Source of the DNA: Eximiradius sp.
GTDB taxonomy: Bacteria; Bacteroidota; Ignavibacteria; Kapaibacteriales; UBA2268
Direction: 5' to 3'
Length of the DNA: 64,000 nt
Assembly (NCBI GenBank): GCA_937127445.1
Contig: CAKZLY010000014.1
Span: 67,001 to 131,000 of the forward strand
The notes below the pieces were generated by a model that saw only the letters and a list, made by a program, of their open reading frames with translations, was not told where the DNA came from and searched no databases. Of this stretch, positions 1-64,000 are shown piece after piece; position 1 is the stretch's first letter, and each line of letters opens with the position of its first letter. Position numbers and translations under genes: made by a program.

Positions 1-316
1 CGCTCAAAGTATTTTTGAATCTATGGAAATGCTGATAAACGGTATCAAAACTTTGAAATTGCGTTGCATTGACGGAATTACTGCAAATGTGGAAAGATGT
101 CGCGCCTACGTTGAAAATAGTATTGGACTAGTTACAGCGCTTAACCCATACATTGGCTACGAAGCAAGTTCCGCTCTTGCAAAAGAAGCACTCGAAACAA
201 ATCGCGGTATCTATGAACTTGTTTTAGAGAAAAACTTGCTCACAAAAGAGCAACTCGACGAAATTCTTTCACCTGAAAATATGATTGAGCCAAAACCATT
301 GAAGAAAAAGCAATAA
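1..316 (+). CDS. aspA: Aspartate ammonia-lyase (aspartase), C-terminal part only
   Basis: The reading frame is open to the left window edge (first full codon at base 2), so only the last ~104 residues are visible. The protein belongs to the aspartase/fumarase C superfamily. The segment FESMEMLINGI, then NGITAN and a stretch with ENSIGLVTALNPYIGYE, matches the end of the central helix bundle and the C-terminal domain of aspartase (known E. coli AspA has NGITANKEVC...NSIGIVTYLNPFIGH). Aspartase reversibly deaminates L-aspartate to fumarate and ammonia in the cytoplasm. The active-site serine loop lies upstream of the window. Fumarase C is the main alternative, but the NGITAN/LNPYIG wording favours aspartase. 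A clear terminator follows the stop by about 20 bases. Confidence 0.85.
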   Translation, partial: AQSIFESMEMLINGIKTLKLRCIDGITANVERCRAYVENSIGLVTALNPYIGYEASSALAKEALETNRGIYELVLEKNLLTKEQLDEILSPENMIEPKPLKKKQ

Positions 317-334
317 TTTAAATTGAATATAAAT

Positions 335-370
335 AAAAGAGGCTGCACCTTTCGATACAGCCTCTTTTTT
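335..370 (+). terminator. Rho-independent terminator after aspA
   Basis: An 11-bp perfect stem (335-345 pairs with 358-368, core AGAGGCTG/CAGCCTCT) encloses a 12-base loop and runs straight into a T tract. It lies between the aspartase stop and the convergent NifX-like gene. The left arm is preceded by A-rich sequence, so it may work in both directions. Confidence 0.85.
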
Positions 371-384
371 ATTTTACAGCACTA

Positions 385-771
385 TTAATTATTGCAAACG
401 CGATGCCCGCCACCGTGATGATGTTCGTGTTTCTGGCAAATCGTGCCATTATCATTAACCAGTCCTTCAACAAATTGCTTGACCATTTCAGTAGAATTGC
501 CCGAGCAGCCTCGAATAACTTCGATGCCTGCATCATTCAACACATTTACAGCTCCACTGCCAATTCCACCCGCAAGCATAATCGATACACCGCTTTGAGC
601 TAATGTAAATGCAATGTTTGATTTGCATCCGCATCCTTGCTCAGATTTAATTTTCTGAATTTCCACAATCTCATTATTATCAGAAACTGTGTAAACGTTG
701 TAGAACTCGCAATGACCAAAATGTTCGTCTATTAAATCATTGCTTGTTACAGGAACTGCTATCTTTTTCAT
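385..771 (-). CDS. NifX/NifB-type dinitrogenase iron-molybdenum cofactor domain protein
   Basis: A 128-residue single-domain protein of the NifX/NafY/NifB-C-terminal fold (Fe-Mo cofactor biosynthesis family). Visible marks are the N-terminal MKKIAVPV strand, the family motif DEHFGHCEFY, a GCGCK cysteine cluster, AGGIGSGAVNVL and GIEVIRGCSGN. The tail is unusual: CQKHEHHHGGGHRVC, a His/Cys-rich stretch likely to bind metal. I chose the ATG at 771 because a GGAG Shine-Dalgarno sits 6-7 bases upstream (778-781); an upstream in-frame start at 795 would add residues without a site. No nif genes are nearby, so a housekeeping Fe-S or metal-carrier role is more likely than nitrogenase assembly. The exact function is unknown. 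Confidence 0.75.
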   Translation of the reverse strand: MKKIAVPVTSNDLIDEHFGHCEFYNVYTVSDNNEIVEIQKIKSEQGCGCKSNIAFTLAQSGVSIMLAGGIGSGAVNVLNDAGIEVIRGCSGNSTEMVKQFVEGLVNDNGTICQKHEHHHGGGHRVCNN

Positions 772-910
772 TCTATTCTCCAAAGAAAATCCCAAAAATG
801 GACATTATACATAATCAAATTTAACAAGCAACTCGATTTTAACCAAACCTAAAATTAATTAATTATGAATTTCGCAATTCATTTGAGAGGGTCATCTGTG
901 AATAGAAATC

Positions 911-963
911 AATAAGGGAAATTTGTGCAAGTTTTAATTTAGGCAACACAAATTTCCCTTATT
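911..963. terminator. Long hairpin downstream of leuS, likely terminator
   Basis: Two 17-bp perfectly complementary arms (911-927 and 947-963) with a 19-base loop lie between the leuS stop and the upstream end of the NifX-like gene. The T-rich run (961-974) is on the plus-strand side; on the minus strand (leuS direction) the hairpin is followed by only a mildly T-rich stretch. It probably ends leuS transcription, perhaps in both directions. Confidence 0.6.
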
Positions 964-989
964 TTTTATTTTATTTGCTTTCTTTTGGC

Positions 990-3542
990 TTACACAATAA
1001 TATTAATCAATTTGTTCGGGACAAAGATAATTTTCTTAATTGGCTTGCCGTCGAGGTGCTTTTGCACTTGTTCATTTTCGAGAGCAATTTGCTTGACTTC
1101 GTCCTCAGTTGCATCAAGTTTGATTTGCAGTCGAGCACGAATTTTGCTGCACACTTGAACAACAAACTCAATTGTCTGACGCACAATTTTCGCTTCGTCG
1201 TACTTAGGCCATTCTGCAAAGACAATGCTTTGGGTTTCGCCAAGACGCTGCCAAAGTTCTTCTGCAATGTGAGGTGCAAATGGTGCAAGGCAAAGCACAA
1301 ATTTTTTCATCGCCTCCTTAGGTTTTGTCTCGTATTTATAAAACTCATTGACAAATATCATCATTTGTGCAATTGCAGTATTGAAGCTTAGATTTTCAAT
1401 ATCTTCTTGTACTTTTTTGATAGTATAGTTAAGCACGTATTTTTGTTCGTCGTTTAGCGTTACATCGACAACTGTCGGGGAAAGGTTGCCGTCCTCGTCC
1501 AAAATCATTCTCCAAACACGATTTAAAAAGCGATTTACTCCTTCGATACCTTTCGAAGACCAGGGTTTCGAGGCTTCGAGCGGACCAAGGAACATTTCGA
1601 ACAAACGAAGCGAATCCGCACCGTATTCATTTATTACTTCATCAGGATTAATTACATTTCCGAGCGATTTAGACATTTTACGTCCATCTTCGCCAAGAAT
1701 TAATCCTTGATGGAACAGTTTCTTAAATGGTTCGGGTGTCGAAACGTAGCCGTAATCGTACAGGACTTTGTGCCAGAACCGAGCATAAAGCAAGTGCAGG
1801 ACAGCGTGTTCGGCACCTCCGACGTATAGGTCAACTCCATCGGGCATCATCCAGTATTGTTCTTTTTCTTTCGAGCAGAAAAATTCGTCGTTGTATGGAT
1901 CAATGTATCGCAGATAATACCAGCACGAACCAGCCCACTGTGGCATTGTGTTTGTTTCGTAGCGAGCGCGTTTACCCGTCTTTTTGTCAATGAAATCGAC
2001 CCATTCGGGAACATTTGCAAGCGGGGATTCGCCTGTGCCAGCGGGCTTAAAATCTTTCACCTCGGGCAGCAGCAGTGGCAATTCGTCAGATTCTAACGCT
2101 CGCTTTGTTCCATCTTCGAAAAACATTATCGGGATAGGTTCGCCCCAATAACGTTGCCGCGAGAACAGCCAATCGCGTAATTTATATTGCACTTTGCGTT
2201 GTCCGATACCTCGATTCTCTACCCAATTTATTATACGCTCTATTGCTTCACGAGTTGGTATGCCGTTGAGCGATACTTCGTCGTTAGATGAATTAACTCC
2301 AATTCCCTCATACGAAACAAATGCTTCCTTTTCGACATCCACGGGCGAGCCGTCCGCAGGAGCCACCACTTGCACAATTGGCAAACCGAACTGGCGAGCA
2401 AATTCGTTGTCGCGAGTGTCGTGACCCGGGACAGCCATTATCGCGCCAGTTCCGTAGTGAACCAGCACATAATCAGCAATCCAGATTGGAATGCGATTGC
2501 CATTTGCAGGATTAATTGCGTAGCCGCCAGTTGGCACACCAGTTTTCTCTTTCGAAAGTTCGGTTCGTTCGAGATCGCTTTTCTCAGCAGCTTGCTTAAT
2601 ATACTGCTCGACTGCATCGCGATTTTCTTCGGTGGTTATTTTGGGAACGAGTTCGTGTTCGGGTGCAAGCACAAGATAAGTTGCGCCGAAAATTGTATCG
2701 GGACGAGTAGTAAACACGGTAATTTGTTTGTCGCTTGCATCAATTTTGAAGTTAATCAAAGCACCTTCGCTTTTGCCAATCCAGTTTTTCTGCATTTCTT
2801 TTGTAGAGTGAGGCCAATCGACAAGTTCTAAATCCTTAAGCAAGCGCTCAGCGTATTCGGTTATACGTATCATCCATTGACGCATAGGGCGGCGTTCCAC
2901 TGTGTAGCCTTTTTCTTTCCATTCGTCAACTTCTTCGTTGGCAAGCACTGTTCCAAGCTCGGCACACCAATTAACAGGTATCATTGCAATATAAGCAAGG
3001 CGATGACGGTCGCGATATTCTTCTATTTCAATTGGATCGGTAATGTTCTCAGGAATAGGCAATTCCTGGATTGGGCGTGCTTTGTTCATCTCTTTGTCAA
3101 AATAAGAGTTGTAAATCAGCAGAAACATCCACTGTGTCCATTTGTAATATTTAGGGTCGGTAGTATTAATGCACCTTGACCAATCGTAGCCCAGCCCAAT
3201 CATATTAAGCTGGCGTTTGAAGTTTTCTATATTCTTCTCAGTTGCAACAACAGGATGAATCCCGGTAGTCATCGAGTAGCGTTCAGTTGGCAGACCGAAC
3301 GCATCAAATCCCATCGGGTGCAGCACGGAAAAGCCTTTCATTCTCTTGTAGCGAGCAATAATGTCGGTTGCTGTGTAGCCTTCGGGGTGTCCGATGTGTA
3401 GCCCTGCTCCGCTCGGATACGGAAACATATCAAGAATGTAATATTTAGGATTATTTTTATTTTTGACAACTTTATTAACATTATTTTCTTGCCAAAACTT
3501 TTGCCATTTTTGCTCAATTTCTTTGAAAGGATAGCCAGCCAT
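990..3542 (-). CDS. leuS: Leucyl-tRNA synthetase
   Basis: A full-length class I leucyl-tRNA synthetase of 850 residues, close to the usual bacterial length. It charges tRNA-Leu with leucine in the cytosol. The HIGH signature is HIGH at residues 49-52 (in [16 protein letters not shown]) and the KMSKS signature is KMSKS at 622-626. The CP1 editing domain is recognisable by [19 protein letters not shown] and [12 protein letters not shown], so hydrolysis of mischarged tRNA is probably intact. The C-terminal anticodon-binding region contains [13 protein letters not shown] took the ATG at 3542 ([13 protein letters not shown]), matching the normal family start; the frame stays open 19 codons further upstream with a hydrophobic stretch that is not part of the family. 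No strong ribosome binding site is visible, as is common in this lineage. Confidence 0.97.
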
Positions 3543-3778
3543 ATTAATATTATTATTTATTAAACAAATACAAAAGACAAAAATAACGATTTTTTTCAAA
3601 TCATAATGAAATATAATAGATGTATAATTTTAAAATATTTTGCTACAAGAATATATCATCTAATTTATTTAACCGAATATTATATAGAAATACAACAAAT
3701 TGTAATTTATCTAACTGTGTTTTTTTAAAACAAACAGTATAATAAATCGTCTTTAAGTAGTTATATTTGAGATGAAAA

Positions 3779-5113
3779 ATGGCATCAACAATTGTAGCAT
3801 TGGCAACACCGCCGGGAATAGGTGGGCTGGCTGTTATAAGAATTTCAGGTGAGAAATCATTTGAAATTGTCGATAAAATTTTTGTTGGACGCACTAAGAT
3901 AAGCGAAACGCCCAGCCACACAATACATTACGGCAAGATTATTCACAACAACGAAGTAGTCGATACCGTCACTGTATCGGTGTTTCGCAAGCCGAATTCC
4001 TACACAGGCGAAGATGTTGTCGAAATCAGCTGCCACGGCGGGATGATCGTGGCAAACGAAATCATTGACCTTTGCATTGAAAACGGTGCCGAGATCGCAA
4101 AGCCGGGCGAATTCACCCGCCGTGCCTTCATTAACGGAAAGCTCGACCTTTCGCAGGTGGAAGCCGTTGCCGATATAATTCATTCCACTACACGACTGGC
4201 AGCTCAAACTGCATCGCGACAACTAATTGGAAATTTCAAGAAACGCCTTGACGAAATTATACAAAACCTTATGAATATTGCTGGTTTGCTCGAATTGGAG
4301 TTGGACTTTGCCGAAGAAGAAATTGAATTAGTTGAAAAGCATCAAATCATCGAAAAGCTCGAAAATGTTGTTCAGTACTGCTCTTCGCTTGCCGAATCCC
4401 ATAGAAGTGCCGAAATATTGAGAAATGGATTTTATGTAGGCATCGCAGGATTTCCAAATTCCGGCAAATCTACTCTTTTCAATACATTACTGCAAAAGCA
4501 CAGAGCAATTGTTAGCCCAATTCCGGGGACAACCCGCGACTACATCGAAGAGTCGCTCTATATTGGCGATATTCACGTCCGACTTGTGGATACCGCCGGA
4601 GTTCGATCCTCTGATGATATTATCGAGGTGGAAGGAATTCGTCTTGTCGAGAATGTTCTTCAAATGTCGGATTTAATTCTGGTGATAAATGATGCCACAA
4701 AAGGGATACACCATTCCGATGAATTAGCCGAAGGAATTCGCCGCAAGCACCCCGATAGGGAAGTGATCGTTGTGCAGAACAAAGTTGATTTGTTGCAATA
4801 CGATAGAGTAGAGGGCATATCAGCAAAACATAATTTAGGGATTGAAAATCTCAAAGAATTGATTGCCGCAAAGGCAAAAGTGTCTTTCTCGCGAGAGCAG
4901 GACGCTTTGATAAATCAAAGGCAAGCGAAACTGCTCGCCGAAGCTGCAAACATTTTGCAAAACGCAATCGCTTCTATAAAGTCGGGTTTCGATAACGTTG
5001 CCATAGCAATAGATGTCCGCCAGGCGGCCGAAAAACTTGGCGAAATCACAGGCAAGAAATGGAGCGAGGACGTTTTAAATCAAATTTTTTCTAATTTCTG
5101 CATTGGCAAATAA
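3779..5113 (+). CDS. mnmE: tRNA uridine-34 5-carboxymethylaminomethyl modification GTPase MnmE
   Basis: A 444-residue MnmE (TrmE). The N-terminal folate-binding domain begins with TIVALATPPGIGGLAVIRISG. The GTPase domain has a P-loop GFPNSGKST (224-232), GTTRD (250-254), DTAG (271-274) and NKVD (334-337). The protein ends with the diagnostic FCIGK (440-444), whose cysteine is required for activity in the family. With MnmG it forms the complex that builds the cmnm5/nm5 group on wobble U34 of several tRNAs. Its stop codon overlaps the mnmG start (TAATG), so the two are co-transcribed and probably translationally coupled. The P-loop serine in place of the more common valine (NSGKS for NVGKS) is a conservative variation. 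Confidence 0.97.
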   Translation: MASTIVALATPPGIGGLAVIRISGEKSFEIVDKIFVGRTKISETPSHTIHYGKIIHNNEVVDTVTVSVFRKPNSYTGEDVVEISCHGGMIVANEIIDLCIENGAEIAKPGEFTRRAFINGKLDLSQVEAVADIIHSTTRLAAQTASRQLIGNFKKRLDEIIQNLMNIAGLLELELDFAEEEIELVEKHQIIEKLENVVQYCSSLAESHRSAEILRNGFYVGIAGFPNSGKSTLFNTLLQKHRAIVSPIPGTTRDYIEESLYIGDIHVRLVDTAGVRSSDDIIEVEGIRLVENVLQMSDLILVINDATKGIHHSDELAEGIRRKHPDREVIVVQNKVDLLQYDRVEGISAKHNLGIENLKELIAAKAKVSFSREQDALINQRQAKLLAEAANILQNAIASIKSGFDNVAIAIDVRQAAEKLGEITGKKWSEDVLNQIFSNFCIGK

Positions 5114-6993
5114 TGTTTCACGTGAAACATACAGATAACAAATTTGATGTAATCGTTGTCGGTGGCGGTCACGCCGGCATAGAAGCATCCTTTGTCGCCG
5201 CCAATATGGGGGCAAAGGTTGCACTTGTAACGATGAGCTTCCATACAATCGGTCGCCCATCTTGCAACCCGTCTATCGGCGGCACTGCCAAAGGACATCT
5301 TGTCAAGGAAATCGACGCATTGGGTGGCGCAATGGGACTCCTCGCCGACAAAGGTGGACTCCTCTTTAAAATGCTAAACCGTTCAAAAGGTCCTGCCGTT
5401 TGGTCCCCACGCACTCAAATCGACAAAGACCTTTATCCAAAATATGCTCTCGAATTGCTTCTGAAACAGCCGAATTTAACATTGATTAATGGAACTGTTG
5501 ATGAAATTATAATCGAAAAAGATAAAATAGTAGGAATAAAAACCAAATCAAACGAATATTTACAGGCAAAAGCAGTTATTCTATGCGCCGGAACATTTCT
5601 CAATGGCAAAATGTTCACCGGATTGGACGTAACCCTCGGTGGTCGTTACGGAGAACCAGCTTCGGACCGTGTGTCTGATTTACTTGCTGCTTACGGACTA
5701 GAAAAAGGGCGGTTGAAAACAGGCACCCCACCACGCGTTCACGCAAAGTCTATTGATTATAGTAAAACCGAATTAGCAGGCGGCGACGAACCACCCGAGC
5801 CGTTTTCTTTCCGCACACAAAAGGTAAAGAACCGCCTGATGTGTTTCGCAACAGCGACAACCGAACACACTCACGAAATTCTGCGAACGGGCTTTTCGCG
5901 TTCACCTATGTTTACTGGAAGAATTGAAGGAGTTGGACCCCGATACTGCCCATCTATCGAGGACAAAATCGACCGCTTCGCTGAGCGTGCGTCTCATAAA
6001 ATTTTGCTCGAACCCGAAGGGCTTCGCACTGAAAGCGTTTACGTGAACGGATTTTCTACAAGTTTGCCACGAGACGTTCAGGAAAAAGGTTTGCGAACTA
6101 TTCCTGGACTGGAAAGGTGCGAAATTCTTCGCTACGGATATGCTATAGAGTACGACTTTTTCTATCCATATCAATTGAAATACACATTGGAAACCAAGTC
6201 AATCGACGGACTTTTTTTCGCGGGGCAAATCAACGGAACTTCGGGCTACGAAGAAGCAGCAGCCCAAGGATTAGTCGCCGGGATAAACGCCGTTCTGAAA
6301 ATTCGCGGGGAAGGTGAATTCGTCCTTCGTCGCTCGGAAGCCTACATCGGCGTGCTTATAGATGACTTGATTAACAAAAATACGGAAGAACCATACAGGC
6401 TATTCACCTCTCTTGCAGAATACAGGCTGCTGCTGCGACAAGATAATGCTGCTTATCGCTTGATGAAATATGGCACTCAGCTCGGTCTTGTTCCACGTGA
6501 AACATTCGAGCGTTTTCAGAAAGAAGAGAATGCTTTGAAATACGCTTTCGAATTTTTCAAGAACACAAAACTGAAACCTAATGAAGTCAATGATTATCTT
6601 GTTTCTAATCGCGAAAATCCTATAAACGACGCTCAATCTATCTTTATTCTCGCTAAAAGGGAAAATACCGACATCCTAAAACTGGCAGAAATTGCCTCGC
6701 TTGATGATGCAGTGGTTCAAAAAGTGCTTTCATCCAAGCAATTGATAGAACAACTACGCACTGAAATAAAATACGACGGCTATATAGAACGCCAAAAACG
6801 CGAAATTGAGTATTTTCTGGGAAACGAAAATAAATACATCCCTGAAAGCATAGATTATTTCTCTATTCCTTCGCTTTCTAACGAAGCAAAGGAGAAACTT
6901 AGCCGCATTCGCCCGCGTTCGCTTGGTCAGGCATCCCGCATTGCAGGCGTTTCGGCTGCTGATGTCTCTGTTCTTTCTGTATATTTAAGATAA
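5113..6993 (+). CDS. mnmG: tRNA uridine-34 modification enzyme MnmG (GidA)
   Basis: A 626-residue FAD-dependent partner of MnmE. It shows the Rossmann motif VVGGGHAG near residues 15-22, the family signatures RYCPSIEDK and GQINGTSGYEEAAAQGL, and the normal C-terminal helical domain for MnmE and tRNA contact. The start is unusual: the ATG overlaps the mnmE stop, and the first six residues MFHVKH are encoded by a perfect parS palindrome (5114-5129), so the N-terminus is shaped by a DNA-binding site. A second parS match is inside the gene at 6489-6504. Neither rsmG (gidB) nor parA/parB follows, although these are frequent neighbours of mnmG near origins in other bacteria. Confidence 0.97.
   Translation: MFHVKHTDNKFDVIVVGGGHAGIEASFVAANMGAKVALVTMSFHTIGRPSCNPSIGGTAKGHLVKEIDALGGAMGLLADKGGLLFKMLNRSKGPAVWSPRTQIDKDLYPKYALELLLKQPNLTLINGTVDEIIIEKDKIVGIKTKSNEYLQAKAVILCAGTFLNGKMFTGLDVTLGGRYGEPASDRVSDLLAAYGLEKGRLKTGTPPRVHAKSIDYSKTELAGGDEPPEPFSFRTQKVKNRLMCFATATTEHTHEILRTGFSRSPMFTGRIEGVGPRYCPSIEDKIDRFAERASHKILLEPEGLRTESVYVNGFSTSLPRDVQEKGLRTIPGLERCEILRYGYAIEYDFFYPYQLKYTLETKSIDGLFFAGQINGTSGYEEAAAQGLVAGINAVLKIRGEGEFVLRRSEAYIGVLIDDLINKNTEEPYRLFTSLAEYRLLLRQDNAAYRLMKYGTQLGLVPRETFERFQKEENALKYAFEFFKNTKLKPNEVNDYLVSNRENPINDAQSIFILAKRENTDILKLAEIASLDDAVVQKVLSSKQLIEQLRTEIKYDGYIERQKREIEYFLGNENKYIPESIDYFSIPSLSNEAKEKLSRIRPRSLGQASRIAGVSAADVSVLSVYLR
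5114..5129. promoter_or_regulatory. parS: parS chromosome-partition site (ParB binding), perfect match
   Basis: TGTTTCACGTGAAACA is an exact 16-bp palindrome identical to the well-known chromosomal parS sequence bound by ParB/Spo0J. Flanking A and T extend the palindrome to 18 bp (5113-5130). It covers the second base of the mnmG ATG onward and encodes the end of M through FHVKH. ParB loads at such sites to build the partition complex near the replication origin. Confidence 0.92.
6489..6504. promoter_or_regulatory. parS: Second parS-like site inside mnmG
   Basis: TGTTCCACGTGAAACA differs from the 5114 site only at position 5, the position that is free in the published consensus TGTTNCACGTGAAACA. 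It lies in the MnmG C-terminal half, encoding part of GLVPRETF, a segment that is not strongly conserved in the family. That makes chance protein-coding constraint an unlikely explanation. Confidence 0.8.
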
Positions 6994-7003
6994 TTGGAAT
7001 TTT

Positions 7004-7891
7004 ATGAAAATTGTCCTGATACAACCCGACACTTTAATCGGCGACGCTCTCGAGAATCTAATTCCACGAGAGACAAACGCTCAATTGTGCCGTATTAAGA
7101 TTGGTCAGCCATCCGCGACAAACGATGATTGGGAATATACTCTTGATTTTACTGATAGAAAATTGCTCAGAAAAACTATTCTCTCGGAAAAACCCGACAT
7201 TATTATAAATACTTACTTAATCACAAACAACAAAGACAATCTGCCGAAGGAGCAAATCTGGAATATTAATGTTGAATTGAACGATTTCCTGATTACCACT
7301 GCAAAAATCGCAGACGTTCACTATATTACGTTTTCCAGCGAACTTGTCTTCGACGGTAAACGCGGACCTTATGCGGAAGACGACCTTGTCAGCCCAACCG
7401 ATTATATATCCAAAAGCCTTGTTGCAAGGGAAAATTCTTGCAAGCAGGATTTAAACCTGACTACTCTTTTCCGAACTACAAAAGTTTTCGGCTATTCCAA
7501 CTATGATAATTTAGATGAAGTATCCGAAATTTATGTATATTTGCAAACGGGCATTGATGTGGAAGTGAAAAACACCTTTATTTCGAACCCCATTTGGAAT
7601 AACGATGTTGCAAGAGCCGCAATAAATGCTTTCGAACGGGAAAAATTCGGCTTGTATAATTTAGGTGGTGCCGATTTCTTGACCGACGAAGATAAAGTGA
7701 GAATAATTAGCAAAGTGTTCGGTTTTAACGATATAGATATTAACGCAGAGGACGCACCTGAAATTAAAAAATTAGGGCTGGTCTATCTCAAAGCTCAAAC
7801 TGATTTGAGAATTGATTTCACCAAATACGAGAATGCTTTGCTGGTTATCAAATACAATATGGATACAAATTTTAGAATTATGTCTATTTGA
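7004..7891 (+). CDS. RmlD-like short-chain dehydrogenase/reductase, degenerate
   Basis: A 295-residue protein with the layout of RmlD (dTDP-4-dehydrorhamnose reductase): the motif VFDGKRGPYAEDD (115-127) and the later FISNPIWNNDVARA segment are typical. Two key features are altered. The N-terminal nucleotide-binding glycine motif (normally GxxGxxG) reads PDTLIGDAL, and the catalytic YxxxK appears as YISKS (134-138), with serine where lysine is expected. It may therefore bind a nucleotide sugar without reducing it, or have another role. It starts 10 bases after mnmG and is followed closely by rfaE1, so it is probably co-transcribed with the ADP-heptose genes. Product and substrate are unknown. 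Confidence 0.6.
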   Translation: MKIVLIQPDTLIGDALENLIPRETNAQLCRIKIGQPSATNDDWEYTLDFTDRKLLRKTILSEKPDIIINTYLITNNKDNLPKEQIWNINVELNDFLITTAKIADVHYITFSSELVFDGKRGPYAEDDLVSPTDYISKSLVARENSCKQDLNLTTLFRTTKVFGYSNYDNLDEVSEIYVYLQTGIDVEVKNTFISNPIWNNDVARAAINAFEREKFGLYNLGGADFLTDEDKVRIISKVFGFNDIDINAEDAPEIKKLGLVYLKAQTDLRIDFTKYENALLVIKYNMDTNFRIMSI

Positions 7892-7909
7892 TTTTGGAAA
7901 ATTGTTTAT

Positions 7910-8902
7910 ATGCTAAATTTATCAGTAGATAGGGCAAAGGAAATAATCCAGAATATTGCTAATCGTCGCATTGCAGTCATTGGCGATGTGATGCTGGACC
8001 GCTATTTCTGGGGTAGCGTTTCGCGAATTTCCCCTGAAGCACCTGTTCCCGTAGTTGATTTAGAAAGCGAGACCTATCATCTTGGTGGTGCTGCCAACGT
8101 TGCTGCAAACTTGAAGTCGCTTGGGGCGCGTCCTTATCTTTTCGGTGTGCTCGGCTGCGATAAATTCGCCGATATTTTCATTAATATTTCTCAAAAAATT
8201 GGGATTGAGCCGTCGGGACTGTTTCAGGACAAAGACCGTCCAACAACTCTCAAAACTCGCATAATTGGCAATAATCAGCAACTTTTGCGTCTGGATTTGG
8301 AAAACCGCTCAACAATCGATAAATCCGCCATCAATTTCATAATCAAGAAACTCGAAGAAACTGATGATTTCTCTGCTATTATTTTCGAAGATTACAACAA
8401 AGGCGCCATCACTGCCGAACTTATCCGTTCGGTTATTAAATTTGCTAAATCGAAGTCAATTCCCGTATTTGTTGACCCCAAATTCGCTAACTTCTTCGAA
8501 TATAATGGAGTTACTCTGTTCAAGCCGAACAAACGCGAAGCAGAATTAGCTCTGAACCTTGAAATTAAGTCCGACAAAGCTCTAAACGATGCGGGCAACC
8601 AGTTGCTGCGAAAACTTAAAGCTGAAAACATATTGATTACTCTTGGTTCGGAAGGAATGCGACTTTTCAAAAGCAACGGCGAAATTAAATCTGTGCCTAC
8701 CCGTGCACGAAAAGTAGCTGACGTCTCGGGTGCAGGCGATACCGTTATTGCAACTCTTGCTGCGGCTTATTCCGCGGGAGCAACAGTGGAAGAAGCCGCA
8801 ACTATGGCTAATTTTGCCGCTGGCGTTGTTTGCGAAGAACCCGGTATTGTATCCATCCAAACCGATAAATTAATTAATGCTGTCAATATTTTTTCTAAAT
8901 AA
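7910..8902 (+). CDS. rfaE1: D-glycero-beta-D-manno-heptose 7-phosphate kinase (HldE kinase half)
   Basis: A 330-residue PfkB/ribokinase-family sugar kinase. It has the family openings VIGDVMLDRYFWGSVSRISPEAPVP and GGAANVAANLKSLGA, and the catalytic-base motif DVSGAGDTV near the C-terminus. The RISPEAPVPV wording is typical of RfaE1, which phosphorylates heptose 7-phosphate at C1 in the ADP-heptose pathway for LPS inner core. In E. coli this domain is fused to the adenylyltransferase (HldE); here the two halves are separate adjacent genes. The stop is one base before the ATG of rfaE2 (8904). Confidence 0.92.
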   Translation: MLNLSVDRAKEIIQNIANRRIAVIGDVMLDRYFWGSVSRISPEAPVPVVDLESETYHLGGAANVAANLKSLGARPYLFGVLGCDKFADIFINISQKIGIEPSGLFQDKDRPTTLKTRIIGNNQQLLRLDLENRSTIDKSAINFIIKKLEETDDFSAIIFEDYNKGAITAELIRSVIKFAKSKSIPVFVDPKFANFFEYNGVTLFKPNKREAELALNLEIKSDKALNDAGNQLLRKLKAENILITLGSEGMRLFKSNGEIKSVPTRARKVADVSGAGDTVIATLAAAYSAGATVEEAATMANFAAGVVCEEPGIVSIQTDKLINAVNIFSK

Positions 8903-8903
8903 T

Positions 8904-9377
8904 ATGATAGTTGATAGACAACATATTTCCGAGATTTGTGAGCAATTGCGAAACGAAGGCAAGCGAATTGTTTTCACAAACGGTTGCTTCGATATCATAC
9001 ACGCCGGACACGTCCATTATCTGACGGAAGCAAAAAAATTAGGCGATGTGCTAATTGTCGGGTTGAATACCGATGCGTCGGTTCGCCGATTGAAAGGCAG
9101 TGCTCGCCCGATTAACAATGAGCAAGATAGGGCAGAGGTGCTAAATGCTTTGAAACCAGTCGATTATGTCGTTCTATTCGACGAGGACACCCCGCTGGAA
9201 CTAATAAATCAGGTGCGACCTGATTTTCTTGTTAAAGGAGCGGACTATCAGCGACAGAACATCGTTGGGGCAGACTTTGTGGAAAGCTACGGCGGGCGTG
9301 TTGCTACCATCGAATTTGTCGAAGGCAAATCTACAACAAATATTATTAATAGAATGAAATTGAGTGATGAGAATTAG
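8904..9377 (+). CDS. rfaE2: D-glycero-beta-D-manno-heptose 1-phosphate adenylyltransferase (HldE adenylyltransferase half)
   Basis: A 157-residue nucleotidyltransferase of the cytidylyltransferase-like fold. FTNGCFDIIHAGHVHYL carries the HxGH nucleotide-binding motif, and VKGADY and EGKSTTNIINR are characteristic of RfaE2. It transfers AMP from ATP to heptose 1-phosphate, forming ADP-heptose. I chose the ATG at 8904 (MIVDRQHIS), directly after the rfaE1 stop, rather than an upstream in-frame start inside rfaE1. Its 3' end overlaps the next gene by about 11 bases. Confidence 0.92.
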   Translation: MIVDRQHISEICEQLRNEGKRIVFTNGCFDIIHAGHVHYLTEAKKLGDVLIVGLNTDASVRRLKGSARPINNEQDRAEVLNALKPVDYVVLFDEDTPLELINQVRPDFLVKGADYQRQNIVGADFVESYGGRVATIEFVEGKSTTNIINRMKLSDEN

Positions 9378-10188
9378 TACATTTTTGTTGATTTTGCTTG
9401 CGTTTCTGGCGTCCTGCAAGCAAGAACCAAAGCAAGAAGTAAAATTTCAATACATTAAGGCAAATAATGCCACAACTACTGATAGCACAATTTATTACAC
9501 TGTTAAAATTATTCGCCAATTCCCGCACAATACAGATTTCTACACGCAAGGGCTGCTCTATTATGATGGCGTTCTCTACGAAAGCACCGGTCAGCACGGT
9601 CATTCCGCACTTTACAAAATTGATCCGCAAACGGGCAAAGTAATTGCGAAAACGTCTATTCCCAATGATAAATTCGGCGAAGGTATTGCGGTATGGAAAA
9701 ACAAGATTTATCAAATCACCTGGCTGGAAAATACTTGCTACGTCTATAATGCGAAGTCGCTCAAAATTGAGCAAACTTTTCGGTATAACGGCGAGGGCTG
9801 GGGGCTTGCCTCCGATGGCAACCGCCTGATTATGTCCGATGGCTCCTTTGTGCTGAAATACGTTAATCCGCAAGATTTTTCCCAAGTTGGCACCAAGCAG
9901 GTGCATTACCTGAACGGGCGGCAGGTGTATAATATCAACGAGATGGAATTCGATGACCAAGGTTTTCTCTATGCAAATATCTGGCAGGAGGACAAAATCG
10001 TTAAAATAGATACCGCAGCAGGCAAAGTGGTTGGAATTATTGATATTTCGCCACTACGTGAAATTGTCGTTCGTGGTGATTCGCCCGAAGTTTCGAACGG
10101 AATAGCCTTCATTCCCCATAGCCGCACATTTATTCTCACCGGCAAGTACTGGCATAGCTACTTCGAAGTGGAATTCGTGAAAAGGTGA
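9367..10188 (+). CDS. Glutaminyl-peptide cyclotransferase, lipoprotein
   Basis: A 273-residue member of the bacterial/plant-type glutamine cyclotransferase family, a five-bladed beta-propeller that converts N-terminal glutamine to pyroglutamate. Recognisable family segments are DFYTQGLLYYDG, STGQHGHS, FGEGIAVW, GEGWGLASDG, LIMSDGS and the NEMEF and LYANIW strands. The N-terminus is a lipoprotein signal (LLAFLASC), so the enzyme should sit on the periplasmic side or be exported. I chose the ATG at 9367, which overlaps the end of rfaE2; a GTG three bases earlier is the alternative. Such an enzyme could cap proteins whose signal peptides leave N-terminal Gln, common among the exported proteins of this group (for example the AQ cleavage sites seen in this window). 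Confidence 0.88.
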   Translation: MRISTFLLILLAFLASCKQEPKQEVKFQYIKANNATTTDSTIYYTVKIIRQFPHNTDFYTQGLLYYDGVLYESTGQHGHSALYKIDPQTGKVIAKTSIPNDKFGEGIAVWKNKIYQITWLENTCYVYNAKSLKIEQTFRYNGEGWGLASDGNRLIMSDGSFVLKYVNPQDFSQVGTKQVHYLNGRQVYNINEMEFDDQGFLYANIWQEDKIVKIDTAAGKVVGIIDISPLREIVVRGDSPEVSNGIAFIPHSRTFILTGKYWHSYFEVEFVKR

Positions 10189-10440
10189 AATTGTATCGAA
10201 ATTGTATGGAGAACCTTCCGAAGAAAAAATATATCAGACAATAATCTAATATAATATAACCTCCCTACACTCGTTTATGTAGTGATATATTTTGAATGAA
10301 TTTTTTGATTTGGTTGCGAAAAAATCGGCCTTCATATTTGCTCGCTATTGAACTTTTTCGGGCAGAGACGATACGCAAATCGTCCTACGGACAAAAATTC
10401 GATATAAACGATTTATGTGCGAAATTCTAATTCAAGGGTT

Positions 10441-11049
10441 ATGGACATTTCGGAAGCTTACAAATTCGGGACTGAACAACGTGTAAAAAAAATTGCAGAC
10501 GTTATTCGACGTCGCCAACTCGATTTAACTGTTATCGCTGAGAACATTTCCGACCCGCACAACCTTTCGGCTATGATGCGAAGCTGCGATGCTGTGGGTA
10601 TTTATCGTGTTTGCCTTGTTTATCATTCAGGGCAGCCTTTCCCAATGCTTGGGGAAGCAAGCTCGGCAAGTGCCCGAAAATGGGTCGACACCCTGAAATT
10701 TCGCTCTATCGAAGAATGCTATAAATTTTTGCGGCAGGACGGCTTCAAAATTTACACAACTCATCTTGCAAAAGATGCTGTTTCGCTATATGAACTTGAT
10801 TTAACACAAAAGGTTGCTCTTGTATTTGGCAATGAGCATTCGGGAGTGTCCGAGGAAGCGGTTGCGCTTGCTGATGGCAATTTTCTCATACCACAAGTGG
10901 GAATGATACAAAGCCTGAATATTTCCGTTGCTTGTGCGGTGAGTGTTTACGAAGCCTTTCGCCAACGGCTGGCAGCCGGCAAATACAACAACTGTTCCTT
11001 CGACGAGCAAACTTACGTCGCAAAAATCAAAGAATGGTTGCTGCGTTAA
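10441..11049 (+). CDS. trmH: tRNA (guanosine-18-2'-O)-methyltransferase, SpoU/TrmH family
   Basis: A 202-residue SPOUT methyltransferase. The three family motifs are present: DPHNLSAMMRSCDAVG (motif 1, with the catalytic Arg), NEHSGVSEEA (motif 2) and QSLNISVACAVSVYEAFRQR (motif 3, knot). RRQLDLTVIAENISDPHN aligns with E. coli TrmH (RRQPDLTVCMEQVHKPHN), supporting tRNA Gm18 specificity over rRNA methylation. I chose the ATG at 10441 (MDISEAYKFG); a GTG at 10417 would add eight unconserved residues. The stop codon overlaps that of the convergent recG by three bases. Confidence 0.9.
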   Translation: MDISEAYKFGTEQRVKKIADVIRRRQLDLTVIAENISDPHNLSAMMRSCDAVGIYRVCLVYHSGQPFPMLGEASSASARKWVDTLKFRSIEECYKFLRQDGFKIYTTHLAKDAVSLYELDLTQKVALVFGNEHSGVSEEAVALADGNFLIPQVGMIQSLNISVACAVSVYEAFRQRLAAGKYNNCSFDEQTYVAKIKEWLLR

Positions 11050-13256
11050 GCAATTCCGTAGTAATTTCCCATATCGATGAATTTTTGCTCTACTTGATAT
11101 TTTAAAATGCTATTTTCGTGTTTTGAAAGATTTGGGTCGTCTTGGATAATTTTAGCAGCAAAAGCTCTGGCTGCTTCGAGTATTTCGCGGTCCTCGACCA
11201 AATCCGCATATTTGAATTCGGGCAATCCCGATTGTCGCTTGCCAAGAATATCGCCGGGTCCACGCAATTTCAAATCAACTTCTGCAATTTCAAATCCGTT
11301 GTTAGTTTGTTCCATAGTTCGCAAACGAACAAGAGCGGCAAGGCGTTCGCTATCGTCCGCATTTCTTATCTTGTTTTTAAATTTATCTTTTGTAAGCAAG
11401 ATGCAATAAGATTGCTCGCTTCCGCGCCCGACACGCCCTCGCAGCTGGTGCAATTGCGAAAGTCCAAAGCGTTCGGCATCTTCGATTAGCATAATTGTTG
11501 CGTTTGGTACGTCTATGCCAACCTCAATTACTGTTGTTGCAACAAGTATTTGAAATAACCCAGTCGCAAATTTTTGCATTGCTGCTTCCTTTTCGTACCA
11601 GAACATCTGACCGTGCAGCAAACCACAAGCAAATTCAGGAAAAACCTTTTTTTGAATATACTCAAAATGTTCGGTTGCAGCTTTCAGTTCTAACTTTTCC
11701 GATTTCTCGACAAGTGGATAAACGATATACGCTTGGCGTCCCTTGTTGATTTCGCTGCAGACGAACGAATAAATTTCGCTGCGAGCATCGTCGAAAGCAA
11801 CTTTCGTAAGAATTGGCTTGCGATTTTTTGGAAGCTCGTTGATAATGGACACATCGAGTTCTCCGTAGGCGGTCATAGTAAGAGTGCGAGGAATTGGCGT
11901 TGCCGACATAACAAGAATATGGGGGCTTATGTTTTCGTTGTCAAGCGATTTTCGGGCAATATTGATAAGCTCGGCTCTTTGGCTAACTCCAAAACGGTGC
12001 TGCTCGTCGATTATCACATATGCAAGTTTATTAAAAGGTATATCGTTCTGGAAAAGTGCGTGTGTGCCGACAATAATTTTTGCTTTGCCTGAGGAGATAT
12101 CTTCGAAAATTTTACGCCGCAACGACGATTTTTGTCCGCTAACGACTTGAACAATTTCGATATTCAGCGACGCATTTTCGATAAATTTTTTGAAAGAAAG
12201 GAAGTGCTGTTCGGCTAATATTTCAGTTGGTGCCATAATTGCCACCTGGTAGCCAGCATCAATTGCAATTAGCATCGTGAGCAGCGCTACAATAGTTTTT
12301 CCCGAGCCAACATCGCCTTGAAGCAAGCGGTTCATCGGACGTACGGATGCAAAATCATCGCAAATTTCACGGATCACTCGCTTCTGTGCGTTCGTCAACG
12401 TAAATGGCAATGAGTTGTAGAGAGTGCGAGCAAGAGCGCTTTTTGCGGGGATTACAACTCCGCGCTCGGACGTTTGTATTTTCTTTTTGTTCAGATTTAG
12501 CAGAAGCTGGTAGAAGAAAAATTCCTCGAATTTAACTCGATAACGAGCAGCGGAAAGTTCTTTGGGCGAATTAGGAAAATGTAAAGCACGAATTGTATCA
12601 TAAATCGAAGGGAATTTGAGGATATCAAGATATTTTGAAGGCAAAGTTTCTTCCAATTCGTTCAAATTTACGATGGCATTGCGAATAATTGAACGCATCT
12701 GGTTCATTGTCAATCCTGCTCGCCGCATAGCATCGGTAATTCTGTATTTCGGAAGAATTGCACCCTTCTGGAAGTGTTCCATTTCGTCGGGCTCGATGAT
12801 TTCAATTTCCGGATGAGTGAAAGTAAGCACCGAATAATCAATTTCGGGGACGCCCGAAACGACTACGTACTGTCCTGATTGGTAAATTTTTTCAAAAAAT
12901 TCGGTTCTATTCCAGAAATTAATTTTCGCAAATCGGGACGACCCGTCGTAGATAGTCAGTTGAAGCAGTTTTTTGCGGGAAAACTGACGCATTTGCTTCA
13001 TAGTGATTCTGCAAATCAAAGTGTATTCTTTGCGTAAAGTGAAATCGAAAATCTGTTGAGATTGAGAGTTCTGTGCGTTTGCAATTTCTTGAAAAATCTG
13101 GCTGATGGTTTTCGCTTCGTCGCGAGCAATATACGAACGTGGGAAATAATACAGCAAATCTTTGATTGTGATTATCCCACTTTCATTTAGTGCTTTTGCT
13201 CGCCGCGGACCTACACCTTTGAGAAATTGCAAATCAGAAACTTGTTCGTTTTTCAT
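11046..13256 (-). CDS. recG: ATP-dependent DNA helicase RecG
   Basis: A 736-residue RecG, the helicase that remodels stalled forks and Holliday junctions. The N-terminal wedge/OB region starts with LQFLKGVGPRRAKAL. The helicase core shows Walker A LLQGDVGSGKT, Walker B/DEXH DEQHRFGVSQR, motif III MSATPIPRTLTM, and motif VI region QLRGRVGRG. The C-terminal LRGPGDILGKRQSG (TRG-like) and LVEDREILEAAR segments are also typical. I chose the ATG at 13256; an in-frame extension of 19 hydrophobic residues upstream overlaps mntP and is not family-like. It starts one base after the mntP stop, so it is likely co-transcribed with mntP and the upstream dehydratase. Confidence 0.96.
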   Translation of the reverse strand: MKNEQVSDLQFLKGVGPRRAKALNESGIITIKDLLYYFPRSYIARDEAKTISQIFQEIANAQNSQSQQIFDFTLRKEYTLICRITMKQMRQFSRKKLLQLTIYDGSSRFAKINFWNRTEFFEKIYQSGQYVVVSGVPEIDYSVLTFTHPEIEIIEPDEMEHFQKGAILPKYRITDAMRRAGLTMNQMRSIIRNAIVNLNELEETLPSKYLDILKFPSIYDTIRALHFPNSPKELSAARYRVKFEEFFFYQLLLNLNKKKIQTSERGVVIPAKSALARTLYNSLPFTLTNAQKRVIREICDDFASVRPMNRLLQGDVGSGKTIVALLTMLIAIDAGYQVAIMAPTEILAEQHFLSFKKFIENASLNIEIVQVVSGQKSSLRRKIFEDISSGKAKIIVGTHALFQNDIPFNKLAYVIIDEQHRFGVSQRAELINIARKSLDNENISPHILVMSATPIPRTLTMTAYGELDVSIINELPKNRKPILTKVAFDDARSEIYSFVCSEINKGRQAYIVYPLVEKSEKLELKAATEHFEYIQKKVFPEFACGLLHGQMFWYEKEAAMQKFATGLFQILVATTVIEVGIDVPNATIMLIEDAERFGLSQLHQLRGRVGRGSEQSYCILLTKDKFKNKIRNADDSERLAALVRLRTMEQTNNGFEIAEVDLKLRGPGDILGKRQSGLPEFKYADLVEDREILEAARAFAAKIIQDDPNLSKHENSILKYQVEQKFIDMGNYYGIA

Positions 13257-13257
13257 T

Positions 13258-13815
13258 TTATAGCAAATGCTCAAATAAAATTTTAATTCCAAGTAAAATA
13301 AGAATAATTCCACCGAAAATAAAGGCTTTTGTGTTGAATATCGAAGATGTTCGTTCGCCTATGCGTATGCCGATAAGTGTCATAGCGGCAGCAACAATTC
13401 CGATAATTAAACTTACGAAAAATATGTGTTCGTTTATCAAGGCAAGGCTGAAACCAATTGCCAGAGCGTCCAAGCTTGTTGCAATAGCAAGAGTGATTAA
13501 ATAGAAACCTTTCGAAATATCTTTGCTTACAATTTCGCTCCCAACTTTCCGCCCTTCCCAAATCATTTTTAGCCCAAGAGCAAATAAAATTGCGAAAACA
13601 ACCCAATGGTCGAATTTTTCGATAAATTTTAACACATTCACGCCAATTGTCCAGCCAACAATTGGCATAATAAATTGGAAAAAACCAAAATGGAAGGATA
13701 GGCGAAATTTTTGCCTTTTTGTTGCTTTGCAGAAGAACGCACCCGCGGCAACCGAAACGCTAAACGCATCCAGTCCAAGCACAAACGAGAGAAAAAAAAT
13801 TTCCAGCAAAGTCAT
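13258..13815 (-). CDS. mntP: Manganese efflux pump MntP
   Basis: A 185-residue inner-membrane protein with six predicted membrane segments. It carries the two MntP half-repeat motifs: LGLDAFSVSVAAGA in the first segment and LAIATSLDALAIGFSLAL in the fourth, each with the intramembrane aspartate needed for Mn2+ export in characterised members. It sits between the dehydratase (3 bases upstream) and recG (1 base downstream), suggesting a tight three-gene transcription unit with no obvious shared function. No yybP-ykoY-type riboswitch was recognised upstream. Confidence 0.92.
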   Translation of the reverse strand: MTLLEIFFLSFVLGLDAFSVSVAAGAFFCKATKRQKFRLSFHFGFFQFIMPIVGWTIGVNVLKFIEKFDHWVVFAILFALGLKMIWEGRKVGSEIVSKDISKGFYLITLAIATSLDALAIGFSLALINEHIFFVSLIIGIVAAAMTLIGIRIGERTSSIFNTKAFIFGGIILILLGIKILFEHLL

Positions 13816-13818
13816 TGG

Positions 13819-14763
13819 CTACCAAGGAAGATTGTCCAAATCAACATTTCCACCCGAAAGTATAATACCGACGCGACAACCGGCGAATTTTTCTTTTTCG
13901 GCAGCAACAGCAGCAAGTGCAGTAGCCGAGGACGGCTCGACAATGATTTTCATCCTTTCCCAAATTAATTTCATTGCGGAAATGATTGCCTGATCGTCGA
14001 CGGTAATAATATCCTGAACATTTTGCTTGATGATTGAGAAGGTAAGTTCAGAAAGCGTTGTGCGAAGCCCGTCGGCAACAGTATTCGCAATAATGCTTTC
14101 AACACGAACGCCCGAACGCAGCGAACGAGCAGCATCATCAGCACCCAATGGTTCTGCACCGAAGACCTTTGAGTTTGGAAGTAGCGATTTCGTAGCAATG
14201 GAAGTGCCCGAAAGTAGTCCACCACCGCCAACGGGTGCTACAACAGTATCGAGTGAACCCACTTCCTCGATAAGTTCAATTGCCGCAGTGCCTTGCCCGC
14301 AGATGATATTGAAATTATCGTATGGATGGACAAATATCGCCCCGCTTTTGCTAACGAACTGACGCAGAGTTTGCTCGCGGCTTTCGAGCGTGGGTTCGCA
14401 CAAAATTATATCGGCACCGTAGCCGGCGACAGCATTTTTCTTTACGTTTGGGGAATTGTTCGGCATAATTATCGTTGCTTTTGTGCCAAGCAGTTTGGCA
14501 GCCAAAGCCAGAGCCTGTGCGTGATTGCCCGAGGAATGAGTAGCAACTCCGTTGCGAAGCTGCTCGGGCGGAAGTGAAAGCAGGGCGTTAGTCGCTCCAC
14601 GAAATTTAAAAGCACCAACCTTTTGAAAATTCTCACACTTGAAGAAAACTTCGCAACCAAGCAATGAGTTCAGATAGTGTGAAGTTAACACTGGCGTTCG
14701 GTGGACGAACGGCTTAATTCGCTTGTGCGCTTCTTGGAGATGATTAATTTGTGGGATATTCAT
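13819..14763 (-). CDS. Threonine/serine dehydratase (PLP fold type II)
   Basis: A 314-residue PLP enzyme of the threonine ammonia-lyase/serine racemase group. The PLP lysine lies in KCENFQKVGAFKFRGA, the substrate loop is SSGNHAQALA, and the phosphate-binding loop is PVGGGGLLSG. There is no C-terminal ACT regulatory domain, so it resembles catabolic TdcB or serine racemase rather than full-length biosynthetic IlvA. It would form 2-oxobutyrate or pyruvate plus ammonia. It is the first gene of the run dehydratase-mntP-recG. Confidence 0.88.
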   Translation of the reverse strand: MNIPQINHLQEAHKRIKPFVHRTPVLTSHYLNSLLGCEVFFKCENFQKVGAFKFRGATNALLSLPPEQLRNGVATHSSGNHAQALALAAKLLGTKATIIMPNNSPNVKKNAVAGYGADIILCEPTLESREQTLRQFVSKSGAIFVHPYDNFNIICGQGTAAIELIEEVGSLDTVVAPVGGGGLLSGTSIATKSLLPNSKVFGAEPLGADDAARSLRSGVRVESIIANTVADGLRTTLSELTFSIIKQNVQDIITVDDQAIISAMKLIWERMKIIVEPSSATALAAVAAEKEKFAGCRVGIILSGGNVDLDNLPW

Positions 14764-15058
14764 TCCTCACCTTCTGTTTTCTACAAATTTAAGAAAATTA
14801 AATCGTTCAGGTTTAGAAAATAAATTATAAAATGATTAGAAAGGCGTATAGAAGGAGGAAAGAGGAATTAATATCGGAACCGAAGAGATGAAACTGCAAA
14901 TAGCCTTTAGCCTTTCGCGGCTTATTTGCTCAACTTCTTCGCATTTCTCACATTCTATACTCTCCTCATATCATTTTTGTTTTACAATCGTTTATATTAT
15001 TTCATTTATATTGTAAATTTTATTAATATTGTTAATTCTTGTTAATGTAAATGAGAAA
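14764..15058. other. Divergent intergenic gap, holds one imperfect hairpin
   Basis: A 295-base region between the divergently transcribed dehydratase and the lipoprotein gene, so both promoters should be here. No coding stretch or RNA gene was recognised. The most ordered segment is 14882-14940, where GCAAATAGCC and GGCTTATTTGC form the top of a long imperfect stem whose base is GAAGA/TCTTC-like. The remainder is AT-rich. Confidence 0.5.
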
Positions 15059-17014
15059 ATGAAAAAAATACTTGTAATATTAAGCGTTTTGCTTATTGCT
15101 TCGTGTGCTTCGGAGAATGAATATCTTGTCAATCCACCGCCACGATACGAAACTGTAAATGTGCGGCTGCTCAATCTTGCGGGCGACGGGCAAAGCCGTT
15201 CGATTGTGCTAAACGGTGAAACTGAAATCGCTGACGTGCCTTATGGTATGGTCTCAGCTTTTGTGCGACCACCCGCGGACTCTGTATTTCTTGAAGTTAG
15301 GCGCCAGGGCACAAGCGAACTTAAATCGAGCAACAAAGTTCGCTTCGGGCGAAATATGAACTATACATTTGTTGTTCTGCCGTCGGCGGATGGAGCCTCA
15401 CAACATCGTGAAGTCGATACAATAATCACTTTTTCCACTTCAATTGTTGTTGCACAAAGCCAGAAAGAAGCATATCTAAAACTTTTTAACGGCAATCCTG
15501 ATTCTACTGTTAGCTACTCGATGATGATTGGCTGCCCAAGCGGACTTACAATCGCAAGCCACGTTCAATACAGGAGGGCAACTGCCCACTCGGTTGTCCG
15601 TTCGGGTGAAGTTGCAATTTCAATTGTTCGCCATAAGCATACGGGCGACGAACTTATCGGGCTTTTCGATCTAATTTTAGAGAATTTGGGACAGTACGCA
15701 ATTGTTATAATTCGCCAGGGAAATTCGGAAAAAGTTCTGCTTCTGGACGAGAAAAATTCGACTGTGCAGGCTCTTAGAGAACCTGCGAAAATTGATAATC
15801 GCGACGCCTATCTTAAAATTACGAATTTCTCAACTGAAATGGTAAGTCTTCACCTGCATAGTTCAGGTGATGTGGCAAATGTTTTCCCAATGTTTTCTGA
15901 TGGAGCTAAGGAAATTGAAGCTTGCGGCACAGCTGCGAAGGACACTTTAAGCGTTAAGTTGAATAGTGTAACAACAGCAAAACTCGACGTTGGAATAGAT
16001 GTTCTGCAAAAATACTCTGCTTTTGTATTCGATAGTGCAAATTCGAAAGCAAAAAAGCTGGTATTTGCTGAACCCACATATATTACAGAAGAATTGAAAA
16101 ATAGAGCTATTGTTCGTGTGGTCAATGGCAATTACTTGCAAAGTGGTGTGTCCGTCTCGGCAGGAGCTCGCGAAATTGCAAATGCAACGGGCGAGGACAA
16201 ATCGCGCGGTTTCCGTTCGGGCGACAATCTTGCAAGTGCCTTGAAGTTCGGCGAAATTTCCCGTCCGCTTCTGCTCGAAGCCGGAACCTTGCCTATTGCC
16301 GTCTTCACTGCAACCGAACCCGCTCGTCTAATCACAACAACGCGTCTGTGGCTCGAAGCAAATAAAAATTATTTTATTGTTGTTTATTCAACTCAATCGG
16401 GCGAGCAAAAAGTTTCGCTTGTGGAAGAAAATGCAGCAGCCAATCCAATAGTTGCTGAAAGCGAAGGAGTGTTTGCACAACTTATTAATACAATTGCTGA
16501 TGCTGATTTTGTAAGCTTCGCTCTTCCGGGCGTATTTTCCGATGCACGGCTTAATTATAGCGGTGCTCTCGCAACAATACTTGCCAACGGTCAAACTCAA
16601 ATTAGTATCTCCGACAAGCAATTCTCATTTTCAGCAAGACCTGAACTCCGAGCTATGCTTATTGCCACAGGCTCAAAAGATGCACTCGATTTGGTCGATT
16701 TCATCGAGCCGCCTGTTTTTGCATCATCCGACCATTATGTGCGGCGTTTTGTAAATGTTTCTGATATTCCAAAAATCGACATAAATTGGGGCGACTCCTT
16801 GTTGATTTATCCCAATCTTGCTTATCGAGAACGTACACCTATCGAACGTATCTACAAAGAACGAAAATTCAGCTTAACTTTTTTAAATTCAGACACAAAA
16901 AAACAAGTTGCTCGAATTGATGACTTATTCTTAACTTTCAACAAAACATACACGATAATTTTCGCGGGCAATTCGAAAAAAGGTTATTCTGTAATTATAC
17001 AGCAAGAATATTGA
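15059..17014 (+). CDS. Large exported lipoprotein of unknown function
   Basis: A 651-residue protein starting with a textbook lipoprotein signal (MKKILVILSVLLIASC). The mature part looks all-beta and contains several diverged repeats of the form V-R-L/V-L/V-N...G...I/V-L-N-G (near residues 35-60, 345-370 and 490-520), reminiscent of the DUF4397 domain of cell-surface proteins, although I cannot confirm that assignment. I chose the ATG at 15059; a TTG start ten codons earlier would bury the signal. Its stop overlaps the start of the YihY-like gene (TGATG), so the two are translationally coupled. Confidence 0.75.
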   Translation: MKKILVILSVLLIASCASENEYLVNPPPRYETVNVRLLNLAGDGQSRSIVLNGETEIADVPYGMVSAFVRPPADSVFLEVRRQGTSELKSSNKVRFGRNMNYTFVVLPSADGASQHREVDTIITFSTSIVVAQSQKEAYLKLFNGNPDSTVSYSMMIGCPSGLTIASHVQYRRATAHSVVRSGEVAISIVRHKHTGDELIGLFDLILENLGQYAIVIIRQGNSEKVLLLDEKNSTVQALREPAKIDNRDAYLKITNFSTEMVSLHLHSSGDVANVFPMFSDGAKEIEACGTAAKDTLSVKLNSVTTAKLDVGIDVLQKYSAFVFDSANSKAKKLVFAEPTYITEELKNRAIVRVVNGNYLQSGVSVSAGAREIANATGEDKSRGFRSGDNLASALKFGEISRPLLLEAGTLPIAVFTATEPARLITTTRLWLEANKNYFIVVYSTQSGEQKVSLVEENAAANPIVAESEGVFAQLINTIADADFVSFALPGVFSDARLNYSGALATILANGQTQISISDKQFSFSARPELRAMLIATGSKDALDLVDFIEPPVFASSDHYVRRFVNVSDIPKIDINWGDSLLIYPNLAYRERTPIERIYKERKFSLTFLNSDTKKQVARIDDLFLTFNKTYTIIFAGNSKKGYSVIIQQEY

Positions 17015-17904
17015 TGGACAAAGGCAAATTCAAAATACTGAAAACTGTTTACACGCAGATAATGGAGTTTTTCGACCAACTGGACGACAACCACACTTAT
17101 ATACTCGCCGCTGGAATTGCCTTCAATATTGCTCTATACGTAATCCCACTATTTTTGCTCTCAATCTATCTTGTAAACGCTTTTATTGATATTAATCAGC
17201 TCTCGAATGTAATAGAAAAAATGCTTTCGGACTTCCTGCCACCGACACAATCCTCAAAAGAGATCATTCACACTGTACTGGAAGAAGTAAAGAAGATAAA
17301 CCTTCATAGCAATACAGCGGGAATTATCGGGCTTGTTTCGCTGCTGTGGATTTCGTCTATTCTTGTGTCGTCTTTACGGTCTGGGCTAAATGCGATTTTT
17401 CATATTCCTGCGAAAAAAAATTTCATCATCTACCGTTTATATGATATTCTGCTCACAATTATTATTACAATTTTAATTCTGATTTATTCGTATCTTGTGC
17501 CAATTGGCAACTTTGTTATTTCGTTTTTAGAGAGTTTCTTTCCTGATTTCATACATAAAATAATAAGCGGGGCGCTTGTAACGCTAATTTCGCTTGTTTC
17601 TTCGTTTGTGATATTTTTCTTTATCTACACATTTATACCGACGAAGCGAATGCCATTTTTTGTAATATTTTGGAGCACACTAAGCTGCGTCATACTAATA
17701 GAAATCGCTCGGCACATTTTCGGGTGGTATATCAGCGGAATAAGTAATTATGGTAAATTCTATGGCACATTTGCAGTTGTAATTTCGATGGCTATCTGGA
17801 TTTATTATTCTTCGTTTATTTTGCTGTTTTCTGGTGAGCTTGTCAATTATATTTACAAAAAAAGACAGCTGAAGCAATCAGTAACTGCCGAAAGCATTGA
17901 TTAA
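17014..17904 (+). CDS. YihY/BrkB family inner-membrane protein
   Basis: A 296-residue polytopic membrane protein. The opening ILAAGIAFNIALYVIPLFLL, the middle SSLRSGLNAIFHI and the GKFYGTFAVVISMAIWIYYSSFILLFSGELVNYI end are hallmarks of the YihY/UPF0761 (formerly BrkB or, mistakenly, RNase BN) family. About six membrane helices are predicted. The molecular role of the family is not settled. The ATG overlaps the stop of the preceding lipoprotein. It ends three bases from the convergent patatin gene with no terminator between. Confidence 0.88.
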   Translation: MDKGKFKILKTVYTQIMEFFDQLDDNHTYILAAGIAFNIALYVIPLFLLSIYLVNAFIDINQLSNVIEKMLSDFLPPTQSSKEIIHTVLEEVKKINLHSNTAGIIGLVSLLWISSILVSSLRSGLNAIFHIPAKKNFIIYRLYDILLTIIITILILIYSYLVPIGNFVISFLESFFPDFIHKIISGALVTLISLVSSFVIFFFIYTFIPTKRMPFFVIFWSTLSCVILIEIARHIFGWYISGISNYGKFYGTFAVVISMAIWIYYSSFILLFSGELVNYIYKKRQLKQSVTAESID

Positions 17905-17907
17905 TTT

Positions 17908-20571
17908 TTATAATTTCATACCTATGCTAAAATATAAAACTGGTTCACCAAACACAATTTCACCATTTTCTCTGAAATAGAAACTTCTACCGACTGCGAA
18001 CCGGCCGGGACCCAGCGGTGTATCGAGCTCGAATGCAAGACCACCACCGTGCAAGAAATCCTTGAACGCAATTTCATCAGTTTGCAACCAAGCGTTTCCT
18101 AAATCATACCTTGCTGATAAATAAGTATCGAAATATATCTGGAATGGAAGTTTATAACGGGCTTCGAGCGATGCAGTAAAAATTTGCCGCCCGCGTTTGG
18201 TGTCTTCTCGCAATCCATAGAAACTTGATTGCCCGCCGAGCGAGAAAAATTCTGCCTGAGGAAGCGTTTTGTCTGCCGCACCGAACGAAAGTGCCGGACG
18301 AAAAGTAACGTTCTCAATTGTTAAATTATGATGGTAATAAAAATATGCTTTGGAGAAGCTTACAGATGGCTTGATTGCAATTGCCCCGGTTTCGAGATAA
18401 AGCTCGATACGCTGCCCATTGCGAGCAAGAAATGAGCGATCCTCGCTGTCGAATATTGTTGCCACTTTGATTGTGGATACATTTGAATATTCCGGCTTAG
18501 CAGAATTTTTTTCAAAAAAGCGTTGTTTCTCCAATCGATAACTAAAAGAAATTGTTCCGTTTTTGTCCAGCTGGCGACCGAAATTAGCAATGCCGCCGAA
18601 CCGTTCTATTGTGCTTTCGCCTGTTTTATTATATTTAAAGTGGTAAAGCGAAGTTTTTTGAAAACTATAATTATTAATATCTCTACTGGAATAATACATC
18701 GAAGCCGACAAAGAAAAATTAGTTTTGAAAATGCGAGGATTTTCGAGCAAGAATGCGTAATCCTGATTGCGAGTGCCAATTGTGGAGCGAGCCGATAAAC
18801 GAATCCCGGCATTGAACAAATTTTCTTGAATGGCGTCGATACCAATCTGACCATAGCGCTCGCTATCAACCTTCCCGCCAATGCGAAGTGTTTGAGTGCC
18901 ACCTTCTGTTACTTTTACGATAACAATTTTTTTTGCATTTTCTAAATTTTCCTCAATGTCAATTTCTACATTGGAGAAAAGTCCAGTTTTAACTAAATTA
19001 TTCCATCCTCGGACTAATTTCTCAGCATTAAGCACCTGTCCAACTTTGAATTTAAGTTCGCGCTGAATAAGAAAATCGCTTGTTTCTTCGTTCCCAATAA
19101 TTAAAATTTCGCCTATTGTGCCTTCGTCTATAGTGAAGAATAGGTTGCCATAACTATCTGCCCTCTCATTTGTAATAATCGCGTAAGAATATCCTTCGGA
19201 GCGGTATTTTTTCAGCAAATCTTCTTTTATGCGAGTAATTCCATTTGGAGAAAGTGGAATATTAGAATTATTCTGAGCATACTTATTTGCAAATTCTGCA
19301 ACATTTGGATTGTTTACACCATTTAAATTTAATGAAGTAAGCTGCGGAAACTTCTTCCCAACAAGATATACTGTATCACTCGAGATATCCAACTCTATTT
19401 GTTTATATTTATCTGTTTCGAGCAGTTTAATTATCAAGTCGTTGTATTCTTCGATGCTGTTTATCGATACTACTGTGTGTTTGATGAAATTTTCTTCGGT
19501 GCTATCGAAACTAATTGGAACTATTGCTTTACCTTTAAGCAAGTCAATCGAGAAATTCTGATGATATCGATTGATTCTTGAATAAAATTTGTAGCGAAAT
19601 TTTTGCTGAATTTTCTCTACCATATTTTCAGCAGCATAACGCCCAGCTCTAATAAGTGTATCTAAATTTGAAAAGTCAGTATTTTTGTGGCAATCTATAT
19701 TTGGAGTAATGATAAAATCGGCGTATTCTTTCTGCTTTCGGGTGAATTTATCCATCGAAATTGTAATCACCTGGTCGGCAATATTCCAGGGTGTGTTCAA
19801 ATCTTCCGAATTGAGTTTAGGAGAAACGGTATTGATTACGATAATCAAATCGGGCGAAAATTCGAGTGCTTGCTCGGCGGGAATATTTGCGAAAATACCA
19901 CCATCGACAAGTATTTGTCCGTTCGAACGAATTGGTGTGTATCGCAGTGGAACAGTTGCACTCGCACGTATCGCAGTTATAATATTGCCCGATTTTTGCG
20001 AAATTGACTCGCCCGAAACAATATCAGTTGCAACCGCTCGAAATGGAAATTTCAAATTGTCGAAATTGCCGTGCGGCTTATATAAACTATTCCAAAATAC
20101 TTTTTGTAACGTAATATTAAATTGGTCGCCAGCAGAAATTGCTTCGGGAACGATGAACTTGAAATTTTTGAAGCGAAAAGTAATAAGCGAGCGGTCTTCT
20201 ATTATCTTCTGGTCTAAAAATAGGTCAGTGCGATTGCTTTGCTCTTTGAGCGAAAAAATATCATTCCAATTGATTGAATTAATAAGCGAATCGAGTTCAA
20301 AAGGGGAATAGCCAGACGCCAGCAACCCGCCTATTATAGAACCAATGCTTGTTCCGATAATATAGTGGTAAGGAATTCGATTTTCTTCGAGCACTTCGAG
20401 CGAACCCACCTGCGACACACCACGAGCACCACCACCGCTTAGCACCAATGCAATTCGTGGGCTCATTTCATTAAGTGATGGATATGTTATTTTTATTATT
20501 TCGGCAAAAGCACCTGATTGAATAATCATAAAAAGTGTAAATGCGGTTAATATTTTTCTTATTTTGCTCAC
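17908..20571 (-). CDS. Patatin-like phospholipase fused to POTRA and Omp85 beta-barrel (type Vd secretion/PlpD-like)
   Basis: An 887-residue exported protein. After a signal peptide (ending near GAFA, residue 23) comes a patatin domain with oxyanion hole GGGARG (46-51), nucleophile Ser75 in GTSIG and the catalytic Asp223 in DGG. A linker is followed by a POTRA-like segment (roughly residues 480-570, GEILIIGNEETSDFLIQRELKFKVG) and then a C-terminal surface-antigen barrel. This order is that of type Vd autotransporters such as PlpD, lipid hydrolases displayed at the outer membrane. The start is GTG at 20571, directly abutting the acylphosphatase stop; the next ATG (residue 15) would destroy the signal. 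The last residue is Leu rather than the usual aromatic. Confidence 0.9.
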   Translation of the reverse strand: MSKIRKILTAFTLFMIIQSGAFAEIIKITYPSLNEMSPRIALVLSGGGARGVSQVGSLEVLEENRIPYHYIIGTSIGSIIGGLLASGYSPFELDSLINSINWNDIFSLKEQSNRTDLFLDQKIIEDRSLITFRFKNFKFIVPEAISAGDQFNITLQKVFWNSLYKPHGNFDNLKFPFRAVATDIVSGESISQKSGNIITAIRASATVPLRYTPIRSNGQILVDGGIFANIPAEQALEFSPDLIIVINTVSPKLNSEDLNTPWNIADQVITISMDKFTRKQKEYADFIITPNIDCHKNTDFSNLDTLIRAGRYAAENMVEKIQQKFRYKFYSRINRYHQNFSIDLLKGKAIVPISFDSTEENFIKHTVVSINSIEEYNDLIIKLLETDKYKQIELDISSDTVYLVGKKFPQLTSLNLNGVNNPNVAEFANKYAQNNSNIPLSPNGITRIKEDLLKKYRSEGYSYAIITNERADSYGNLFFTIDEGTIGEILIIGNEETSDFLIQRELKFKVGQVLNAEKLVRGWNNLVKTGLFSNVEIDIEENLENAKKIVIVKVTEGGTQTLRIGGKVDSERYGQIGIDAIQENLFNAGIRLSARSTIGTRNQDYAFLLENPRIFKTNFSLSASMYYSSRDINNYSFQKTSLYHFKYNKTGESTIERFGGIANFGRQLDKNGTISFSYRLEKQRFFEKNSAKPEYSNVSTIKVATIFDSEDRSFLARNGQRIELYLETGAIAIKPSVSFSKAYFYYHHNLTIENVTFRPALSFGAADKTLPQAEFFSLGGQSSFYGLREDTKRGRQIFTASLEARYKLPFQIYFDTYLSARYDLGNAWLQTDEIAFKDFLHGGGLAFELDTPLGPGRFAVGRSFYFRENGEIVFGEPVLYFSIGMKL

Positions 20572-20847
20572 TTAGCGAATTTCGAATGTTACAAAATTGT
20601 CCTCGCCAATGTAATCCTCGAAGATAACATTTTCAACTCTGCTGCGCGACGGTCCGTTTCGAAGCAGCGATTTCAGTTTATCTATGCTTGCGGGGTTGCC
20701 AATTGCAACACCTGAAACGGTTCCATCGTATTCATTGCGGACATAGCCGCGCAAGCCCAAAGCCATTGCGTTTCGTGCCACAAAATAGCGAAATCCAACG
20801 CCCTGTACCAATCCAAACACGGTAAATTTTATTTTTGCTGACACCAT
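20572..20847 (-). CDS. acyP: Acylphosphatase
   Basis: A 91-residue complete acylphosphatase, which hydrolyses the carboxyl-phosphate bond of small acyl phosphates. Signature 1 is GLVQGVGFRYFV (the catalytic Arg in GFR), and signature 2 is GYVRNEYDGTV with the catalytic Asn. It lies directly upstream of the patatin-barrel gene with no spacing, so the pair is translated from one message. No functional link between them is known to me. Confidence 0.95.
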   Translation of the reverse strand: MVSAKIKFTVFGLVQGVGFRYFVARNAMALGLRGYVRNEYDGTVSGVAIGNPASIDKLKSLLRNGPSRSRVENVIFEDYIGEDNFVTFEIR

Positions 20848-20917
20848 AATAGCCCTCGACGTTTCAACAACTTAATCCAAGGGAAACACTTCGAAATTGC
20901 TTAACTTACTTCTGTTA

Positions 20918-21955
20918 TTATTCTACAATATATTCCTCGCCGTGAATATCGCGGCGAACCTGAATATTGCCATCACCAAGAATATTGCGTAAATCTTCTT
21001 CCGCCGGTGGCAATACTTTATTATTATCCATATATTGTTTAAGTTCATCGTATGTGATTTGCTTGTATTTACCTTCTTCGGGGAAATATAAAGTAGAAAT
21101 CTGCTTGAAAATATCAACTTTTACAAGTTTTGCAAGACCTTCTTCTGTTTTAATGCGAGATTGTAGTTGTGGATAGTGCTTAAATGCTTCGCTGTATGTT
21201 TCAATTTCGTAAATAAGGCAACACTTTAATCTACCGCAGTAGCCGCTAAGTTTTGCAACATTGTTAGAAAGTTGCTGCAATCGGGCGTGTTCGAGTGTGA
21301 TATGATTAAAATCAGCCAGAAACGAAGTGCAGCAAAGGTTTAGCCCGCACGGACCGAAGCCTGCCCCCATACGTTTAGTTTCTTCGCGAGTGGAAATCTG
21401 ACGCAGCTCAATGCGAGTTTTGAAAACGCGCGCAAGTTCTTTAACAAGTTCACGAAAATCAATGCGTTGGGGTGCAGTGAAATAAATAGTTAAGCGTTGG
21501 TGGTCAAGTTGCCACTCAGCTTCGGTAACCTTCATATCTAGTTTAAATTGCTCAACAAGTTCACGAGTTTTTCTCACCACCGAAGGTTCTTCGGCAGTAT
21601 TTGTGAAGTAGCGTTCAAGGTCCTCGTCGCTTGCTTCGCGAACTACTTTGTATTTAATCGAACGTGCTTTGTGGCAACAGCGAACACGAGCTTTAGCCGA
21701 AGCACCAATATAGGTAACAATGCCTAAATCAACGCCATTTTCGGCTTCTACAACTATTTTATCGTCGGGCTGAATAGTATCGAAGCCCGTAGAAATATAA
21801 AAGCCACGCCTATTGCCTTTGAAAAGAACTTCTACAATATCCTCATTTGCAAGAATTTCTTGAATATTCTGAACGTTTTCGATGATTCTATTGTCGCCGT
21901 TTGTTCCGTTATTTGCGTGGTTATTCCCACTTTGATTTATCTCATTTAATTCCAT
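20918..21955 (-). CDS. ricT: PSP1-domain protein RicT (YaaT-like)
   Basis: A 345-residue PSP1-domain protein. The conserved cysteine pairs occur in CGLNLCCTSFL and GYCGRLKCCLIYE, characteristic of RicT/YaaT, which in Bacillus joins RicA and RicF in an Fe-S complex affecting RNase Y and phosphorelay signalling. No ricA or ricF homologue is near, and in this lineage the protein is known only as a conserved PSP1 protein, so the Bacillus role should not be carried over without proof. A GGAG Shine-Dalgarno lies 5 bases before the ATG. The gene starts at the edge of the candidate origin region. Confidence 0.88.
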   Translation of the reverse strand: MELNEINQSGNNHANNGTNGDNRIIENVQNIQEILANEDIVEVLFKGNRRGFYISTGFDTIQPDDKIVVEAENGVDLGIVTYIGASAKARVRCCHKARSIKYKVVREASDEDLERYFTNTAEEPSVVRKTRELVEQFKLDMKVTEAEWQLDHQRLTIYFTAPQRIDFRELVKELARVFKTRIELRQISTREETKRMGAGFGPCGLNLCCTSFLADFNHITLEHARLQQLSNNVAKLSGYCGRLKCCLIYEIETYSEAFKHYPQLQSRIKTEEGLAKLVKVDIFKQISTLYFPEEGKYKQITYDELKQYMDNNKVLPPAEEDLRNILGDGNIQVRRDIHGEEYIVE

Positions 21956-22183
21956 TAACTCTCCAGATAAAAATCTATATCTATATTAATTAAAATAAAT
22001 GAATAATTATTGAAAAAAATTAACTTTTAATATACAATTAAGTTTGTTAAAATGCAAATTTACAAAAAAATGAGATTATAAATGAAGGGATGAATTCGAA
22101 ATGATGTAAAGTCACACACAAATTGCAAAGGTTTGTTTATTTTATATCGCTACGAATTATCACGAAGTTTTTATTAAATCTTA

Positions 22184-22478
22184 TGTTGATAATTCTTCTA
22201 ATAATATTATTATATATTTATATATTCCTTTATTATTATTTATTATGTTTGTGGAAAAGTGTAAAAAAAATGCTTGACAAACATCTAAAACTATGAAATA
22301 ATTTGGATTAGAAAATTGAAAATTATTGATATGTGTGTATAAAACTATAGAATTTATTAACAAAATATTCACAAAAAATTGTCCTTATGTGAAAAAAATT
22401 ATTTGGACTAAATAAATTTGTGGAAAAGTTCGTTTTATTAACAGAAGAAAATGTAGATTGTTAAAAAATTGTTGATAA
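22184..22478. other. oriC: Candidate chromosomal replication origin (DnaA-box cluster, AT-rich)
   Basis: Within the 574-base gap between divergent ricT and rpiB lies a very AT-rich tract with a cluster of DnaA-box-like 9-mers (consensus TTATNCACA). A perfect one, TTATACACA, is on the minus strand at 22334-22342. Single-mismatch copies are at 22184-22192 and 22470-22478 (TGTTGATAA on plus), 22250-22258 and 22419-22427 (TGTGGAAAA on plus), 22354-22362 and 22435-22443 (TTATTAACA), and 22365-22373 (ATATTCACA). TTTGTGGAAAAGT repeats at 22248-22260 and 22417-22429. The stretch 22196-22246 is nearly pure A/T and could be the unwinding element. There is no dnaA next to it. Support comes from two parS sites 17 kb away; a GC-skew switch is needed to confirm. 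Confidence 0.6.
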
Positions 22479-22529
22479 TTTTATTAAAAAAAGTTATAAA
22501 AATTATAATAGTATAGGAATAAAGAATTT

Positions 22530-22970
22530 ATGAAAATAGCGATAGCATCAGACCACGCAGGATATAATTATAAAAAAGAATTATCAATATTCTTGAAAGA
22601 ATTAGAGCAACAAGTGCTGGATTTTGGGACTTTTTCGGAAGAAGCAGTTGATTATCCAGACTTTGCTTTTCCAGCAGCGGAAGCAGTTGCAGGAAACATT
22701 GCAGACTTCGGAATTTTGATTTGCGGAACAGGAGTTGGAATGGCAATAACAGCAAACAAAGTAGTAGGAATACGTGCGGCAAATTGCACATCTGTCGAAA
22801 TGGCAGAGATGGCACGCCGCCACAATAACGCAAATGTGCTCGCTCTTGGTGCAAGAATAACAGATTTATCGCTCGCAAAGGAAATTGTGAAAACTTTCCT
22901 CTTTACTGAATTTGAAGGCGGTCGCCATATGATTAGGATTGAGAAAATTCACTCAATTACAGGCAATTAA
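22530..22970 (+). CDS. rpiB: Ribose 5-phosphate isomerase B
   Basis: A 146-residue RpiB of the RpiB/LacAB family, interconverting ribose 5-phosphate and ribulose 5-phosphate. It opens with IAIASDHAGYNYK (substrate Asp-His) and has the active-site cysteine in CGTGVGMAITANK and the RRHNNANVLALGAR segment that binds phosphate. The stop codon is immediately followed by the bshB1 ATG, so the two are co-transcribed. The gene faces away from the AT-rich candidate origin. Confidence 0.95.
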   Translation: MKIAIASDHAGYNYKKELSIFLKELEQQVLDFGTFSEEAVDYPDFAFPAAEAVAGNIADFGILICGTGVGMAITANKVVGIRAANCTSVEMAEMARRHNNANVLALGARITDLSLAKEIVKTFLFTEFEGGRHMIRIEKIHSITGN

Positions 22971-23738
22971 ATGGAAACACGTATTATTTTCGAGGATACT
23001 GAAGTTAAAACAGTTGATTTGCTCGTTATTGACGCCCACCCGGACGATGCTGAAATTTCAGCAGGCGGGGCGATCGCCAAAATGACAGCTGCAAGCAAGA
23101 AAGTAGCGATTGTTGATTGCACTCGCGGAGAAATGGGCACCCGCGGCAATCCAGACTTGCGTCTGCAAGAATCGCTCGAAGCAACTAAAATTCTGAAAGT
23201 GTCGCACCGCATAAATTTAGGAATGATGGATGGCTTTATCGATGAAAGTCCAGAATCGCTCTATCGTGTGATTTCTATTATTCGTCGATTTAAACCACGA
23301 ATTGTTCTTACTCACCCTCCGTTCGAACGCCACCCCGACCACGAAGCTGTTCATCGTCTTGTGAGAAACGCTCTTTTCAAAAGCGGACTTACTAAAATTC
23401 ACACCGAATTCGAAGGAGAAGAACAAGAAATTTATCGAACTCGTAAAATTTTCTGCTTTATGCAAAGCTACCAGTTCGAGCGAAAACCCGATTTCTACGT
23501 TGATATTTCAGAGTTTCAGGATATTAAGATGAAGGCAATCGAAGCGTTTGCCTCACAAGTTTACGCTACGGGCAACGAAAACACAAACGAACCGCAAACT
23601 AAACTTTCTAGCCCGGAATTCAAAGAAGAACTTATTGCACGAGCCAAATACTTCGGAAGTCTTATAGGTGTTCATTATGCAGAAGCGTATTTGTCGGTGG
23701 AACCCGTAGGAGTTGGTTGCCTGAGCTACCTTGCTTAG
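22971..23738 (+). CDS. bshB1: Bacillithiol biosynthesis deacetylase BshB1
   Basis: A 255-residue zinc-dependent LmbE/PIG-L deacetylase. The zinc motif is AHPDDAE with a later HPDHEAVHR, and DCTRGEMGTRGNPDLR is typical of the BshB1 branch. It would remove acetyl from GlcNAc-malate in bacillithiol synthesis, pointing to bacillithiol as the low-molecular-weight thiol. BshA and BshC are not in the window. It starts directly after rpiB and its stop overlaps that of the convergent LD-carboxypeptidase. Confidence 0.88.
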   Translation: METRIIFEDTEVKTVDLLVIDAHPDDAEISAGGAIAKMTAASKKVAIVDCTRGEMGTRGNPDLRLQESLEATKILKVSHRINLGMMDGFIDESPESLYRVISIIRRFKPRIVLTHPPFERHPDHEAVHRLVRNALFKSGLTKIHTEFEGEEQEIYRTRKIFCFMQSYQFERKPDFYVDISEFQDIKMKAIEAFASQVYATGNENTNEPQTKLSSPEFKEELIARAKYFGSLIGVHYAEAYLSVEPVGVGCLSYLA

Positions 23739-24805
23739 CAGACAGCTTGTTCCAGCAGCGAAAAAGTCTTTGATTTTGTGTCAATTCGTGCTTTTATTCC
23801 AATGGGCAAAGTGATTTTGTTTGTGATATGCCCGAATGGAAATTCATAAACAAGCGGAACACCAAGTGGTTTGCAAATTTCGTTAATTACTTCGAAAATA
23901 GTTTTGCCACGGTTTGGGTAGAAAGATTTGCGAGTATGTAGATTTTTGAATTTGCCGAAAACAATTCCTTTGATATTTTTCATTTTACCGGCAAGGAGTA
24001 GTTGAGAGAGCATTCTATCGATTTCGTAGGCGTGTTCAGACACATCTTCCAGAAACAAAATAGCACCGTCAGTTTGAATTTCGTAAGGTGTTCCCATAGT
24101 GCTGGAAATAATTCGTAAATTGCCGCCCTGAATGACGCCTTCGGCTATTCCGTCGTTTATTACTTGCATCTCGTCAATCTTTGCAGAAAAAAGTTCGCCA
24201 ACGGTGAGAGTCTTTTTGAAACTGCTGAGCGAGAAATCATTCCAGCTGCTTACTGCCACGGGTCCGTGGAAAGCAACAAGCGAGCATTTTGCATAAATTG
24301 CATTAAGCAGAGCGGTAATATCGCTAAATCCTATAATGATTTTCGGATTTTTCTTTATTACGTTGTAGTCGAGCTTATCCAGAACACGCATAACGCCATA
24401 GCCGCCGCGAGCACACATTATTGCTGAAATCTCAGGACACTCAAAAAACTGCATAAGTTCATCTGCTCGTTCCTGATCGCTTGCTGCAAAATAATTATTA
24501 TCGTTTTTCTGGTTTTTGGCAATTCGCCCAATTTCAACAGTAAAGCCTTGTTTTTTCAGTATATTTACGGTATTCGATAAATTCCAGGCGCTTACAGGAC
24601 TTGCAGGTGAGGCAATTGCAATAAGCGAACCGCTTTTGAGAGCTGGTGGCAATATTATATTTCTTATTTGTTCATTGCCGTTAATTTTTTGTTCTAAACC
24701 TTTGAATGGTTCGAATTCAAGTGTTCGTGCTGTTAAATTGCTTGCCGCACCTAACGCAATAGCACCCGAAGCTAATTGCTTTATGAAATCACGTCTATTT
24801 TTCAT
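23735..24805 (-). CDS. LD-carboxypeptidase (S66 family), Tat-type signal
   Basis: A 356-residue S66 serine peptidase (MccF/LdcA-like). The nucleophile is in GFSDIT, the Glu in FLEDVSEHAYEIDR, and the His in FPFGHITNK, giving the family Ser-Glu-His triad; the N-terminal domain shows ARGGYGVMR. LdcA enzymes trim the terminal D-Ala from muropeptide tetrapeptides in recycling. The N-terminus is unusual for a usually cytoplasmic enzyme: RRDFIKQLASGAIALGAA looks like a Tat signal peptide, so this one is probably exported. Function could be murein trimming in the periplasm or peptide-antibiotic immunity. Confidence 0.87.
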   Translation of the reverse strand: MKNRRDFIKQLASGAIALGAASNLTARTLEFEPFKGLEQKINGNEQIRNIILPPALKSGSLIAIASPASPVSAWNLSNTVNILKKQGFTVEIGRIAKNQKNDNNYFAASDQERADELMQFFECPEISAIMCARGGYGVMRVLDKLDYNVIKKNPKIIIGFSDITALLNAIYAKCSLVAFHGPVAVSSWNDFSLSSFKKTLTVGELFSAKIDEMQVINDGIAEGVIQGGNLRIISSTMGTPYEIQTDGAILFLEDVSEHAYEIDRMLSQLLLAGKMKNIKGIVFGKFKNLHTRKSFYPNRGKTIFEVINEICKPLGVPLVYEFPFGHITNKITLPIGIKARIDTKSKTFSLLEQAVC

Positions 24806-24856
24806 TATACTACTTTATAAGTTCACTCAGATATTGTAAAAATCATACCAAAAATA

Positions 24857-25393
24857 TTAATTCTGTTTATTTAAAAAAAATTTTTTGTAAAAATAATCGA
24901 AAGAACGATTTTTATGGCAAGCTGCCTCAACAGAAAAATGTTTCAGCACTTCTTGCATAAAATCAATTCTCGACCGGTAGGTGCGAATGTAGTAAAGATT
25001 AAAATCTTCCTTCGTAATTGTGTTGGTTGCTGTAATTGGTTCAAGACCGAGCGAACGAGCAAATTCGTCGGTCATTCCCGCCAGATACCAGCTTTCTATC
25101 TCTTTTATTACTATCAGTATTTTTTCTATATCGACAAGTTCGAATTTGTGTTTGATTATTCGCTTCTTTTCGGAAACTGTTTCGACTTCGTCCATATCAG
25201 CAAGCATAATATAATCGAAATTCAAAGTATTAATGCTAAGAATAAACAAATCGACTTTCGATTTTTTCATCTGTGCGTATTGAATAATTTCGACATCGTC
25301 GTAAAGTTTTTTAAAGCAGTGCAGGAAAACCTTGCTGAAAAACAAGGCGTCGTCTGTTCCTTCGACAAATATATATAATTTACGCAGAGCCAT
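24857..25393 (-). CDS. TOPRIM-like protein of an ATPase-TOPRIM pair (DUF4276/RloB-like), putative defence effector
   Basis: A 178-residue protein with TOPRIM-type residues: a glutamate in IFVEGTDDALFF (E11), an acidic DxD in LADMDE (D66, D68), and a further KEIESWYLA (E100) resembling the IE-S/A-W-Y/F-L-A motif of DUF4276 and RloB-type proteins. Such proteins are nuclease-like partners of RecF/OLD-type ATPases. The ATG lies two bases after the ATPase stop, so the pair is one operon and the two proteins probably work as one complex. Comparable arrangements in known anti-phage systems include AbiL (RloA/RloB) and PARIS (AriA/AriB). The specific family is not certain, and the role in defence is inferred from architecture. 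Confidence 0.6.
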   Translation of the reverse strand: MALRKLYIFVEGTDDALFFSKVFLHCFKKLYDDVEIIQYAQMKKSKVDLFILSINTLNFDYIMLADMDEVETVSEKKRIIKHKFELVDIEKILIVIKEIESWYLAGMTDEFARSLGLEPITATNTITKEDFNLYYIRTYRSRIDFMQEVLKHFSVEAACHKNRSFDYFYKKFFLNKQN

Positions 25394-25395
25394 AA

Positions 25396-26667
25396 TTATT
25401 TAAGCAAGTTTTGAATGTAGAGTTCCTCTATTCCAATCTCATTTTGCAGGAAAGTTCTGATTTCGTCGCGTTCGTGAGGCTTAACGACAGAAGAAAAGCC
25501 TTGTTCGTCGCGCGAAACAAAGTGAATATTCTCTATTCCAGCGTATTTAACTATTTCGGGGTTGTGTGTGCTGAGTAAAATTTGCTTATGTTGCGAGCAT
25601 TCCTTCATCATTTCGATAACTTTCGAAATTAAATAAGGATGGATGCGTCGCGCGGGTTCTTCGAATATTACGAATTTTTTATGTTCGAAATACAAAACAA
25701 TTACGATTGCTATAATGAAGAGCGAACCGCTCGACATAAGAGAGGCAGGCAGAAACTTATCTTTGACGTAGGATTCTTTCACTTTCAGCTGCAAATATCT
25801 GTCTAAAAATTTATCAACTTCGAATTCTTCGATAAATGGCAAAAGATACTGCAACAAATTGAACAAAGTGCGAGCTTTTTCAGGATTGGAAAGTATGCGT
25901 TTAAGCACGATGGCAAGATTTTCTCCGTTTTCTTCGAGTTCGGCTTTGCCTGCGATTGAGGTTACGCTTTTGGGCTGGTTTGGGTCTAAATCGTAAATAG
26001 AAATATCGCCGATTGCTTTGCGGACGCTATCGGGGTGTGGCATATAATACTGATTTTCGATGAACAGTGTTTCGTTCAGCTTCGATTGTTCTGAATATGA
26101 ATTAATATCAAGATAAATGGATGGCAGCAAATCTTCTTTCGAAAGAGGGATTTCGCCGTCTTTTGTATAATCGATAGAGAAATTTCCGTTATTGTTCGAG
26201 ATTGTGAGTTCACTATGCCCGATAATATGTTCAGTGTTCGAGCTGTCGCGCATCAAAAAGAAGTCGAAATTCTGTTTCAGAACGTTATGGACAACGCGGT
26301 ATTGCTCGTTGTTGTCGAAAAATTCAAGTACAAACTCGTGTTCGAACCAGCTTGGCTTAATTCCTATTGTTCCGTGAGGCATCGTTTTGATTGGACGAAT
26401 TTTTTTGAATGGTTCAACTTCAATTTTCAGAGACATATATTTTTCGCTATTGCCCAAACTCAAATTACGTAAGTATTCCACTCCGCCTTGCATAGAAATA
26501 GCGTTGTCCAGGCCTGACTGCACAATATCGCGAAGGAAACGAAATATTGAGATTAAGTTCGATTTTCCAGCCGAGTTTGGGCCAATCATCACATTGAACT
26601 TCCCCAGCTCTAATTTGAGCTCCTTGAAACTTTTGAAGTTGGTAAGTTCAATTTTCTTAATAATCAT
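25396..26667 (-). CDS. RecF/OLD-like AAA ATPase (AAA_21/COG4637-like), partner of TOPRIM protein
   Basis: A 423-residue ABC-type ATPase without a membrane domain. It begins IKKIELTNFKSFKEL and has Walker A GPNSAGKS (29-36), a signature region LMSSGSLFIIAIVIVLYFEH, Walker B FVIFEEP (332-338) followed by the D-loop-like RRIHP, and the switch His in STHNPE (366-371). The middle is a variable insertion without recognised domains. ATPases of this kind pair with TOPRIM nucleases in OLD, Gabija, PARIS and AbiL systems; here the TOPRIM partner is encoded two bases downstream. It starts exactly next to the S41 protease stop on the same strand, so transcription may be shared. Confidence 0.75.
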   Translation of the reverse strand: MIIKKIELTNFKSFKELKLELGKFNVMIGPNSAGKSNLISIFRFLRDIVQSGLDNAISMQGGVEYLRNLSLGNSEKYMSLKIEVEPFKKIRPIKTMPHGTIGIKPSWFEHEFVLEFFDNNEQYRVVHNVLKQNFDFFLMRDSSNTEHIIGHSELTISNNNGNFSIDYTKDGEIPLSKEDLLPSIYLDINSYSEQSKLNETLFIENQYYMPHPDSVRKAIGDISIYDLDPNQPKSVTSIAGKAELEENGENLAIVLKRILSNPEKARTLFNLLQYLLPFIEEFEVDKFLDRYLQLKVKESYVKDKFLPASLMSSGSLFIIAIVIVLYFEHKKFVIFEEPARRIHPYLISKVIEMMKECSQHKQILLSTHNPEIVKYAGIENIHFVSRDEQGFSSVVKPHERDEIRTFLQNEIGIEELYIQNLLK

Positions 26668-29373
26668 TTATTTATTCCTTGAATTTTTGATAATTTCAAG
26701 TGCTTTGAATAAAATTTCGTTGATATTTTTCTTGATAAAATTCAAATCATAATCGACAGAAATATCAGGCGTGATAGGGCGTCCTGATATTTCTTCGCCA
26801 TCGGGAGAGAAAACTTTTGCCGCTGTTGCTGTCAGGTAATATTGGCATGGCAGAGCAATTGTGCAAATTTCGCCAGCCGAGCCCGAAGTTGGGCGTCCCA
26901 CAATTGTGCCTAACTTATTGTGCTTTGCAATTGCTAAAATTGTTTCGGAAAGTCCAACAGAGCGTTCGTCGCACAGAAAAATTACTTGCTTATTTGCCAA
27001 ACGTTTATATGGCTTAATATTTGTATAGATTGTGTATGAATTTCTGCTTCTGCCGAAAGGTTCGGTGTTTGTCGTAGTAACAATTGGGAAGGATTGCACT
27101 GCACTTTCGGCAAGCAAGCCCAAAAAATATTCCGAAACTTGCGATTTCCCTCGCAAATCAAAAATCAAGCAGGGGTATTTTTCCATAAATTTTGCGATTT
27201 CGTTCAGCTCTTTGTCGGTGGTACGGGTAAGGTCGCAATAAATAGTGCTGTCGCCGAAAATTTCGTATCGCTCGGGGCGTTCCTCGAAGAGTTCGCCCGC
27301 AAGCAGTGAACGAGTTTCAATCGCTTTAATGGGTTTGCCGTTGCGAAGGGCGGTGATTTCCACTTTGCTATCAGGTACGCCCTTCAAAAGCTTGTTAATT
27401 GCAATAATTCTTCTATACGCTGGGTTTGGAACGGTAATAAATTGCTCGATTTGCGATAATACCTCGGTGGCAGGTTTGCCTTGAATTTCGGTGATTTCGT
27501 CGCCTGCGAGCAAAACAGAGGACATATGATTTTTTGCTACAATTAATTTCCCGTCAATGTATTTAAGCAGCACAGGCAAGAATTTTGTTACGCTCGGGTT
27601 ATATTTCTCGATGAGCGCGTTATTATCGTTTATTGGAAGAAGAAGTTCATTCAGGCATTTTTCTAATTCAAGGCTATCGGATTGTTCGGCAACTCTTGCA
27701 ATTGATGAGCGCAGCAAGTTCAGCATTTTCGAGCGTTCATTTTCCGTCGAGGCGAAATGAGCAAGGTAGTTCCATAAATCAATCACAAGTGCAATCCTGC
27801 TATGGCGGTCTGCTGCCGTAGGAACAAAGTCAATAGGTTTGGTTTGTAATTGCGAGCGGAAATTTATGCTGTAATTTGAATTTGCGACGCTATCAATATT
27901 GAGAATTAAAGGTTGAGCATATTCAATAGAATTCTGCAAAGTAATAGAAAAAGTATTCTTAGGGATAATAATCTTATTGTGGTTGGTTGAGAATAATTTC
28001 AAAAAACTATGCTCAATTGAAAATTGGTAGCCCGCACGGGCAGATGCCTCGAGCAGTTCCCAATGGAGAGGGGATTCTTTTTCGAAGTCGAAGATTAGTC
28101 TTCGTGGATTATTGAGGGTTTTCGCATATATTTTCAATTCAATTTTTCTAACCAAGAAAGTGCCTTCGCCATCAAGATTGGTAGCCAGACGGATAAATTT
28201 AGTGTTTTCGGGCACTTTGGTTTTAATCAAGTATGTATTTAGATTGGCAGATTTCACAAATGGCGGTTCGAACGAGGTGAAGCTGATTATGCGATTGTTT
28301 TCGTCTTCGAAGCGGACAAGGATATTGCCGAAAGAAGAATTATTTCCTGCAATAATCGAACAATCTGCTGAAAGTTCAATTGCTGTAGGGTGAATTTTGC
28401 CAATGCTGATTGGCGTGCGTTGAATGGCAAGTGCGGTGCTTGTGCGGCGAGTGTGAGCAAGATTTATCATTTTGCTGTTCGAAACAGCGTTGGCGTAACT
28501 CGATGGAATACCGGTATGCAGCCAAGCATATTCGGGGAATTTTTCGTCGGGCTTGTAGTTTGATTTCTCGTTTAATTTTGCCTCTGGGGCAACTTGATTA
28601 ATCAGAGGGCTTATCAATTTAACAAATTCGTTTGAATTTTTTGCTGATTCGGCTTTTTCTATTCCTGCAATCAGAAAGTTGTTCCAATCAATTTTATCAA
28701 AATAGAAATTTGGATAAAAATATTTGACCAGTCCAAAAATTTCTGCAAACGCAACTAAATTATCGAGAGCGGTTTCGGACAATTTCGATTGCGGCGCATA
28801 GTATTTTGGATCAGATAAAATTAAATCGAAATTGGCATTGTCGATGAAAACGGTGCCGCTACCTTTTAGGGCAAAGCCGTAATTAATTATTTCGGCTTCC
28901 TGCGGGATGTCGAGCGTAATCGAGAAATAAGTCCAGTCGGCGGAAGAGATTGGCTTTTCCTGTGTGCTGAAAGAAGCAACAATATTACCGTCCTTGTCTC
29001 GGACGTTAGCCCAGAGAAAAGCGAAAGAGCGTTCATTATCCATAAAAGTAAGAAAATAAGCACCGAAATTTACTTTGTTGGCACGGTAGTTGTAGGCATA
29101 AATGGATTGCTTGACAAACGCAATAGTAGAAGTGTCCTTGCTGTCGGGCGAATTTATTACAAGCGATTTGCGTCCCGAGTGCGATAGTGAGTCGGTAGTA
29201 ATGATTATGTAGCCTTGCTTTTGTGCGGAATTGCTTGCGTCCCATTGCGGCGGTTCGTAGCCCACTGCGCCCATTTCGAAATTTAAATTATATGGGACAA
29301 GCAAACCCTGCGAGAAACCATTGCTTACTAAACAAATGTATAAAATAAAAATCAATATTATTCTTTTTAACAT
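26668..29373 (-). CDS. Exported S41-family (tail-specific/tricorn-like) peptidase with N-terminal carbohydrate-binding-like domain
   Basis: A 901-residue exported protein with a signal peptide ending near NGFSQ. The first ~190 residues (NFEMGAVGYEPPQWDAS, SHSGRKSLVI, GSGTVFIDNANF) form a jelly-roll-like domain seen on many secreted hydrolases. The middle is unassigned. The C-terminal third is an S41 peptidase: a PDZ-like piece (LAGDEITEIQGKPA), LIFDLRG, the nucleophile region CDERSVGLSETI and GTIVGRPTSGSAG. In Tsp/CtpA the last motif supplies a catalytic lysine (FGKG); here it is SGSAG, so it belongs to the lysine-lacking subgroup related to the tricorn core/IRBP. It probably cleaves peptides in the periplasm or outside. 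Confidence 0.82.
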   Translation of the reverse strand: MLKRIILIFILYICLVSNGFSQGLLVPYNLNFEMGAVGYEPPQWDASNSAQKQGYIIITTDSLSHSGRKSLVINSPDSKDTSTIAFVKQSIYAYNYRANKVNFGAYFLTFMDNERSFAFLWANVRDKDGNIVASFSTQEKPISSADWTYFSITLDIPQEAEIINYGFALKGSGTVFIDNANFDLILSDPKYYAPQSKLSETALDNLVAFAEIFGLVKYFYPNFYFDKIDWNNFLIAGIEKAESAKNSNEFVKLISPLINQVAPEAKLNEKSNYKPDEKFPEYAWLHTGIPSSYANAVSNSKMINLAHTRRTSTALAIQRTPISIGKIHPTAIELSADCSIIAGNNSSFGNILVRFEDENNRIISFTSFEPPFVKSANLNTYLIKTKVPENTKFIRLATNLDGEGTFLVRKIELKIYAKTLNNPRRLIFDFEKESPLHWELLEASARAGYQFSIEHSFLKLFSTNHNKIIIPKNTFSITLQNSIEYAQPLILNIDSVANSNYSINFRSQLQTKPIDFVPTAADRHSRIALVIDLWNYLAHFASTENERSKMLNLLRSSIARVAEQSDSLELEKCLNELLLPINDNNALIEKYNPSVTKFLPVLLKYIDGKLIVAKNHMSSVLLAGDEITEIQGKPATEVLSQIEQFITVPNPAYRRIIAINKLLKGVPDSKVEITALRNGKPIKAIETRSLLAGELFEERPERYEIFGDSTIYCDLTRTTDKELNEIAKFMEKYPCLIFDLRGKSQVSEYFLGLLAESAVQSFPIVTTTNTEPFGRSRNSYTIYTNIKPYKRLANKQVIFLCDERSVGLSETILAIAKHNKLGTIVGRPTSGSAGEICTIALPCQYYLTATAAKVFSPDGEEISGRPITPDISVDYDLNFIKKNINEILFKALEIIKNSRNK

Positions 29374-29450
29374 AACAGAACAAACAAGTTAAACAAAAAA
29401 TTAAATTAACATTTTTTTAATTAATTTGTTCATCAAAATTTAAATTGAAA

Positions 29451-30605
29451 ATGAAAAAAAACTATGTTTATTTAAATAATGCTGCAACTACATATCCAAA
29501 ACCAGCCGAAGTAGAGAAAGCAGTATTGAAAAGCATAAGAGAACTACCGCAGAATGTCCATCGCGGCGGACTGTTTTTTCAGGATAAGATGGACGGTTAT
29601 CGCAAGCGAATTGCAAAATTTTTAGGTGCGCGAAACTACAAGCGCCTGTTTTTTACTTCAGGTAGCACCGAAGCGATAAACCTGATAATGAAGGGCTACG
29701 ATTTGTGCCGACGCCATATCGTAACAACAGCAACGGAACATAATTCTGTGCTACGCCCCTTGCACCACCGGCTTCGTATTAATATGAGCGATGCAACGAT
29801 TGTCCCTTGCGATTCGACCGGATATGTCTCTCCAGACGACATTCGTAAAGCAATACAGCCCGAAACGGCATTAATAGTAATCAATCATTGCTCTAATGTA
29901 ACCGGCACATTGCAGGACATAGCCGAAATTGCCGAAATTGCACGTGAGCACCGCGTGAAATTGCTGGTAGATGCTTCTCAATCGGTGGGAAATGTGGAAA
30001 TTAAAATAGATAAGCAGGGCATTGATATGCTTGCTTTCACCGGTCATAAATCATTATTTGGTACAACAGGCACCGGCGGAATTTATATAAAGGAAAATAT
30101 TTCAGTGATACCGCTGAAAACAGGCGGCACCGGCTACAAAAGCCGCGAACTCGAATACCCTCGCAAAGAACCGCATATATACGAAGCCGGCACACAAAAC
30201 TATACCGGTATTGCTTCTATGGCGGCTGGTGTCGAGTTTATTAAAAAAGAAACTCTGGAAAAAATCCAAGAACACAAAAAGAAACTCGTTTCAATGTTCG
30301 TTGATGAGTTCGAAGGGAACCCTGCAATTAAACTATATCACAGCAAAACAAAAAGCAGCTACACACTCGTTTCGTTCAATATAGAAAATCTTGAAGCCGA
30401 AGAAGCTGCCTTCATTTTAGCGAATTCGTTCTCAATACTTGTCCGTGGTGGACTGCATTGCGCTCCGCTTATTCATAAATATTTAGGTAGCGAACCGTAT
30501 GGCACAATACGTGTAAGCCCCGGGTACTTTACATCCGAAGAAGAGATGAAGCAACTAATCGAAGCCGTCTATAAATTAATAGATTACGCAAAAAAGCAAG
30601 TTTAA
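29451..30605 (+). CDS. Class V aminotransferase, cysteine desulfurase family
   Basis: A 384-residue PLP enzyme. YLNNAATTYPKP at the start, FTSGSTEAINL, TATEHNSVLRP, DASQSVGN and the PLP-lysine segment FTGHKSLFGTTGTGGIYI are those of the cysteine desulfurase/selenocysteine lyase group, particularly the branch annotated as cysteine desulfurase family protein rather than housekeeping IscS. The catalytic cysteine is in RGGLHCAPL. It removes sulfur from cysteine, giving alanine and persulfide. No IscU/SufU or ThiI partner lies nearby. I chose the ATG at 29451; a TTG two codons upstream is less likely. Confidence 0.87.
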   Translation: MKKNYVYLNNAATTYPKPAEVEKAVLKSIRELPQNVHRGGLFFQDKMDGYRKRIAKFLGARNYKRLFFTSGSTEAINLIMKGYDLCRRHIVTTATEHNSVLRPLHHRLRINMSDATIVPCDSTGYVSPDDIRKAIQPETALIVINHCSNVTGTLQDIAEIAEIAREHRVKLLVDASQSVGNVEIKIDKQGIDMLAFTGHKSLFGTTGTGGIYIKENISVIPLKTGGTGYKSRELEYPRKEPHIYEAGTQNYTGIASMAAGVEFIKKETLEKIQEHKKKLVSMFVDEFEGNPAIKLYHSKTKSSYTLVSFNIENLEAEEAAFILANSFSILVRGGLHCAPLIHKYLGSEPYGTIRVSPGYFTSEEEMKQLIEAVYKLIDYAKKQV

Positions 30606-31187
30606 TCAAAAGTGATTAAGAAAATGCTGAACCACTCTGGGTTCGAGCAGCACAGTTAGCACAGCTCCGGCTATTGCCCCAAACATATGAGCCGAATGGT
30701 TTATGTTGTCGCGTGCCTGGCGTTCGGCGTAGAAGCACCACGCGAGATAAAGCACACCAAAAATATACGCAGGAATCGGTATAGGCAGCGGGAAAATTAT
30801 CATTTTGCTTGTCGGGAAGTATAAAATCGAGCCGAAAACAATGCCCGAAACAGCTCCCGAAGCTCCAAGCGAGCGGAAATTAGGGTTGTTTGCGTGCTTG
30901 AAAAACGAGCCCATATCAGCGATTATCATACTTCCTAAGTAAATTATCAGAAAGTTGGTCGCACCAACAATTTCCTCAAATCTAAATGCAAAAAAATAAA
31001 AAGTAATCATATTAAACGCAAGATGAGTAAGGTCGGCATGCAAAAAACCGCTTGTGATGAAAGTATGCCAGGCACCTTCGCGTCGGACACGCCACGGCGA
31101 AAACATCCATCGGTAGTATATATTTTGGTTGCGATACATTGCGTACAGCGAGATAACCACAGTTGCTATTAATATTATAAATGCCAT
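30606..31187 (-). CDS. Rhomboid intramembrane serine protease
   Basis: A 193-residue membrane protein of about six helices. The rhomboid motifs are HADLTHLAFNM (helix 2), GASGAVSG with nucleophile Ser110 (helix 4) and NHSAHMFGAIAG with the catalytic His167 (helix 6). It would cleave membrane-spanning substrates. The native substrate is unknown. The stop lies directly next to that of the convergent cysteine-desulfurase gene. Confidence 0.92.
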   Translation of the reverse strand: MAFIILIATVVISLYAMYRNQNIYYRWMFSPWRVRREGAWHTFITSGFLHADLTHLAFNMITFYFFAFRFEEIVGATNFLIIYLGSMIIADMGSFFKHANNPNFRSLGASGAVSGIVFGSILYFPTSKMIIFPLPIPIPAYIFGVLYLAWCFYAERQARDNINHSAHMFGAIAGAVLTVLLEPRVVQHFLNHF

Positions 31188-31339
31188 ATTTCCCCAAAAT
31201 AATTGTAAACATATATAAAACGAAAGATTTTTGAATAAATTATTGTATTGTTTGGCATATTAATTGATAATTCATATAATAAAAAATAAAAAAAATTTCA
31301 TAAATACAAAATAAATATTAAATTAGAGAAAAGCAATTT

Positions 31340-32386
31340 ATGAAAGAAACGGGCGAAATACTCAAATCAGAGCGTCTGCGGCGCAATCTTTCAATCGAAG
31401 AAGTAAGCCGAGCAACGAGCATTCGTGTGCATGTTATCGAAGCAATCGAGAATAGGGAATATAACGTTTTGCCCGAGGTCTATATAAAATCGTTTATCAA
31501 GAAATTGTGCAATTTCTACGAAATTTCTGATTTAAGCATTCAGCAGGCAGGGCAGTCAACCGGACATAAGCAGAAGACAGAAGAACCGTCCATAATCGCC
31601 GAACCCCAGGAAGCACCAGCGGAAATAGACGCTCAGCACGAAGAGAATCTCGCTGCCAAATCCTTCAAGAAGAAAAAGGAAAAGCCGAAAAAAATCGTTA
31701 CTTCCACCGAAGTTCTGCAAAGCAAGGACTATACGGAAATTTTCAAGAAGCGAAAAGTGCGTTTTAGCCTTAATCCTGTTTTTGTAAATTATATAATTTT
31801 TTCAGTAATTGCGATTTTTTTGTTGCTTGTAATCTATTTTGTGTTCTTTTTCGATACGAAAAAGTTTTTCGAAGAAAAGCGATATGTGCAGGATACAGTA
31901 GAAAACAACCAATCGGAAAGTAACATTGAAAGTAAATTGACAGAGTTTTTCAACAAAAGTGATTCAATAGTTATCAAAGCAGTTGCTCGCGATACAGCCT
32001 GGTTGCGCATAGAAATTGATGGGGCCAGAAGAGAGGAATTGCTGATGTATCCAGGAATGGAGCGTAGCTGGAACGTGGGCGAATTTGCAATAGTGCATCA
32101 GGGCAATTTTGGGGCAATACGCTTCTATCGAAATGATGAATTGCTCGATATTCCGGGCAAACGTGGCACTGTGGTGAAGAACATTAGAATAACTGCCACC
32201 GAAGTGCTGAATGCAAATCCCTGGGCAGACGACCCCACCAGCCGTGTTGATGCAGTCGAGGAAGTTCCGAAAAACATTCGCCGCTACAATGATAATAAAG
32301 ACAAAAAGAAAGGTAATCAAATAAAGCTAATAGAACCTTCCGAACCAATTCAGAAAAAGCCACTAATAAGAGATAGCGTGAGATAG
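31340..32386 (+). CDS. RodZ-like membrane protein with N-terminal helix-turn-helix
   Basis: A 348-residue protein with a cytoplasmic Xre/HTH_25 domain (residues 5-65, GEILKSERLRRNLSIEEVSRATSI), a charged linker with lysine-rich stretch (108-120), one membrane helix (149-171) and a C-terminal DUF4115 domain (about 215-290: RDTAWLRIEIDGARREELL, MERSWNVGEFAI, GNFGAIRFYRND). This is the RodZ plan; RodZ links MreB to the elongation complex. Here the HTH is more probably a protein-binding than a DNA-binding module. The C-terminal tail beyond the domain is highly charged and has no recognised motif. Confidence 0.85.
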   Translation: MKETGEILKSERLRRNLSIEEVSRATSIRVHVIEAIENREYNVLPEVYIKSFIKKLCNFYEISDLSIQQAGQSTGHKQKTEEPSIIAEPQEAPAEIDAQHEENLAAKSFKKKKEKPKKIVTSTEVLQSKDYTEIFKKRKVRFSLNPVFVNYIIFSVIAIFLLLVIYFVFFFDTKKFFEEKRYVQDTVENNQSESNIESKLTEFFNKSDSIVIKAVARDTAWLRIEIDGARREELLMYPGMERSWNVGEFAIVHQGNFGAIRFYRNDELLDIPGKRGTVVKNIRITATEVLNANPWADDPTSRVDAVEEVPKNIRRYNDNKDKKKGNQIKLIEPSEPIQKKPLIRDSVR

Positions 32387-32389
32387 AAC

Positions 32390-32677
32390 TCAATATTTCA
32401 CTACAATTTCGAACTTGGGCTTTTCGAGAGCTGCTTCCGCTTCGATAAATTCGCGGACAACTGGCTTGATGAAACTATGCTGCAAAACGTCCTCAGGCAA
32501 GCCGCGAGCAATAGCGCTCGCTGCAATTTCGGGTGTCGCATTTTTATTGATCAACACAAGTTTTTTTGCTTTTAGCACTGCTGCGCCGCTTTTGAAATTG
32601 CCTTTTTCGCGTCGGACAACCACACCTGAATTTTGTGCGATGTATTCGAGCTCTTTGAGTAATTCCTTAGTTGTCAT
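32390..32677 (-). CDS. Conserved-looking hypothetical protein, 95 aa
   Basis: Small soluble alpha/beta protein (TTKELLKELEYIAQNSGVVVRREKG...) with no motif I recognise. Coding is supported by its own strong AAGGAG Shine-Dalgarno (32685-32690) seven bases before the ATG and by the 11-base overlap with the upstream membrane-protein gene, which indicates translational coupling. No signal peptide or membrane segment. Function unknown. Confidence 0.7.
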   Translation of the reverse strand: MTTKELLKELEYIAQNSGVVVRREKGNFKSGAAVLKAKKLVLINKNATPEIAASAIARGLPEDVLQHSFIKPVVREFIEAEAALEKPKFEIVVKY

Positions 32678-33215
32678 TTGCTTTCTCCTTTCTCATTAAT
32701 GGCAGCCAAGCAAAACACAAAGCAGATGCTGTAGTTGTTAGAAAACTCAAACTGCTGACAACAGTCCAATTATTCCCGACAAATCTATTGTAGAAGAATT
32801 CTTGTACTTCCCAATCGTAAAAATCTCGCACATTTTGCAAAACAACCGAGTTAGCTAGCCGCCAATCCATATAAAACAAATATCCTTGCACCGGCAGAGC
32901 AAGCAAAAGCATAATAAGCGACATCGTCAGCCAGCCGTTTTGCTTCCAGTATTTTCTGTTTCGCAAAGCGTAAATAATCAAAGATATTGCGAAAAGTCCA
33001 TAACCTACGTCGGTATAAATCGCTAAATCGGCGAATAAATATATATTCTGCATTCTGATCGCGTCCGTATAATTATCTTTGAGCGACAGCACTGCTTCGG
33101 GTTTAAAAATATCATAACCAATTGCTGTTCGAGCTAAATTTCCCCCAAACCAAGCAGCAAAACCAATCAATGCCACTGTCAGAAGAATACGCGCCCAATT
33201 ATCGTGCTTAATCAT
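32667..33215 (-). CDS. Hypothetical four-helix membrane protein
   Basis: A 182-residue protein with about four hydrophobic segments (near residues 10-28, 70-85, 95-115 and 150-172) separated by charged loops, and a basic C-terminus (MRKEKANDN). I do not recognise a family; the region between the third and fourth helices (DWRLANSVVLQNVRDFYDWEVQEFFYNRF) is aromatic-rich and would be on the outside if the N-terminus is inside. It overlaps the following 95-residue gene and probably forms a two-gene unit with it. Confidence 0.65.
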   Translation of the reverse strand: MIKHDNWARILLTVALIGFAAWFGGNLARTAIGYDIFKPEAVLSLKDNYTDAIRMQNIYLFADLAIYTDVGYGLFAISLIIYALRNRKYWKQNGWLTMSLIMLLLALPVQGYLFYMDWRLANSVVLQNVRDFYDWEVQEFFYNRFVGNNWTVVSSLSFLTTTASALCFAWLPLMRKEKANDN

Positions 33216-33290
33216 TCATTCCTCGATTTTTTAGCAAAAATATGAAAGAAATAAATATTGTGCAAAGAAGAGTTTTCGACACACGAAAGG

Positions 33291-33638
33291 CTATGGTATA
33301 ATTGTTTTTAAGTATTCTCTTAATAAATTGTAATTTAGCATCTCATAGTTCTTGTTGAAATGATTTTCTTTTAAGGTTCTATATCTATTTTCGCCATCTT
33401 TCGAAAGCCAATAGTTGCCATCGGTGATCCACATAAATTTAAAATTTGTATTATTTTCAATATTAAAATTGTCGATAGTGTTTGTCGATAGTGTTTTTCA
33501 AATCAATGTATTCGTTTTGGTTTATATAATTAGATTAATCTTTTCTTTGTATTCAGCACGTCTGAAACTATGCTCTTTAAATTCTTTTTGGTTAAATTAA
33601 AAAAAGCTAATTTTCGATGCAAATTTAATATAATCCAT
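33291..33638 (-). pseudogene. Decayed gene with type II restriction-endonuclease-like C-terminus
   Basis: Between the membrane protein and the large T9SS gene, the minus strand encodes a broken protein. The last frame (stop at 33291-33293) reads ...FKFMWITDGNYWLSKDGEN...LREYLKTIIP. A second frame supplies SNYINQNEYIDLK, joined exactly to it once one copy of a 13-bp tandem duplication (33470-33482 and 33483-33495) is removed. A third frame supplies NQKEFKEHSFRRAEYKEKINLII just upstream, and an ATG at 33638 starts MDYIKFASKISFF. At least three frame breaks are needed. The F-x-WITDG-x-x-W pattern near the C-terminus occurs in several type II restriction enzymes (DpnII/MboI type), so this may be a restriction-gene relic; no methylase gene is adjacent. 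The family call is tentative, the decay is clear. Confidence 0.55.
33470..33495. repeat. 13-bp tandem duplication
   Basis: TGTCGATAGTGTT occurs twice in direct succession. Removing one copy restores the reading frame of the decayed minus-strand gene across the site, so the duplication is a frame-breaking mutation, probably replication slippage. Confidence 0.9.
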
Positions 33639-33693
33639 CTAATTAACCTTTTAATATATTATAATTAGATTGTTTATGGATGAATCGAAGAAC

Positions 33694-36600
33694 CTACCTC
33701 ACAATAACGAAGCTTTTTTCGAGCCGCCCAAACTCGTTGCGTATGCTCACAAAATACACCGAAGGGGCAAACTGCCGCAAATCTATTTGCTCGAAAACGT
33801 ATCCGCTCCGTTTTGCAAAGCGACGAAAAAATAATTTCTGCCCCAGCAAATTATATATCTCTACATCGACGTCAGTCTCTTCGAGCAAATTTAGTTCGAG
33901 CGTAATATATTCGCTCGCTGGATTTGGCGCGAGTCGCACCTGCATATTTGCAACAGCGTTGCCATCAAATCTAATTTCCAGAGTGTCGGAGGTGTTTCGG
34001 CAGTAGTTTGTATCCTGCACAATTACGTAATACCGACCGGGTGCGAAAGCATAGCAACGATTACTTATTTCGCCAGAAAGTAATGAATCGTTTGCATACC
34101 ACGAAAGCGTGCCGGCTGCATCGGTTTCCAGCCAATAGCCGATCTTGTGTATTGCCGGCTTTGGCGGCAACGGATTTACAAATATCTCGAATGGCGAACT
34201 GTTGTAACGGCAATTGTATTCGTCAACGAGCCAGAAAAAGTACTTCCCAGCCTGTGTGAATTGTCCGAGCAAGCCAATTCTACCATTAGACCATCCGCTT
34301 TGCAGCACTTTCTGAGCGCTTTGAATTTTCGCAAGTATCCGAGCGGTATCGCCCTCACAAATTGGATTTGATGTTAGCAAGATCAAGTTAATTTCTGGGC
34401 TTGCGGGCTTCCATAGATAAACTGTATCGCTTGCTGCAACGCAACCATTCCCCCGAACTGCCGAAACGTAGTAGTTGCCTGCTTTCGAAACCTTTAGCGA
34501 TGTGCCTTTGTTCCCGTTGTTCCAAATGTAAGTATAGTCCGAAATCGGATTTAGCACCTCTAAGGTTACTTCTTCGTCGGGACAGAAGACAACTCGTTCT
34601 GGGACGGCGATTATCGGCTTTTCGGCGGCGCAGTCCCAAAGAGGCAAAGACCAGATGCCACGTCCGAAAGTTGCTGTAAAAAGGGTTCCTGTGCCATAGT
34701 GAATTTCCAAATCGTTAATTATTACGGCAGGCAAGCCATCGCCAGCAGGTAGCCATAATGTATCGTTGAGTTTCTTGTGGAATACTCCAAAGTCTGTCCC
34801 AATATAAATTATGTCAGTTGTGCTATCAATTTCTAAGCAATTGATGGGAACATTGGGTAGATTATATGAATGATTCTCTAATTTGGAATTATTCCAGCGA
34901 AAGATTTTCTCTGACCCGATAAATCCGCCACAAGCAACCCACAAATTGTCGTAAATGTCAAACTTAATTGCAGAAATTGGGCTATTTATTTGCAATATTT
35001 TTGTCCAATTGTCCCCAAAATCAGGTGTATAAAACACATTATTTGTTTTGGCAACAGCAAACACATTTTCGTCGAAATACGAGGTAGCAATTGCATTAAT
35101 AGTAGAACTATCAGAAAAGTCCGAAATTTTCTGCCAAGTGCGACCTTTATCAGTAGTAGTCCAGAGATTTTCATATCCGCAATAGACAATTGTGGGTTTT
35201 GCCGGATGGTAGCCAAAAGCTGTTACCCACGGACGTTTTTCGCTTGATGGGATTTCCATCTTCCCGATTTCTGTATTATAGATATTCCCTCGTTGAGTAG
35301 AAAAATACACAAGCGAAGGGTTTTCCGGTGCAACAAAGCATTCCATTCCGTCGCCAGCCCAGAAAAACTGCCATTTATCGTAGAAATATTCGAAAACGTT
35401 GTTATCTTGCGAACCTCCATAGAACAATTGAGGGTTATATGGGTTAAGTCCGATGCGGTAGAATTGCGTAATACCAAGATTGGAACTTATGTTTTCGATT
35501 TCAGTAAAATCGGGATTAAATCGGTAAATTCCTCCATCGTTAGCAAGATAGATTTTGCCATCATATTGATTATATTTAAGGTCGTGCATATCGACGTGAA
35601 CTTCATTAGCAATTGGAGTAAATTCGTTCGAGTGAAAGCGACCACGATAGAGCCACACTCCACCGACGAAGAATTCATTCTTACTGTTAGGTAAAAACGA
35701 AAGCACAAGATTGAAAAAGCCTTGTGCTTGCACTAATTTACTGAATTCAACAGTGTCTTCGGTGAGTGTTTGCCAGAAGTAGCCATCGCTATCGGATAGA
35801 TATAGCCCACCGAACGAATTAGTATACTTCGAAACGCACAAAGCAAGTAAACGTTGGGGTTCGAGCGGTGTGGTGGCGAGTGCTACGCGGCTTGCATCGC
35901 GCCAGTAATTAGCGAAGAACCAATTTTCGCCTGCATCTTCGGAAATCAGTAAAAAGGCACCCTCAGCCAGACTATAAGTTGTGGCAAAAAGGACGTCGGG
36001 ATTGCCTTCTTTGAAGCGGAGTTCGCGAAAATTAAACCCGTCGATAAGAACTTGCCATGATTTGCCGCCATCGGTAGTTTTTATTATAGAATGGCTTGTT
36101 GCTGCATAAAGAATTTGTGGATTCTCAGGATGGACGACCAATTTTGAAATAAACTTGCCGCTGCTATATTCAATTCCTGTTGGTAAAATTTCCCAAGTGT
36201 TTCCTTTGTCGGTTGATTTAATAATCCCGAGCGAAAAGCAACCAAAGAAACTGCTACCGTCGGCATCACCAGTTGCAACGTAAATTGTGGTCGGGCTTTG
36301 CTTTGGTATGGCAATATCGGAAACGCCCATCGAAAGAAACTCTGTGAAAGGCACGACATCCCAGCTTTGCCCGCGATTTGTGCTTTTCCATAATCCGCCC
36401 GAAGCCGAACCCAGCCAAATTAGGTTGCTATCAAGCGGGTCGAAGGCGACGACGTTGGCTCGTCCACTGCCCGAAAGCCGCTTATCCGAGCCTTTTTGTG
36501 GCAGTCGCGGGCCAATTTCCTGCCAAGCATTTGTATTTTGATTTAAGTATTCATTATTGCGTTTGAAAAATTTGTTGTATTCACCAAAGAAATGAATTGT

Positions 36601-36828
36601 AGCAGGAAGTTGCCCAGTTGTATCTGTCCGCATTGAAAGTCTATGCCGAAGGCGTTCGATAGGTTTATGTCCTTTCGTTTTGTAGAAATTGGGTGGGGCA
36701 TTTCTTTCTATATTACTGTTGAAATGGAGAAAGTTCGATGGTGATTTGCCTTTGTCGGTTAGAAAAATTTGAGCATTGGTAAATTCAAATGATAGTAGGA
36801 ATAGTAATATGGTAATACGGATTCGCAT
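33694..36828 (-). CDS. T9SS-secreted sortilin/BNR-repeat propeller protein
   Basis: A 1044-residue exported protein. A signal peptide (to FTNAQ) is followed by many BNR/sortilin-type repeats of the Asp-box form S/T-x-D-x-G-x-x-W, for example STNRGQSWDVV, STDKGNTWEIL, TTDGGKSWQVL, SEDAGENWFFA, TTDKGRTWQKI and TPDFGDNWTKI, forming one or two beta-propellers over residues ~110-730. Two Ig/PKD-like beta domains follow (for example FCPDEEVTLEVL and ICEGDTARILAK). The C-terminus is a type A T9SS sorting domain (LAPNPASEYITLEL, NLLGQKLF, ending KSFVIVR). It should be exported through the outer membrane and attached to or released from the surface. Substrate unknown. ATG at 36828 chosen over a TTG two codons upstream. 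Confidence 0.88.
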   Translation of the reverse strand: MRIRITILLFLLSFEFTNAQIFLTDKGKSPSNFLHFNSNIERNAPPNFYKTKGHKPIERLRHRLSMRTDTTGQLPATIHFFGEYNKFFKRNNEYLNQNTNAWQEIGPRLPQKGSDKRLSGSGRANVVAFDPLDSNLIWLGSASGGLWKSTNRGQSWDVVPFTEFLSMGVSDIAIPKQSPTTIYVATGDADGSSFFGCFSLGIIKSTDKGNTWEILPTGIEYSSGKFISKLVVHPENPQILYAATSHSIIKTTDGGKSWQVLIDGFNFRELRFKEGNPDVLFATTYSLAEGAFLLISEDAGENWFFANYWRDASRVALATTPLEPQRLLALCVSKYTNSFGGLYLSDSDGYFWQTLTEDTVEFSKLVQAQGFFNLVLSFLPNSKNEFFVGGVWLYRGRFHSNEFTPIANEVHVDMHDLKYNQYDGKIYLANDGGIYRFNPDFTEIENISSNLGITQFYRIGLNPYNPQLFYGGSQDNNVFEYFYDKWQFFWAGDGMECFVAPENPSLVYFSTQRGNIYNTEIGKMEIPSSEKRPWVTAFGYHPAKPTIVYCGYENLWTTTDKGRTWQKISDFSDSSTINAIATSYFDENVFAVAKTNNVFYTPDFGDNWTKILQINSPISAIKFDIYDNLWVACGGFIGSEKIFRWNNSKLENHSYNLPNVPINCLEIDSTTDIIYIGTDFGVFHKKLNDTLWLPAGDGLPAVIINDLEIHYGTGTLFTATFGRGIWSLPLWDCAAEKPIIAVPERVVFCPDEEVTLEVLNPISDYTYIWNNGNKGTSLKVSKAGNYYVSAVRGNGCVAASDTVYLWKPASPEINLILLTSNPICEGDTARILAKIQSAQKVLQSGWSNGRIGLLGQFTQAGKYFFWLVDEYNCRYNSSPFEIFVNPLPPKPAIHKIGYWLETDAAGTLSWYANDSLLSGEISNRCYAFAPGRYYVIVQDTNYCRNTSDTLEIRFDGNAVANMQVRLAPNPASEYITLELNLLEETDVDVEIYNLLGQKLFFRRFAKRSGYVFEQIDLRQFAPSVYFVSIRNEFGRLEKSFVIVR

Positions 36829-37046
36829 AGTCAATCATTAATATGTTATTAAGTAAATTAAGTAATGTAATATACAAATAAAACAATTATTTAGTTTTTT
36901 AATAAGATTTTTTGTATTTTGAAAGTTAAAGTGAATAGTAATGAATTATTATTCAATTTTTTTTGTGATTTTTTAACATATTGTTTGTTAATACAAATAA
37001 GGGAAAGAAATATTTTAAATAAACTATTATTATACAAGGGGTTAAA

Positions 37047-40000
37047 ATGAAAAAACTGTTTACATTAACACTTGCACTGTGCTTAGTGGCACTGGCAATG
37101 ACTGCCAATGCACAGAACACGCGCATAGAAAAAATCAAGCAGGGCTTTGGCAATCAAATGCTAACAGGGGGCTCTAACGCTCAGGGCTACGAGTTTATTG
37201 TAGCGTTCCCTCAGAACGAGGTTGCTACCTGGACGAGCGGGGATTTGTTTATTTTCGTTTCCTCGGCAAAACCAACGGTTGTCGAACTTCAAAACGCTCG
37301 TACTAATGGCACTATCGCAAGAAAAACTATTACAAAACCGTATAGTGTTATAACATTCAGGACGCCTGTTGAGCTCAATATGGCACGCGATGAAATTCGT
37401 GTTCCTTACGAAACACCACAAGATAACAAAGCATTTAGAATAGTCTCCAGTTCAAGTCCGATTTCGGTTTACTGCCTGAATACTAAATCTACAACTTCGG
37501 ACGGCTATATGGCAATACCAGTTGCTTCGTGGGGAACCGACTACATTCACGCCTGCTATTATGATAATAATGAAGGTTCGGGTGACCAAAACTTCCCATA
37601 CTTTGGCAGCGGCTTTGTGGTTATGGCTTCGGAAAACAATACCACTGTTAATATTGAACTCAAGGGGGCAGGTGCAGCATCTTCCACAACAACATCAGGT
37701 CGTAGAATTGGTGATAAATGGTCTGTAACGCTTAATCGTGGTCAGGTTTATTGTGTGCGCGGTATGGGCAATCAGGATGGAGAATTTGATATTTCAGGTT
37801 CCAGAATAAAAAGTGATAAGCCAATAGGACTTCTTTCTTATCATCAAAGAGCGGACCTTCCTGCTTTAATTAGTTCTTCAAGAGACCATTTAATTGAAAT
37901 GCTCCCACCAGTAAGTGCTTGGGGCAAAAGATACGCTACTGTCCAGTTACAGAGACCACCCTACAAAGGTGACCTCTTTCGTATAGTGGCTGCCGAGAAT
38001 ATGACTAAAGTTGATGTTTCCTGGTACGACGAAAACACAGGGGAATTAATTGAAAGAAGATCGCTTGTTTTGAAACGTTCCGGTGATTTTGCAGACATAA
38101 GCGAAATAATGGGTGCCCCAGGAAATGATTTGAAGTCAGTTCGAGGTGTGTCTATTTTCACATCTGAAAAACCGTTTTTAGTTTTGCACTATTCTTATTC
38201 TGCGGGTTGGGATGGGAATAATAACTATGATCCATTTATGGTTGTTACAACTGCGGTCGAGCAATTTACAAATTTAACTATTTTCCAAACACCTTCCGGA
38301 CAATTTAACGATAACTGGTTTAATATTATTGCTATAGGCGATACAAATGATCCAATGAGACACAAACAGCTGATTGAGTCGATCAAACTTGATAATAAGC
38401 CAATTTACCAGACCGTTCCTCAATTTAAAATGAATAGAATTCCAAATACAGATCTATTTTTTGCAAGAGTTCGGGTTGGAGCAGGTGCTCATTATATTAC
38501 TGGCGAAACACCTTTTGGGGGTTATGTTTATGGATTTACAAGTGTGGATTCATATGGTTGGCCTGCGGCAATGCAATTTAAAGTAACGGATGTAGTTGAT
38601 ACATTGCCTCCGGAAGTTTTCGTGGAAGGAAATTGCGGCAAATATACAGTTAAATTTACTGAACTTCGAAATGGAAAAGAAGGCGACGACCCACTTCAGC
38701 AAGATTTGGGTGTTTCCGATCAGCCTACTTTGCTCGAAGGAACCGTTAATTTCAAAGATCCTATCTTCCCTACTCCATTTACTCCGTTCCCTCCGAAAAC
38801 GGACTTTTCTTTCTTGTTAGAAGTTGAAGACATAACAAAAGACGCTGTTGCATACCTGTCGGTTACAGATAGAGCAGGGAAAGAATCTGTTACTAAAATT
38901 GAATACTTCGCAGACAATATTGCAAGCAATCCAAATGTCTTGCAATTTGGAGCTGTGCGGGTTGGTACTTCAAAAGATTTGACATACATCATTCAAAACA
39001 AGGGTGGAAACGACGTCGCAATTAAATCTATTAAACTGTGGAGAGGGCAATATTATCAACTGGTTGACCTACCAGAAATTCCAACTATTATTCCAAAGAA
39101 ATCTGAATTACCAATAAATGTTCGTTATTCACCTGTTAATGAATCGCCAAACGAATTCAATTTGGATATTGATTCGGTTCAAATTGAAACTGGATGCTTG
39201 AGATTCTCCTTCCCAATAACTGGTCGGGGCGTTGTACCAAAAATTGATGTAACCGACTATAATTTTGGTGTAGTTGTTGTTGGTGATAAGAAATGCCATA
39301 CTGGTGGCATAGTTATTCGTAATACAGGTAGTATGGATTTAGTAATAGATGGATTTAACTGGAACCCGGCGAATTTAGCTTATACAATAGAAGATCCAAT
39401 CGAACCAGCCTTTCCGGTAATAATTCCACCTGGTCAAAGAGTTTGGTTTAGAACCATATGCTTTACTCCGTCTGACAATGGTGACTATATCGCAAGAGTT
39501 GATTTTAACTCTAATGCTGCCAGTGGCAAATATTGGTCCGATATTAGTGGACGTGCTATTAAACCCGGACCTCAAATTACCAGCTTCAACTGGGGTAGCC
39601 GCCGCGTATTAGACGCAAAAGTTAATATGATAGATGCTTACCAGGGCTATGTAGAAGTTTATAATACAGGAACTGCTCCACTTAAATTCATTCGTGCTGA
39701 AATCGATAATAACGACAACGACGGTAGCTACGAAATTGTTGGTTATGAACCTAACTTTATCGCTTCTGGTCAAACCCAAATTGAAGTCTGGCCTCAAACC
39801 GAAACCGACCCGAACAAAACCAAGACAGTTCGCGTTAATTTAAGATTTAAACCAATAACTGACAATGTTGCTACTAATGTTAGAATTTACCCAATATTTG
39901 CTTCAAGCGATAATGTGCCTCGTGGTAGCATATATGGTATTTTGGAAGGTTCTGCATATCTGCCGCAGATAGAAGCAATTGGCTATGAGTTTACTCCCGA

Positions 40001-41408
40001 GGTTGAAGTTGGCGAACTTCATCCTGTAACTGGTAGCATCAAAATCCGTTCCTTGAGCAACACAGCCGACCTGTTCATCAAAGAAATTCGCATTCGTCCG
40101 CTTACGCCTAATGCCAACCAGGATTTCAAATTCTTGCAACCACTTCCGGCAGACTTTGTATTGCCTCGTGGCACAGAACTCGAAATTCCTGTTACATTTA
40201 CTCCTACTCGCACTCTACGCCGCGAAATTGCTCTCGATATCCACAACGATGCTTTCCCAGCTTACGATAGCATACAAATTACTACAATTAATGTTATTGG
40301 TCACGCATTCGACCTTGGATTGGAAGCTACAAGCATAGATTTCCAACGCAGAACTCGTTGTGATGAACCTACTTTGAGCTTCGAAGTCCGTAATACCGGC
40401 ACTACTCGCACCTTCGAAATTAACAATATTTATGTTGAGGATGCTTACGCTGATATTTTCGAAGTTGTTGGATTTACTCCTGGCGACCAGGTTGACCCAC
40501 AAAGTAACAAAGTCTACAACGTTCGTTTCAAACCGTCTGCACGCACTGGACAAATCCACGATAATGGCAACAAAATTAAAGCAAAATTCTACGTTGAAAC
40601 CTCAATCGGTACTTACGAAGCTGAACTTGCAGCTATGAGTGTTCTTAGCAATGTCGAGCTTTCTCTTCCACGCATAGACCAAATGACAGCTGGTATGACT
40701 ACTACCGATAAATATAAAGAATTCCCTGTTTCTATCAAACTTGCTCCAGATGCAGGACACATTGGCACTTGGCCCGAAGTTAAAATCACAGAGTTTACTG
40801 TTGAGATTAAATACAATCCAAAATGGATGAAATACAATGGCTCTGTTACTCCTGGCGAAATCCTGAGAAATTGGGTTCTCACTGCACATGAAGTGCTCCA
40901 TAGCGAAACTTCAGCTTCGCTGTTTGTTCACGGCAAGGGTGGATTGCCAATTGATAAGGATGGAAAACTCTTCAATCCGAACTTCTTAATTCTGCTTTCC
41001 GATAGCAGCTCGTTTGTTCCTACATTTGGAAACATCACCTTCCACGATCGCGACGAGTGCGTAAGCTCGGTGAACGTCCCCGGTCGTATTTCGTTGCAGC
41101 ATTGTGTGCAAGATTTGCGAAACGTTGTGATTAACAAGAACCAATTCAAGATGATCCCGATTAAACCAAATCCTGTTTCTGGTGGTTCGGTAACGCTTGA
41201 TTTCAGTGTTGGTTTGGACAATGTTTATACTCGTATAGAGATCATCAACGCACAAGGCGAAGTAATTCGCGTGCTTCAAGATGGTGAAATGCGTGCTGGC
41301 GACTACAAAGCAACAATCATCACAAGCGAACTTGGCTCGGGTGTATACTTTATCAATATGGTTAGCGGTCCGTTCCAGGCACGCGAAAAACTCGTAATTG
41401 TTAAATAA
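37047..41408 (+). CDS. Giant T9SS-secreted protein with IgGFc-binding-like domain and choice-of-anchor D repeats
   Basis: A 1453-residue exported protein with signal peptide (MKKLFTLTLALCLVALAMTANA). Residues ~45-500 resemble the IgGFc-binding/FCGBP-N-like domain of bacterial surface proteins (YEFIVAFPQNEV, PISVYCLNT, SGFVVMASENNTTV, GLLSYHQRA). From ~610 to ~1190 several ASH/choice-of-anchor D beta-sandwiches follow, each with the pattern FG-x-V-x-VG...IxNxG (e.g. QFGAVRVGTSKDLTYIIQNKG, NFGVVVVGDKKCHTGGIVIRNTG). The end is a T9SS sorting domain (MIPIKPNPVSGG, NAQGEVIRVL, GVYFINMVSGP, KLVIVK). AAGGGG lies 7 bases before the ATG. A strong terminator follows. It is probably an abundant surface or adhesion protein. 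Confidence 0.88.
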   Translation: MKKLFTLTLALCLVALAMTANAQNTRIEKIKQGFGNQMLTGGSNAQGYEFIVAFPQNEVATWTSGDLFIFVSSAKPTVVELQNARTNGTIARKTITKPYSVITFRTPVELNMARDEIRVPYETPQDNKAFRIVSSSSPISVYCLNTKSTTSDGYMAIPVASWGTDYIHACYYDNNEGSGDQNFPYFGSGFVVMASENNTTVNIELKGAGAASSTTTSGRRIGDKWSVTLNRGQVYCVRGMGNQDGEFDISGSRIKSDKPIGLLSYHQRADLPALISSSRDHLIEMLPPVSAWGKRYATVQLQRPPYKGDLFRIVAAENMTKVDVSWYDENTGELIERRSLVLKRSGDFADISEIMGAPGNDLKSVRGVSIFTSEKPFLVLHYSYSAGWDGNNNYDPFMVVTTAVEQFTNLTIFQTPSGQFNDNWFNIIAIGDTNDPMRHKQLIESIKLDNKPIYQTVPQFKMNRIPNTDLFFARVRVGAGAHYITGETPFGGYVYGFTSVDSYGWPAAMQFKVTDVVDTLPPEVFVEGNCGKYTVKFTELRNGKEGDDPLQQDLGVSDQPTLLEGTVNFKDPIFPTPFTPFPPKTDFSFLLEVEDITKDAVAYLSVTDRAGKESVTKIEYFADNIASNPNVLQFGAVRVGTSKDLTYIIQNKGGNDVAIKSIKLWRGQYYQLVDLPEIPTIIPKKSELPINVRYSPVNESPNEFNLDIDSVQIETGCLRFSFPITGRGVVPKIDVTDYNFGVVVVGDKKCHTGGIVIRNTGSMDLVIDGFNWNPANLAYTIEDPIEPAFPVIIPPGQRVWFRTICFTPSDNGDYIARVDFNSNAASGKYWSDISGRAIKPGPQITSFNWGSRRVLDAKVNMIDAYQGYVEVYNTGTAPLKFIRAEIDNNDNDGSYEIVGYEPNFIASGQTQIEVWPQTETDPNKTKTVRVNLRFKPITDNVATNVRIYPIFASSDNVPRGSIYGILEGSAYLPQIEAIGYEFTPEVEVGELHPVTGSIKIRSLSNTADLFIKEIRIRPLTPNANQDFKFLQPLPADFVLPRGTELEIPVTFTPTRTLRREIALDIHNDAFPAYDSIQITTINVIGHAFDLGLEATSIDFQRRTRCDEPTLSFEVRNTGTTRTFEINNIYVEDAYADIFEVVGFTPGDQVDPQSNKVYNVRFKPSARTGQIHDNGNKIKAKFYVETSIGTYEAELAAMSVLSNVELSLPRIDQMTAGMTTTDKYKEFPVSIKLAPDAGHIGTWPEVKITEFTVEIKYNPKWMKYNGSVTPGEILRNWVLTAHEVLHSETSASLFVHGKGGLPIDKDGKLFNPNFLILLSDSSSFVPTFGNITFHDRDECVSSVNVPGRISLQHCVQDLRNVVINKNQFKMIPIKPNPVSGGSVTLDFSVGLDNVYTRIEIINAQGEVIRVLQDGEMRAGDYKATIITSELGSGVYFINMVSGPFQAREKLVIVK

Positions 41409-41429
41409 TTTTAGCTGAATATGTTAAAT

Positions 41430-41457
41430 GGGCTACCTTTTTGGTAGCCTTTTTTTT
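41430..41457 (+). terminator. Rho-independent terminator after the giant T9SS gene
   Basis: A GGCTACC/GGTAGCC stem (41431-41437 with 41443-41449) is followed by eight T residues, about 20 bases after the stop codon. Confidence 0.9.
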
Positions 41458-41545
41458 ATCAATTAATTTTGGCTATATTTGTATTTGGCTATAATATTTT
41501 ACAATATAAAAAAGAATAGCGTTTCCATATATTTAAGGTAGTACT

Positions 41546-42511
41546 TTGAAAAATCAAGAATTTATCTTTCTCGTTGAAGCAGCCTCGAAAGCCCCATCGG
41601 GACATAATACTCAACCTTGGAAATTCGAAAATGTTGCTGATGGTGTGATCCTTCACCCTGATTTTTTTCGGGCATTGCCAGTTGTGGATGAAGACAATCA
41701 CGCTTTGTATATTAGTTTGGGCTGTGCACTGGAAAATATCGTCGTTGCTGCCAGCAACTTAGGTTACGAATGTGAAATCGAGTATCCAGAAGATACATCT
41801 GGAGCAATCAGCGTTAAACTTATTTCTAATGCTGCTACTGGCAATGATGATTTGTTTGATTATATTTCTACGCGCCAATCAAATAGAAGTAAATATTCCG
41901 ACAAAATGGTCGACGAAGCGGATACAGAATTTTTGAAATCGTCGTTTGATTTTCCATCAGTTCATCTTTATCTATTCAATGGGAGAGAAAAATTCGAACC
42001 TATTATTCCCTACATTATTGAAGGAAACAATCTGCAATTTAGCAACAGAAAGTTTGTCGATGAGCTTACAAGCTGGTTTCGATATTCTAAACGCAAAGCC
42101 GAACTCACCAAAGACGGCCTATGGACAGCCTCAATGGGGTTGCCAAGTATGGGAAAAATTATTGGCAATTTTGTCATGAAAAACTTTGTTACTGCCGAAA
42201 GCGAAGCAAAGCGAATATCTGATATTTTACAACATACAGCAGGAATTGCAATTTTTGTTGCCGAGGAAAACAATATTCGCTCATGGATCAATGTTGGACG
42301 TGCTTTTCAGCGTTTTGGATTGTACGCTTGCAAATTAGGTATAAGTATTGCTCATTTGAATATGCCTTGCGAGGAAATTTCTGTTCGGAGCAAATTAGCG
42401 GCATCACTTCACGTGCCAGATTACCATCCATTGTTGCTTATTAGATATGGCTATGCCGCCCCGAAGCCGTATTCATACAGAAGAGAAATAAAAGATTTGG
42501 TAATTAACTAA
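41546..42511 (+). CDS. Nitroreductase-family protein (Acg-like)
   Basis: A 321-residue protein with the FMN-binding start EAASKAPSGHNTQPWKFE, which is the nitroreductase-family N-terminal signature, and the later GIAIFVAEENNIRSWINVGRAFQRFGLYA. The length and the single long chain suggest the Acg/TM1586-like branch (fused-dimer type) rather than the 200-residue NfsB type. It would bind FMN and may be redox-active or flavin-storing. The start is a TTG at 41546: no ATG precedes the family signature, and AAGG at 41535-41538 is correctly placed seven bases upstream. Confidence 0.8.
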   Translation: MKNQEFIFLVEAASKAPSGHNTQPWKFENVADGVILHPDFFRALPVVDEDNHALYISLGCALENIVVAASNLGYECEIEYPEDTSGAISVKLISNAATGNDDLFDYISTRQSNRSKYSDKMVDEADTEFLKSSFDFPSVHLYLFNGREKFEPIIPYIIEGNNLQFSNRKFVDELTSWFRYSKRKAELTKDGLWTASMGLPSMGKIIGNFVMKNFVTAESEAKRISDILQHTAGIAIFVAEENNIRSWINVGRAFQRFGLYACKLGISIAHLNMPCEEISVRSKLAASLHVPDYHPLLLIRYGYAAPKPYSYRREIKDLVIN

Positions 42512-42659
42512 TTAGACGATTTATTACCATATTAAGTTTAAACGGTATTTATTTTATTACGATCCCATAGTTCTCGATTTCTTTGTATTTCCAAAAAAAA
42601 ATAGTAATTTACTTAATATTTTGCATGCAAATTGTTAATTCTCATAGAGGGAAGGAATT

Positions 42660-44687
42660 ATGAAGCAATGGATTATCGTTGCGTTGTTGCTAATTGGAAT
42701 TTGTTTTGTTTCTTTTGCGCAGAAGAAGAAACCAACAGACTATTCGAACATTGTGCTGGCAACTGTTGGCAAAGAGAACATTACCTATAAGCAAGTTGAG
42801 CGCGCATTCCAGAAAAATATGAACCGCAAGCATCAAAAATTATCCGATTTGACCAAAGATAGCATTATTGATTTTGTTACTCTATATGCTAATTATAGGC
42901 TTAAAGTTCAGGATGCAATCTCTCGTGGATTTGACAAAGACTCATCAGTGATAGACGATATCGTGCAGAATAGAAAATTGCTTGCCGAATCGTTTTTCTT
43001 CGAAAAGAAACTTACAGAGCCTACTCTTGAGAAATGGCAGAAAATGCGTGAAAAAGAATACAAAGTTGCAATTATTATTGCGATTGTTGGGATGAATGCC
43101 GATACAACAGCCGCATACGAAAAGATCAACAATGCTCTGAACGAGTTGCGGCAAGGCGTTCCTTTCGAAGAAGTAGCCAAAAAGTATTCAGACGATCCTG
43201 AAACTTCTCGAAACGGTGGCGTTGTTCGTAGTTACATAACTGTTGGACGCGTCAATCGAATTCTGGAAGAAGAAATATATAAATTAAAAAAAGGTGAATA
43301 CACAAATTACCCAGTTAAAACGAATTTCGGCTATTTTCTTATCAAAGTGTTGGATGAAGCTCCACGAAACTACCTGAGACTTCGTTCGATTGTACTCGAA
43401 AATAAAAATAATAAGTTAAGCGATGAAGAATTCAGACATAAAGCTGATAGTTTGGTCAAAATTATACGACAGGGCAAAGTGTCGTTTGCCGATATTGCAA
43501 AAGAGCATAGTATCGATACTCGCACCGCTCCGCAAGGTGGTGTTGTCGATGGCTACTATAGCCGCTCGAGTGGCTTGAACAACACGCAGGAAACATACAT
43601 CCCTGAAATCGAAGACGCTATCTATAAATTGAAAGCAGGGGAAATTTCCGACCCAATTTTCACTCAAAACTATTACCATATTTTCAAGGTTGATTCTATT
43701 TTGCCGATAAATATTGCTGCTGAAATAGACGAACTTCGGGCAACTTACAAACGCCTTTATTTTTCCGAAGATAAAATTAAATATATCGAAAAACTTGAAA
43801 ATGAATTCGGCTTTAAAAAGAACGAGCAAGCACTTGAAGCATTGCTGAATGTCCTTGATACCACAAAAACAAGTATCGATCCCGATTGGCAAATGGCAAT
43901 TACTGAGCCAATCAAGAAGCAGACAATATTTACATTGCGAAACGAAAATACAACGGTTGGCAAGTTCGTTGATGAAATTGCTACTTCGAAGGAACTTCGC
44001 GGCACTCCGCTAAATCGAGACGGACTTAGCAATGCAATTAAAAAGATTGTCGAGGCTCGCGTTCTTGATTATACTACAAGCAATTTAGAAAAGGAATACG
44101 AGGAATTCAACGATTTGGTGAAAGAATTTCGCGATGGTATCTTGCTCTTCAAAGTCGAAGCGCTCGAAGTATGGGACAAAATGAAGTTCGATTCCACATT
44201 AGCAAAAGCATACTATGACACAACTTCAATTGATTTGACCCGACCGGTGATGTATGATATAAGCGAAATTTACTTTTTGCAGAAGGCAGATGCTGATAGC
44301 GTCTTTAAGCAAATTCGTGCCGGTGCTATAAGTTTCGACGAAGCAGCAAACAAGCATACCCAGAGAATAGGAATGCGTGGGAAAAACGGTTATCACGGGC
44401 CGCTTCCGCTCGATCGCAACCAACTTGCAAAACTTGCCTCCGAGCATAAGTTGTCGCCTGGCGATATTTCCGAGCCAATTGCTTTCGAGCAAGGCTATTC
44501 CATAATTAAAGTGAACGCTATCGAGGGCGCCCGCCGAAAGACTTTCGAAGAAGCAATACCTGATATCGCACCAAAAATTCAAGATATTATTCAGAAAAAC
44601 CTCACAGAGCAATGGCTTAACCGCCTTCGCAAGCAATTCCCCGTAAAAATCGAAACAAAGAACATCAGCCAAATTGCGAAGAAATAA
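42660..44687 (+). CDS. Exported peptidyl-prolyl isomerase with three parvulin-type domains (SurA/PpiD-like)
   Basis: A 675-residue periplasmic foldase with a signal peptide ending near FVSFAQ. A SurA-N-like helical part (ITYKQVERAFQKNMNR) precedes three parvulin repeats: ~140-240 (LNELRQGVPFEEVAKKYSDDPETSRNGG, YPVKTNFGYFLIKV), ~250-360 (RQGKVSFADIAKEHSIDTRTAPQGG) and ~550-640 (IRAGAISFDEAANKHTQRIGMRGKNG, FEQGYSIIKV). The third is separated by ~190 residues of helical linker. Such proteins assist outer-membrane protein folding. It stands alone between two non-related genes and has its own terminator. Confidence 0.9.
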   Translation: MKQWIIVALLLIGICFVSFAQKKKPTDYSNIVLATVGKENITYKQVERAFQKNMNRKHQKLSDLTKDSIIDFVTLYANYRLKVQDAISRGFDKDSSVIDDIVQNRKLLAESFFFEKKLTEPTLEKWQKMREKEYKVAIIIAIVGMNADTTAAYEKINNALNELRQGVPFEEVAKKYSDDPETSRNGGVVRSYITVGRVNRILEEEIYKLKKGEYTNYPVKTNFGYFLIKVLDEAPRNYLRLRSIVLENKNNKLSDEEFRHKADSLVKIIRQGKVSFADIAKEHSIDTRTAPQGGVVDGYYSRSSGLNNTQETYIPEIEDAIYKLKAGEISDPIFTQNYYHIFKVDSILPINIAAEIDELRATYKRLYFSEDKIKYIEKLENEFGFKKNEQALEALLNVLDTTKTSIDPDWQMAITEPIKKQTIFTLRNENTTVGKFVDEIATSKELRGTPLNRDGLSNAIKKIVEARVLDYTTSNLEKEYEEFNDLVKEFRDGILLFKVEALEVWDKMKFDSTLAKAYYDTTSIDLTRPVMYDISEIYFLQKADADSVFKQIRAGAISFDEAANKHTQRIGMRGKNGYHGPLPLDRNQLAKLASEHKLSPGDISEPIAFEQGYSIIKVNAIEGARRKTFEEAIPDIAPKIQDIIQKNLTEQWLNRLRKQFPVKIETKNISQIAKK

Positions 44688-44696
44688 AATAGAACT

Positions 44697-44731
44697 ATAA
44701 GGGGCAAAACATCATCGCCCCTTATTTTTTC
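44697..44731 (+). terminator. Rho-independent terminator after the parvulin gene
   Basis: TAAGGGGC (44698-44705) pairs with GCCCCTTA (44717-44724) and is followed by T-rich sequence, about 10 bases after the stop. Confidence 0.88.
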
Positions 44732-44876
44732 GAGGCACAATTAAAACGATTTCTTTGTTTGCCGCTATAATTCTAAATTAACAAACTATATTGATATATA
44801 GATATTGATATCCAGCTTTGCGACCCAATGCACTTTTATTCCCCAAGCAAGCTTCCCTTTGCCTTAGTAACTTTAT

Positions 44877-44907
44877 TTTCTTTATTCCAAAATTTTAGAT
44901 ATTTTTG
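44877..44907 (+). promoter_or_regulatory. Possible Bacteroidota-type promoter for the HIT gene
   Basis: TATTTTTG (44900-44907) fits the -7 element TAnnTTTG; the -33 position 19 bases upstream reads TTTC instead of TTTG. It lies 20 bases before the HIT ATG. Confidence 0.35.
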
Positions 44908-44926
44908 CACTAAAAAGGTTCATATT

Positions 44927-45430
44927 ATGGAAACTCTTTGGTCCCCCTGGCGAAGTAAATATATCGGCACTTTCAAAGACGAACAAGAAAAAAGCAAAGA
45001 AGAATGCTTCCTGTGCGTTGCTGCAAGCGGCGACAAACCAGACAACGAAACTTATGTCGTTGCTCGTCGCCAGCACTGTTTTGCTGTGCTAAATCTATAT
45101 CCCTACAACAACGGACACACATTAATTGCTCCATATCGCCATATCGGAGATTTCACTGAACTTTCAAAAGATGAGTTGGGCGATATCTTTGCTCTTATGC
45201 AAGAATGCGTTGCTGCTTTAATGGGAATTTACTCGCCGCATGGCTTCAATTTAGGTGCAAACCTCGGCAGAACTTCCGGCGCCGGTTTGCCCGAGCACCT
45301 CCATTTTCACGTTGTCCCACGCTGGTCTGGCGATACAAGCTTCATATCAACTATTTCCGATACAAAAGTTGTTTCTATCGGAATCGAAGAGACTTACAAC
45401 GATTTGCGAAAAATTCTCAGTCCAAAATGA
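44927..45430 (+). CDS. HIT-family hydrolase (Ap4A phosphorylase/hydrolase-like)
   Basis: A 167-residue histidine-triad protein with the HxHxHxx motif in HLHFHVVPRW. The opening WSPWRSKYI and a CxxC (CFLC) make it like the actinobacterial/Bacteroidota HIT branch that includes Ap4A phosphorylases. It cleaves nucleotide phosphoramidates or dinucleoside polyphosphates in the cytosol. I chose the ATG at 44927 over an upstream in-frame start that adds unrelated residues. Its stop overlaps the rsmA ATG (ATGA), so the pair is coupled. Confidence 0.88.
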   Translation: METLWSPWRSKYIGTFKDEQEKSKEECFLCVAASGDKPDNETYVVARRQHCFAVLNLYPYNNGHTLIAPYRHIGDFTELSKDELGDIFALMQECVAALMGIYSPHGFNLGANLGRTSGAGLPEHLHFHVVPRWSGDTSFISTISDTKVVSIGIEETYNDLRKILSPK

Positions 45431-46245
45431 AAGATATCTTGCCACGAAAATCATTAGGTCAGAACTTCCTGAAAAACAAGACCGTTGCTTCGAGGATTGT
45501 CTCGTTGCTTGGAGATATCTCGGGAAAACACGTTCTCGAAATTGGTCCCGGAATGGGTGCCCTAACTGAATTTTTGGTCGAGCGGCAACCTTTGCTTGCT
45601 ATTGTTGAATTAGACGAACGTGCAATTGACTACCTGAAAAATAAATTCAACCACAAATTAAAAATCATCCATTCAGATATCTTGAACTTCGATATTAAAA
45701 GGCATTTTGAGCAAAATAACGAACCATTGCTGATAGTCGGTAATATACCGTATAATATTTCGACGGAAATTTTCTTTTTGCTATTTGAGAATGCTCAATA
45801 TATATCAAAAGCTGTTCTTACAGTGCAAAAAGAAGTGGCTGTACGCATTTGCAGCCGTCACGGAAGCAAACAATATGGAATAACTTCGGTTGCTGCTAAT
45901 TTGGTTTGTACCCCGAGCATTGCTTTCGATATTGCGGCGGGTTCGTTTTTCCCTGTTCCGAAAGTAACTTCGTCTGTTCTTGTACTTGATTTCTACGAAG
46001 AACAAAAATATTTAAGCGCCTTCAAAGATATCATGTCGCTTGTGAGAAGTGCTTTTTCGCAACGCCGCAAAATGCTTCGCAACTCGCTCGAAAACTATTT
46101 GAATGCTTGCAAAATCCCCCCAAAATTATTGGAAGAAGAATTGAAACAGAATAAGCTTGACTATTTTTCATCGCGAGCCGAGCAACTTTGCCTTGATGAT
46201 TTTATTAAACTATACGAAATTGTGAGCAATTTGAAAAATAAATAA
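45427..46245 (+). CDS. rsmA: 16S rRNA dimethyladenosine transferase RsmA (KsgA)
   Basis: A 272-residue rRNA adenine N6-dimethyltransferase acting on the two adjacent adenines in helix 45 of 16S rRNA during small-subunit maturation. The start KSLGQNFL, the SAM-binding LEIGPGMGALTEFL, and the catalytic NIPYNIS (the NxxY/F motif) are present, with the C-terminal SAFSQRRKMLRNSL. It overlaps the HIT gene by four bases and is followed at once by a small lipoprotein gene. Confidence 0.95.
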   Translation: MKDILPRKSLGQNFLKNKTVASRIVSLLGDISGKHVLEIGPGMGALTEFLVERQPLLAIVELDERAIDYLKNKFNHKLKIIHSDILNFDIKRHFEQNNEPLLIVGNIPYNISTEIFFLLFENAQYISKAVLTVQKEVAVRICSRHGSKQYGITSVAANLVCTPSIAFDIAAGSFFPVPKVTSSVLVLDFYEEQKYLSAFKDIMSLVRSAFSQRRKMLRNSLENYLNACKIPPKLLEEELKQNKLDYFSSRAEQLCLDDFIKLYEIVSNLKNK

Positions 46246-46257
46246 ATGGGTTTGGAT

Positions 46258-46704
46258 ATGAAAAAAGCCTTTATTATACTCGCACTCTTGCTGGCTTTTG
46301 GCTGTAAAAGTATTTACGAAAGAGCCCCGCAAATGCGTTCTTTTGGTTGTTCGTTGCCGATAAATGATTTTCTGGAAAAAATAAATGCTATCTCCCAACT
46401 CGAAGGCTTCTTTGTTGCTGAATTGGATACAAACAACAACAATTGTTTGCTTGTTTTACAAAAAAACATTACTATCAAGGGTTCTGCTAACGATCGCGAA
46501 ATAACAGCGGACCAAATACGTATTCGCTATTCAATGCTGGACGGAACAGTTTGGTACTCAACTGGTATTTTCAAATCCTACAAGGGCAAAGCAAACTACC
46601 TAACTCCTCCCGAGGCAGACCAGCAACGCCACATTAATTCTGTGAACCTAACGCTCGATAGAATATTTATGCAGTGCAATCCAGGAAAAAAATTAAGTAG
46701 ATAG
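46258..46704 (+). CDS. Small lipoprotein, function unknown
   Basis: About 148 residues with a lipoprotein signal (MKKAFIILALLLAFGC). The mature region (PQMRSFGCSLPINDFLEKINAISQ...) has no domain I recognise. I chose the ATG at 46258 for a standard signal peptide; an ATG at 46246, directly after the rsmA stop, would add four residues and is equally possible. It is probably the last gene of the HIT-rsmA unit; codon use looks like that of the neighbouring core genes, and the accessory island begins after it. Confidence 0.7.
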   Translation: MKKAFIILALLLAFGCKSIYERAPQMRSFGCSLPINDFLEKINAISQLEGFFVAELDTNNNNCLLVLQKNITIKGSANDREITADQIRIRYSMLDGTVWYSTGIFKSYKGKANYLTPPEADQQRHINSVNLTLDRIFMQCNPGKKLSR

Positions 46705-46773
46705 AAACTTGCAAAAGTTATATATAATGGTAACCTGTATGAATGCATTTAATAATATTAAGGGGAACAGATT

Positions 46774-47195
46774 TTGACAATCAATAATATAGAACTGAGA
46801 GATGAGCACATCTATCCTGACGAAATTGTGCTTAGAAGAGTTCTTGGTCAATCATATGAAGCTTATCTGGATTTACTCAATCTCTTTCAAAATTACGAGA
46901 TGAATTGTCAATGGCGATATTACAACGATGGTAAAGCATGGTTATGCAAAGTTCAAAAAAAGAAGAAAACAATTGCATGGATGTCCGCATGGAGTGGCTG
47001 CTTCAAGCAACTATTTATTTCCCTTTAAAGGCATTAGAAGCAGTTTTGGCACTTGATATTTCTGAAGAAATGAAAGAAAAAATCATAAATACTAAAAATG
47101 TTGGGAAATCAAAGCCGTGTATATTTGAAATACGTTCAAAAGAGGTAATCGTTGATTTTGAAAAAGTTATGAATTTAAAGATTGTTAGTAAATAA
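46774..47195 (+). pseudogene. DUF3788-like gene broken by a frameshift
   Basis: The first frame (TTG at 46774 with AGGGG at 46761-46765) encodes DEHIYPDEIVLRRVLGQSYEAYLDLL...WRYYNDGKAWLCKV...TIAWMSAWSGCFK and then stops. The -1/+2 frame continues the same protein as ATIYFPLKALEAVLALDISEEMKEKI...IVDFEKVMNLKI. Adding one base near 47010 (aagca to aaggca) would join them as a ~140-residue DUF3788 protein. Members are small soluble proteins of unknown function common in mobile and cassette DNA. It could be a true pseudogene or a sequence error. Confidence 0.75.
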
Positions 47196-47528
47196 TATTC
47201 TGAAGAATAAAGAGGCAACTGGACAACATTCAAAGAATACAAGCGAAATAAGAAGAAGAAAAACAAAAACAAAAACAACAACTTTTTGACTTGACAGCCA
47301 AAAGACTATCTCTTACTAGACAACACCAATCCATAAAGCTAAAAACGACTTGATGCAATTTATAAATATTAATAATATTTTTGCGAATTTCTGAATTTAA
47401 CTTAATTTTACAATGCGGTTTTGCAACGAAATAGAATAATAGAAAAAACAGCAAGCCAAGGAACGTTATGTGCCACATATTGGAAAAGAAACTTGGATGT
47501 AAAAAATGAATAAAAGTTAGTAAAAATT
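47196..47528. other. Intergenic stretch without a recognised gene
   Basis: 333 bases between the DUF3788 pseudogene and the SGNH gene. It holds an A-rich low-complexity run with repeated AAACA units (about 47260-47282). The only ordered signal is GTTATGT at 47465-47471, which resembles a weak integron R' core but lacks a convincing partner arm. Confidence 0.4.
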
Positions 47529-48212
47529 ATGATTACTCTATTAACAATAATTACTTCTTTTGCAATTATATTTTTTGGAATTATAAAACTTGGACAATAT
47601 GATAATCCAAGATTGTTCGGTTTTTTCATTAAGAGATATTCGAAACAAGATAAAATAAATTTTCCAGAACCTGGTTCTATAGTATTTACTGGAAGTTCTG
47701 TGATAAAATTCTGGAAAACAATAGAAAAGGATTTGTTCCCTTTTTATGTATTAAATAGAGGTTTAGCAGGAGCAAAAATAAACGAGATTGTTTATTGGGT
47801 GGATGAATTGGTGATTAAATATAAACCCAAAGCTGTCGTTCTTTATGCTGGTTCAAACGATATTCAAGGGAACAAACCCAGAACTTCTACGCAAGTACTA
47901 CAAGGATTTATAGAATTTTCAAATAAAATTCATAAAAGCATCCCTGGTTTGCCAGTGATTTTTTTACCTATAATTCCAAGCCCTGCAAAAACAAGATGGA
48001 AAAATTGGAGTGAAATACAAAAAGCAAATTCATTGATTAAAGAGTATTGTGAAACCAATGATTTTCTAATATATATTGACAACACTATTGAGTTTGTTGA
48101 TTCTAATGGTATTCCCAAAGAATCATTATTTAAAAAAGATAAGATACATTTAAATGATAATGGTTATAAAGTTTGGTCACATAGTTTGAGACCTTTCTTA
48201 AAAAAATTATAA
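47529..48212 (+). CDS. SGNH/GDSL hydrolase
   Basis: A 227-residue lipase/esterase of the SGNH superfamily with an N-terminal hydrophobic helix (membrane anchor or uncleaved signal). Block I is FTGSSVI (nucleophile likely Ser57, with Ser in place of the usual Asp), block II NRGLAG, block III YAGSND (Gly108, Asn110) and block V DKIHLND (Asp204, His207). Substrate unknown. The gene is more AT-rich than its left-hand neighbours and ends 10 bases before an attC-like site, as in an integron gene cassette. Confidence 0.85.
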   Translation: MITLLTIITSFAIIFFGIIKLGQYDNPRLFGFFIKRYSKQDKINFPEPGSIVFTGSSVIKFWKTIEKDLFPFYVLNRGLAGAKINEIVYWVDELVIKYKPKAVVLYAGSNDIQGNKPRTSTQVLQGFIEFSNKIHKSIPGLPVIFLPIIPSPAKTRWKNWSEIQKANSLIKEYCETNDFLIYIDNTIEFVDSNGIPKESLFKKDKIHLNDNGYKVWSHSLRPFLKKL

Positions 48213-48222
48213 AAACAAGGTG

Positions 48223-48360
48223 GCGCAATAGCCGGTATAAAATATGGCAGAATTAGCAGTGATATCAAGCGTTTCAGCACGCTTGGTTCCTTCGTGAAAA
48301 TTGACTAAATAAATTTGAGTTACGCAGTATGCCTCATTTCATACCGACGGAACGTTAGGT
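48223..48360 (+). repeat. attC: attC-like integron recombination site (after SGNH gene)
   Basis: The right end is GTTAGGT (48354-48360), matching the R' core GTTRRRY. Two arms, 48231-48249 and 48330-48348, are imperfectly complementary over 19 bases, with CGGTAT and GGCA blocks preserved. The left R'' core is decayed (GCGCAAT instead of RYYYAAC). The length of about 138 bases and the position directly after a stop codon fit attC. Confidence 0.5.
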
Positions 48361-48387
48361 ACATTATTACGGAGCAAGTAGCAGGCA

Positions 48388-49428
48388 ATGAATAACATTC
48401 AAAAAGTTACAATATTTTATTTTTCCGGGACCGGAAATGCAAAACAAATTGCTTTATGGTTATCAGAATTTGCAGCAAAAAAGAAAATTGCTTGCAAAAT
48501 TTATGATATTGCAAAATGTGATATCAAAAATGTATCCGCATTGATTGATAATGCATTGATACTGATAATTTCTCCAATACACGGTTTTAATTTCCCCAAA
48601 AAAACACTAGACTTTATTCGTAATTTTCCAAAAGGAAACAATCGTGTTGTATTGATGAACACACGGGCTGGAATGAAAATTGGGAAATTTATAACTCCTG
48701 GATTGACAGGTGTTGCTTTTATACTTTCCTCTCTTATCATGAAAAGTAAAGGTTATAAAATTGTCGGACAGATTCCTTTTGATATGCCTTCCAATTGGCT
48801 TTCAATTCATCCTTCGTTAAATGAAAATACAGTAAAATACCTTCATAGAAAAAACTACAGCAGAGTAAAAAAACACTCTGATAAGATTTTCTCAGGTCAG
48901 TGTGATTTTCTTGCATACCGGGATTTGATTCAAGATATTTTAATTTCACCCATTGCATTGGCATATTACTGCATAGGCCGCTTTGCATTCGCCAAATCTT
49001 TTTATGCTTCGGCAGATTGTGATTTATGTGGTTCTTGCATAAAGCAATGCTCTGTAAAAGCAATTAAAATGGTTAATAATCATCCATTTTGGACTTTTAA
49101 ATGTGAAAGTTGTATGCATTGTATGAATAACTGCCACAAAAGAGCAATTGAAACAGCACACGGCTTAATTGTTATGGTAAGCATATTAAATTCTATTGGA
49201 TTTACTATATTATTACAAAGTGTTCTGCAACTTGAGATAAAATCTTCATTTATTAGACTGACAGTATGGTCTGTTATATTTATAGCACTTTTGTGGATTA
49301 TGTATTACTTACAGCATTTATTGATGAAATATAGGATTATGTCAAAATTAATATCCTTAACATCATTAACACATTATAAATTTTGGGGACGTTACAATTC
49401 AATACAAGATAAAGAATGGAAAGAATAA
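48388..49428 (+). CDS. EFR1-family ferredoxin (flavodoxin-like plus two 4Fe-4S clusters)
   Basis: A 346-residue protein. The N-terminal flavodoxin-like part has the FMN phosphate loop FYFSGTGNAKQIA and PIHGFNFPKKTLDFI. At residues ~210-260 two ferredoxin clusters follow: CDLCGSCIKQC and CESCMHCMNNC. Two hydrophobic helices near the C-terminus suggest membrane attachment. This is the plan of the EFR1 family, of unknown electron partner. It ends 7 bases before an attC-like site, and no terminator is seen, consistent with a cassette gene. Confidence 0.85.
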   Translation: MNNIQKVTIFYFSGTGNAKQIALWLSEFAAKKKIACKIYDIAKCDIKNVSALIDNALILIISPIHGFNFPKKTLDFIRNFPKGNNRVVLMNTRAGMKIGKFITPGLTGVAFILSSLIMKSKGYKIVGQIPFDMPSNWLSIHPSLNENTVKYLHRKNYSRVKKHSDKIFSGQCDFLAYRDLIQDILISPIALAYYCIGRFAFAKSFYASADCDLCGSCIKQCSVKAIKMVNNHPFWTFKCESCMHCMNNCHKRAIETAHGLIVMVSILNSIGFTILLQSVLQLEIKSSFIRLTVWSVIFIALLWIMYYLQHLLMKYRIMSKLISLTSLTHYKFWGRYNSIQDKEWKE

Positions 49429-49435
49429 ATACAAC

Positions 49436-49567
49436 ACCCAACAGCATGTATTTGGCAATAGCAGGTGAAGGGATAAATCGAAGGTCTGTGCTTTTTAGAA
49501 ACTTTGTGCTTAACGGGCAGGTAAGTGCTTCTAAGCCGCTACTGCACATACACGCAAAACGTTAGGC
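49436..49567 (+). repeat. attC: attC-like integron recombination site (after EFR1 gene)
   Basis: Starts with ACCCAAC (49436-49442), matching RYYYAAC, and ends with GTTAGGC (49561-49567), matching GTTRRRY. Inside, GCATGTATTTGGCAATAGC on the left and the complement of the right arm (GCGTGTATGTGCAGTAGC) form a long imperfect inverted repeat. The 132-base length is in the known attC range. Confidence 0.65.
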
Positions 49568-49634
49568 GAAATTTTACTTGAAAGTAGTTATGTGTGGCAT
49601 ATTGAATACTTAGTATGATTTGGAGGATAAACAC

Positions 49635-50102
49635 ATGAAATTGAGAAAAGCAGTATTGTCAGATATAAATGTAGTAACAGAACTATGGAAAGATATGATG
49701 CTTCTACATCAAAACTATGACAGATATTTTAGCCTGGGAGAAAAAGCAGAACAGGCATATCAGAATTATGCTAAAGAGAACATTCAAAGCGGAAGCAAAT
49801 TTTTCAAGGTATGTCTTGATGAAAATAATGAAATAGTTGGATATGTTTTGGCAGACATTATAGAGTATCCACCAATATATCCGATTAAGAGATTTGTTGA
49901 AATTATTGAAATGGTTGTCCGAAAGGATCAAAGAAGAAATGGAATTGGAGAGACCATGCTTAAGGATGTAATCGATTGGGCTAAAGAAAATGGTATTACA
50001 AGAGTGGAATGCAAAGTAGCAATAGAAAATCAGATTTCACAAGGATTCTGGAAGAAAAATGGATTTAGAGGTTATTCTGAAAGTCTGGTATTGGAAATCT
50101 AA
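49635..50102 (+). CDS. GNAT-family N-acetyltransferase
   Basis: A 155-residue acetyl-CoA-dependent acetyltransferase. Motif A is VVRKDQRRNGIGETML (the R/Q-x-x-G-x-G/A acetyl-CoA loop), preceded by the IVGYVLADI strand, and the end is FWKKNGFRGYSES (typical F-x-K-x-G-F). Start chosen at the ATG 49635 with GGAGG at 49622-49626. Substrate unknown (an antibiotic, polyamine or protein N-terminus are possible). It is the third same-direction gene of the cassette-like cluster. Confidence 0.9.
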   Translation: MKLRKAVLSDINVVTELWKDMMLLHQNYDRYFSLGEKAEQAYQNYAKENIQSGSKFFKVCLDENNEIVGYVLADIIEYPPIYPIKRFVEIIEMVVRKDQRRNGIGETMLKDVIDWAKENGITRVECKVAIENQISQGFWKKNGFRGYSESLVLEI

Positions 50103-50146
50103 AAAAAGTAATCAAAACGACACATAGCTGCCTTCCGTTAGCGTCT

Positions 50147-50455
50147 TTGCTAAAAGACTACGAAACCAACAAAATAAGAGTATCATATGTTAACGACAGC
50201 ATTATTTATCGTTTTGACAATCTTTGTGATTATCAATATTTTGTTTATCTTGACAAAAAGATGTCGTTTAATATCGAAGAACTCAAAGAAAAGTTAATCA
50301 AAATTGATTCCGACCTATCAATAAAATATTTTAATCAAAGATGCAACTCCACATTCTTGAAGAGGGGCAATTGTTTTTATTTCGTTTTGGATACACAAAA
50401 TATAGTCTTTCATATTATTATTTATTATAGAACGATAATAATATACATAAAATAA
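50147..50455 (+). CDS. Short hypothetical protein, possibly truncated
   Basis: An open frame of 102 codons beginning at TTG. The middle (NDSIIYRFDNLCDYQYFVYLDKKMSFNIEELKEKLIKIDSDLS) looks like real protein, but the end is a run of Ile/Tyr and no Shine-Dalgarno fits the start, so it may be a fragment of a larger gene joined to the end of the island. A half-match to an attC core (GTTAGCG, about 50138-50144) just precedes it. Not recognised. Confidence 0.35.
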   Translation: MLKDYETNKIRVSYVNDSIIYRFDNLCDYQYFVYLDKKMSFNIEELKEKLIKIDSDLSIKYFNQRCNSTFLKRGNCFYFVLDTQNIVFHIIIYYRTIIIYIK

Positions 50456-50484
50456 TGGCTGCCTTATCTTTTGTAAGGCAGCCA
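50456..50484. terminator. Rho-independent terminator, probably bidirectional
   Basis: An 11-bp perfect stem (50456-50466 with 50474-50484, core GGCTGCCTTA/TAAGGCAGCC) with a 7-base loop lies between the convergent short ORF and the Spy-like gene. The minus-strand exit is T-rich. Confidence 0.85.
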
Positions 50485-50510
50485 ATCAGATTATTCAATC
50501 AAATTCCCAA

Positions 50511-51437
50511 TTATTTCGAATATATCATCTTGCCTTCTAACTTCCTGCCATCGTCGAGCGACACGATATAAAGATATGTCCCAGGCTTCAAATTTTTCAC
50601 TGTGCTTGCCGAAAAAGAAACTTCGTTCTTTCCCTTGCTCAATTTCCCATTATAAATTTCTGCGACGAATTCGCCATTAATATCATACAAATTTATGCGG
50701 GCGTTTTGCTCATTTTCGGAATTGATTGCAATTTTTGTCTGGTTGGAAAATGGATTTGGGTAGTTAGTAACAGTGTTCAAATTAGCATCGGGGCGAAGGC
50801 GTTCCGCTCTTTCAATAAAATTGCTACCGTCCCAGAGCATAAATCTTTCTATATCAAATCCTCTGTGCAGCCTCATTCTATCAGGCATAGGACCGAAGTC
50901 TGGATTTGGTGCATCAACATTAGGACGACGTGGTTCCTCATCGTTAAAATTCGGGCGCTCTGGCTGAATTTTATCCAATTTAGGCTCAATTTCCTGTAAA
51001 ATCCAGTTGTTGTTTTTGATGATTTTATCTACTTCGTCAAAAATTGCTTGCATTTTTTGGCGGTGTCGTTCCATTTCGGCACGGAACTTTTGGCGTTCTT
51101 CGTAGCTTGGTTTGCTGTCGCGGTTGGGACGAGGCTTTTCGGCGCGTTTTTTCATTGCTTCTTCGCGAAGTTCAGAGGCACGTTTGCGAAGTTCATTTAG
51201 CTTTTCGAGTTCAGTTTTGCTCAGACGGCTGTCGAGTTCTTTTTTGAGTTCTTCCAATTTAGGAAGCATTTCATTTTGGCAATATTCACGCATTTGCTTG
51301 CGTTGTTCTGGATTTGGGCAGTTTGCTCCTTTGCCCCGACCACCGCCGAAACCACCGCGTTGAGCAAGCAAATCCTCCATCGGAAAAATTGCTGCTAATA
51401 ATATTGTTGCCGCCATAATCAATGTTTTTGATTTCAT
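50511..51437 (-). CDS. Exported charged helical (Spy/CpxP-like) protein with T9SS sorting domain
   Basis: A 308-residue exported protein with a signal peptide ending near LLAQ, then a Gly-rich RGGFGGGRGKG, a ~110-residue highly charged helix-forming part (CPNPEQRKQMREYCQNEML, LEELKKELDSRLSKTELEKLNELRKR, YEERQKFRAEMERHRQKM) resembling LTXXQ/Spy-like periplasmic chaperones, a Pro/Asn-rich linker and a type A T9SS sorting domain (NYPNPFSNQTKIAI, INLYDINGEFV, GTYLYIVSLDDGRK). A GGAG lies 5-6 bases before the ATG. The pairing of a Spy-like helical core with a T9SS tail suggests an extracellular chaperone, coat or metal-responsive protein; function unknown. Confidence 0.8.
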   Translation of the reverse strand: MKSKTLIMAATILLAAIFPMEDLLAQRGGFGGGRGKGANCPNPEQRKQMREYCQNEMLPKLEELKKELDSRLSKTELEKLNELRKRASELREEAMKKRAEKPRPNRDSKPSYEERQKFRAEMERHRQKMQAIFDEVDKIIKNNNWILQEIEPKLDKIQPERPNFNDEEPRRPNVDAPNPDFGPMPDRMRLHRGFDIERFMLWDGSNFIERAERLRPDANLNTVTNYPNPFSNQTKIAINSENEQNARINLYDINGEFVAEIYNGKLSKGKNEVSFSASTVKNLKPGTYLYIVSLDDGRKLEGKMIYSK

Positions 51438-51546
51438 TTTTTCTCCATTCTATGTTTTTGAAACAAATTACATACATTTGACTATAAATTTTGCGAAAGG
51501 TTTAATCAAAAAATTACTTTATTAGTTCATCCTAATAATTCTTTAT

Positions 51547-51577
51547 TTTGCAATAACTTAAATTTGCTTTATTTTTG
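51547..51577 (+). promoter_or_regulatory. Bacteroidota-type promoter for the Fe-S oxidoreductase gene
   Basis: TTTG (51547-51550), then 19 bases, then TATTTTTG (51570-51577), which matches TTTG-N19-TAnnTTTG, the -33/-7 promoter of this phylum. It is about 37 bases before the chosen ATG. Confidence 0.5.
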
Positions 51578-51614
51578 TTTTTTGTGTTTTTGTTAAAAAA
51601 TAATTGTGAGAATT

Positions 51615-53615
51615 ATGGAATTTGGTTTAAAAAATTTAATCTTTATTCTAATCTTTTTAGCAGCATTCGGTTTTTTTACTAAAAATGTCGTTCGGCTCAT
51701 AAGCTACTTGAAGCTCGGACAACCCGAAAACAGAACAGACAACATTGCCAAACGCACATGGCTTGCTTTGAAAGTGGCAATTTTTCAAATTAAAATTTTG
51801 CGTGAAGCAAGTGGCGGAACAATTCACGCTTGGATATTCTGGGGATTTCTTATTCTGCTGTTCGCTGCATCCAATTCGGTTTTCACCGGCTTTGGAATTC
51901 ACCATTTCTACAATTTCCTTGGTCCAATTTATTCTGCAATAACTTTCTTTATCGATTTATTCTGTGTATTGATAATTATTGCTGTTGTGTGGGCTTTGTT
52001 GCGCCGATATGTGATGAAAGTGAAGCGTCTGCAAGTAGAAGGCGAGCAACTCGAAGCAGGCTTTATTTTGATGATGATTTTTGTTATCGTTAGCTCGCTC
52101 TTAATCGAAAATGCGACTGCAATACTTACAAGCACAGATGCAAGCAATGCGTTCCGTCCAATATCGGCGGCAATTGCGCCGCTGTTTTCGCCTCAATCGG
52201 CTTCGACAATTCACGAGATTGCCTTCTGGGTACACATTCTTTTCATCTTTGCTTTTATGAATTATCTGCCCTACTCGAAGCATCTTCACGTTCTGACTTC
52301 TGTCCCAAACGTATTTTTAGGTTCACTCACGCCTGTCAATAAACTTAAACCAATAAATTTTGAAGCCGAAGGTGTCGAAAAATTCGGCGTTGTCGATATT
52401 GAAGACCTTACATGGAAACAATTGCTCGATGGGTACACCTGCACTCATTGTGGGCGTTGCACAAGCGTTTGCCCTGCCAATACAACTGGCAAGAGATTAG
52501 ACCCACGCGAAATTATTATGCAAATTCGCCATCGCACGTTTGATGTTGCACCAATTATGCTGCGAAAACAAAAAGAAAGCGCTGAGATTTCGTCCGAAGA
52601 ACAAGCGATTTTGGACAAAAAATTTGTCGGCGAGTACGAAGATATCGAAGCATTATGGCAATGCACCACTTGCGGCGCCTGTATGCAAGAATGCCCTGTA
52701 ATGATTGAACACGTCCCGGCAATTATTGATATGCGTCGCTCGCTTGTGATGATGGAAGCCAATTTCCCGTCCCTTCTGCAAAATGCTTTCGGAAATTTAG
52801 AGACAAACGCAACGCCATGGGCTTTTTCGCAATCTGATAGAGCTCGCTGGGCGGAAGACCTTGGCATTCGCCAAGCGGCCGAACACCCCGAATTTGACGT
52901 CCTTTTCTGGGTTGGATGCGCCGGTAGCTACGACGACCGCGCTATTAAAATTTCCCGTGCTTTTGCCACTCTTATGCAAAAAGCAGGTGTAAACTTCGCA
53001 ATTTTGGGAACAGAAGAGCAGTGCACCGGTGATGTTGCTCGCCGCGCTGGCAACGAATATTTAGCCGATATGCTTGTCAAAGCTAATATTGATACTTTGA
53101 ACCGTTACAACGTCAAGAAAATCGTAACTATTTGCCCACATTGCTTCAATACCTTGAAAAACGAATATCCTGACTTTGGTGGCAAATACGAAGTTGTTCA
53201 CCATACCGAATTTCTGCTGAATTTGATTGACGAAGGTAAGTTGAAATTGAAACCAAATGGCAACGGCAAACAAATTGCTTATCACGATTCCTGCTATTTA
53301 GGTAGATACAACGAAATTTACGACAAACCACGAACATTGCTAAACAAAGCTGGATACGAAATTAACGAAGTCTCTCGCAGTGGCGACCGCGGTTTCTGCT
53401 GCGGTGCCGGCGGAGCCCAAATGTTTATGGAAGAAACTGAAGGCAAGCGTGTAAACATCGAACGCACCGAAGAATTATTGGCGACTGGTTGCTCGCAAAT
53501 TGCTGTAAACTGCCCATTCTGCACAACAATGATTACCGACGGAACGAAAGCTAAAGAAGCAGAAAACGTTGCCGTTCGCGATATTGCAGAAATTTTGCTT
53601 GATTGCGTTGAATAA
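51615..53615 (+). CDS. Membrane-bound heterodisulfide-reductase-like Fe-S oxidoreductase (EtfAB:quinone oxidoreductase type)
   Basis: A 666-residue protein with an N-terminal NarI-like membrane part (about six helices, residues 1-230, with His residues in HAWIFWGF and HEIAFWVHIL that could bind haem), two ferredoxin clusters (CTHCGRCTSVCP and CTTCGACMQECP) and two CCG domains (FWVGCAGSYD with TICPHCFNTLKNEYP, and HDSCYLGRYNEIYD with GFCCGAGGAQMF). This order is that of the EMO-type oxidoreductase, which passes electrons from electron-transferring flavoprotein to menaquinone in beta-oxidation. No etfA/etfB or acyl-CoA dehydrogenase is present here. Start ATG 51615 preferred over a GTG three codons upstream. 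Confidence 0.85.
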   Translation: MEFGLKNLIFILIFLAAFGFFTKNVVRLISYLKLGQPENRTDNIAKRTWLALKVAIFQIKILREASGGTIHAWIFWGFLILLFAASNSVFTGFGIHHFYNFLGPIYSAITFFIDLFCVLIIIAVVWALLRRYVMKVKRLQVEGEQLEAGFILMMIFVIVSSLLIENATAILTSTDASNAFRPISAAIAPLFSPQSASTIHEIAFWVHILFIFAFMNYLPYSKHLHVLTSVPNVFLGSLTPVNKLKPINFEAEGVEKFGVVDIEDLTWKQLLDGYTCTHCGRCTSVCPANTTGKRLDPREIIMQIRHRTFDVAPIMLRKQKESAEISSEEQAILDKKFVGEYEDIEALWQCTTCGACMQECPVMIEHVPAIIDMRRSLVMMEANFPSLLQNAFGNLETNATPWAFSQSDRARWAEDLGIRQAAEHPEFDVLFWVGCAGSYDDRAIKISRAFATLMQKAGVNFAILGTEEQCTGDVARRAGNEYLADMLVKANIDTLNRYNVKKIVTICPHCFNTLKNEYPDFGGKYEVVHHTEFLLNLIDEGKLKLKPNGNGKQIAYHDSCYLGRYNEIYDKPRTLLNKAGYEINEVSRSGDRGFCCGAGGAQMFMEETEGKRVNIERTEELLATGCSQIAVNCPFCTTMITDGTKAKEAENVAVRDIAEILLDCVE

Positions 53616-53638
53616 TTCTTTCGACACTTTTATACAGC

Positions 53639-53671
53639 AAAAGGCTGGCACTAATGCCAGCCTTTGTTTTA
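53639..53671 (+). terminator. Rho-independent terminator after the Fe-S oxidoreductase gene
   Basis: AAAGGCTGGCA (53640-53650) pairs with TGCCAGCCTTT (53655-53665) over 11 perfect bases with a CTAA loop, followed by GTTTTATT. Between convergent genes, so also useful to the metallophosphoesterase on the other strand. Confidence 0.9.
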
Positions 53672-53693
53672 TTAAATAAGTTAATTCTTGAAA

Positions 53694-55064
53694 TTACTTA
53701 GTTACTTCAACAAATTTCTTGCCGATTTCGCCCGTTTTTAAATCAAGAGTAAAATTATAATCGTCTGGGTCGAGATCTTGGAACATTCCCTCCATAAGCA
53801 TAAGCAAAGCCGCAAGTTGTGGATTGGAACTTAATGCAGCTTTTGCCTGCGCAATTTTCATCTGAATATCCTGAGTATAAAATTGGTCCTCGTTCCCGTG
53901 GGAGTACGCTTTGTATGCTTCTAAAACAACTGGCAAAAGCATATTAACTGCTTCGTTAGGCAATCCCATTTGTTTTAAGTATGACTGAATAAGTGAAGAA
54001 AGCCCGTTTGTAAATTGATACTGAGCATACTCTTGGAAAGAACGACCTTTGGTATCGTAATTAATGCTTGTTATTTTTTCGGAAGTTACTTGCATTACAC
54101 GATTGTTATCTATACTTACTCTTCGAATTGCACAAGGCCAAGTAACTGTTGAGCTTGTTTGCAAATCAACCATAAAATTGCTTCCAGAACGGTAAATTCT
54201 CACATCGTGTGCGTGATGGTGCCCCGAGAAAATCACACTTAATCCATTTTCTGCAAATGTTTTTGCAACTTGCTCCCAGTTGTCCAGAACATATTCGCCG
54301 AACATCATCTTCTGCCCTACGAAATGTTCAACGACGTTGTGGTGGATTGCTCCTATCATTAATTTATTTTTTTGCTTTCCTTCTGCAAGTTTTTCTTTTA
54401 TCCAATTGAATGTTGCCTCGCTGAAAACGCCACCAGTAACCGAGTGCGTTTTGCCTGCATTTTCTCTCCAACGGCAAGCATCCAAACAAAACAGCCAAAT
54501 TCCATCTATAGGTTCTGCAATATAACTGAGCGAACCATTTGGATCAGTGGCAATAGCGCCTTTATAGCCATAATCAGCATAAATTGCTTTATATTCGTCT
54601 GCTTTTACATTTGGCACTTTTACAGGCGTTGAACCCGGATAAGAATAAGATGCTGGATTATCTATATCGTGATTGCCCGGAACAACATAAACTTTTTTAC
54701 CTTTATCTTTTAGTTGTTTTAGATACGATGCGAAAAGTTGGTGGCTTTTGAGTTCGCCATCTTTTGTCAGATCGCCCGTAACGATAACAATTTTAGAATT
54801 GTCTCCGGAAATCATATTGACAATTGATTTCATAATAGCTTCGCTTTCGGCAATCATTTTTCGGTCAGATTCCAGATAGTTCTCGAAAGCCTCACCGCTT
54901 GTACCCAGCGAGTTGTCGTAAAAATGTGGGTCTGAAAAGATTGAAATTGTGATTAGATTGTCATCTGTTGGTTCAGTAGTGGATTTTGCTTCGGTGCAGG
55001 AATTTAAGATAAAAGCGAAGAATGCTAATGTAAGCATTAAATTGCGTTTAAAAATTGTTCTCAC
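53694..55064 (-). CDS. Calcineurin-like metallophosphoesterase, lipoprotein
   Basis: A 456-residue exported metallophosphoesterase. A lipoprotein signal ends in FILNSC. The metal ligands are in SDPHF (SDxH), TGDLTKDGE (GDxxxDG), PGNHD (GNHD), AIHHNVVEH and SGHHHAHD (GHxH), so a dinuclear metal site is intact. The C-terminal ~170 residues after the catalytic domain are helical and unassigned. Substrate unknown. The start is GTG at 55064: an AGAGG-like site lies eight bases upstream and the resulting signal has a basic n-region; an ATG ten codons later (55037) is the alternative. Confidence 0.82.
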   Translation of the reverse strand: MRTIFKRNLMLTLAFFAFILNSCTEAKSTTEPTDDNLITISIFSDPHFYDNSLGTSGEAFENYLESDRKMIAESEAIMKSIVNMISGDNSKIVIVTGDLTKDGELKSHQLFASYLKQLKDKGKKVYVVPGNHDIDNPASYSYPGSTPVKVPNVKADEYKAIYADYGYKGAIATDPNGSLSYIAEPIDGIWLFCLDACRWRENAGKTHSVTGGVFSEATFNWIKEKLAEGKQKNKLMIGAIHHNVVEHFVGQKMMFGEYVLDNWEQVAKTFAENGLSVIFSGHHHAHDVRIYRSGSNFMVDLQTSSTVTWPCAIRRVSIDNNRVMQVTSEKITSINYDTKGRSFQEYAQYQFTNGLSSLIQSYLKQMGLPNEAVNMLLPVVLEAYKAYSHGNEDQFYTQDIQMKIAQAKAALSSNPQLAALLMLMEGMFQDLDPDDYNFTLDLKTGEIGKKFVEVTK

Positions 55065-55320
55065 GCTCTCTTCCTCTATAATTGAACAAATAGATATGGC
55101 AAAATTATGGTGTGAATATTAAGTTAATAGAAATTTGAAATGAATTAGAAATAAAATTAGTGAATATCTAAAAAACGTTGTAATACTTGCAAAAACAAAA
55201 GATTTGATATCGTATATGTTAAAATAATTTAAATAATTTTAAATGCACTTTATTATATTTGTTTGATTTAAAATTATAATCTCTTTAATTTATCATTATT
55301 TTTAATTTCAGTTGAAAAAT

Positions 55321-57630
55321 ATGGCTAAGAAAAAACTTGTAATCGTGGAGTCTGCCACCAAATCAAAAACGATAAATAAGTATTTGGGAAAAGACTATAT
55401 TGTCGAAGCATCAGTGGGACACATTAAAGATTTGAGCAAATTCAATCTTGGAATTGACATCAAAAACGGCTTCGCTCCCAAATATGTTGTTATTTCAGGG
55501 AAGTCGAAGGTAATCAATAAACTAAAGTCGACGGCTGAAAAAGCTGCCGAAGTACTAATTGCCACCGACCCGGACCGCGAAGGCGAAGCAATAGCTTGGC
55601 ACATCGCCGAGGAGATTAAGCCAATAAATAATCATATTAAACGCATTGTTTTCAATGAAATTACTAAGTCCGGCATAGAAAGGGGTATTTCTCAACCACG
55701 CCAGATAGACGAGCGTATGGTAGATTCGCAGCAGGCTCGCCGTGTGCTGGATAGGCTTATCGGTTTTCAGGTATCGCCGTTTGTTTCGAATGCAATGATG
55801 TCAAAAACCACCGACCCATTATCTGCGGGACGAGTGCAGTCAGTTGCCCTGCGACTAATTTGCGAACGCGAGCAAGAAATCGAAACATTTAAGCCAATTG
55901 AATATTGGAACATCTTCGGCGATTTCACAGTCGAAAATAGTGCGCCGTTCGAAGCAAAACTTATCGCTTTTCATAATAAAACAATCAAAAATCCCGAAGG
56001 TTCTGCCGAAGGGAAAACAGAAGAAGAAACAAAAAAGATTCAGGCGAAACTCTCTAAACTTTATTTTATTCGCAACCAGGAGCAAGCCGAACAACTGATT
56101 GCCGAAATCAAACAGAATCAGTTCAAAATTTCTGATATTAAAACTTCGCAAGTCAAAAAAAGACCCTCGGCACCGTTTACAACAAGCACACTGCAACAAG
56201 AAGCCTCGCGAAAGCTCGGATTTGCGAACAAGAAAACAATGCAAATCGCACAGCAACTATACGAAGGCGTCAATTTCGGCAGCGAAGGACAAATTGGTTT
56301 AATTACTTATATGCGTACAGATTCTGTCCGAATTAGCCCCGAAGCAATTGCCTCTGTTCGCCAGTTCATTGAAAAAACTTACGGGAAAGACTACTTGCCT
56401 GCTTCGCCGAATCATTTTTCGACAAAATCGGCAAACGTTCAGGATGCTCACGAAGCAATCCGCCCGACTTTTGTCGAAATTACTCCACAAATTGCCGAGA
56501 AACACCTGAGCAAAGACCAGGCAAAACTCTATAAATTAATTTACAATAGGTTTGTTGCTTCGCAGATGGAAGCAGCGATTTTGGAACAAACAACTGTAAC
56601 AATAGAAGGTGGCAGTTTTCTCTTCCGTGCAACGGGAACAATTGTGAAATTCGATGGATTTATGGCAGTATATCAAGATACGCAAGATAATACAGAAAAA
56701 GAGGAAGAAAATGATGCTTTGCTGCCGAAAAATATTGGGAAAAATAAAATTGTCGAACTAATTGAAACACAAGCAAAGCAATCATCCACAAAACCACCAG
56801 CAAGATACAACGAAGCAAGTTTGGTGAAAGAACTTGATGAATTGGGTATTGGCCGCCCAAGCACCTACGCTCAAATTGTCTCAACTTTGCTTGAACGCAA
56901 GTATATTGAAAAATCAGGGAAAGCATTTTCCCCAACTGATTTAGGCAAAGATGTTAATGAAATATTAATCAGCAATTTCCCAGATATTTTCAACGTCGAG
57001 TTTACTGCTAAAATGGAAGAAGAACTCGACACAATAGCCGAAGGCAAAAGCACGTACGTCCAAGTATTGACAGAATTCTACGAACCATTTAGCAAAGCAC
57101 TCAGCGAAGCAGAACGTAACTATACAGACGTTCTTTGCGATGAGTGTGGTGCCCCGATGGTGATAAAAGTTAGCCGTCGTGGGCGTTTTCTTGCTTGCAC
57201 TCGCTATCCTGATTGCACCTTCACAAAATCCTTGAAAAAAGAAACAAAACCAGTAATTGCCGAAGGTGTTACTTGCGACAAATGTGGTAGTCCAATGGCA
57301 ATTAGAAAAGGTAAATATGGAAACTTTTACGGCTGCACAAATTATCCGAAATGCGACGGCACTAAACCAATAAGTTCCAGTGTTACCTGTCCGAAATGCA
57401 AAAATGGACATCTTGTGGAAAAATACAGCCCAAAATCTAAGAAAAAATTTTGGGGTTGCTCGACTTATCCAAAGTGCAATTATATAACAAATTACGAACC
57501 CGTTGCAAAAGAATGCCCCGAATGCGGCAATTATTATCTCGAAATTCGCTATAAGAAAGTATCTTCGGGCTTCGAAAAATACCTGTATTGCCCACATTGC
57601 AAAGCAAAGTTCGAAGAAAACATTGATTAG
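55321..57630 (+). CDS. topA: DNA topoisomerase I
   Basis: A 769-residue type IA topoisomerase that relaxes negative supercoils. The TOPRIM domain is at the start (LVIVESATKSKTI...ATDPDREGEAIAWH), the active-site tyrosine is in LITYMRTDSVRIS, and the late PPARYNEASLVKELDELGIGRPSTYA is typical. The C-terminus carries four zinc-ribbon/topo-C4 repeats, starting CDECGAPM, CDKCGSPM, CPKCKNGH and CPECGNYY. ATG at 55321 chosen; a TTG three codons upstream is weaker. A TATATTTG -7-like sequence at 55254-55261 lacks a -33 partner. Confidence 0.96.
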   Translation: MAKKKLVIVESATKSKTINKYLGKDYIVEASVGHIKDLSKFNLGIDIKNGFAPKYVVISGKSKVINKLKSTAEKAAEVLIATDPDREGEAIAWHIAEEIKPINNHIKRIVFNEITKSGIERGISQPRQIDERMVDSQQARRVLDRLIGFQVSPFVSNAMMSKTTDPLSAGRVQSVALRLICEREQEIETFKPIEYWNIFGDFTVENSAPFEAKLIAFHNKTIKNPEGSAEGKTEEETKKIQAKLSKLYFIRNQEQAEQLIAEIKQNQFKISDIKTSQVKKRPSAPFTTSTLQQEASRKLGFANKKTMQIAQQLYEGVNFGSEGQIGLITYMRTDSVRISPEAIASVRQFIEKTYGKDYLPASPNHFSTKSANVQDAHEAIRPTFVEITPQIAEKHLSKDQAKLYKLIYNRFVASQMEAAILEQTTVTIEGGSFLFRATGTIVKFDGFMAVYQDTQDNTEKEEENDALLPKNIGKNKIVELIETQAKQSSTKPPARYNEASLVKELDELGIGRPSTYAQIVSTLLERKYIEKSGKAFSPTDLGKDVNEILISNFPDIFNVEFTAKMEEELDTIAEGKSTYVQVLTEFYEPFSKALSEAERNYTDVLCDECGAPMVIKVSRRGRFLACTRYPDCTFTKSLKKETKPVIAEGVTCDKCGSPMAIRKGKYGNFYGCTNYPKCDGTKPISSSVTCPKCKNGHLVEKYSPKSKKKFWGCSTYPKCNYITNYEPVAKECPECGNYYLEIRYKKVSSGFEKYLYCPHCKAKFEENID

Positions 57631-57675
57631 CAATAATTTGGCTAATTAATAGTCTTGAAAATACAATAAATTGAG

Positions 57676-58026
57676 ATGTTTATGGAAAATCAAGAAGTAA
57701 AAGAATTAGAACTATCACAAGAAAAGTTAGAAAGCAAAATTCAGTCAAGCTGGCAACGCGCCGGGAAAAAACTTGTTGAAACTGCTCTTCAACTTTTTTT
57801 TTCGTTTCGTGATAGCGAAACTCCGAACTGGGCAAAAGCGGTAATCTTAGGGGCGCTTGGTTATTTCATCACACCAGTTGATGCAATACCGGACTTTGCT
57901 CCAATGCTTGGGTTCTCGGACGACCTCGCAATGATGCTAAGCGCTCTCGCAGTCGTCGCCATTCATGTAAAGGAGGAGCACCGGCAAAAGGCGCGTGATA
58001 TTGCTTCAAAAATTTTCAGGAGTTAA
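57676..58026 (+). CDS. DUF1232 (YkvA-like) small membrane-associated protein
   Basis: A 116-residue protein. The segment AVILGALGYFITPVDAIPDFAPMLGFSDDLAMMLSAL carries the DUF1232 signature (YxxxPxDxIPD). Its role is unknown; the family are small membrane-attached proteins. An in-frame ATG at 57682 is an alternative start. It lies 45 bases after topA and just before the VWA-OmpA gene on the same strand. Confidence 0.85.
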   Translation: MFMENQEVKELELSQEKLESKIQSSWQRAGKKLVETALQLFFSFRDSETPNWAKAVILGALGYFITPVDAIPDFAPMLGFSDDLAMMLSALAVVAIHVKEEHRQKARDIASKIFRS

Positions 58027-58065
58027 TTCTGCATTTTTTACTTGGTTTATGCTTTTTGGGATAAA

Positions 58066-59475
58066 ATGAAAAATAAATTTCTGCTGTTGATTATTTTTAT
58101 TACGATTTTATCGGCGTGTCGTTCGTATCGACCGACAGATTTTGATTTTATTAAATCAATTGACGACCCACTCGATACAGCTCAAAAACCTATTTATATT
58201 ACATCGACTATACCAATCGATTCGGCAAACACCAACCAAATAATCTACGATATTTTCCGAATTGAGATAGACAAGTATCCTGATACAGTTAAACTTTATA
58301 CTCGTGTATATGATTCACTCGGGCGATTTATTACTCAGATGGCTAAGCCTTATAAGAAGTCTGAGGAAAACTACTTTGTCCGGATGAGCGAAACTCTCGG
58401 CAAAGTTTATAATACAAGAGATGTTGAAATACCAAATTTTAATGTTCGTGAATTTGGTTCGATGGATTCTATTCCTTACAATATAGTTCTTACAGTTGAT
58501 TATAGCGGTTCGATGGACCCGATAATGGGAGCAATTCATCAAGGAGCCGAAATGTTTGTGAAACTTAAATTCCCGTTCGACCAAATTGCGATTGCAACTT
58601 TTAATAGAGATTTCGATTTAAAAGTTCCGTTTAGCCGTGATACATCTACAATTTTGAATTTGTTTCGTGCAAAACGCAATCAGGGATTCGGCTTATTTAG
58701 CGGCATACGCGAAGCAGTCTACAACAGCATAGAGCTCTTCGAAGGCACCGACCCAACAACCCCACGCGTAATTGTATTATTCACCGATGGAGATGAAAAC
58801 TACTCAAAAAAAGAAATAGGCGAAATTATTAAAGCTGCAAAAGAACGTAACGTAAATATATTTTGCGTTGCTTTCGGTTATACAAAAGATGAAGAGATGA
58901 AAATGCTTGCCAGCTACACAGGAGGGAAATTCTATAAAGTGTATTCGCGCGAGCAGATGATAAATGTTTTTCGCGATATTTATAATAGTCTTCGTTATTA
59001 TTATTTAATTACCTATAAACCACCAAAATACTGGGGATGGCACACTGTTTTTAGCTACTTGAATTTGCCAAATCGCAATGATAGCTTGATAGCAATGGGA
59101 GAATATGATACTTCGGACTTGTGGAAAGATGTTGGAGATGAGTTTGTTCGTCCAATTTTGTTTGATTTCAACAAATGGAATTTAAAGGAAGATGCTATCC
59201 CGATAATAGAAGAAATAGTTGATGCAATGCTAACACGTCCGCGGCTACGACTGGAAATTCAGGGACATACCGATAACATCGGTACTCAGGAATATAACTT
59301 ACAACTATCAGAAAATAGAGCAAAAGCGGTTTATGATGCAATCATTGCTCGTGGGGTGGAACCCAACCGCTTGCGTTATCGTGGATTTGGATTTGCCAAG
59401 CCGGTTGCTTCTAATGCAACAGAAGAAGGACGCGCAAAGAACCGTAGAACACAATTTGTCGTATTAGCAAGGTAG
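58066..59475 (+). CDS. VWA-domain lipoprotein with OmpA-type peptidoglycan-binding C-terminus
   Basis: A 469-residue lipoprotein (signal to LSAC, Cys18). The VWA domain has the MIDAS residues Asp145, Ser147 and Ser149 in DYSGSM, and later VIVLFTDGDENYSKKE. The C-terminus (residues ~370-465) is OmpA-like: LRLEIQGHTDNIGTQEYNLQLSENRAKAVYDAI and AKNRRTQFVVL, which bind peptidoglycan. The protein would anchor the outer membrane to the wall and present a metal-dependent binding domain. Start at ATG 58066 gives the proper signal. It ends four bases before hydF. Confidence 0.9.
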   Translation: MKNKFLLLIIFITILSACRSYRPTDFDFIKSIDDPLDTAQKPIYITSTIPIDSANTNQIIYDIFRIEIDKYPDTVKLYTRVYDSLGRFITQMAKPYKKSEENYFVRMSETLGKVYNTRDVEIPNFNVREFGSMDSIPYNIVLTVDYSGSMDPIMGAIHQGAEMFVKLKFPFDQIAIATFNRDFDLKVPFSRDTSTILNLFRAKRNQGFGLFSGIREAVYNSIELFEGTDPTTPRVIVLFTDGDENYSKKEIGEIIKAAKERNVNIFCVAFGYTKDEEMKMLASYTGGKFYKVYSREQMINVFRDIYNSLRYYYLITYKPPKYWGWHTVFSYLNLPNRNDSLIAMGEYDTSDLWKDVGDEFVRPILFDFNKWNLKEDAIPIIEEIVDAMLTRPRLRLEIQGHTDNIGTQEYNLQLSENRAKAVYDAIIARGVEPNRLRYRGFGFAKPVASNATEEGRAKNRRTQFVVLAR

Positions 59476-59479
59476 TAAA

Positions 59480-60730
59480 ATGCAAACCGCACCAAAGGCT
59501 CTTCGCCTTCATATTGGGATATTTGGACGAACAAATGTCGGTAAATCGAGCGTGCTGAATATGCTTGCAAATCAAGATGTCGCTATTACTTCATCTGTTC
59601 CCGGTACAACAACCGACGTTGTGGAAAAATCAATGGAACTTCTGCCAATAGGTCCGGTTAATTTGCTCGACACTGCGGGCATTGATGATGTTTCACTTCT
59701 TTCCGAGCAACGTATTGAACGTACAAAACGGGCGCTTGACCGCTCCGATGTCGTTTTGATTGTTATCGAACCAAACAATTTCACTCATTATGAAGAAGAA
59801 TTAATTGATTTTGTCCATAAAAGGAAACTGCCATATATTGTAATTGTCAATAAAACAGACAAAACACCAATTTCTAACGATGTTCTGGAAAAATTGCAGA
59901 ACTACAAATCAACTTATGTATCTGTTTCTTCGGTTGATTTAGCAAACCGCGACAAATATATTTCAGAAATAAAGCACTCAATTGTTGAGAAATTGCCTGA
60001 TGATTTTATCACTCCTCCACCACTATTGGGCGATTTACTCCCACAGAAAGGGCTTTGTATTTTGATTGTTCCTATCGATTTGCAAGCACCAAAAGGGAGG
60101 TTAATTCTGCCACAGGTTCAAGCAATTCGCGATATTTTAGACGCCAGCGGAATTTGCCTTGTTGTGAAAGAAAGTGAGTACCCGATTTCGCTCACCACTT
60201 TGAAACGCAACCCTGACCTTGTAGTTTGCGATTCACAAGTTGTGCATAAAATGATGGCAGACACTCCTCCGCATATTAAAACCACTACATTTTCAATACT
60301 TTTTTCACGCTATAAAGGTGATTTGCTCGAAGAAGTTCGAGGCGCTGCTTCAATTAAACATATAAAGCCTGGCGACAAAATTCTCATTGCCGAAGCCTGC
60401 ACTCACCATCCAACTATTGATGATATTGGGCGTATCAAAATTCCTCGTTGGCTTAGAAACTATCTTGGTTTCGATCCCGATATTTCTATCGTCGCTGGTC
60501 GGGATTTTCCGGAAAACCTCAGGGAGTATAAATTAATCATTCATTGCGGCAGTTGTATGCTAACTCGCAATGAAAAACTTGTGCGTATTATGAAAGCCAA
60601 AGAAGCGGGTGTGCCGATTACTAATTATGGTGTTGCAATTTCTATGACACAAGGTGTGTTGGAACGTGCTCTTTCTCCATTCCCTGAAGCATTAGCAGTT
60701 TACCGTGAAATCATAAATAATATTTTGTAA
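59480..60730 (+). CDS. hydF: [FeFe]-hydrogenase H-cluster maturation GTPase HydF
   Basis: A 416-residue HydF, the scaffold that carries the 2Fe subcluster to HydA. The GTPase domain has GRTNVGKSS (16-24), GTTTD (42-46), DTAG and NKTDK (124-128). The C-terminal cluster domain has the HydF ligands: Cys307-x-His309 in EACTHHP and His355-Cys356-x-x-Cys359 in HCGSCMLTR. It implies a [FeFe]-hydrogenase in this organism, but hydE, hydG and hydA are not within the window. It may be co-transcribed with the VWA-OmpA gene because only four bases separate them. Confidence 0.93.
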   Translation: MQTAPKALRLHIGIFGRTNVGKSSVLNMLANQDVAITSSVPGTTTDVVEKSMELLPIGPVNLLDTAGIDDVSLLSEQRIERTKRALDRSDVVLIVIEPNNFTHYEEELIDFVHKRKLPYIVIVNKTDKTPISNDVLEKLQNYKSTYVSVSSVDLANRDKYISEIKHSIVEKLPDDFITPPPLLGDLLPQKGLCILIVPIDLQAPKGRLILPQVQAIRDILDASGICLVVKESEYPISLTTLKRNPDLVVCDSQVVHKMMADTPPHIKTTTFSILFSRYKGDLLEEVRGAASIKHIKPGDKILIAEACTHHPTIDDIGRIKIPRWLRNYLGFDPDISIVAGRDFPENLREYKLIIHCGSCMLTRNEKLVRIMKAKEAGVPITNYGVAISMTQGVLERALSPFPEALAVYREIINNIL

Positions 60731-60788
60731 CTTACGAATAGAATCGGTGTTATTAATATAGTTTTATTTATAATCATCAGGAGTAGTG

Positions 60789-62174
60789 ATGAGAAGATTA
60801 TTATTACTTTCATTCATTATTGCAATTTTTGTGTCAATCTCATCTATTAATTCTTATGCAAAAATATTCTACGGTTGGGGGAAAAATTCTGATAACCAGT
60901 GTGGTACTATTGGGGTATCCCAATCTAATTTTCCATTGCAAGCTGATTATGATTACTCTTGGGTAAAGCTTGTAGCTGGCAGGTCGTATGCTCTCGGTCT
61001 TAAAAGCGATGGTTCGCTTTGGGCTTGGGGATTGAATTGGTATGGGCAATTGGGTCTTGGGAATACCGATCCGTATTCTATTCCAACTAAGCTTTCAGGC
61101 GCATCGAACTGGGTTACTATTTCAACAAAACACTATCATACCTTGGGTATTCGCACTAACAAAACATTATGGGCTTGGGGTAGCAATGACTACGGTCAAT
61201 TGGGCGATGGCGGGAATACTACGCGTAGGCTACCTTATACAATCGGTTATGATATGGATTGGGTCGAGGTCTTCGCAGGAAGGGATTATTCCTTTGCGAT
61301 TAAAGACAACGGAACGCTCTGGGCTTGGGGTGATAATCGTTCATATCAGCTTGGATTGCCCGACAAAACCAATAGAAACGTCCCAACTCAGGTTGGCAAT
61401 GCTACCGATTGGCTTACTATTGCAACAGGCGATTATCACGTTTTGGGTTTGAAACAAGATGGTTCATTATGGGTTTGGGGCGGAAATTCCTATGGCGAAC
61501 TCGGCATAGGAACTGCTGAACCTGTTGCCGCTCCGCGTTTGCTTAGCAACGAAGAATGGGTTTCGATTGCTGCGGGTGCTTACCACAGCCTTGCAGTTAA
61601 CAAAGATGGAACGCTCTGGGCTTGGGGTTATAATCACTTTGGTCAATTAGGCACTGGCGATGATGAGGATCGCCTTGTCCCAACTAAAATAGGTAACGAT
61701 ACTAACTGGGCAAAAGTATTTGCCGGCGATTATTTCTCGTTTGCAATTAACAAAGATGGAACGCTTTGGGCTTGGGGATTAAATGACTATGGGCAGCTCG
61801 GAATTGGCAACAACGAAGACAAAAACATGCCTCAAAGAATAAACATCTTTTCCGATTGGGTGATGATTGCTCCAGGTATGGGGTTCGCAGTTGCTCTGAG
61901 AAGCGGCTCTCTCGGTGTTCCAGACAACTTCTCTTCCTTGATTAATTTGGCACCAAATCCTGCTTCCGATTTTTTGAATATTACTTCTCAAGCAAGACTT
62001 GGTAATTGCTCCATTTACATTTATGATTATCTCGGGCAAACTGTTTATTCCGGTTCAGGCAATTTTGACTATGCTTGTTCTATTGATATTTCTAAACTTC
62101 CTATTTCTACATACTATCTTCAAATTGTTTTCGAGGACGGAAGAACTTATAAAGAAATCTTCGTAAAAAAATAA
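60789..62174 (+). CDS. T9SS-secreted RCC1-repeat propeller protein
   Basis: A 461-residue exported protein. After a signal peptide (ending near NSYA) come about seven RCC1 repeats with the pattern GSLWAWG-x-N-x-Y-GQLG, for example SLWAWGLNWYGQLG, TLWAWGSNDYGQLG, SLWVWGGNSYGELG, TLWAWGYNHFGQLG and TLWAWGLNDYGQLG, making a seven-bladed propeller. The last ~80 residues are a T9SS sorting domain (NLAPNPASDFLNI, IYDYLGQTVYSG, YYLQIVFEDGRTYKEIFVKK). AGGAG lies before the ATG at 60789; a GTG directly upstream is the alternative. Ligand unknown. Confidence 0.88.
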   Translation: MRRLLLLSFIIAIFVSISSINSYAKIFYGWGKNSDNQCGTIGVSQSNFPLQADYDYSWVKLVAGRSYALGLKSDGSLWAWGLNWYGQLGLGNTDPYSIPTKLSGASNWVTISTKHYHTLGIRTNKTLWAWGSNDYGQLGDGGNTTRRLPYTIGYDMDWVEVFAGRDYSFAIKDNGTLWAWGDNRSYQLGLPDKTNRNVPTQVGNATDWLTIATGDYHVLGLKQDGSLWVWGGNSYGELGIGTAEPVAAPRLLSNEEWVSIAAGAYHSLAVNKDGTLWAWGYNHFGQLGTGDDEDRLVPTKIGNDTNWAKVFAGDYFSFAINKDGTLWAWGLNDYGQLGIGNNEDKNMPQRINIFSDWVMIAPGMGFAVALRSGSLGVPDNFSSLINLAPNPASDFLNITSQARLGNCSIYIYDYLGQTVYSGSGNFDYACSIDISKLPISTYYLQIVFEDGRTYKEIFVKK

Positions 62175-62185
62175 TAATTTAAATG

Positions 62186-62214
62186 TAGGGGCGTAATACA
62201 TCGCCCCTATATTT
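62186..62214 (+). terminator. Rho-independent terminator after the RCC1 gene
   Basis: TAGGGGCG (62186-62193) pairs with CGCCCCTA (62202-62209), with an 8-base loop, followed by TATTTCC. The GGGGCG/CGCCCC core resembles the 44698 terminator and repetitive palindromes common in this phylum. Confidence 0.75.
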
Positions 62215-62302
62215 CCTATGCTAACCGACTTCCCCTCTAAAATACTCCATAATTGTGTTTTTTTATTTAATTTTGAAATATGAAAACATTCACTTTAATA
62301 TT

Positions 62303-63670
62303 ATGAAAAATAGAGATAATTTCTTTTTTCTTGCTGTAATTATTGTTTCTAATTTTACAAATCCTTTGATGTTAGCTGCGGTAAATGTTGCTTTGCCGAC
62401 TATTTCAATCGAATTAAATCTAAATTCAGTTGAACAAGCTTGGGTTGCAATGTCTTTTCTTTTAAGTTCTGCAATTTTTTTAATTCCGTTTGGGAAAGCT
62501 GCTGATATGCTCGGAAGAAAAAAAATGTTCTTCTTCGGAAACTGTTTGTTTATGATAATGTCGTTTATTTCAGCAGCCGCAAATTCAAGCATAGTGCTTC
62601 TAATTTCAAGGCTGATTCAAGGTATTGGCAGCGCAATGATGGTGAGCACTTCAACAGCCTTATTAGTATCTGAATTCCCACAAAATGAAAGAGGCAAGAT
62701 CTTGGGCTATAGCGTATCTGCTACTTATTTAGGATTGGCTTCATCTCCACTATTAGGCGGTCTTATGACCGAAGCCTTTGGATGGAGAAGCGTTTTCTTG
62801 CTGAATGGAATAATTACTTTATTTATTTTTCTCGGATTTATAACTAAAATTAAAACTGAGTCATCAAAGATTAAACTTAACGACTTTGACTTTTTGGGTT
62901 CTATTATATTACTCATTTCAATCACAAGTTTAATGTATGGTTTGTCCAAAATACCTGAGATTCTTAATATCTTGCTTGCAATTGTTGGAATATTTGGACT
63001 TGTTATTTTTGTTTATGTTGAAAGAAAAAAAACAAATCCAATTTTAAATATTAACTTATTTTCGAAAAACAAAACCTTCTCATTTGCGAATTTAACTGCA
63101 TTAATTAACTATTCCTCAACTTTTGCAATAACATTTGTATTGAGCTTATATTTGCAAAATGTAAGAGGATTAACACCAAAAAATGCCGGCCTAATATTGA
63201 TTGCCCAGCCAATTATGATGACCATAGTATCGTTTTTTTCTGGAAAAATGTCCGATAAGAAAGATCCTCGTATATTAGCTTCATTTGGGATGGCTCTTAT
63301 CTCTATTGGCTTGTTTTTATTTACTTTTCTATCCAGCGGTACTTCATCTTTGTATATTATTTTATGTTTATTATTGCTTGGTTTTGGGTTTGGTATGTTT
63401 ACTTCTCCCAATACAAACTCTGCAATGAGTTCGGTGGGTAGTGAATTTTATGCTGTGGCATCCGCTACCTTGAGTACGATGCGATCTGTTGGAATGATGT
63501 TTAGTATGGCGATTGTAGCAATGACTACATATATTTTTATTGGCAATCAAATTATCAATTATGAAAATATTGATGAATATATGAAGAGCGTTAAAGTAAT
63601 TTTTGTTGTTTTTGCTTTGCTTTGTGTTGTTGGTGTTTTTACATCTTTGGTAGGCAGGACAAAAAAATAA
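62303..63670 (+). CDS. MFS drug transporter, DHA2-like
   Basis: A 455-residue major-facilitator transporter with about 14 predicted helices. The N-terminal ANVALPTISIELNL-like opening (VNVALPTISIELNL), FGKAADMLGRKKMF (motif A-like) and SRLIQGIGSAMMVSTSTALLVSEFPQNERGKILGY are typical of the 14-TM DHA2/EmrB-QacA drug:H+ antiporter branch. It stands alone and has no neighbouring TetR or MarR regulator. I chose the ATG at 62303 because an in-frame start 48 bases earlier adds a non-family hydrophobic run. Confidence 0.88.
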   Translation: MKNRDNFFFLAVIIVSNFTNPLMLAAVNVALPTISIELNLNSVEQAWVAMSFLLSSAIFLIPFGKAADMLGRKKMFFFGNCLFMIMSFISAAANSSIVLLISRLIQGIGSAMMVSTSTALLVSEFPQNERGKILGYSVSATYLGLASSPLLGGLMTEAFGWRSVFLLNGIITLFIFLGFITKIKTESSKIKLNDFDFLGSIILLISITSLMYGLSKIPEILNILLAIVGIFGLVIFVYVERKKTNPILNINLFSKNKTFSFANLTALINYSSTFAITFVLSLYLQNVRGLTPKNAGLILIAQPIMMTIVSFFSGKMSDKKDPRILASFGMALISIGLFLFTFLSSGTSSLYIILCLLLLGFGFGMFTSPNTNSAMSSVGSEFYAVASATLSTMRSVGMMFSMAIVAMTTYIFIGNQIINYENIDEYMKSVKVIFVVFALLCVVGVFTSLVGRTKK

Positions 63671-63700
63671 GAAAGACTATCTTGCTCAAGGTAGTCTTTC
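63671..63700 (-). terminator. Rho-independent terminator for clpB
   Basis: GAAAGACTA (63671-63679) pairs with TAGTCTTTC (63692-63700), with CTTG/CAAG extending the stem inside. On the minus strand it runs into a TTATTTTTTT tract. It lies between the convergent MFS and clpB genes. Confidence 0.85.
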
Positions 63701-63721
63701 GATTGTATGAGGTGGGCTCCT

Positions 63722-64000
63722 CTATTTTTTATGAAACACAAACTTCCCGTCGCTTGTGCAATCTATCAAAATTGTATCACCCGAAGTAAATTCACCTGAA
63801 AGCAATTTTACAGCAAGTTGGTCGGTAAGATGCTTTTGAATTGCTCTTTTCAGTGGACGTGCTCCATATTGAATATCGAAACCAAGTGTTGCCAACCAGT
63901 CTATTGCTGCATCAGTAATCTCCACATTTATTCCGTTCTTATTGAGCTTGTCAAACAGCGAATTAAGTTGCAATTTTGCGATATTTTTAATATCGTCCCG
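63722..64000 (-). CDS. clpB: ATP-dependent chaperone ClpB, C-terminal end only
   Basis: The frame is open to the right edge on the minus strand ([20 protein letters not shown]...), so only the last ~92 residues are present. [31 protein letters not shown] matches the ClpB/HSP100 D2 small domain (E. coli: [20 protein letters not shown]), and the end [19 protein letters not shown] is the usual short tail. The ATPase motifs are outside the window. ClpB disaggregates stress-damaged proteins with DnaK. Confidence 0.88.
   Translation of the reverse strand, partial: [92 protein letters not shown]

Follow-up and report, generated by a model that had tools for sequence, protein, structure and literature searches.

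The stretch of DNA analysed in this work (hereafter the window, 64,000 nucleotides) corresponds to bases 67001-131000 of the 328-kb contig C14 in a genome of 2.45 Mb assembled in 35 contigs. It contains a group of DnaA-box-like sequences in a gap between two divergent genes, and dnaA itself is located on contig C7. The locus raises the question of whether a chromosomal replication origin (oriC) can be recognized here without the adjacency of dnaA. Comparative sequence analysis makes it highly probable that this genome, of a Candidatus Kapabacteria bacterium, has its oriC in the gap upstream of rpiB.

The DnaA-box cluster upstream of rpiB

The gap is flanked by ricT on the minus strand and rpiB on the plus strand, the latter followed by bshB1. 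It is intergenic and about 80% AT, in agreement with the divergent, very AT-rich setting indicated in the preliminary description, and an Rfam search of the gap returned no RNA family. Among named matches, those closest to RicT (92-93% identity) are MAGs that carry the labels Bacteroidetes, Ignavibacteria and Candidatus Kapabacteria. Roughly 3 kb separate the proposed origin from an AAA ATPase gene at window positions 25396-26667, whose product resembles MAD3 of the methylation-associated defence system, with a match below the NCBIfam cut-off. The genes and elements of the locus are listed below in window coordinates.

20918-21955, minus strand: ricT (RicT/YaaT, PSP1), adjoining the gap in this genome only
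22184-22529, no strand: proposed oriC, AT-rich intergenic DnaA-box cluster, from the outermost box to the last base before rpiB
22184-22192, minus strand: DnaA box TTATCAACA, 6 of 9 columns invariant in the genus
22188-22250, no strand: candidate DNA-unwinding element, holding the least stable 50-mer of the 64-kb window
22230-22241, minus strand: AAA/TAA trinucleotide run resembling DnaA-trios, its reading direction pointing away from the box at 22250; conservation across the genus is not strict
22250-22258, minus strand: DnaA box TTTTCCACA, adjoining the candidate unwinding element, 9 of 9 columns invariant
22274-22302, plus strand: candidate sigma-70-like promoter TTGACA-17-AATAAT directed at rpiB, read from the alignment, with TTGACA invariant in 4 species of the genus
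22334-22342, minus strand: DnaA box TTATACACA, the sole perfect TTATNCACA match, not kept in three sister species
22354-22362, plus strand: DnaA-like box TTATTAACA, invariant in the genus
22365-22373, plus strand: DnaA-like box ATATTCACA, at most one mismatch to TTATNCACA
22388-22396, minus strand: DnaA box TTTTTCACA, invariant in the genus
22419-22427, minus strand: DnaA box TTTTCCACA, 8 of 9 columns invariant
22435-22443, plus strand: DnaA-like box TTATTAACA, invariant in the genus
22470-22478, minus strand: DnaA box TTATCAACA, invariant in the genus
22530-22970, plus strand: rpiB, ribose-5-phosphate isomerase B, the gene with which the cluster stays linked

Both strands of the 295-base gap at 22184-22478 were searched for sites with at most one mismatch to TTATNCACA, and nine were found, one perfect and eight with a single mismatch. 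The perfect box was therefore as originally reported, and the seven single-mismatch boxes given at that time became eight upon recounting. Sites on the minus strand start at 22184, 22250, 22334 (the perfect TTATACACA), 22388, 22419 and 22470, and those on the plus strand at 22354, 22365 and 22435. When TTATCCACA with one mismatch was used as the query, five minus-strand sites were obtained, and their spacings of 66, 84, 85 and 51 bases reproduced the values previously noted.

Dinucleotide shuffles of the gap returned a mean of 1.07 TTATNCACA sites and a maximum of 6, close to the one chance match that had been estimated, and nine or more sites occurred in 0 of 2000 shuffles. An equal box density in other AT-rich gaps had been named in advance as grounds for rejecting the origin; the other AT-rich windows of the 328-kb contig (295 bp, AT of at least 0.72, the site itself left out) carried 0.49 sites on average and 4 at most. 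A stricter box set, TTWTNCACA or TTWTCAACA counted per 450 bp, gave six boxes at the gap and nowhere else three or more in the 1.14 Mb searched, about half of this genome.

In nearest-neighbour stability calculations, no 50-mer of the window was less stable than the one starting at 22197, which falls between the 22184 and 22250 boxes. Next to the latter box, AAATAATAATAA runs from 22241 on the minus strand; it resembles DnaA-trios, for which at least three trinucleotides with a central A are expected within 16 bp of a box, and it is degenerate in the sister species.

Conservation, linkage to rpiB and distance from parS

The RicT proteins of three other species of the genus share 92-93% identity with the one encoded here, but on the ricT side the alignment ends at window positions 22075-22094, and in place of the gap these species have leuS or a different gene. 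Upstream of rpiB, the G001-G003 sequences align from window positions 22168, 22183 and 22198 on, with the entire cluster included, and a glutamine cyclotransferase gene occupies the far side of the cluster. Since the ricT alignment stops before the cluster and the alignment upstream of rpiB spans it, the cluster goes with rpiB and not with ricT. Of the ricT-rpiB landmark initially proposed, the linkage to rpiB was thus borne out, and the ricT half was lost to the synteny break between ricT and the cluster. Two places in the window show broken synteny within the genus: 22075-22184, where the proposed origin borders on the ricT side, and about 14.8-14.96 kb (14763-15029). To the left of the proposed origin, blocks differ in orientation or position from one sister species to another.

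Within the alignment of four species of the genus, 91% of the columns are invariant inside ten box-like sites, compared with 68% elsewhere. The sister species keep the sites at 22250, 22354, 22388, 22435, 22459 and 22470; they do not share the perfect box at 22334. Beyond the genus, most genera of the family that were examined carry two to six boxes upstream of rpiB, with one box in G063; in G024 just 15 bp of sequence upstream of rpiB could be read. The sequence beyond the far side of the cluster varies among the family relatives. Boxes upstream of rpiB were absent from the readable members of genera g9, g23 and g5 and from other families of the order.

The parS motif TGTTNCACGTGNAACA occurs twice in this genome, both times within the window and 16-17 kb from the gap, so that the two parS sites announced at 17 kb were located at 5114 and 6489:

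5114-5129, no strand: parS, perfect TGTTTCACGTGAAACA, at the start of mnmG
6489-6504, no strand: parS, TGTTCCACGTGAAACA, inside mnmG

Comparison of rpiB and parS positions showed both on the same contig, within about 40 kb of each other, in 15 relatives (G002, G003, G008, G012, G014, G019, G020, G021, G026, G027, G035, G063, G070, G073 and G074), many other members being too fragmented for this distance to be judged. Among single-contig genomes, G067, without boxes at rpiB, has more than 500 kb between parS and rpiB, and in G037 the cluster is absent and rpiB lies far from parS. The closeness of rpiB and parS alone proves nothing, since G045, from another family, has rpiB 12 kb from parS and no boxes. 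Along contig C1 of G067, parS, mnmG, dnaA and rpiB are all far apart, and the origin of this genome seems to have been moved or rearranged. As regards the parS sites themselves, pairs at or within mnmG are found in the genus (window positions 5114-6504), and pairs closely bracket mnmG in G035, G020, G008, G012 and G021.

Strand composition and the dnaA locus

Skew was measured at four-fold degenerate sites and corrected for gene strand. It was used in place of the raw cumulative curve of contig C14, which is dominated by gene direction and by a strong negative tract. On contig C1 of the relative G020, the corrected skew turns from negative, over the roughly 45 kb that precede the rpiB gap, to positive beyond it; the minimum of the raw cumulative GC curve falls at 144,488, about 1.5 kb from the gap at about 142.9-143.3 kb (permutation p 0.0055). 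The nearly complete relative G035 has a skew too weak to be used.

The clean GC-skew minimum anticipated at the site was not seen in this genome, where the skew of contig C14 is mixed, anomalous and decides neither way. The corrected values are about -0.15 over the first 60 kb, around 0 at 70-150 kb and about -0.3 beyond 153 kb, with only a small local rise or inflection near the proposed origin at 89.2 kb; a conventional right arm would have the opposite sign beyond 153 kb. In G003, synteny is broken at the point that corresponds to this change at 153 kb. An assembly chimera there was considered as an explanation for the unusual skew and is unlikely, since G002 has the junction uninterrupted.

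This block has an unchanged orientation in G001 and shows positive skew there; it shares a contig with ricT and mnmG and lies to their left. As mnmG is linked to the origin in G002 and G003, we infer that the block is situated to the left of the origin in G001. The present genome has it, with negative skew, on the right-hand side of the proposed origin. At four-fold degenerate sites, the 153-328 kb portion of contig C14, beyond the window, displays a strong excess of C over G and of T over A on the strand of rpsL, tuf and rpsK. On contig C14, rpsL, tuf and rpsK are directed away from the proposed origin and are carried by the C-rich strand. On contig C11, rplA and five tRNAs also lie on the C-rich strand; atpD and rpsB do not lie on that strand. 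Most tRNAs in the skewed pieces, and both large ribosomal gene groups found, are on the C-rich strand. Overall, gene direction agrees with the G-rich strand in 53% of cases, which is uninformative.

For this genus a C-rich leading strand, the reverse of the situation in G020, is possible; it would reconcile most of the skew data, the weakly negative first 60 kb of contig C14 excepted. The fuller proposal, that the left flank of the genus origin has been repeatedly rearranged up to the box cluster and that C, not G, is in excess on the leading strand, is put forward tentatively and is rather doubtful.

On contig C7, the corrected skew is uniformly positive over 80 kb including dnaA, without any switch. 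No box cluster was detected at dnaA in the 18 dnaA loci examined, the maximum being two boxes per 450 bp. Solved DnaA structures align with the DnaA protein encoded here along almost the full length, DNA-binding domain included; the protein carries GGRDHSTVLH, and its DNA-binding domain is normal.

Alternative explanations, proposed initiation and known systems

The reading of the gap as an origin without dnaA is supported by the conservation of the rpiB-linked cluster in the genus and most of the family despite changed neighbours. It is further backed by the uniqueness of the cluster in 1.14 Mb, by parS near rpiB in many relatives, by dnaA loci lacking a cluster and by the skew switch of G020 at the equivalent gap. 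The excess of boxes over chance, the low-stability 50-mer between two boxes, the normal DNA-binding domain of DnaA and the direction of rpsL, tuf and rpsK, leading away from the site, also speak for an origin. Against it stand the irregular skew of this genome, the unusable skew of G035 and the loose conservation of the trinucleotide run. Clusters of DnaA boxes outside oriC exist in other bacteria, as in datA and DARS, and the gap might accordingly be a site that titrates or reactivates DnaA, with oriC elsewhere. This alternative would fit the lack of a clean skew at the site in this genome, but we regard it as unlikely: a second cluster is absent from the 1.14 Mb and from dnaA, an AT-rich unstable element lies between the boxes, parS is close across the family, and the G020 switch occurs at the equivalent gap. 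The boxes might instead be operators for DnaA control of rpiB-bshB1 transcription, as suggested by the conserved promoter-like element TTGACA-17-AATAAT lying inside the cluster and directed at rpiB. However, nine boxes over about 300 bp exceed the needs of a DnaA-regulated promoter, and this explanation, which leaves both the proximity of parS and the G020 skew switch unaccounted for, is very unlikely to replace an origin; an operator role could nevertheless exist in addition to the origin role.

An origin at or near dnaA on contig C7 would correspond to the usual arrangement, in which oriC adjoins dnaA (PMC10225481), but the single skew sign across 80 kb of that contig and the failure of any 450-bp stretch among the 18 dnaA loci to hold more than two boxes make it extremely improbable. 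Even less credit can be given to a chance product of AT-rich sequence. The gap is indeed rich enough in AT to invite this explanation, but none of the 2000 shuffles reached the observed count, other AT-rich windows average 0.49 sites and the boxes are kept across species.

Taking the gap as the origin, we infer that DnaA binding, melting and initiation occur there. DnaA, encoded elsewhere, would bind the array of mostly same-direction boxes. The same-direction boxes flanking a very unstable stretch suggest assembly of DnaA followed by melting of 22188-22250, so that a DnaA oligomer would open the DNA between the two leftmost boxes. The helicase would then be loaded at the melted stretch and forks would leave in both directions, while ParB bound to the two parS sites in mnmG, at a distance of 16-17 kb, would separate the new origins.

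Such an origin would provide a family of uncultured Kapabacteria with rpiB as an indicator gene, of use for orienting genomes, for estimating growth rates from coverage ratios and for spotting misassemblies. It would also be a case of an origin that keeps its link to a single gene despite reshuffling on the opposite side. Among the papers searched, none described a link of Kapabacteria or rpiB to oriC.

The basal origin unwinding system (BUS) consists of a DnaA box and DnaA-trios (PMC8287927, PMC6669920). A TAA/AAA run in the gap, beginning within 10 bases of the 22250 box and on the box strand, recalls this arrangement; however, the trios are degenerate in the sister species, and AT-rich sequence easily yields such runs. 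A DnaA-trio step after the 22250 box, as in the BUS model, is therefore offered as a suggestion only, because the trinucleotide run is degenerate in those species. With bacterial oriC in general, the gap has in common its intergenic and AT-rich nature, the box array, the unstable stretch beside a box and the vicinity of parS, whereas dnaA is not adjacent and rpiB is the linked gene. A nearby parS is usual and an adjacent dnaA common for bacterial origins, but neither defines them. The boxes of the gap are mostly TTTTCCACA, TTATCAACA and TTATTAACA, compared with the TTATCCACA of bacterial oriC. Origins away from dnaA are known, and other genes serve as their indicator genes (Ori-Finder 2022, PMC10225481). 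The gap resembles these origins in having dnaA elsewhere and differs from them in having rpiB as the linked gene.
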